Assembly (NCBI GenBank): GCA_018825865.1
Contig: JAHKAF010000099.1
Location: 1-11,154, forward strand
Length of the DNA stretch: 11,154 bases
Direction of reading: 5' to 3'
From: Nanobdellota archaeon
GTDB lineage: Archaea; Nanobdellota; Nanobdellia; Pacearchaeales; GW2011-AR1
Of the stretch, positions 1 through 11,154 are shown in pieces; the stretch's first letter is position 1; the number at the start of each line of letters is the position of its first letter. Under the pieces are notes generated by a model. That model saw nothing but the letters and a program-made list of their open reading frames with translations. It was not told the origin of the DNA and ran no database searches. Made by a program: the position numbers and the translations under genes.

Positions 1-120
1 AGAAGAATTAAAAAAGCAGAAGAAACTCATGAAGGAATGTGCGAGGAATGTGGGAATCACGGCACTCTTCGAAAAATCGAGGGAATGCTAATCTGTAATT
101 CCTGTGAGGATGGTCGGTGA
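1..120 (+). CDS. C-terminal fragment of a zinc-ribbon protein
   Basis: The window opens inside a reading frame that runs 39 codons to a TGA at 118-120. The visible part has a short charged, lysine/glutamate-rich helix-like stretch followed by two CxxC pairs (residues CEEC near codons 14-17 and CNSC near codons 32-35 of the fragment). This is the usual layout of a four-cysteine zinc ribbon at a protein's C-terminus. The family cannot be named because the N-terminal part lies outside the window. It could be a DksA/TraR-like or phage-type zinc finger, or the tail of a larger nucleic-acid-binding protein. A T-rich run directly after the stop could serve as an archaeal terminator. Confidence 0.7.
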   Translation, partial: RRIKKAEETHEGMCEECGNHGTLRKIEGMLICNSCEDGR

Positions 121-127
121 TTTTTAT
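121..127 (+). terminator. T-rich run after the partial gene
   Basis: A TTTTTATT tract begins at the first base after the stop codon. Archaeal RNA polymerase can terminate at short U-tracts without a hairpin. This is the only termination signal I can suggest for the first gene, and it is weak evidence. Confidence 0.3.
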
Positions 128-192
128 TAATAGTTTCCTATGTTTTTACATTAAAGATAAAGGGTTAACAAAAAATTGAAATCTATTGTATC

Positions 193-295
193 AGGTGCTT
201 AGTTGCTCAACAGGTTATATGAAGATATTTCATTAACACCTTCTTCCCCCGAAGCACCTTGGAAAAGCCAGATGCGAATCCATCAATTCCCAAGC
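193..295 (+). other. Structured intergenic stretch, possible small RNA
   Basis: Several nested inverted repeats fill this non-coding stretch. AGGTGCTT (193-200) is the exact reverse complement of AAGCACCT (252-259). Inside it, ATGAA-GATAT-TTCAT forms a 5-bp hairpin extended by a GGTTA/TAAC-type stem with one bulge (about 213-240). Just downstream, CTTGGAA (about 258-264) can pair with TTCCCAAG (about 287-294) with one bulge, around GATG-CGAATC-CATC. I do not recognise an RNA family: it lacks the T-loop of tRNA, C/D boxes, and SRP or RNase P signatures. It may be an unidentified small RNA or the 3' untranslated region of the first gene. The strand is assumed. Confidence 0.25.
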
Positions 296-306
296 GAAGC
301 GATGAC

Positions 307-319
307 AAACTATTTAAAC
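307..319 (+). promoter_or_regulatory. TATA-like block AAACTATTTAAAC
   Basis: This 13-base block is identical to one at 3422-3434 in front of the UUCG hairpin array. It has the form of a BRE plus TATA box. It lies too far (about 45 nt) from the ATG at 360 for a leaderless start, so it may be a second, upstream promoter for that gene. Confidence 0.35.
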
Positions 320-330
320 AAAACTTTTTA

Positions 331-340
331 TATCTATATA
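331..340 (+). promoter_or_regulatory. TATA box of the gene at 360
   Basis: TATCTATATA is centred about 25 nt before the ATG at 360. That distance matches most other genes in the window and predicts transcription starting at or next to the start codon. Confidence 0.55.
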
Positions 341-359
341 TCTTAAAGAGTGTGACAAT

Positions 360-863
360 ATGGCAGAAAAAGACGAGATATTTTCAAGCGAGATGAAGCA
401 TGTAGGATTTTTTAATTTCAAAGAGTTCTATAAATTTTGTTATGATTGGATTGAGGATGAAATAGGAATAAAGATGTCTGAGAAAAAGTACGAAGAGAAA
501 TTAGCGGCAGATTCAAAGGAAATAATAATTGAGTGGGAAGAGGCTAAAAAGCTCACAGATTATTTCAAGTTCGAGATGAAAGTCGCTTTTACTGTGAGGA
601 ATTTGAAAGAAGTAGAAATAAATCAGGGTGGAAAGAAGATAAAAACAAACAGCGGAGACGTCAAGGTAAAAGTTAAGGGAATTCTTGTTCGGGATTACGC
701 CGGCAAATTCGAAACTTCTGCTTTCAATAAATTTATGCGAAGTATTTATGAAAAATGGGTTATAACTTCGAGGATAGACCAGTTCGAGGATAAAATAATC
801 GGAGACTGCGACGAGTTCTTAGGACAGGCAAAGTCTTATTTGGATTTGGAAGCTAAGCGGTGA
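360..863 (+). CDS. Conserved-looking hypothetical protein, 167 aa
   Basis: I do not recognise this protein. It is soluble, highly charged, and has no signal peptide, membrane segment or cysteine cluster. The N-terminal third is rich in aromatic residues (FFNFKEFYKF, then YDWIEDEIG). The middle looks like alternating beta strands with a basic turn around residues 90-107. The C-terminal third looks helical and ends in a Lys/Arg tail. An ATG start with a TATA box 25 nt upstream and no Shine-Dalgarno sequence indicates leaderless translation. It stands alone: the next gene on the same strand has its own TATA box 20-30 nt after this stop. I assign no function. A lineage-specific archaeal protein is the most likely explanation. 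Confidence 0.8.
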   Translation: MAEKDEIFSSEMKHVGFFNFKEFYKFCYDWIEDEIGIKMSEKKYEEKLAADSKEIIIEWEEAKKLTDYFKFEMKVAFTVRNLKEVEINQGGKKIKTNSGDVKVKVKGILVRDYAGKFETSAFNKFMRSIYEKWVITSRIDQFEDKIIGDCDEFLGQAKSYLDLEAKR

Positions 864-883
864 TATATTCTGTAGAACAGCAA

Positions 884-895
884 TTTTTATAAATA
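884..895 (+). promoter_or_regulatory. TATA box of the gene at 915
   Basis: TTTTTATAAATA is centred about 26 nt before the ATG at 915. The spacing favours that ATG over an in-frame TTG at 906 as the start codon. Confidence 0.6.
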
Positions 896-914
896 CCTTT
901 TTATCTTGGGATGT

Positions 915-1259
915 ATGAAGTTAGAAATATTAACTGCACAAGAACTTTATGATAAAGGAGAAATTGATGCTCTTGAAGTTCGAGACCTTTCTCTTTTTGC
1001 GGATAAGAAAGTTATTATATTCTCAAATCCTGAAGAAGGGGTAGAATTTGCCTATAATTTTGTTCATAAATATTTAATCCCTAAATATGGAAAAGATGAA
1101 GCTGCTAAATTCCCAATGGTTAAAATAGGGCCTGCTTCAGAAGATTTATTTGCAGAGGAGATTGGAGCAATCCCAAAAAAACAAAGACCAATTTGGTTTG
1201 CAATCCCCGAAGATAGATTCTCAGATATCGAAGAATTCTTAGGAAGATATAATGCTTAA
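915..1259 (+). CDS. Hypothetical protein, 114 aa
   Basis: This is a small acidic protein that I cannot assign to a family. It begins MKLEILTAQELYDKGEID and appears to alternate helices and strands: a hydrophobic strand KVIIFSN, a helix rich in aromatics (FAYNFVHKYLI), then PIWFAIPED before a final acidic helix. It has no cysteines after the start, no membrane segment and no signal peptide. The frame is open from a TTG at 906, which would add three residues, but the TATA box lies about 26 nt before the ATG at 915, so I take 915 as the start. It is monocistronic by its spacing: both it and the following gene have their own TATA boxes. Confidence 0.75.
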   Translation: MKLEILTAQELYDKGEIDALEVRDLSLFADKKVIIFSNPEEGVEFAYNFVHKYLIPKYGKDEAAKFPMVKIGPASEDLFAEEIGAIPKKQRPIWFAIPEDRFSDIEEFLGRYNA

Positions 1260-1303
1260 TAATATTCTAATTAATAATTCTATATCAAATCATCACCGAA
1301 ATC

Positions 1304-1313
1304 CTTATATATA
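1304..1313 (+). promoter_or_regulatory. TATA box of the surface-protein gene
   Basis: CTTATATATA is centred about 25 nt before the ATG at 1333, the same geometry as the neighbouring genes. Confidence 0.6.
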
Positions 1314-1332
1314 AATTACCTCTGAATTTTAT

Positions 1333-2724
1333 ATGAAAAAAATACTTTTTATACTATTAATGATGCTGTTAATTGCTCCGCTGATTTCAGCAGCAGTGGA
1401 AATTGAGAAGCAGAGTTCAAATGAGGTTTTGATTGTTGGAATTGGCGAGCCTGCGACATTTGATTTGAAAATAAAAAATTTCGGGGCTTCAGATAATTTC
1501 GAATTTTATAATTTCCTTGGGTTTAATATGTTTCCAGTTGGAACAGTTTTCATAGGAGCAGGGCAGACAAAAGATGTTAAATTGCAAATCTCTCCGATTG
1601 GAGATTTCTCCCACAGGGGCTTTTACACTTTCAATTATTTCATAAGGGGGCACAACCAAAACTCTTCAGAGCAAAGTGAAACCCTCACATTCAAGGCAAT
1701 TGATTTGAAAGATGCTTTTGAAATTGGATCAGGAGAAGTAGATGCCGAGTCAAATTCTATTGATATATATATTAAGAATAAAGTGAACTTTGATTTTGAA
1801 AACGTCGATGCTGAATTCAGTTCGGTATTTTTTGACTTAGACGAGGGTTTCTCTTTAGACGCAAATGAAAAAAAGAGTTTTAATGTTCAACTGAACAAGG
1901 AAGATTTCAGGAAACTCATGGCAGGGTTTTACACTCTGGACGCGAATATTATTGTGAAAGGGCAGAAAGCAAATGTCGAGGGAACAATCAAATTTGCTGA
2001 AAAAGACATAGTGAAAACCTCAGAGAATGACTACGGATTTTTTATTAACACCAAGATAATTGAAAAAATAAATGAAGGAAATGTTTTGAAAAAGTCTGAG
2101 ACCGTGATTAAAAAGAACATTGTCTCGAGGCTGTTTACGAGTTTTAGTCCAGAGCCAGACATTGTAGAAAGAGACAGGTCAACAGTTTACTATACATGGG
2201 TAGAGGAAATAAAACCAGGCGAGACATTGAAAATAACTGTTAGGACAAATTGGCTGTTCCCGTTTGTAACAGTTTTATTCTTAATTGTCCTAATTATTTT
2301 AGTTAAACAATATTCCGGAACAGACTTGATTTTAAGAAAAAGGGTTTCGTTTGTGAAAGCTAAGGGTGGTGAGTTTGCATTGAAGGTCACGATTGTTGCC
2401 AGCGCGAGAAGGTATATTGAAAGAATAAATATTATTGATGGGCTTCCGCCATTAGTGAAAGTTCACGAGAGGTTCGGAGGACAGCAACCAAAAAGAGTCG
2501 ACGAGAAAACCAAGAGAATTGAATGGGGATTTGAGAAATTAGAAGCAGGAGAAATGAGAACTGCCTCGTATATAATTTATTCTAAGGTGGGAATTGTAGG
2601 AAAGTTCGCGCTCCCATCTGCAGCAGGAATCTACGAAAAGGAAGGAAAAATCAAAGAAACAACTTCTAACAGGGCTTTCTTCGTCGCTGAGCAAAAGGCG
2701 AGAAGAGAGGACGAGGGTTATTGA
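1333..2724 (+). CDS. Exported single-pass membrane protein with beta-rich domains
   Basis: The protein has 463 residues. Residues 1-21 form a typical signal peptide: two lysines, a long Leu/Ile core, then an ISAA cleavage-like site. Residues 22 to about 300 are beta-rich, with two Ig-like stretches (about 22-122 and 130-222), as in archaeal surface proteins. A strongly hydrophobic segment at 307-325 is followed by a basic stretch (KQ, LRKRV, KAK), so by the positive-inside rule residues 330-463 should be cytoplasmic. That tail is again beta-rich and carries an IEWGFEKLEAGEMRTASY stretch resembling the conserved-repeat (DUF11-like) modules usually found outside cells. Its 3' end overlaps the convergent receiver gene by 7 nt. 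A cell-envelope structural or sensing role is an inference. Confidence 0.75.
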   Translation: MKKILFILLMMLLIAPLISAAVEIEKQSSNEVLIVGIGEPATFDLKIKNFGASDNFEFYNFLGFNMFPVGTVFIGAGQTKDVKLQISPIGDFSHRGFYTFNYFIRGHNQNSSEQSETLTFKAIDLKDAFEIGSGEVDAESNSIDIYIKNKVNFDFENVDAEFSSVFFDLDEGFSLDANEKKSFNVQLNKEDFRKLMAGFYTLDANIIVKGQKANVEGTIKFAEKDIVKTSENDYGFFINTKIIEKINEGNVLKKSETVIKKNIVSRLFTSFSPEPDIVERDRSTVYYTWVEEIKPGETLKITVRTNWLFPFVTVLFLIVLIILVKQYSGTDLILRKRVSFVKAKGGEFALKVTIVASARRYIERINIIDGLPPLVKVHERFGGQQPKRVDEKTKRIEWGFEKLEAGEMRTASYIIYSKVGIVGKFALPSAAGIYEKEGKIKETTSNRAFFVAEQKARREDEGY

Positions 2725-3110
2725 GAAATATTGGTATATAAACATAAATCCTCTAGAAATTTTTTAGGGTCTTTGAGAGCATGAGGAATAATCTTTTTTA
2801 ATTTTCTATGTGCATAGGGTTTATTAATTTGTAAATCAACACTTTCCATCTTTGCTTCATACTTGGAAACTCCTATTATAGGCATAAAAGGATTTATTAT
2901 TTTAGATATTTTAGCGACCTCTCCTCCATCTCCACTAGGTAATAGTCTATCAATAATTGCTAATTTGTAAGTTAACCCTTCTTCAATTGCTTCAATAGCT
3001 TTATCTATATTCTCATATAAAACCACTTGATACCCTTCTGATTCTAATAATTCTGCATTGATTTCTCCCTCGTCATCCACATATAAGATAGGTCCTTTAC
3101 TTTCTGCCAT
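2718..3110 (-). CDS. Stand-alone response-regulator receiver domain
   Basis: The protein is 130 residues, the size of a single CheY-like receiver with no output domain. The catalytic set is complete: the acidic pair D12-D13 in ILYVDDE, phosphoacceptor D54 in LAIIDRLLPSGDGGE, the Ser/Thr position S82 in IIGVSKYE, and the conserved lysine K97 in INKPY. A phosphate signal from a histidine kinase is therefore chemically possible. No kinase gene is in the window, so its partner is unknown. The frame is open from a GTG at 3119, but a TATA box on this strand (3131-3140) lies 25 nt before the ATG at 3110, so I choose that start. It converges with the surface-protein gene and overlaps its last 7 nt. 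Confidence 0.85.
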   Translation of the reverse strand: MAESKGPILYVDDEGEINAELLESEGYQVVLYENIDKAIEAIEEGLTYKLAIIDRLLPSGDGGEVAKISKIINPFMPIIGVSKYEAKMESVDLQINKPYAHRKLKKIIPHALKDPKKFLEDLCLYTNISQ

Positions 3111-3130
3111 AACTCTCACTATAAATCTAT

Positions 3131-3140
3131 TTTATAAATT
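3131..3140 (-). promoter_or_regulatory. TATA box of the receiver-domain gene
   Basis: On the minus strand this reads AATTTATAAA, centred about 25 nt before the ATG at 3110. It supports that start over the in-frame GTG at 3119. Confidence 0.55.
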
Positions 3141-3180
3141 TTCCTATTAACAACTCCCTCAAAAAATTCCTATCGATAAT

Positions 3181-3190
3181 CTTAAAAACA
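3181..3190 (+). promoter_or_regulatory. TATA box of tRNA-Tyr
   Basis: CTTAAAAACA is centred about 26 nt before the first base of the tRNA at 3212, so the transcript would begin close to the mature 5' end. Confidence 0.45.
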
Positions 3191-3211
3191 CTCCCTCTTT
3201 TCTTTCAACAT

Positions 3212-3349
3212 CCCTTCGTAGCTTAGTGGTTAAAGCGTCTGGCTGTAGAATATCTAAGGTGGAGATTCAATTATGATTACTATGAAACCCCAAAAGTCAG
3301 AATCGTTGCAGAACCCGGAAGATCCCAAGTTCGACTCTTGGCGAAGGGA
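3212..3349 (+). tRNA. tRNA-Tyr (anticodon GUA) with a 65-nt intron
   Basis: A full cloverleaf forms after removal of 3249-3313. The acceptor is CCCTTCG/CGAAGGG (3212-3218 with 3342-3348) with discriminator A3349. The D stem is GCTT/AAGC. The anticodon stem is TCTGG (3238-3242) with CCGGA (3315-3319), and GTA lies at 3245-3247. The T stem is CCAAG/CTTGG around loop TTCGACT. U8, G18-G19 and the C1-G72 pair with A73 fit archaeal tyrosine tRNA. CCA is not encoded. The mature tRNA would be 73 nt. The intron lies at the standard 37/38 site and follows the bulge-helix-bulge rule of the archaeal splicing endonuclease. Confidence 0.93.
3249..3313 (+). other. tRNA-Tyr intron with bulge-helix-bulge junction
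   Basis: CTGT (3243-3246) pairs with GCAG (3308-3311) as the 4-bp central helix. It is flanked by the 3-nt bulges AGA (3247-3249) and AAC (3312-3314), and the anticodon stem forms the outer helix. Cutting each bulge after its second base removes 65 nt. The inner helix is not directly adjacent: the nearest pairing is GATTC (3264-3268) with GAATC (3300-3304), so the inner side is relaxed. Confidence 0.8.
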
Positions 3350-3369
3350 TACATTTTTTCAAAATGTAT
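3349..3369 (+). terminator. Hairpin directly after tRNA-Tyr
   Basis: ATACATTTT-TTC-AAAATGTAT is a perfect 9-bp inverted repeat with a 3-nt loop whose first base is the tRNA discriminator. It may aid 3' processing or termination of the tRNA transcript. No long U-tract follows it. Confidence 0.4.
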
Positions 3370-3401
3370 GCCACGAAGATTATGCTAAAGCAAAAACCTT
3401 C

Positions 3402-3420
3402 GGAGGGATTTCATCCCCCC
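3402..3420 (+). terminator. GC-rich hairpin between tRNA-Tyr and the UUCG array
   Basis: GGAGGGAT (3402-3409) pairs with ATCCCCCC (3413-3420) around a TTC loop, with one A-C mismatch. It sits just before the promoter-like block at 3422 and may mark the end of the tRNA transcript. Its role is unproven. Confidence 0.3.
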
Positions 3421-3421
3421 A

Positions 3422-3434
3422 AAACTATTTAAAC
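3422..3434 (+). promoter_or_regulatory. Promoter-like block before the UUCG hairpins
   Basis: AAACTATTTAAAC has BRE/TATA form and is identical to 307-319. Initiation about 25 nt downstream of its centre would fall at 3455-3457, exactly where the first UUCG hairpin begins. No protein start codon follows at that distance. Confidence 0.45.
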
Positions 3435-3456
3435 TCCTTTATCCATATTAATTTAG

Positions 3457-3587
3457 CTAACTTCGGTTAGTCTATTTGACTTCGGTCAAATACGGAAGGT
3501 TGAGCTTCGGTTTTTCCTTCCATTTATTTTCTACTCCTTCATCCGCAATTTGGGGTCTTGTCCCTCCTTGGGATACACCGAGCGGTG
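3457..3587 (+). ncRNA. Candidate small RNA with three tandem UUCG hairpins
   Basis: Three hairpins with C(UUCG)G tetraloops follow each other almost without spacers. CTAAC-TTCG-GTTAG is at 3457-3470. TATTTGAC-TTCG-GTCAAATA, a perfect 8-bp stem, is at 3473-3492. A longer, partly mismatched stem closed by GGAAGG/CCTTCC is at 3494-3521, also topped by C-TTCG-G. Downstream, TCCC-GGGA (3561-3573) and CACC-GAGC-GGTG (3576-3587) can form two more small hairpins before a T-rich run. UUCG tetraloops are exceptionally stable in RNA, which points to a folded transcript read on the plus strand. I do not recognise the family, and the 3' end is a guess. It could instead be an unusual terminator or a long leader. 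Confidence 0.45.
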
Positions 3588-3592
3588 CAAAA

Positions 3593-3615
3593 ACATTTTA
3601 ATTTCTTTTATATTA
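3593..3615 (+). terminator. T-rich run after the hairpin region
   Basis: Interrupted T-tracts (CATTTTAATTTCTTTTATATT) follow the last hairpin and could terminate the candidate RNA. The sequence is also plain AT-rich intergenic DNA. Confidence 0.3.
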
Positions 3616-3637
3616 GATAAACACGACCTCCAAAAAA

Positions 3638-3648
3638 TTTAAATATTT
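3638..3648 (+). promoter_or_regulatory. TATA box of the U32 gene
   Basis: TTTAAATATTT lies 25-30 nt before the ATG at 3672. Predicted initiation near 3667 would exclude an out-of-frame ATG at 3662 that opens only a five-codon frame. Confidence 0.5.
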
Positions 3649-3671
3649 CATGCTCTTGATAATGTCACAAA

Positions 3672-4664
3672 ATGGGTGAGAAGACAGAGTTATTAGCTCC
3701 TGGAGGAAGTTTGGAAATGGTGAAGGCTGTTTTTGAAAGCGGGGCTGATGCAGTTTATGTTGGAACACTGGGTTTTAGCAGAAGAGCTTCAGGATGGGAG
3801 CTCACTCATGACAGAATAAAAGAGGCGTGCGAGTTGGCGAATGAAAAAGAGAAAAAATTAAGAGTCGCGTTGAATTCTGATGTAACCCCCGAAGAGATTC
3901 CTATCTTGTTGGGTAAAATTAAAGATTATTCTGAATGGGGCGTTAAAGAAATAATTGTAAGAACCCCTGAATTAATGATTGCAGTGAAAAAAGAATTTCC
4001 TAATTTAGTAATTCATGCAAGTATCGGATGCAACATTCAAACAAGAAAAGAAATGGAATTCTACAAGGAAGCTGGTGCAACTCAGTTTGTAGCAAGCACA
4101 AATTTTTATTCGTACGAGCCTCTGAGAAGACTAAAAAACCAAGCTGACAGCGTCGGACTTGGGCTTGAACTTTTAATATTTGGGAACAGATGTATAGGAG
4201 GGGTTGGAGGATGTGTGCTTCATGGATCTTTTAAAGATTTTTTTGAAGAAATAGTTGTTGAAGATACAGACGGAACAAGTAGGATAAAAGTTAGAGGAAA
4301 TCCTAACAAAGGAGGGAGTTGTTTTAGACCTTGTCAAGATATTGATAATCCAAAAATAAGAGCACGAATTCCCAGCGAAGTTTACCAAAAGTATAAAGGA
4401 AAGAAAAATGAATCATTTGCTGTTGTCGAAGGCCTATATTGGTATCTTAGCTTAGGAGCTAAAACTCTGAAACTTCAGGGAAGAGAATATCCGGTTCCTT
4501 TAATTGCTGATATAACAAAGGCATACAGAGGATTTATTGATGATTATTTAAGGGGAGAGGATATGGATTCTAGTCCTTGGAAAGATGAATTAACAAAATT
4601 AGCCAAGAAGAGAGACAAGTTGAGAAAAGAAACTACTTCTGAATTATTAAAAAAAATAAGCTAA
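3672..4664 (+). CDS. U32 peptidase-family protein (UbiU/UbiV/TrhP-like)
   Basis: The protein is 330 residues. The N-terminus ELLAPGGSLEMVKAVFESGADAVYVG is the family hallmark: the first strand and helix of a TIM-barrel-like fold. Characterised bacterial members (UbiU, UbiV, TrhP, RlhA) are O2-independent hydroxylation proteins for ubiquinone, tRNA wobble uridine or 23S rRNA, rather than proven peptidases. UbiU and UbiV carry an iron-sulphur cluster. Here C174 and C181 (x6 spacing) and C217/C221 in GGSCFRPCQD are the likely ligands. It lacks the C-terminal extension of the long TrhP/RlhA forms. It appears monocistronic. The neighbouring tRNA-thiolation gene makes an RNA-modifying role attractive, but the substrate cannot be read from the sequence. 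Confidence 0.85.
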   Translation: MGEKTELLAPGGSLEMVKAVFESGADAVYVGTLGFSRRASGWELTHDRIKEACELANEKEKKLRVALNSDVTPEEIPILLGKIKDYSEWGVKEIIVRTPELMIAVKKEFPNLVIHASIGCNIQTRKEMEFYKEAGATQFVASTNFYSYEPLRRLKNQADSVGLGLELLIFGNRCIGGVGGCVLHGSFKDFFEEIVVEDTDGTSRIKVRGNPNKGGSCFRPCQDIDNPKIRARIPSEVYQKYKGKKNESFAVVEGLYWYLSLGAKTLKLQGREYPVPLIADITKAYRGFIDDYLRGEDMDSSPWKDELTKLAKKRDKLRKETTSELLKKIS

Positions 4665-4677
4665 ACTTTTATTAAAA

Positions 4678-4686
4678 TTTATAAAC
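4678..4686 (+). promoter_or_regulatory. TATA box of the 4706-5931 operon
   Basis: TTTATAAAC is centred about 24 nt before the ATG at 4706. It is the only promoter-like element serving both this gene and the thiolation enzyme 2 nt downstream of it. Confidence 0.55.
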
Positions 4687-4705
4687 AATTAATCTTTCTA
4701 AAAAT

Positions 4706-5110
4706 ATGGATAACTCAAGATTAATTCAGTTGATTAATGAGGCAACACTTTTGGCATTAAAGGATTATGGATGGGGTTCAATTTTTATTGAGCTTGAACG
4801 TATTGAACAGAAAAAGTTTGATAGTGGTTCTTTAGACTTATATTACAAAGCAATGGATAAACATAAAGGGTATGACCCTCGACAAACAAAAGGCTTAGTG
4901 ATTTCTTTAGAAGAAAGCGAAATTATAAAAGGAGCATTAGAAGGAAGCGGGTTTAATCCTTTGAATTTTAATACTTCTTTGGTTCACTTTAATACAGAAA
5001 ATTCTAGGAAATTGATTATTTACCGGAATAAAGTTCTTGGTTCAGATTGCTTATCTACAGCAGAATATATTCTTATAAAAAGAGAAAATAAAAAATTATA
5101 CATTAATTAG
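4706..5110 (+). CDS. Hypothetical protein, 134 aa, in operon with tRNA thiolase
   Basis: I do not recognise this protein. It is a soluble 134-residue protein with an N-terminal helix (RLIQLINEATLLALKDYGWG), a central basic stretch (DKHKGYDPRQTKGLV), and a beta-rich C-terminal half ending in YILIKRENKKLYIN. It has one cysteine and no metal-binding cluster, so it does not supply the zinc finger missing from its partner. Its stop codon lies 2 nt before the start of the TtcA-like gene, so the two are almost certainly co-transcribed and probably translationally coupled. This suggests, but does not prove, a shared role in tRNA thiolation. The start is an ATG with a TATA box at leaderless distance. 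Confidence 0.8.
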   Translation: MDNSRLIQLINEATLLALKDYGWGSIFIELERIEQKKFDSGSLDLYYKAMDKHKGYDPRQTKGLVISLEESEIIKGALEGSGFNPLNFNTSLVHFNTENSRKLIIYRNKVLGSDCLSTAEYILIKRENKKLYIN

Positions 5111-5112
5111 AT

Positions 5113-5931
5113 ATGACCCCAGAACAACTTGAAAAAAAAGTGAAGGAGACCCTTAGGAAAGTAAAACTTTCTAAAAAAGAGAGAATCCTCGTCGCACTTT
5201 CTGGAGGGAAGGATTCAAGTGTGACAGCTTGCCTCTTGAAAAAATTTGGTTATGATATAGAAGGATTTCACATTGATTTGAAGATTGGGAAATATAGTAA
5301 AGAATGTTTGGCGTCTGTTAAGAAATTATGTAAACAGCTAGATATAAAACTTCATATTTACGACATAAAGAAAGAGATGGGTTCTGGGATGTGTTATCTT
5401 CGTTCTGCTGTTCAATCAAAACATAAGAAAGGGATGTTGAAAAATTGTGCAATTTGCGGAGTCATTAAAAAATGGATATTGAATAAAGAGGCAAGAAGAT
5501 TGAAAGCGAAAGCGATTGCAACAGGGCATCATCTCGACGATGAAGTACAGATTTTCATGACAAATATATTCAAAGGAAGCCCTGAATTAAGTGCGAACTC
5601 TGGACCAATTTCAAGAAACATCAAAAATAAGAAACTCGTTCCAAGAATAAAACCATTATTCTATGTTTTCGAAGACGATATAAGAGAATTCTCCAAGAAA
5701 CAAAAGCTTCCGGTAAATTATGACAAATGCCCTTGTGCAATAGATTCTTATAGAATCCAAGTTAGAGGATTCATAAATACATTATCAAGAAAAGAGAAAG
5801 AAAATATTATGAAGAATGCCGAAGAGGTCTTGAAGAAACTGAAAAGTAAAGGCTCAGAAATTCAGTACTGCGGACTCTGTGGGGAACTCTCGAGAAAAAG
5901 AATTTGTAAGAAGTGCGAATTGATGAGATAG
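5113..5931 (+). CDS. tRNA 2-thiolation enzyme, TtcA/TtuA/Ncs6 superfamily
   Basis: This is an ATP pyrophosphatase-type (PP-loop) enzyme of 272 residues. These enzymes adenylate a tRNA base and replace its oxygen with sulphur (U34, U54 or C32, depending on the family). The PP-loop SGGKDSS is at 30-36 and the second nucleotide motif GHHLDD at 139-144. Cysteines C112 and C115 (NCAICG) plus C206 or C208 (DKCPCA) match the trio that binds a catalytic [4Fe-4S] cluster in TtuA. A C-terminal zinc site is formed by C253, C256, C265 and C268. The N-terminal four-cysteine zinc finger usual in TtuA/Ncs6 is absent: the chain begins with a helix about 25 residues before the PP-loop. It is 2 nt downstream of the 134-aa gene. 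The target base is not determined. Confidence 0.88.
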   Translation: MTPEQLEKKVKETLRKVKLSKKERILVALSGGKDSSVTACLLKKFGYDIEGFHIDLKIGKYSKECLASVKKLCKQLDIKLHIYDIKKEMGSGMCYLRSAVQSKHKKGMLKNCAICGVIKKWILNKEARRLKAKAIATGHHLDDEVQIFMTNIFKGSPELSANSGPISRNIKNKKLVPRIKPLFYVFEDDIREFSKKQKLPVNYDKCPCAIDSYRIQVRGFINTLSRKEKENIMKNAEEVLKKLKSKGSEIQYCGLCGELSRKRICKKCELMR

Positions 5932-5938
5932 GAGATTA

Positions 5939-5946
5939 TTTATATT
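5939..5946 (+). promoter_or_regulatory. TATA box of the gene at 5966
   Basis: TTTATATT is centred about 24 nt before the ATG at 5966 but only about 9 nt before the in-frame ATG at 5951. It therefore decides in favour of the later start. Confidence 0.5.
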
Positions 5947-5965
5947 TGAAATGTTTCTGAATTTA

Positions 5966-6469
5966 ATGAGAAAAGCAGATTTCTTCCAGCTCCTATTGCA
6001 GAGAATTCCAAGGCACGGAATGCCCAGAAGGGCTCAGGAATTATTCCCCTACATTGCTAGTAGTTATCTAAATGGAAAACCAATTTATGGTTTAGGATTG
6101 AATAAGAGAAATCAAAAATATGCAGATGATATCTATAGAAGACTAGATGATTCATCAACAAAAGCAATAAACCAGATAAGAATGGTTTTACTGAAAAAAG
6201 CAACAGGGGTAATGGCAGGACCACTTATGCATCCAATGGGTTTAACTGACGACATCGCATTCGCTGATACTATGATAAGATATTGCACAGAGTTTATTGG
6301 TAATAAAAGAGAAACTGTAGTGAGAGGGCTTGCGAAGACAGTGGGGGTTCAAGTAAAATTTCTGAAAAAGAAAAAATTGAAAGACGATAAAGAGGAATTA
6401 GAAAGAATAGCTAATGAACCCTCTTTTTACAATTTCCTATTTGATAATATAATGAACGAGGGGGACTAA
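5966..6469 (+). CDS. Hypothetical basic helical protein, 167 aa
   Basis: I do not recognise this protein. It is predicted to be mostly helical and basic, with an Arg-rich N-terminal part (QRIPRHGMPRRAQELFPYIA), a central Met-rich hydrophobic stretch (MVLLKKATGVMAGPLMHPMG) that is too short and polar to be a clear membrane segment, and a lysine run KFLKKKKLKDDKEEL followed by an acidic tail. One cysteine is present. An upstream in-frame ATG at 5951 would add five residues (MFLNL). The TATA position favours 5966, but read-through from the thiolation gene 20-35 nt upstream could also express it. No domain or active-site motif stands out, so I assign no function. Confidence 0.75.
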   Translation: MRKADFFQLLLQRIPRHGMPRRAQELFPYIASSYLNGKPIYGLGLNKRNQKYADDIYRRLDDSSTKAINQIRMVLLKKATGVMAGPLMHPMGLTDDIAFADTMIRYCTEFIGNKRETVVRGLAKTVGVQVKFLKKKKLKDDKEELERIANEPSFYNFLFDNIMNEGD

Positions 6470-6593
6470 AGGGTTTGCACGGAAAGTGATTTGCTTATAA
6501 AGAAAGGGAAAAAGTTGAACGAAAAGTGAGGAAAAACCACTCAAAAATAGTCCCAAATCTTTAAATACAATTTATTTCTTATTCTTTTCGTTG

Positions 6594-6609
6594 ATACAAC
6601 AATTAGTGA
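6594..6609 (+). promoter_or_regulatory. Upstream NrdR-box-like site
   Basis: The 16-mer ATACAACAATTAGTGA agrees at about 11 of 16 positions with the NrdR-box consensus as I recall it (ACACWATATATWGTGT). It starts exactly 31 bp before the stronger site at 6625, about three helical turns, as in paired bacterial NrdR boxes. Confidence 0.5.
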
Positions 6610-6624
6610 CAAAAGAGGTTTAAC

Positions 6625-6640
6625 ACACAACATATTGTAT
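6625..6640 (+). promoter_or_regulatory. Downstream NrdR box overlapping the nrdR TATA box
   Basis: ACACAACATATTGTAT agrees at about 14 of 16 positions with the remembered NrdR-box consensus and contains the inverted pair ACAA/TTGT. Its last bases are part of the TATA box (6637-6645) and it covers the expected BRE, so bound NrdR should exclude TBP/TFB. Confidence 0.65.
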
Positions 6641-6645
6641 ATAAC
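6637..6645 (+). promoter_or_regulatory. TATA box of the nrdR-nrdJ operon
   Basis: GTATATAAC is centred 25 nt before the ATG at 6666, giving a leaderless nrdR message. A second TATA-like sequence at about 6558-6568 lies too far upstream for this geometry. Confidence 0.65.
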
Positions 6646-6665
6646 ATTTCAATTAATAAAACAAA

Positions 6666-7106
6666 ATGGAATGTATTTATTGCTTAAATGATTCGTCGAA
6701 AGTTACTGATAAAAGGAAATCTCCTGAAGGAATCAGAAGAAGAAGGGAGTGCCTTAAGTGCGGGAAAAGATTCACGACGTATGAAAAAGCATTTCAAAAT
6801 AACTTTTACATCATAAAAAAGGATAAAAACCGAGAAAAGTTCGATAGAGAGAAACTTGAGAAAGGAATTTTCAAGGCGTTTGAAAAAAGACCTGTTTCCA
6901 AAGAGAAGATTGATAAAATGATTAATAACATAGAAGAACAATTAAGAAGAAAGGGGAAAAAAGAAATAACAAGTTCAGTTATCGGGGAGATAATTATGAA
7001 GAAAATAAAAAATCTCGATTCTGTCGCATACATTCGGTTTGCGTCAGTTTACAGAGACTTTCAGGATGTTAAGGACTTCAAAAAAGAAATAAAAGAATTG
7101 GACTAA
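6666..7106 (+). CDS. nrdR: Ribonucleotide reductase repressor NrdR
   Basis: The protein is 146 residues, the normal length. An N-terminal zinc ribbon has C3, C6, C29 and C32, followed by the family signature RFTTYE (35-40). An ATP-cone domain spans about 47-137, ending in the conserved VAYIRFASVYRDF. NrdR senses ATP/dATP through the cone and represses ribonucleotide reductase genes by binding paired NrdR boxes. Two such boxes lie upstream of this gene, one on its own TATA box, so autoregulation of the operon is the likely mode. The nrdJ start is 1 nt after this stop. The first cysteine pair reads CIYC where bacteria mostly have CPFC. NrdR is mainly a bacterial family, so an old transfer from bacteria is plausible. 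Confidence 0.95.
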   Translation: MECIYCLNDSSKVTDKRKSPEGIRRRRECLKCGKRFTTYEKAFQNNFYIIKKDKNREKFDREKLEKGIFKAFEKRPVSKEKIDKMINNIEEQLRRKGKKEITSSVIGEIIMKKIKNLDSVAYIRFASVYRDFQDVKDFKKEIKELD

Positions 7107-7107
7107 A

Positions 7108-9537
7108 ATGGCAGAATACAACAACGGACTAAAAGATGAATTGAATCTTCCGCAATCGTCGGTGAGCGTGCTTGAAGCAAGATACTTGATTAAAGATAAT
7201 CATGGGAAAATAATTGAGACTGGAGAAGATATGCTAAGAAGAGTTGCGAGAGATATTGCTTCTGGAGAAAGTGATATAGAGAAGGCAAAGGAATTTGAAA
7301 AGAAATTCTTTGAGATAATGAGCAAAAGGTATTTTCTACCTAATTCTCCGACGCTGATGAACGCAGGAAGAAAACTTCAGCAACTATCTGCTTGTTTTGT
7401 TCTGCCAATTGAAGACAGTATGGAAGGAATATTCGAAACCCAAAAGAGCATGGCAATAGTTCACAAAAGTGGGGGAGGAACTGGATTTTCTTTCTCGAGA
7501 CTAAGACCAAACGGAGCATTCATCCATTCAACAAGCGGGCATTCTCCTGGGCCTTTGTCTTTTCTCTTCGGGTATAATGAGAATGCAGGACAGATAACAC
7601 AAGGAGGAAAAAGAAGAGGAGCGAATATGGGAATTTTAAGAGCAAACCATCCTGACGCTTTATGCTGGGCAAGAGCAAAGGAAAAGGAAGGGCAATTAAA
7701 AAATTTTAATTTATCAATTGCTTTCAGCAACGAAGAAATAGAAGCTATCAAAGAAGATGGGTATATCCTTATGGAAGACCCAAGACCTGGAAAGACATAT
7801 ACAATAGAAAATGCAGAAAAAAGAGTTAAGGAAATACATTTCGGAACAAATGAAAAATTCATAACTTCTTGGAAGATATCTAAAGATGAAAAATCTGTGA
7901 TTGATTCTATCTCCAGAAAAGAAATAGGAAAAGTAGAAAATAATAAGATTTACCTAAGAGCAAGAAGTTTGTTTGGGGTAATTGTTGAAGGAGCATGGAA
8001 AAAAGGAGAGCCAGGGATAATTTTTTTGGGAAGAATGAATGAGGCAAATCCCACTCCAGAAATAGGAGAAATAGAAAGTACTAATCCTTGCGGGGAGCAA
8101 CCATTACTTCCTTATGAAAGTTGTAATTTGGGAAGTATAAATTTGAGTGAAATGATTAATCCCGACGGTAAAATTGATGAAATCCTTTTGGAGCAAACCA
8201 TCCGTTTAGCAACAAGATTCCTTGATAATGTAATTGATAAGAACAAATATTCATTAAAAGAAATTGAGGATATAACAAAAGCTAATCGAAAGATTGGATT
8301 GGGAGTCATGGGGTTTGCGCATATGCTTGTAAAGATGGGTGTAAGTTATAATAGTCCAGAGGCAATAAAAATTGCAGAGAAAGTTATGAAGTTCATAAAT
8401 AATACTTCTAAGGATGAATCCCGAAAATTAGCAAAAGAAAAAGGAGAGTTTCCGAATTTTAGTCGAAGCATTTACAAGAACGGAGAACCGATTAGAAACT
8501 CGACGACGACGACAATAGCTCCAACCGGGACCATTGGAGTTATCGCTTCAACTTCACAAGGAATAGAACCAATATTCAAACTTATTACTTTAAGGAAAGT
8601 TAAAGACACTCTTGGACAAGATTTGATTGAAACTGATAGAATGTTTAAAGAATATCTTCAAAACAAAGGGTTATACGACGAGGAGATAATGCGAAAAATG
8701 GAGGAGGAAGGGTTGGAATTTTGGGACATCCCAGAATTTTCAGGAGTAAGAGATGAAATCAAAAGATTGTTTGTAACAGCTCACGACATCCCTACAGAAC
8801 AGCATCTGCGGATTCAAGCAGCTTTCCAAAAGTACACTGACAACGCAGTTAGCAAAACCATAAATATGCCAAGTGAGGCAACAAAAGAAGATGTTGCAAA
8901 TGCTTATTTAATGGCTTATGATTTGGGATGTAAAGGATTAACAATTTATCGGGACAAAAGCAGAGAGTTTGAATTGCTTACTGATGCGGGTAAGAAAGAT
9001 GAAATCAAAGAAGGATATTTGCTTGGAAAGATTGATATTGAAAAAGAAAAAAGGCCGAAGCTCATAGGAACAACAGTAAAACAGCAAACCCCTCATGGCA
9101 CAGCATTCATCACATTCAATTGTTTTGAAGATAATGGTTTGCAACCTTATGAGATATTTATCAACATCGGCAAAGGCGGGAGAGATGTCACTGCGATAGC
9201 AGAAGGATTTGGAAGATTGCTTTCATTAGCATTCAAATCAGGGGTTCCTTTAAAATATATTATCGAGCAACTAGGAGGAATAAGTGGAGAAACTCAGGCA
9301 GGGTTCGGAGTCGAAAAAATATTTTCTTTGCCTGATGCAATTGCAAAAGGATTAAGAGAAGCATATTCTCAGTTAGGAGAAGTAACCTCTAAAGAGAAAC
9401 TTAAGAAAGAAAAAAGAATTGAAGCTCCCGAGGGAAAAATCATAAATTCTGGAAATTTCTGTCCTGATTGCGGGGGAAGCATGATTCATTCAGAAGGTTG
9501 TCAGAAATGTCTCAGTTGCGGTTATTCGAAGTGTTAA
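7108..9537 (+). CDS. nrdJ: Adenosylcobalamin-dependent (class II) ribonucleotide reductase
   Basis: This 809-residue enzyme reduces ribonucleotides to deoxyribonucleotides using a thiyl radical made from adenosylcobalamin, without oxygen. The redox pair is C96 (LSACF) and C339 (ESCNLGS). The radical site is N326-P-C328-G-E330, and the spacing C328 to C339 matches Thermotoga NrdJ. Other family motifs are NSPTLMNAGR, KSGGGTGFSFSRLRP and the TTTTIAPTGTIGVIAS loop at 466-481. The C-terminus (about 650-809) carries the NrdJ accessory domain and a cysteine cluster C785, C788, C798, C801, C804, C809 for thioredoxin relay or zinc binding. There is no N-terminal ATP-cone, so overall activity control may rest on NrdR transcriptionally. 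It is coupled to nrdR. Confidence 0.97.
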   Translation: MAEYNNGLKDELNLPQSSVSVLEARYLIKDNHGKIIETGEDMLRRVARDIASGESDIEKAKEFEKKFFEIMSKRYFLPNSPTLMNAGRKLQQLSACFVLPIEDSMEGIFETQKSMAIVHKSGGGTGFSFSRLRPNGAFIHSTSGHSPGPLSFLFGYNENAGQITQGGKRRGANMGILRANHPDALCWARAKEKEGQLKNFNLSIAFSNEEIEAIKEDGYILMEDPRPGKTYTIENAEKRVKEIHFGTNEKFITSWKISKDEKSVIDSISRKEIGKVENNKIYLRARSLFGVIVEGAWKKGEPGIIFLGRMNEANPTPEIGEIESTNPCGEQPLLPYESCNLGSINLSEMINPDGKIDEILLEQTIRLATRFLDNVIDKNKYSLKEIEDITKANRKIGLGVMGFAHMLVKMGVSYNSPEAIKIAEKVMKFINNTSKDESRKLAKEKGEFPNFSRSIYKNGEPIRNSTTTTIAPTGTIGVIASTSQGIEPIFKLITLRKVKDTLGQDLIETDRMFKEYLQNKGLYDEEIMRKMEEEGLEFWDIPEFSGVRDEIKRLFVTAHDIPTEQHLRIQAAFQKYTDNAVSKTINMPSEATKEDVANAYLMAYDLGCKGLTIYRDKSREFELLTDAGKKDEIKEGYLLGKIDIEKEKRPKLIGTTVKQQTPHGTAFITFNCFEDNGLQPYEIFINIGKGGRDVTAIAEGFGRLLSLAFKSGVPLKYIIEQLGGISGETQAGFGVEKIFSLPDAIAKGLREAYSQLGEVTSKEKLKKEKRIEAPEGKIINSGNFCPDCGGSMIHSEGCQKCLSCGYSKC

Positions 9538-9546
9538 AAGATTCGC

Positions 9547-9674
9547 TTCGCTCATAATTAATGGCTACGAGCCAGACTTTGTCAAGGCTCTTCGCTAAGA
9601 AAATTTATAAGATGATAATAACTCCTTTAGTGAAACATTATGCGAGACGCTGATGTGGAGCCATTAATCGCGAA
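9547..9674 (+). other. Four-way-junction fold between nrdJ and the Cys-rich gene
   Basis: ATTAATGGCT (9557-9566) is the exact reverse complement of AGCCATTAAT (9659-9668), and TTCGC (9547-9551) and GCGAA (9670-9674) can extend that stem across a bulge. Three hairpins fill the interior almost without spacers: GAGCC/GGCTC with inner GAC-TTT-GTC (9569-9590), TTCGCTAAG with CTTTAGTGAA (9591-9634), and ACAT/ATGT with GCG-AGA-CGC (9635-9656). Hairpin 2 has a long AT loop containing TTTATAAG. This may be a structured 3' or 5' untranslated element, a small RNA, or a decayed palindromic element. I do not recognise a riboswitch; in particular it is too short for a cobalamin riboswitch, and I see no B12-box-like sequence. 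Confidence 0.4.
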
Positions 9675-9700
9675 CAAAGTGAGCCAAACTAAACCAAAAA

Positions 9701-10045
9701 ATGAACTCAAAAACCCGAGAAACAATAAATTCTCACCTCAACAAAATTATTTCTGAATTCAGATTTAATAATCGAAAACTTAAACAACCTAAAGAATGTC
9801 CTTGTTATGAACAGAACAAACCATGCCATAATGTCGACGGGGAATTGAATTGTTTTTTATGTTATTGTCCTGAATATGATAATTCAAAAAGCGAAGGTGG
9901 TTGCAAGATAAATAGTCAGAAGGGCAAATGGTATTTTCATGATAAACTTCCTAAAGGAAAAATATGGGATTGTTCTGATTGTGATAATCCTCACAGGGAA
10001 GAAACTATAAGGAAACATTTAAAAAAATTATTTGGGGTTGATTAG
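9701..10045 (+). CDS. Cysteine-rich small-domain protein (PF04071-like)
   Basis: The protein is 114 residues with nine cysteines. A helical N-terminal stretch (1-28) is followed by the cluster C33, C35, C42-H43, C51, C54, C56 and C68, then C91 and C94 near the end. The pattern PCH, then NCFLCYCPEY, is what I remember as the cysteine-rich small domain (PF04071), found alone or fused to cobalamin-synthesis proteins such as the Methanosarcina CobD decarboxylase, where it holds a metallocentre. Its position behind the B12-dependent reductase fits a cobalamin-related or metal-handling role, but this is an inference. No TATA box sits 25 nt upstream, so it is probably read from nrdJ or from the TATA-like element near 9604. 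It is followed 15 nt later by a membrane-protein gene. Confidence 0.8.
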   Translation: MNSKTRETINSHLNKIISEFRFNNRKLKQPKECPCYEQNKPCHNVDGELNCFLCYCPEYDNSKSEGGCKINSQKGKWYFHDKLPKGKIWDCSDCDNPHREETIRKHLKKLFGVD

Positions 10046-10048
10046 GTT

Positions 10049-10053
10049 AGGAG
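10049..10053 (+). promoter_or_regulatory. Shine-Dalgarno sequence of the gene at 10061
   Basis: AGGAG lies 7 nt before the ATG at 10061. It is notable because most starts here are leaderless. It fits a downstream position in a polycistronic message. Confidence 0.6.
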
Positions 10054-10060
10054 TTCAAAT

Positions 10061-10357
10061 ATGGTAGTCAAGATTTTCGGGGCAATAGATATTCTTGTGG
10101 GGTTGGTTTTCTGGGTTTATTCAATGTTTAATCTTATTGGATGGAACTTGATGCCTAAAGGATTGGTAATTTTCTTTGGAATAATTCTGTTAATTAAAGG
10201 TGTAATCTTCGCAATCAGCATGGACTTCTTCAGCATCCTCGACGTGATAAGTGCAATAATAATTCTAATTGGAACCTCTGTCACACTTCCGACAATAATG
10301 GCACATGTAATCGCAATTTATCTTGTCGGAAAAGGAATTGTTAGTTTAGCTGGGTAG
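10061..10357 (+). CDS. Small integral membrane protein, 98 aa
   Basis: Nearly the whole chain is hydrophobic, with about four predicted membrane helices (roughly 4-27, 34-52, 57-76 and 78-96) joined by very short loops. The few charges (K4, K33, K46, K91, D10, D55, D61) lie at helix ends or between helices. No catalytic motif, signal peptide or known transporter signature is visible, so I cannot name a family. The ATG start has a clear AGGAG 7 nt upstream and lies 15 nt after the stop of the cysteine-rich gene, so the two are very likely co-transcribed. A partnership such as a membrane anchor or metal permeation is possible but not shown by the sequence. Confidence 0.75.
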   Translation: MVVKIFGAIDILVGLVFWVYSMFNLIGWNLMPKGLVIFFGIILLIKGVIFAISMDFFSILDVISAIIILIGTSVTLPTIMAHVIAIYLVGKGIVSLAG

Positions 10358-10380
10358 TTATAGTAAATTCTCTCCCACAA

Positions 10381-10392
10381 CTTTTATAAATC
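10381..10392 (+). promoter_or_regulatory. TATA box of the thioredoxin gene
   Basis: CTTTTATAAATC is centred about 26 nt before the ATG at 10412, so thioredoxin can be expressed independently of the nrd operon upstream. Confidence 0.6.
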
Positions 10393-10411
10393 CTCTTCGT
10401 TCTAAATTATT

Positions 10412-10732
10412 ATGGCAGATAAGGTTCCTGAATTGACAAACAACGGATTTAATGAATTCACTAAAAAGGGGTTGGTTTTAGTGGACTTTTTTGCGGAGTG
10501 GTGTATGCCTTGTTTGATGTTGGCACCTATTCTCGACGAGCTTAGTGATACATTCAAAGGAAAGATTAAATTCGGAAAAGTTAATGTAAGCGATGACCCG
10601 GCTCTTGCACAAAAGTTTAAGGTAAATTCTATCCCAAATCTGACTCTTATGAAAGATGGAAAAGTAATCAACCAATTTATCGGGGCAATGTCTGGAGATG
10701 AACTCGAGGAAAAGTTGAACGAGTATTTGTGA
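10412..10732 (+). CDS. trx: Thioredoxin
   Basis: The protein is 106 residues, standard for thioredoxin. It has the buried aspartate D25 in VDFFAEWC, the redox dithiol C31-M-P-C34, and the cis-proline P75 in SIPNLTLM. The central x residue is Met instead of the usual Gly of WCGPC, which may shift redox potential or partner choice. It is cytosolic, with no signal peptide. Class II ribonucleotide reductases are typically re-reduced by thioredoxin. With nrdJ less than 1 kb upstream, this protein is the obvious electron donor, though thioredoxins have many partners. No thioredoxin reductase is in the window. It has its own TATA box at leaderless distance and starts with ATG. Confidence 0.95.
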   Translation: MADKVPELTNNGFNEFTKKGLVLVDFFAEWCMPCLMLAPILDELSDTFKGKIKFGKVNVSDDPALAQKFKVNSIPNLTLMKDGKVINQFIGAMSGDELEEKLNEYL

Positions 10733-10749
10733 TTTGAGAACAATAATTC

Positions 10750-10758
10750 TTATAAAAA
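10750..10758 (+). promoter_or_regulatory. TATA box of the decayed gene
   Basis: TTATAAAAA lies about 25 nt before an ATG at 10778, the same geometry as the intact genes, although the frame behind it is broken after 11 codons. Confidence 0.45.
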
Positions 10759-10777
10759 GAGTTTCCAAAGATTCTTT

Positions 10778-11105
10778 ATGGTTACAAAGAGAGAAGCAAG
10801 AGGCATATGCTAGCGAGTTTGATAAATAGTATTATGAAAGATATGCCTTCAAAAAGAAAAGATAATTATTATAATAGGCTTGTTAGTTGTTAGGCGTTAT
10901 AAAATTATTCTACAACAGAAACTGGTGGGAGGCACCCAAAAAGTGTTCAGAATATGCTTCCGAAATTAATTGATGTGGATTATTGTTCTGCGAGAGGGAT
11001 GGGGGTTTTATAGCAAAAATTCTTGAAGATGGCTTAGTAAAAGAAACCTCTGAAAAAGCGAGGGAACATTTTTTAAATTATCTTAATAAATTCTCTAGCG
11101 AATAA
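10778..11105 (+). pseudogene. Degenerate gene remnant with stops in all frames
   Basis: A promoter-spaced ATG at 10778 opens only 11 codons. Protein-like stretches continue in other frames. One runs from about 10774 to 10889 and contains LASLINSIMKDMPSKRK and then NYYNRLVS. In the frame whose codons start at multiples of 3, 10887-10970 encodes a stretch with FYNRNWWEAPKKCSEYASEIN, and after a TGA at 10971 the same frame stays open from 10974 to a TAA at 11103, encoding GGFIAKILEDGLVKETSEKA and a helical tail. At least one frame change plus an internal stop separate the pieces. I do not recognise the family. It could be a decayed gene or assembly errors. Chance open frames in AT-rich DNA cannot be excluded. 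Confidence 0.4.
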
Positions 11106-11142
11106 TCTGACAACGTCGGATTGTAAGCCCAAAATAATGGGC
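11104..11142 (+). terminator. Two adjacent hairpins after the decayed gene
   Basis: AATCTGAC-AAC-GTCGGATT (11104-11122, 8 bp with one G-T) and GCCC-AAAATAAT-GGGC (11127-11142) follow the last stop codon. They could be a 3' processing or termination structure, or the start of an RNA gene cut off by the window end. Confidence 0.3.
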
Positions 11143-11154
11143 GAAAGTGAATCT

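What the first reader, a model, noticed from the sequence alone, without database searches (positions are those of the whole stretch)
6594..6666. Paired NrdR boxes, one placed on the TATA box, in an archaeal nrdR-nrdJ promoter
Two 16-bp NrdR-box-like palindromes start 31 bp apart (6594 and 6625). The better one shares its end with the TATA box and covers the BRE position. A bacterial-type repressor acting on archaeal TBP/TFB through its own conserved operator spacing would be a neat example of a regulator keeping its DNA code after moving to a different transcription machinery.
Basis: partly seen in the sequence, partly recalled or inferred. Interest (0 to 1): 0.7.

Follow-up and report, generated by a model that had tools for sequence, protein, structure and literature searches.

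The report
NrdR operator at archaeal start site
A DNA-binding switch best known from bacteria, which turns down the enzyme that makes DNA building blocks, is common in a large group of tiny archaea, and its predicted landing site lies around the start point of the gene rather than on the archaeal TATA box.

Summary
The paired boxes are real: box 1 (6594-6609, 11/16) and box 2 (6625-6640, 14/16), 31 bp apart, the best such pair in the window, unmatched in 5000 shuffles. They precede nrdR-nrdJ in a Pacearchaeota-type DPANN genome. The same pair lies upstream of nrdR in 103 of 129 loci (window included; 8 of 1290 shuffles) and 26 of 40 further loci, with a sharp 31/32-bp peak. A profile of these sites also finds three RNR genes away from nrdR promoters, and six non-RNR sites. 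So this is very probably an NrdR operator.

The placement claim fails. The boxes then fall near +6..+21 and +37..+52, suggesting a block of RNA polymerase rather than of TBP/TFB. Binding and start site are unmeasured. By-product: NrdR fused to anaerobic RNR in 15 fetched loci, 8 with an operator upstream.

The parts
6553..6567 (+). Predicted BRE (CCAAATC, 6553-6559) and TATA box (TTTAAATA, 6560-6567) of the nrdR-nrdJ promoter
   Evidence: 17.0 bits, first of 11,137 positions; TTTAWATA-like element (7 of 8 or better) at -37..-29 from box 1 in 83 of 104 anchored nrdR loci; conserved in the same-genus relative
6587..6591 (+). Predicted transcription start region (about 6589)
   Evidence: Inference: exact TTTAWATA lies mostly 29 bp before ATG at other genes of these loci (8 of 178 genes), read as leaderless starts; 6560 + 29
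6594..6609 (.). NrdR box 1, ATACAACAATTAGTGA, about +6..+21
   Evidence: 11/16 with C4 and G13; aligned in 104 loci; conserved in the same-genus relative
6610..6624 (.). 15-bp spacer between the boxes
   Evidence: Start-to-start peak at 31 (40 loci) and 32 (58 loci) of 129
6625..6640 (.). NrdR box 2, ACACAACATATTGTAT, about +37..+52
   Evidence: 14/16 with C4 and G13, best single match in the window; profile hit over 6594-6640, E 2.6e-7 in the own genome (the window was in the training set)
6638..6644 (+).
   Evidence: At most -7.9 bits; 3 of 104 loci, window included
6666..7106 (+). nrdR: transcriptional regulator NrdR (Zn ribbon + ATP cone, 146 aa)
   Evidence: TIGR00244 177.7 bits, cut-off 124.65; PF22811 and PF03477; PDB NrdR chains E down to 1.8e-40
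7108..9537 (+). nrdJ: class II (B12-dependent) ribonucleotide reductase, 809 aa, no ATP cone found
   Evidence: PF00317, PF02867, PF12637; TIGR02504 over its cut-off; only PF02867 gene in the held genome, no PF13597

Best explanation
6594-6640 is the NrdR operator of an autoregulated nrdR-nrdJ operon. Shown by sequence: two NrdR-type palindromes three helical turns apart, a conserved archaeal TATA/BRE upstream of them at a near-fixed distance within the window's family, and a cognate NrdR with its zinc and DNA-contact residues. Inferred: when dATP rises, the ATP/dATP-loaded NrdR tetramer binds both boxes (about +6 to +52), bends the initially transcribed DNA and keeps RNA polymerase from loading, opening or leaving, while the TATA/BRE upstream stays free for TBP/TFB. 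As no ATP cone was found in nrdJ, NrdR would be the main dATP sensor over dNTP synthesis in this cell.
For: Pair in 103 of 129 nrdR upstreams against 8 of 1290 shuffles, spacing peak only at 31/32; 1 of 183 other upstreams in the same loci, and that one coincides with the nrdR operator of G081; 26 of 40 further loci by rule, 24 of 40 by profile at E 0.01. Profile hits in 111 of 139 genomes with an NrdR match and 2 of 47 without (partly circular). Of 9 listed off-promoter hits, 3 precede RNR genes: nrdD in G166, class II RNRs in G032 and G159. Contact residues: R17 169 of 169, D15 147 of 169 (rest N or E), four Cys 169 of 169. TATA register.
Against: No binding, expression or start-site data. 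Box 1 is weak (11/16). 26 of 129 and 14 of 40 loci lack a qualifying pair. Six of 9 listed off-promoter profile hits are not at RNR genes. The TATA-to-box distance differs between families (near -33, -24, and -18..-9 in 10 of 35), so the exact register is not class-wide. The start-site ruler rests on 8 genes. The TATA matrix was trained on the window's family. A second, leaderless start at 6666 in this genome alone is not excluded.
Confidence: 0.8

Rival explanations
1. One reading: box 2 overlaps the working TATA box (6638-6644) and its BRE, and NrdR represses by keeping TBP/TFB off a leaderless promoter.
For: TATATAA overlaps box 2; its start lies 28-30 bp before ATG, close to the 29 bp seen at other genes.
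Against: At most -7.9 bits against 17.0 for 6560; 3 of 104 loci share it, window included; not conserved in the same genus while TATA 6560 and both boxes are.
Confidence: 0.08
2. Both promoters work: a conserved one at 6560 and a genome-specific leaderless one at 6638, with the boxes blocking polymerase on the first and TBP on the second.
For: As above for both elements.
Against: No conservation of the second element.
Confidence: 0.08
3. The palindromes act in the 5' leader RNA, as a hairpin or riboswitch-like element.
For: By the predicted start both boxes would be transcribed.
Against: No Rfam match; leader RNA folds no better than shuffles, z 0.68; match to a DNA-binding consensus with helical spacing, and box-to-TATA rather than box-to-ATG constancy.
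Confidence: 0.02
4. Chance similarity in AT-rich DNA.
For: The region is about 30-32% GC, and single 11/16 matches are common in the window.
Against: Shuffles, other-gene upstreams, further loci and co-occurrence with NrdR.
Confidence: 0.02

Closest known systems
Bacterial NrdR with paired NrdR boxes (S. coelicolor nrdRJ, E. coli nrdHIEF and nrdDG; PMC9110341, PMC12176259, PMC12051234, seen as passages and one section)
   Same: Two 16-bp palindromes, C4/G13, 15-16-bp spacer, site at the promoter/start of an RNR operon that often includes nrdR; NrdR with Zn ribbon, RRRR, D15/R17 and ATP cone.
   Different: Promoter is TATA/BRE, not -35/-10; box consensus leans to ATACAA..TTGTAT in the window's family; the pair starts a few bp after or around the predicted start site. 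Binding not tested.
Haloarchaeal nrdR-nrdBA operons (PMC3019208, passages; L228-L233)
   Same: Archaeal NrdR next to RNR genes.
   Different: Class I RNR, NrdR groups with bacteria in the small tree; upstreams have only weak pair candidates (none of 6 reaches 20/32) and no profile match.
Archaeal repressors acting by promoter occlusion (LrpA, Lrs14, Mdr1, TrmB; PMC5569661 and PMC2995911, passages)
   Same: Bacteria-like repressor on a TBP/TFB promoter; blocking polymerase recruitment, as the title of the LrpA paper cited in PMC2995911 says, is the mode proposed here.
   Different: Other protein families; a nucleotide-sensing tetramer on two spaced boxes. Their site positions were not compared here.

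Membership tests
NrdR operator (paired NrdR boxes) | Two 16-bp palindromes with C4 and G13 | tested here: met
   11/16 and 14/16, both with C4/G13
NrdR operator (paired NrdR boxes) | Spacer of 15-16 bp (three helical turns) | tested here: met
   15 bp here; peak 31/32 start-to-start in relatives
NrdR operator (paired NrdR boxes) | Lies at RNR and/or nrdR promoters | tested here: met
   Upstream of nrdR-nrdJ; only profile site in the own genome; 3 RNR sites and 6 non-RNR sites elsewhere in relatives
NrdR operator (paired NrdR boxes) | Bound by NrdR loaded with ATP and dATP; represses | not testable with these tools
   Needs purified protein
NrdR protein family (TIGR00244) | Over the curated cut-off, Zn ribbon plus ATP cone | tested here: met
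   177.7 against 124.65 bits; PF22811, PF03477
NrdR protein family (TIGR00244) | DNA-contact residues D15, R17 and RRRR | tested here: met
   D15, R17, R24-R27 in the window protein; kept across 169 sequences
Repressor that occludes TATA/BRE | Operator overlaps the TATA box or BRE | tested here: not met
   Conserved TATA ends 26 bp before box 1
cis-acting RNA element | Known RNA family or unusually stable leader fold | tested here: not met
   No Rfam match up to E 0.1; z 0.68, 145 of 200 shuffles fold as well

The most novel reading that the evidence does not exclude
In this archaeal class NrdR control is common (284 of 367 sampled genomes match NrdR) rather than a rare import, and in several lineages repressor and enzyme are one molecule: an NrdR module (Zn ribbon + ATP cone) fused to anaerobic RNR (NrdD), mostly with a second ATP cone, whose gene still carries NrdR boxes. 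The enzyme would then bind its own promoter and shut off its own synthesis when dATP is high. 15 fusion ORFs in fetched loci; operator upstream in 8 of 15, four of these not in the profile's training set; 119 of 120 listed homologues carry PF22811 with PF13597. DNA binding by a fusion is untested.
Probability: 0.45. Interest if true: 0.75.

Novelty: new variant of a known kind. Interest (0 to 1): 0.5.

Why it matters
Two of the papers seen call NrdR rare in archaea and describe its operators for bacteria (PMC9110341, PMC12176259, passages). In listings and passages of searches I saw no paper on NrdR boxes in DPANN archaea; capped listings were not read to the end, and Rodionov and Gelfand 2005 (recalled) was not seen. 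Here boxes, spacing and contact residues are kept on a TBP/TFB promoter, and a register of operator to TATA predicts how a bacterial-type repressor acts on eukaryote-like transcription: at or after the start site. It gives a testable regulon for dNTP supply in tiny, largely uncultivated archaea, and the NrdR-NrdD fusions offer a test case for an enzyme that represses its own gene.

Tried and rejected
Box 2 as a TATA/BRE blocker: not supported. RNA leader element: not supported. Chance: rejected. Helical phasing of TATA-to-box distances (modes near -33, -24, -15): looked suggestive, but the resultant length hardly differs between periods 9 and 12 (0.67 to 0.58 for 113 promoters), so no claim. 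Haloarchaeal nrdR upstreams (6 plasmid loci of close relatives): none of 6 reaches 20/32, no profile match up to E 0.5; no claim. Direction of transfer: a tree of 75 NrdRs with 8 bacteria leaves it open.

Rows dropped or special: L001 (copy of the window), L109 and L131 (no full NrdR N-terminus) are not in the operator counts. The 129 loci include the window. Loci without a qualifying pair are not in the TATA register counts (104 anchored, where box 2 may run into the start codon; 103). 17 of 130 anchored promoters scored under 6 bits and are not in the position counts. Of the 40 further loci, 37 hold stand-alone nrdR and 3 fusions, picked by hand from the listed rows, mostly the top ones; L212 has only 25 bp upstream and the start of L216 was misplaced by the script. 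L128 (nrdR cut by a contig end) is not counted as a fusion; L126 is cut by a contig end; L114 has only the first half of NRDD before its stop; L129 has one ATP cone and a very long branch. The hit table ends near E 0.005, so unlisted sites were not examined.

Full report
Setting. The window is contig C18 of a 590-kb, 110-contig genome, 77% complete. A scan of named genomes with its NrdR confirmed 13 loci: 12 are Pacearchaeota, Nanoarchaeota, Woesearchaeota or archaeon BMS3Abin17 records, the nearest a Candidatus Pacearchaeota bin (88% identity over residues 1-145), and one is a contig labelled Zambryskibacteria. nrdR (6666-7106) passes TIGR00244 (177.7 bits, cut-off 124.65) and is followed after 1 bp by nrdJ, a class II RNR. 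In the held genome PF02867 matches only this gene and PF13597 none. No ATP cone was found in nrdJ.

The observation. Against ACACWATATATWGTGT (recalled) they match 11 and 14 of 16; the E. coli nrdHIEF operator printed in PMC12176259 (passages) matches 13 and 11 with the same 15-bp spacer. C4 and G13 are the GC pairs whose inversion cost about 50-fold of binding in PMC9110341 (passages; the mapping from its positions 9 and 18 is mine). With both required, the pair scores 25, the runner-up in the window 18, and 0 of 5000 shuffles reach it.

Relatives. NrdR matches 139 of 186 relatives, 129 over cut-off, and 284 of 367 genomes of the class at 85% completeness or more, 262 over cut-off. Of 129 nrdR upstreams (window included), 103 have a core pair scoring at least 20 at spacing 30-33, against 8 of 1290 shuffles. 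Over spacings 20-60 there is one peak, 31 (40 loci) and 32 (58), with at most 8 elsewhere. Upstreams of other ORFs in the same loci give 1 of 183; by coordinates that one is the nrdR operator of G081 seen from a divergent ORF. In 40 loci from genomes not used before, 26 have the pair by rule and 24 have a profile match at E 0.01. The consensus of 104 sites is ATACAATNTATTGTNN and ATACAATATATTGTAT; the invariance of C4 and G13 there is by selection.

Genome-wide search. A sequence profile of the 104 sites has hits at E 0.01 in 113 of 186 genomes: 111 of the 139 with an NrdR match and 2 of the 47 without. This is partly circular, since the training sites come from these genomes. Less circular: among the listed hits (E up to about 0.005) nine lie away from nrdR promoters. 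Three precede RNR genes: nrdD followed by a radical-SAM gene (G166, E 1.6e-5), a class II RNR (G032, 7.9e-5) and an RNR with ATP cone about 3.5 kb before nrdR (G159, 6.1e-4). Six do not (G122, G144, G113, G138, G124, G132; E 2.6e-4 to 4.8e-3), and two of those lie inside long ORFs.

The promoter. Aligned on box 1, the loci show AAA at -38..-36 and a TTTAWAA-like stretch at -34..-28. A TTTAWATA-like element lies at -37..-29 in 83 of 104 loci; windows of the same width elsewhere give 0-19 of 104. Box 1 to ATG varies from 46 to 202 bp, so the operator is tied to the TATA and not to the gene start. In the window this element is TTTAAATA at 6560-6567. At other genes in these loci exact TTTAWATA is most often 29 bp before ATG (8 of 178 genes, 25 exact matches in all), which I read as leaderless starts. 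By that ruler transcription starts near 6589, box 1 is +6..+21 and box 2 +37..+52. In the window's family 72 of 78 scored promoters have the TATA at -36..-32 from box 1; in other families 19 of 35 have it at -27..-21, 10 at -18..-9, 4 at -35..-33 and 2 farther. What holds class-wide is 'around the start site', not one register.

Mechanism. Contact residues are kept: four Cys, R17, R25 and R26 in 169 of 169 NrdRs, R27 in 168, R24 in 152, D15 in 147. The known tetramer binds two boxes about three turns apart and kinks each by close to 90 degrees (PMC9110341, passages). On DNA at and just after the start site this should obstruct polymerase loading, opening or escape; that TBP/TFB remain bound is inference. 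Most characterised archaeal repressors act by promoter occlusion (PMC5569661, passages), so the kind of mechanism is not new; the wiring is.

Fusions. In 15 fetched loci NrdR is the front of a longer ORF. Pfam finds Zn ribbon, ATP cone and NRDD in 15 of 15, with two cone stretches in 14; L126 is cut by a contig end and L114 has half of NRDD. An operator lies upstream in 8 of 15: L036, L065, L099, L117, L126, L129, L223, L225; L065, L117, L126 and L129 were in the training set of the profile. A homologue search with the N-terminal 300 residues listed 120 of 5243 proteins; 119 of the 120 carry PF22811 with PF13597, and the named ones are Woesearchaeota, Aenigmarchaeota, Nanoarchaeota/Nanobdellota and one Desulfofervidus; the length filter of that search favours long proteins. 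Searches showed no paper on this fusion (listings only).

Verdict. The boxes are an NrdR operator with high likelihood; the TATA-overlap reading is not supported; binding and start site remain to be measured.

Noticed in passing
L036, L065, L099, L114, L117, L118, L121, L122, L123, L126, L127, L129, L223, L224, L225: NrdR module fused to anaerobic RNR (NrdD) in one ORF, mostly with a second ATP cone; operator upstream in 8 of 15. L223 has two profile matches upstream, at 2617-2664 and 2816-2862.
   Followed up: partly
L144 (PCXM01000021.1) 2-229: A contig labelled Zambryskibacteria encodes an NrdR fragment 78% identical to the window's: binning error or gene transfer.
   Followed up: no
L228-L233, about 80 to 30 bp before nrdR: Haloarchaeal plasmid nrdR genes have a weak palindrome-like pair about 30 bp apart; below threshold in 6 of 6 and no profile match.
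   Followed up: partly
window 10412-10732: A thioredoxin gene lies on the same strand downstream of nrdJ, a possible RNR electron donor.
   Followed up: no
window 6613-6618 and spacers of relatives: The spacer between boxes is often purine-rich with AAAGAGG-like runs (window: caaaagaggtttaac); meaning unknown.
   Followed up: no
proteins P0018, P0024, P0062, P0080, P0045, P0109: Some fusion homologues carry PF14528 or PF14890, which I recall as intein-type domains.
   Followed up: no
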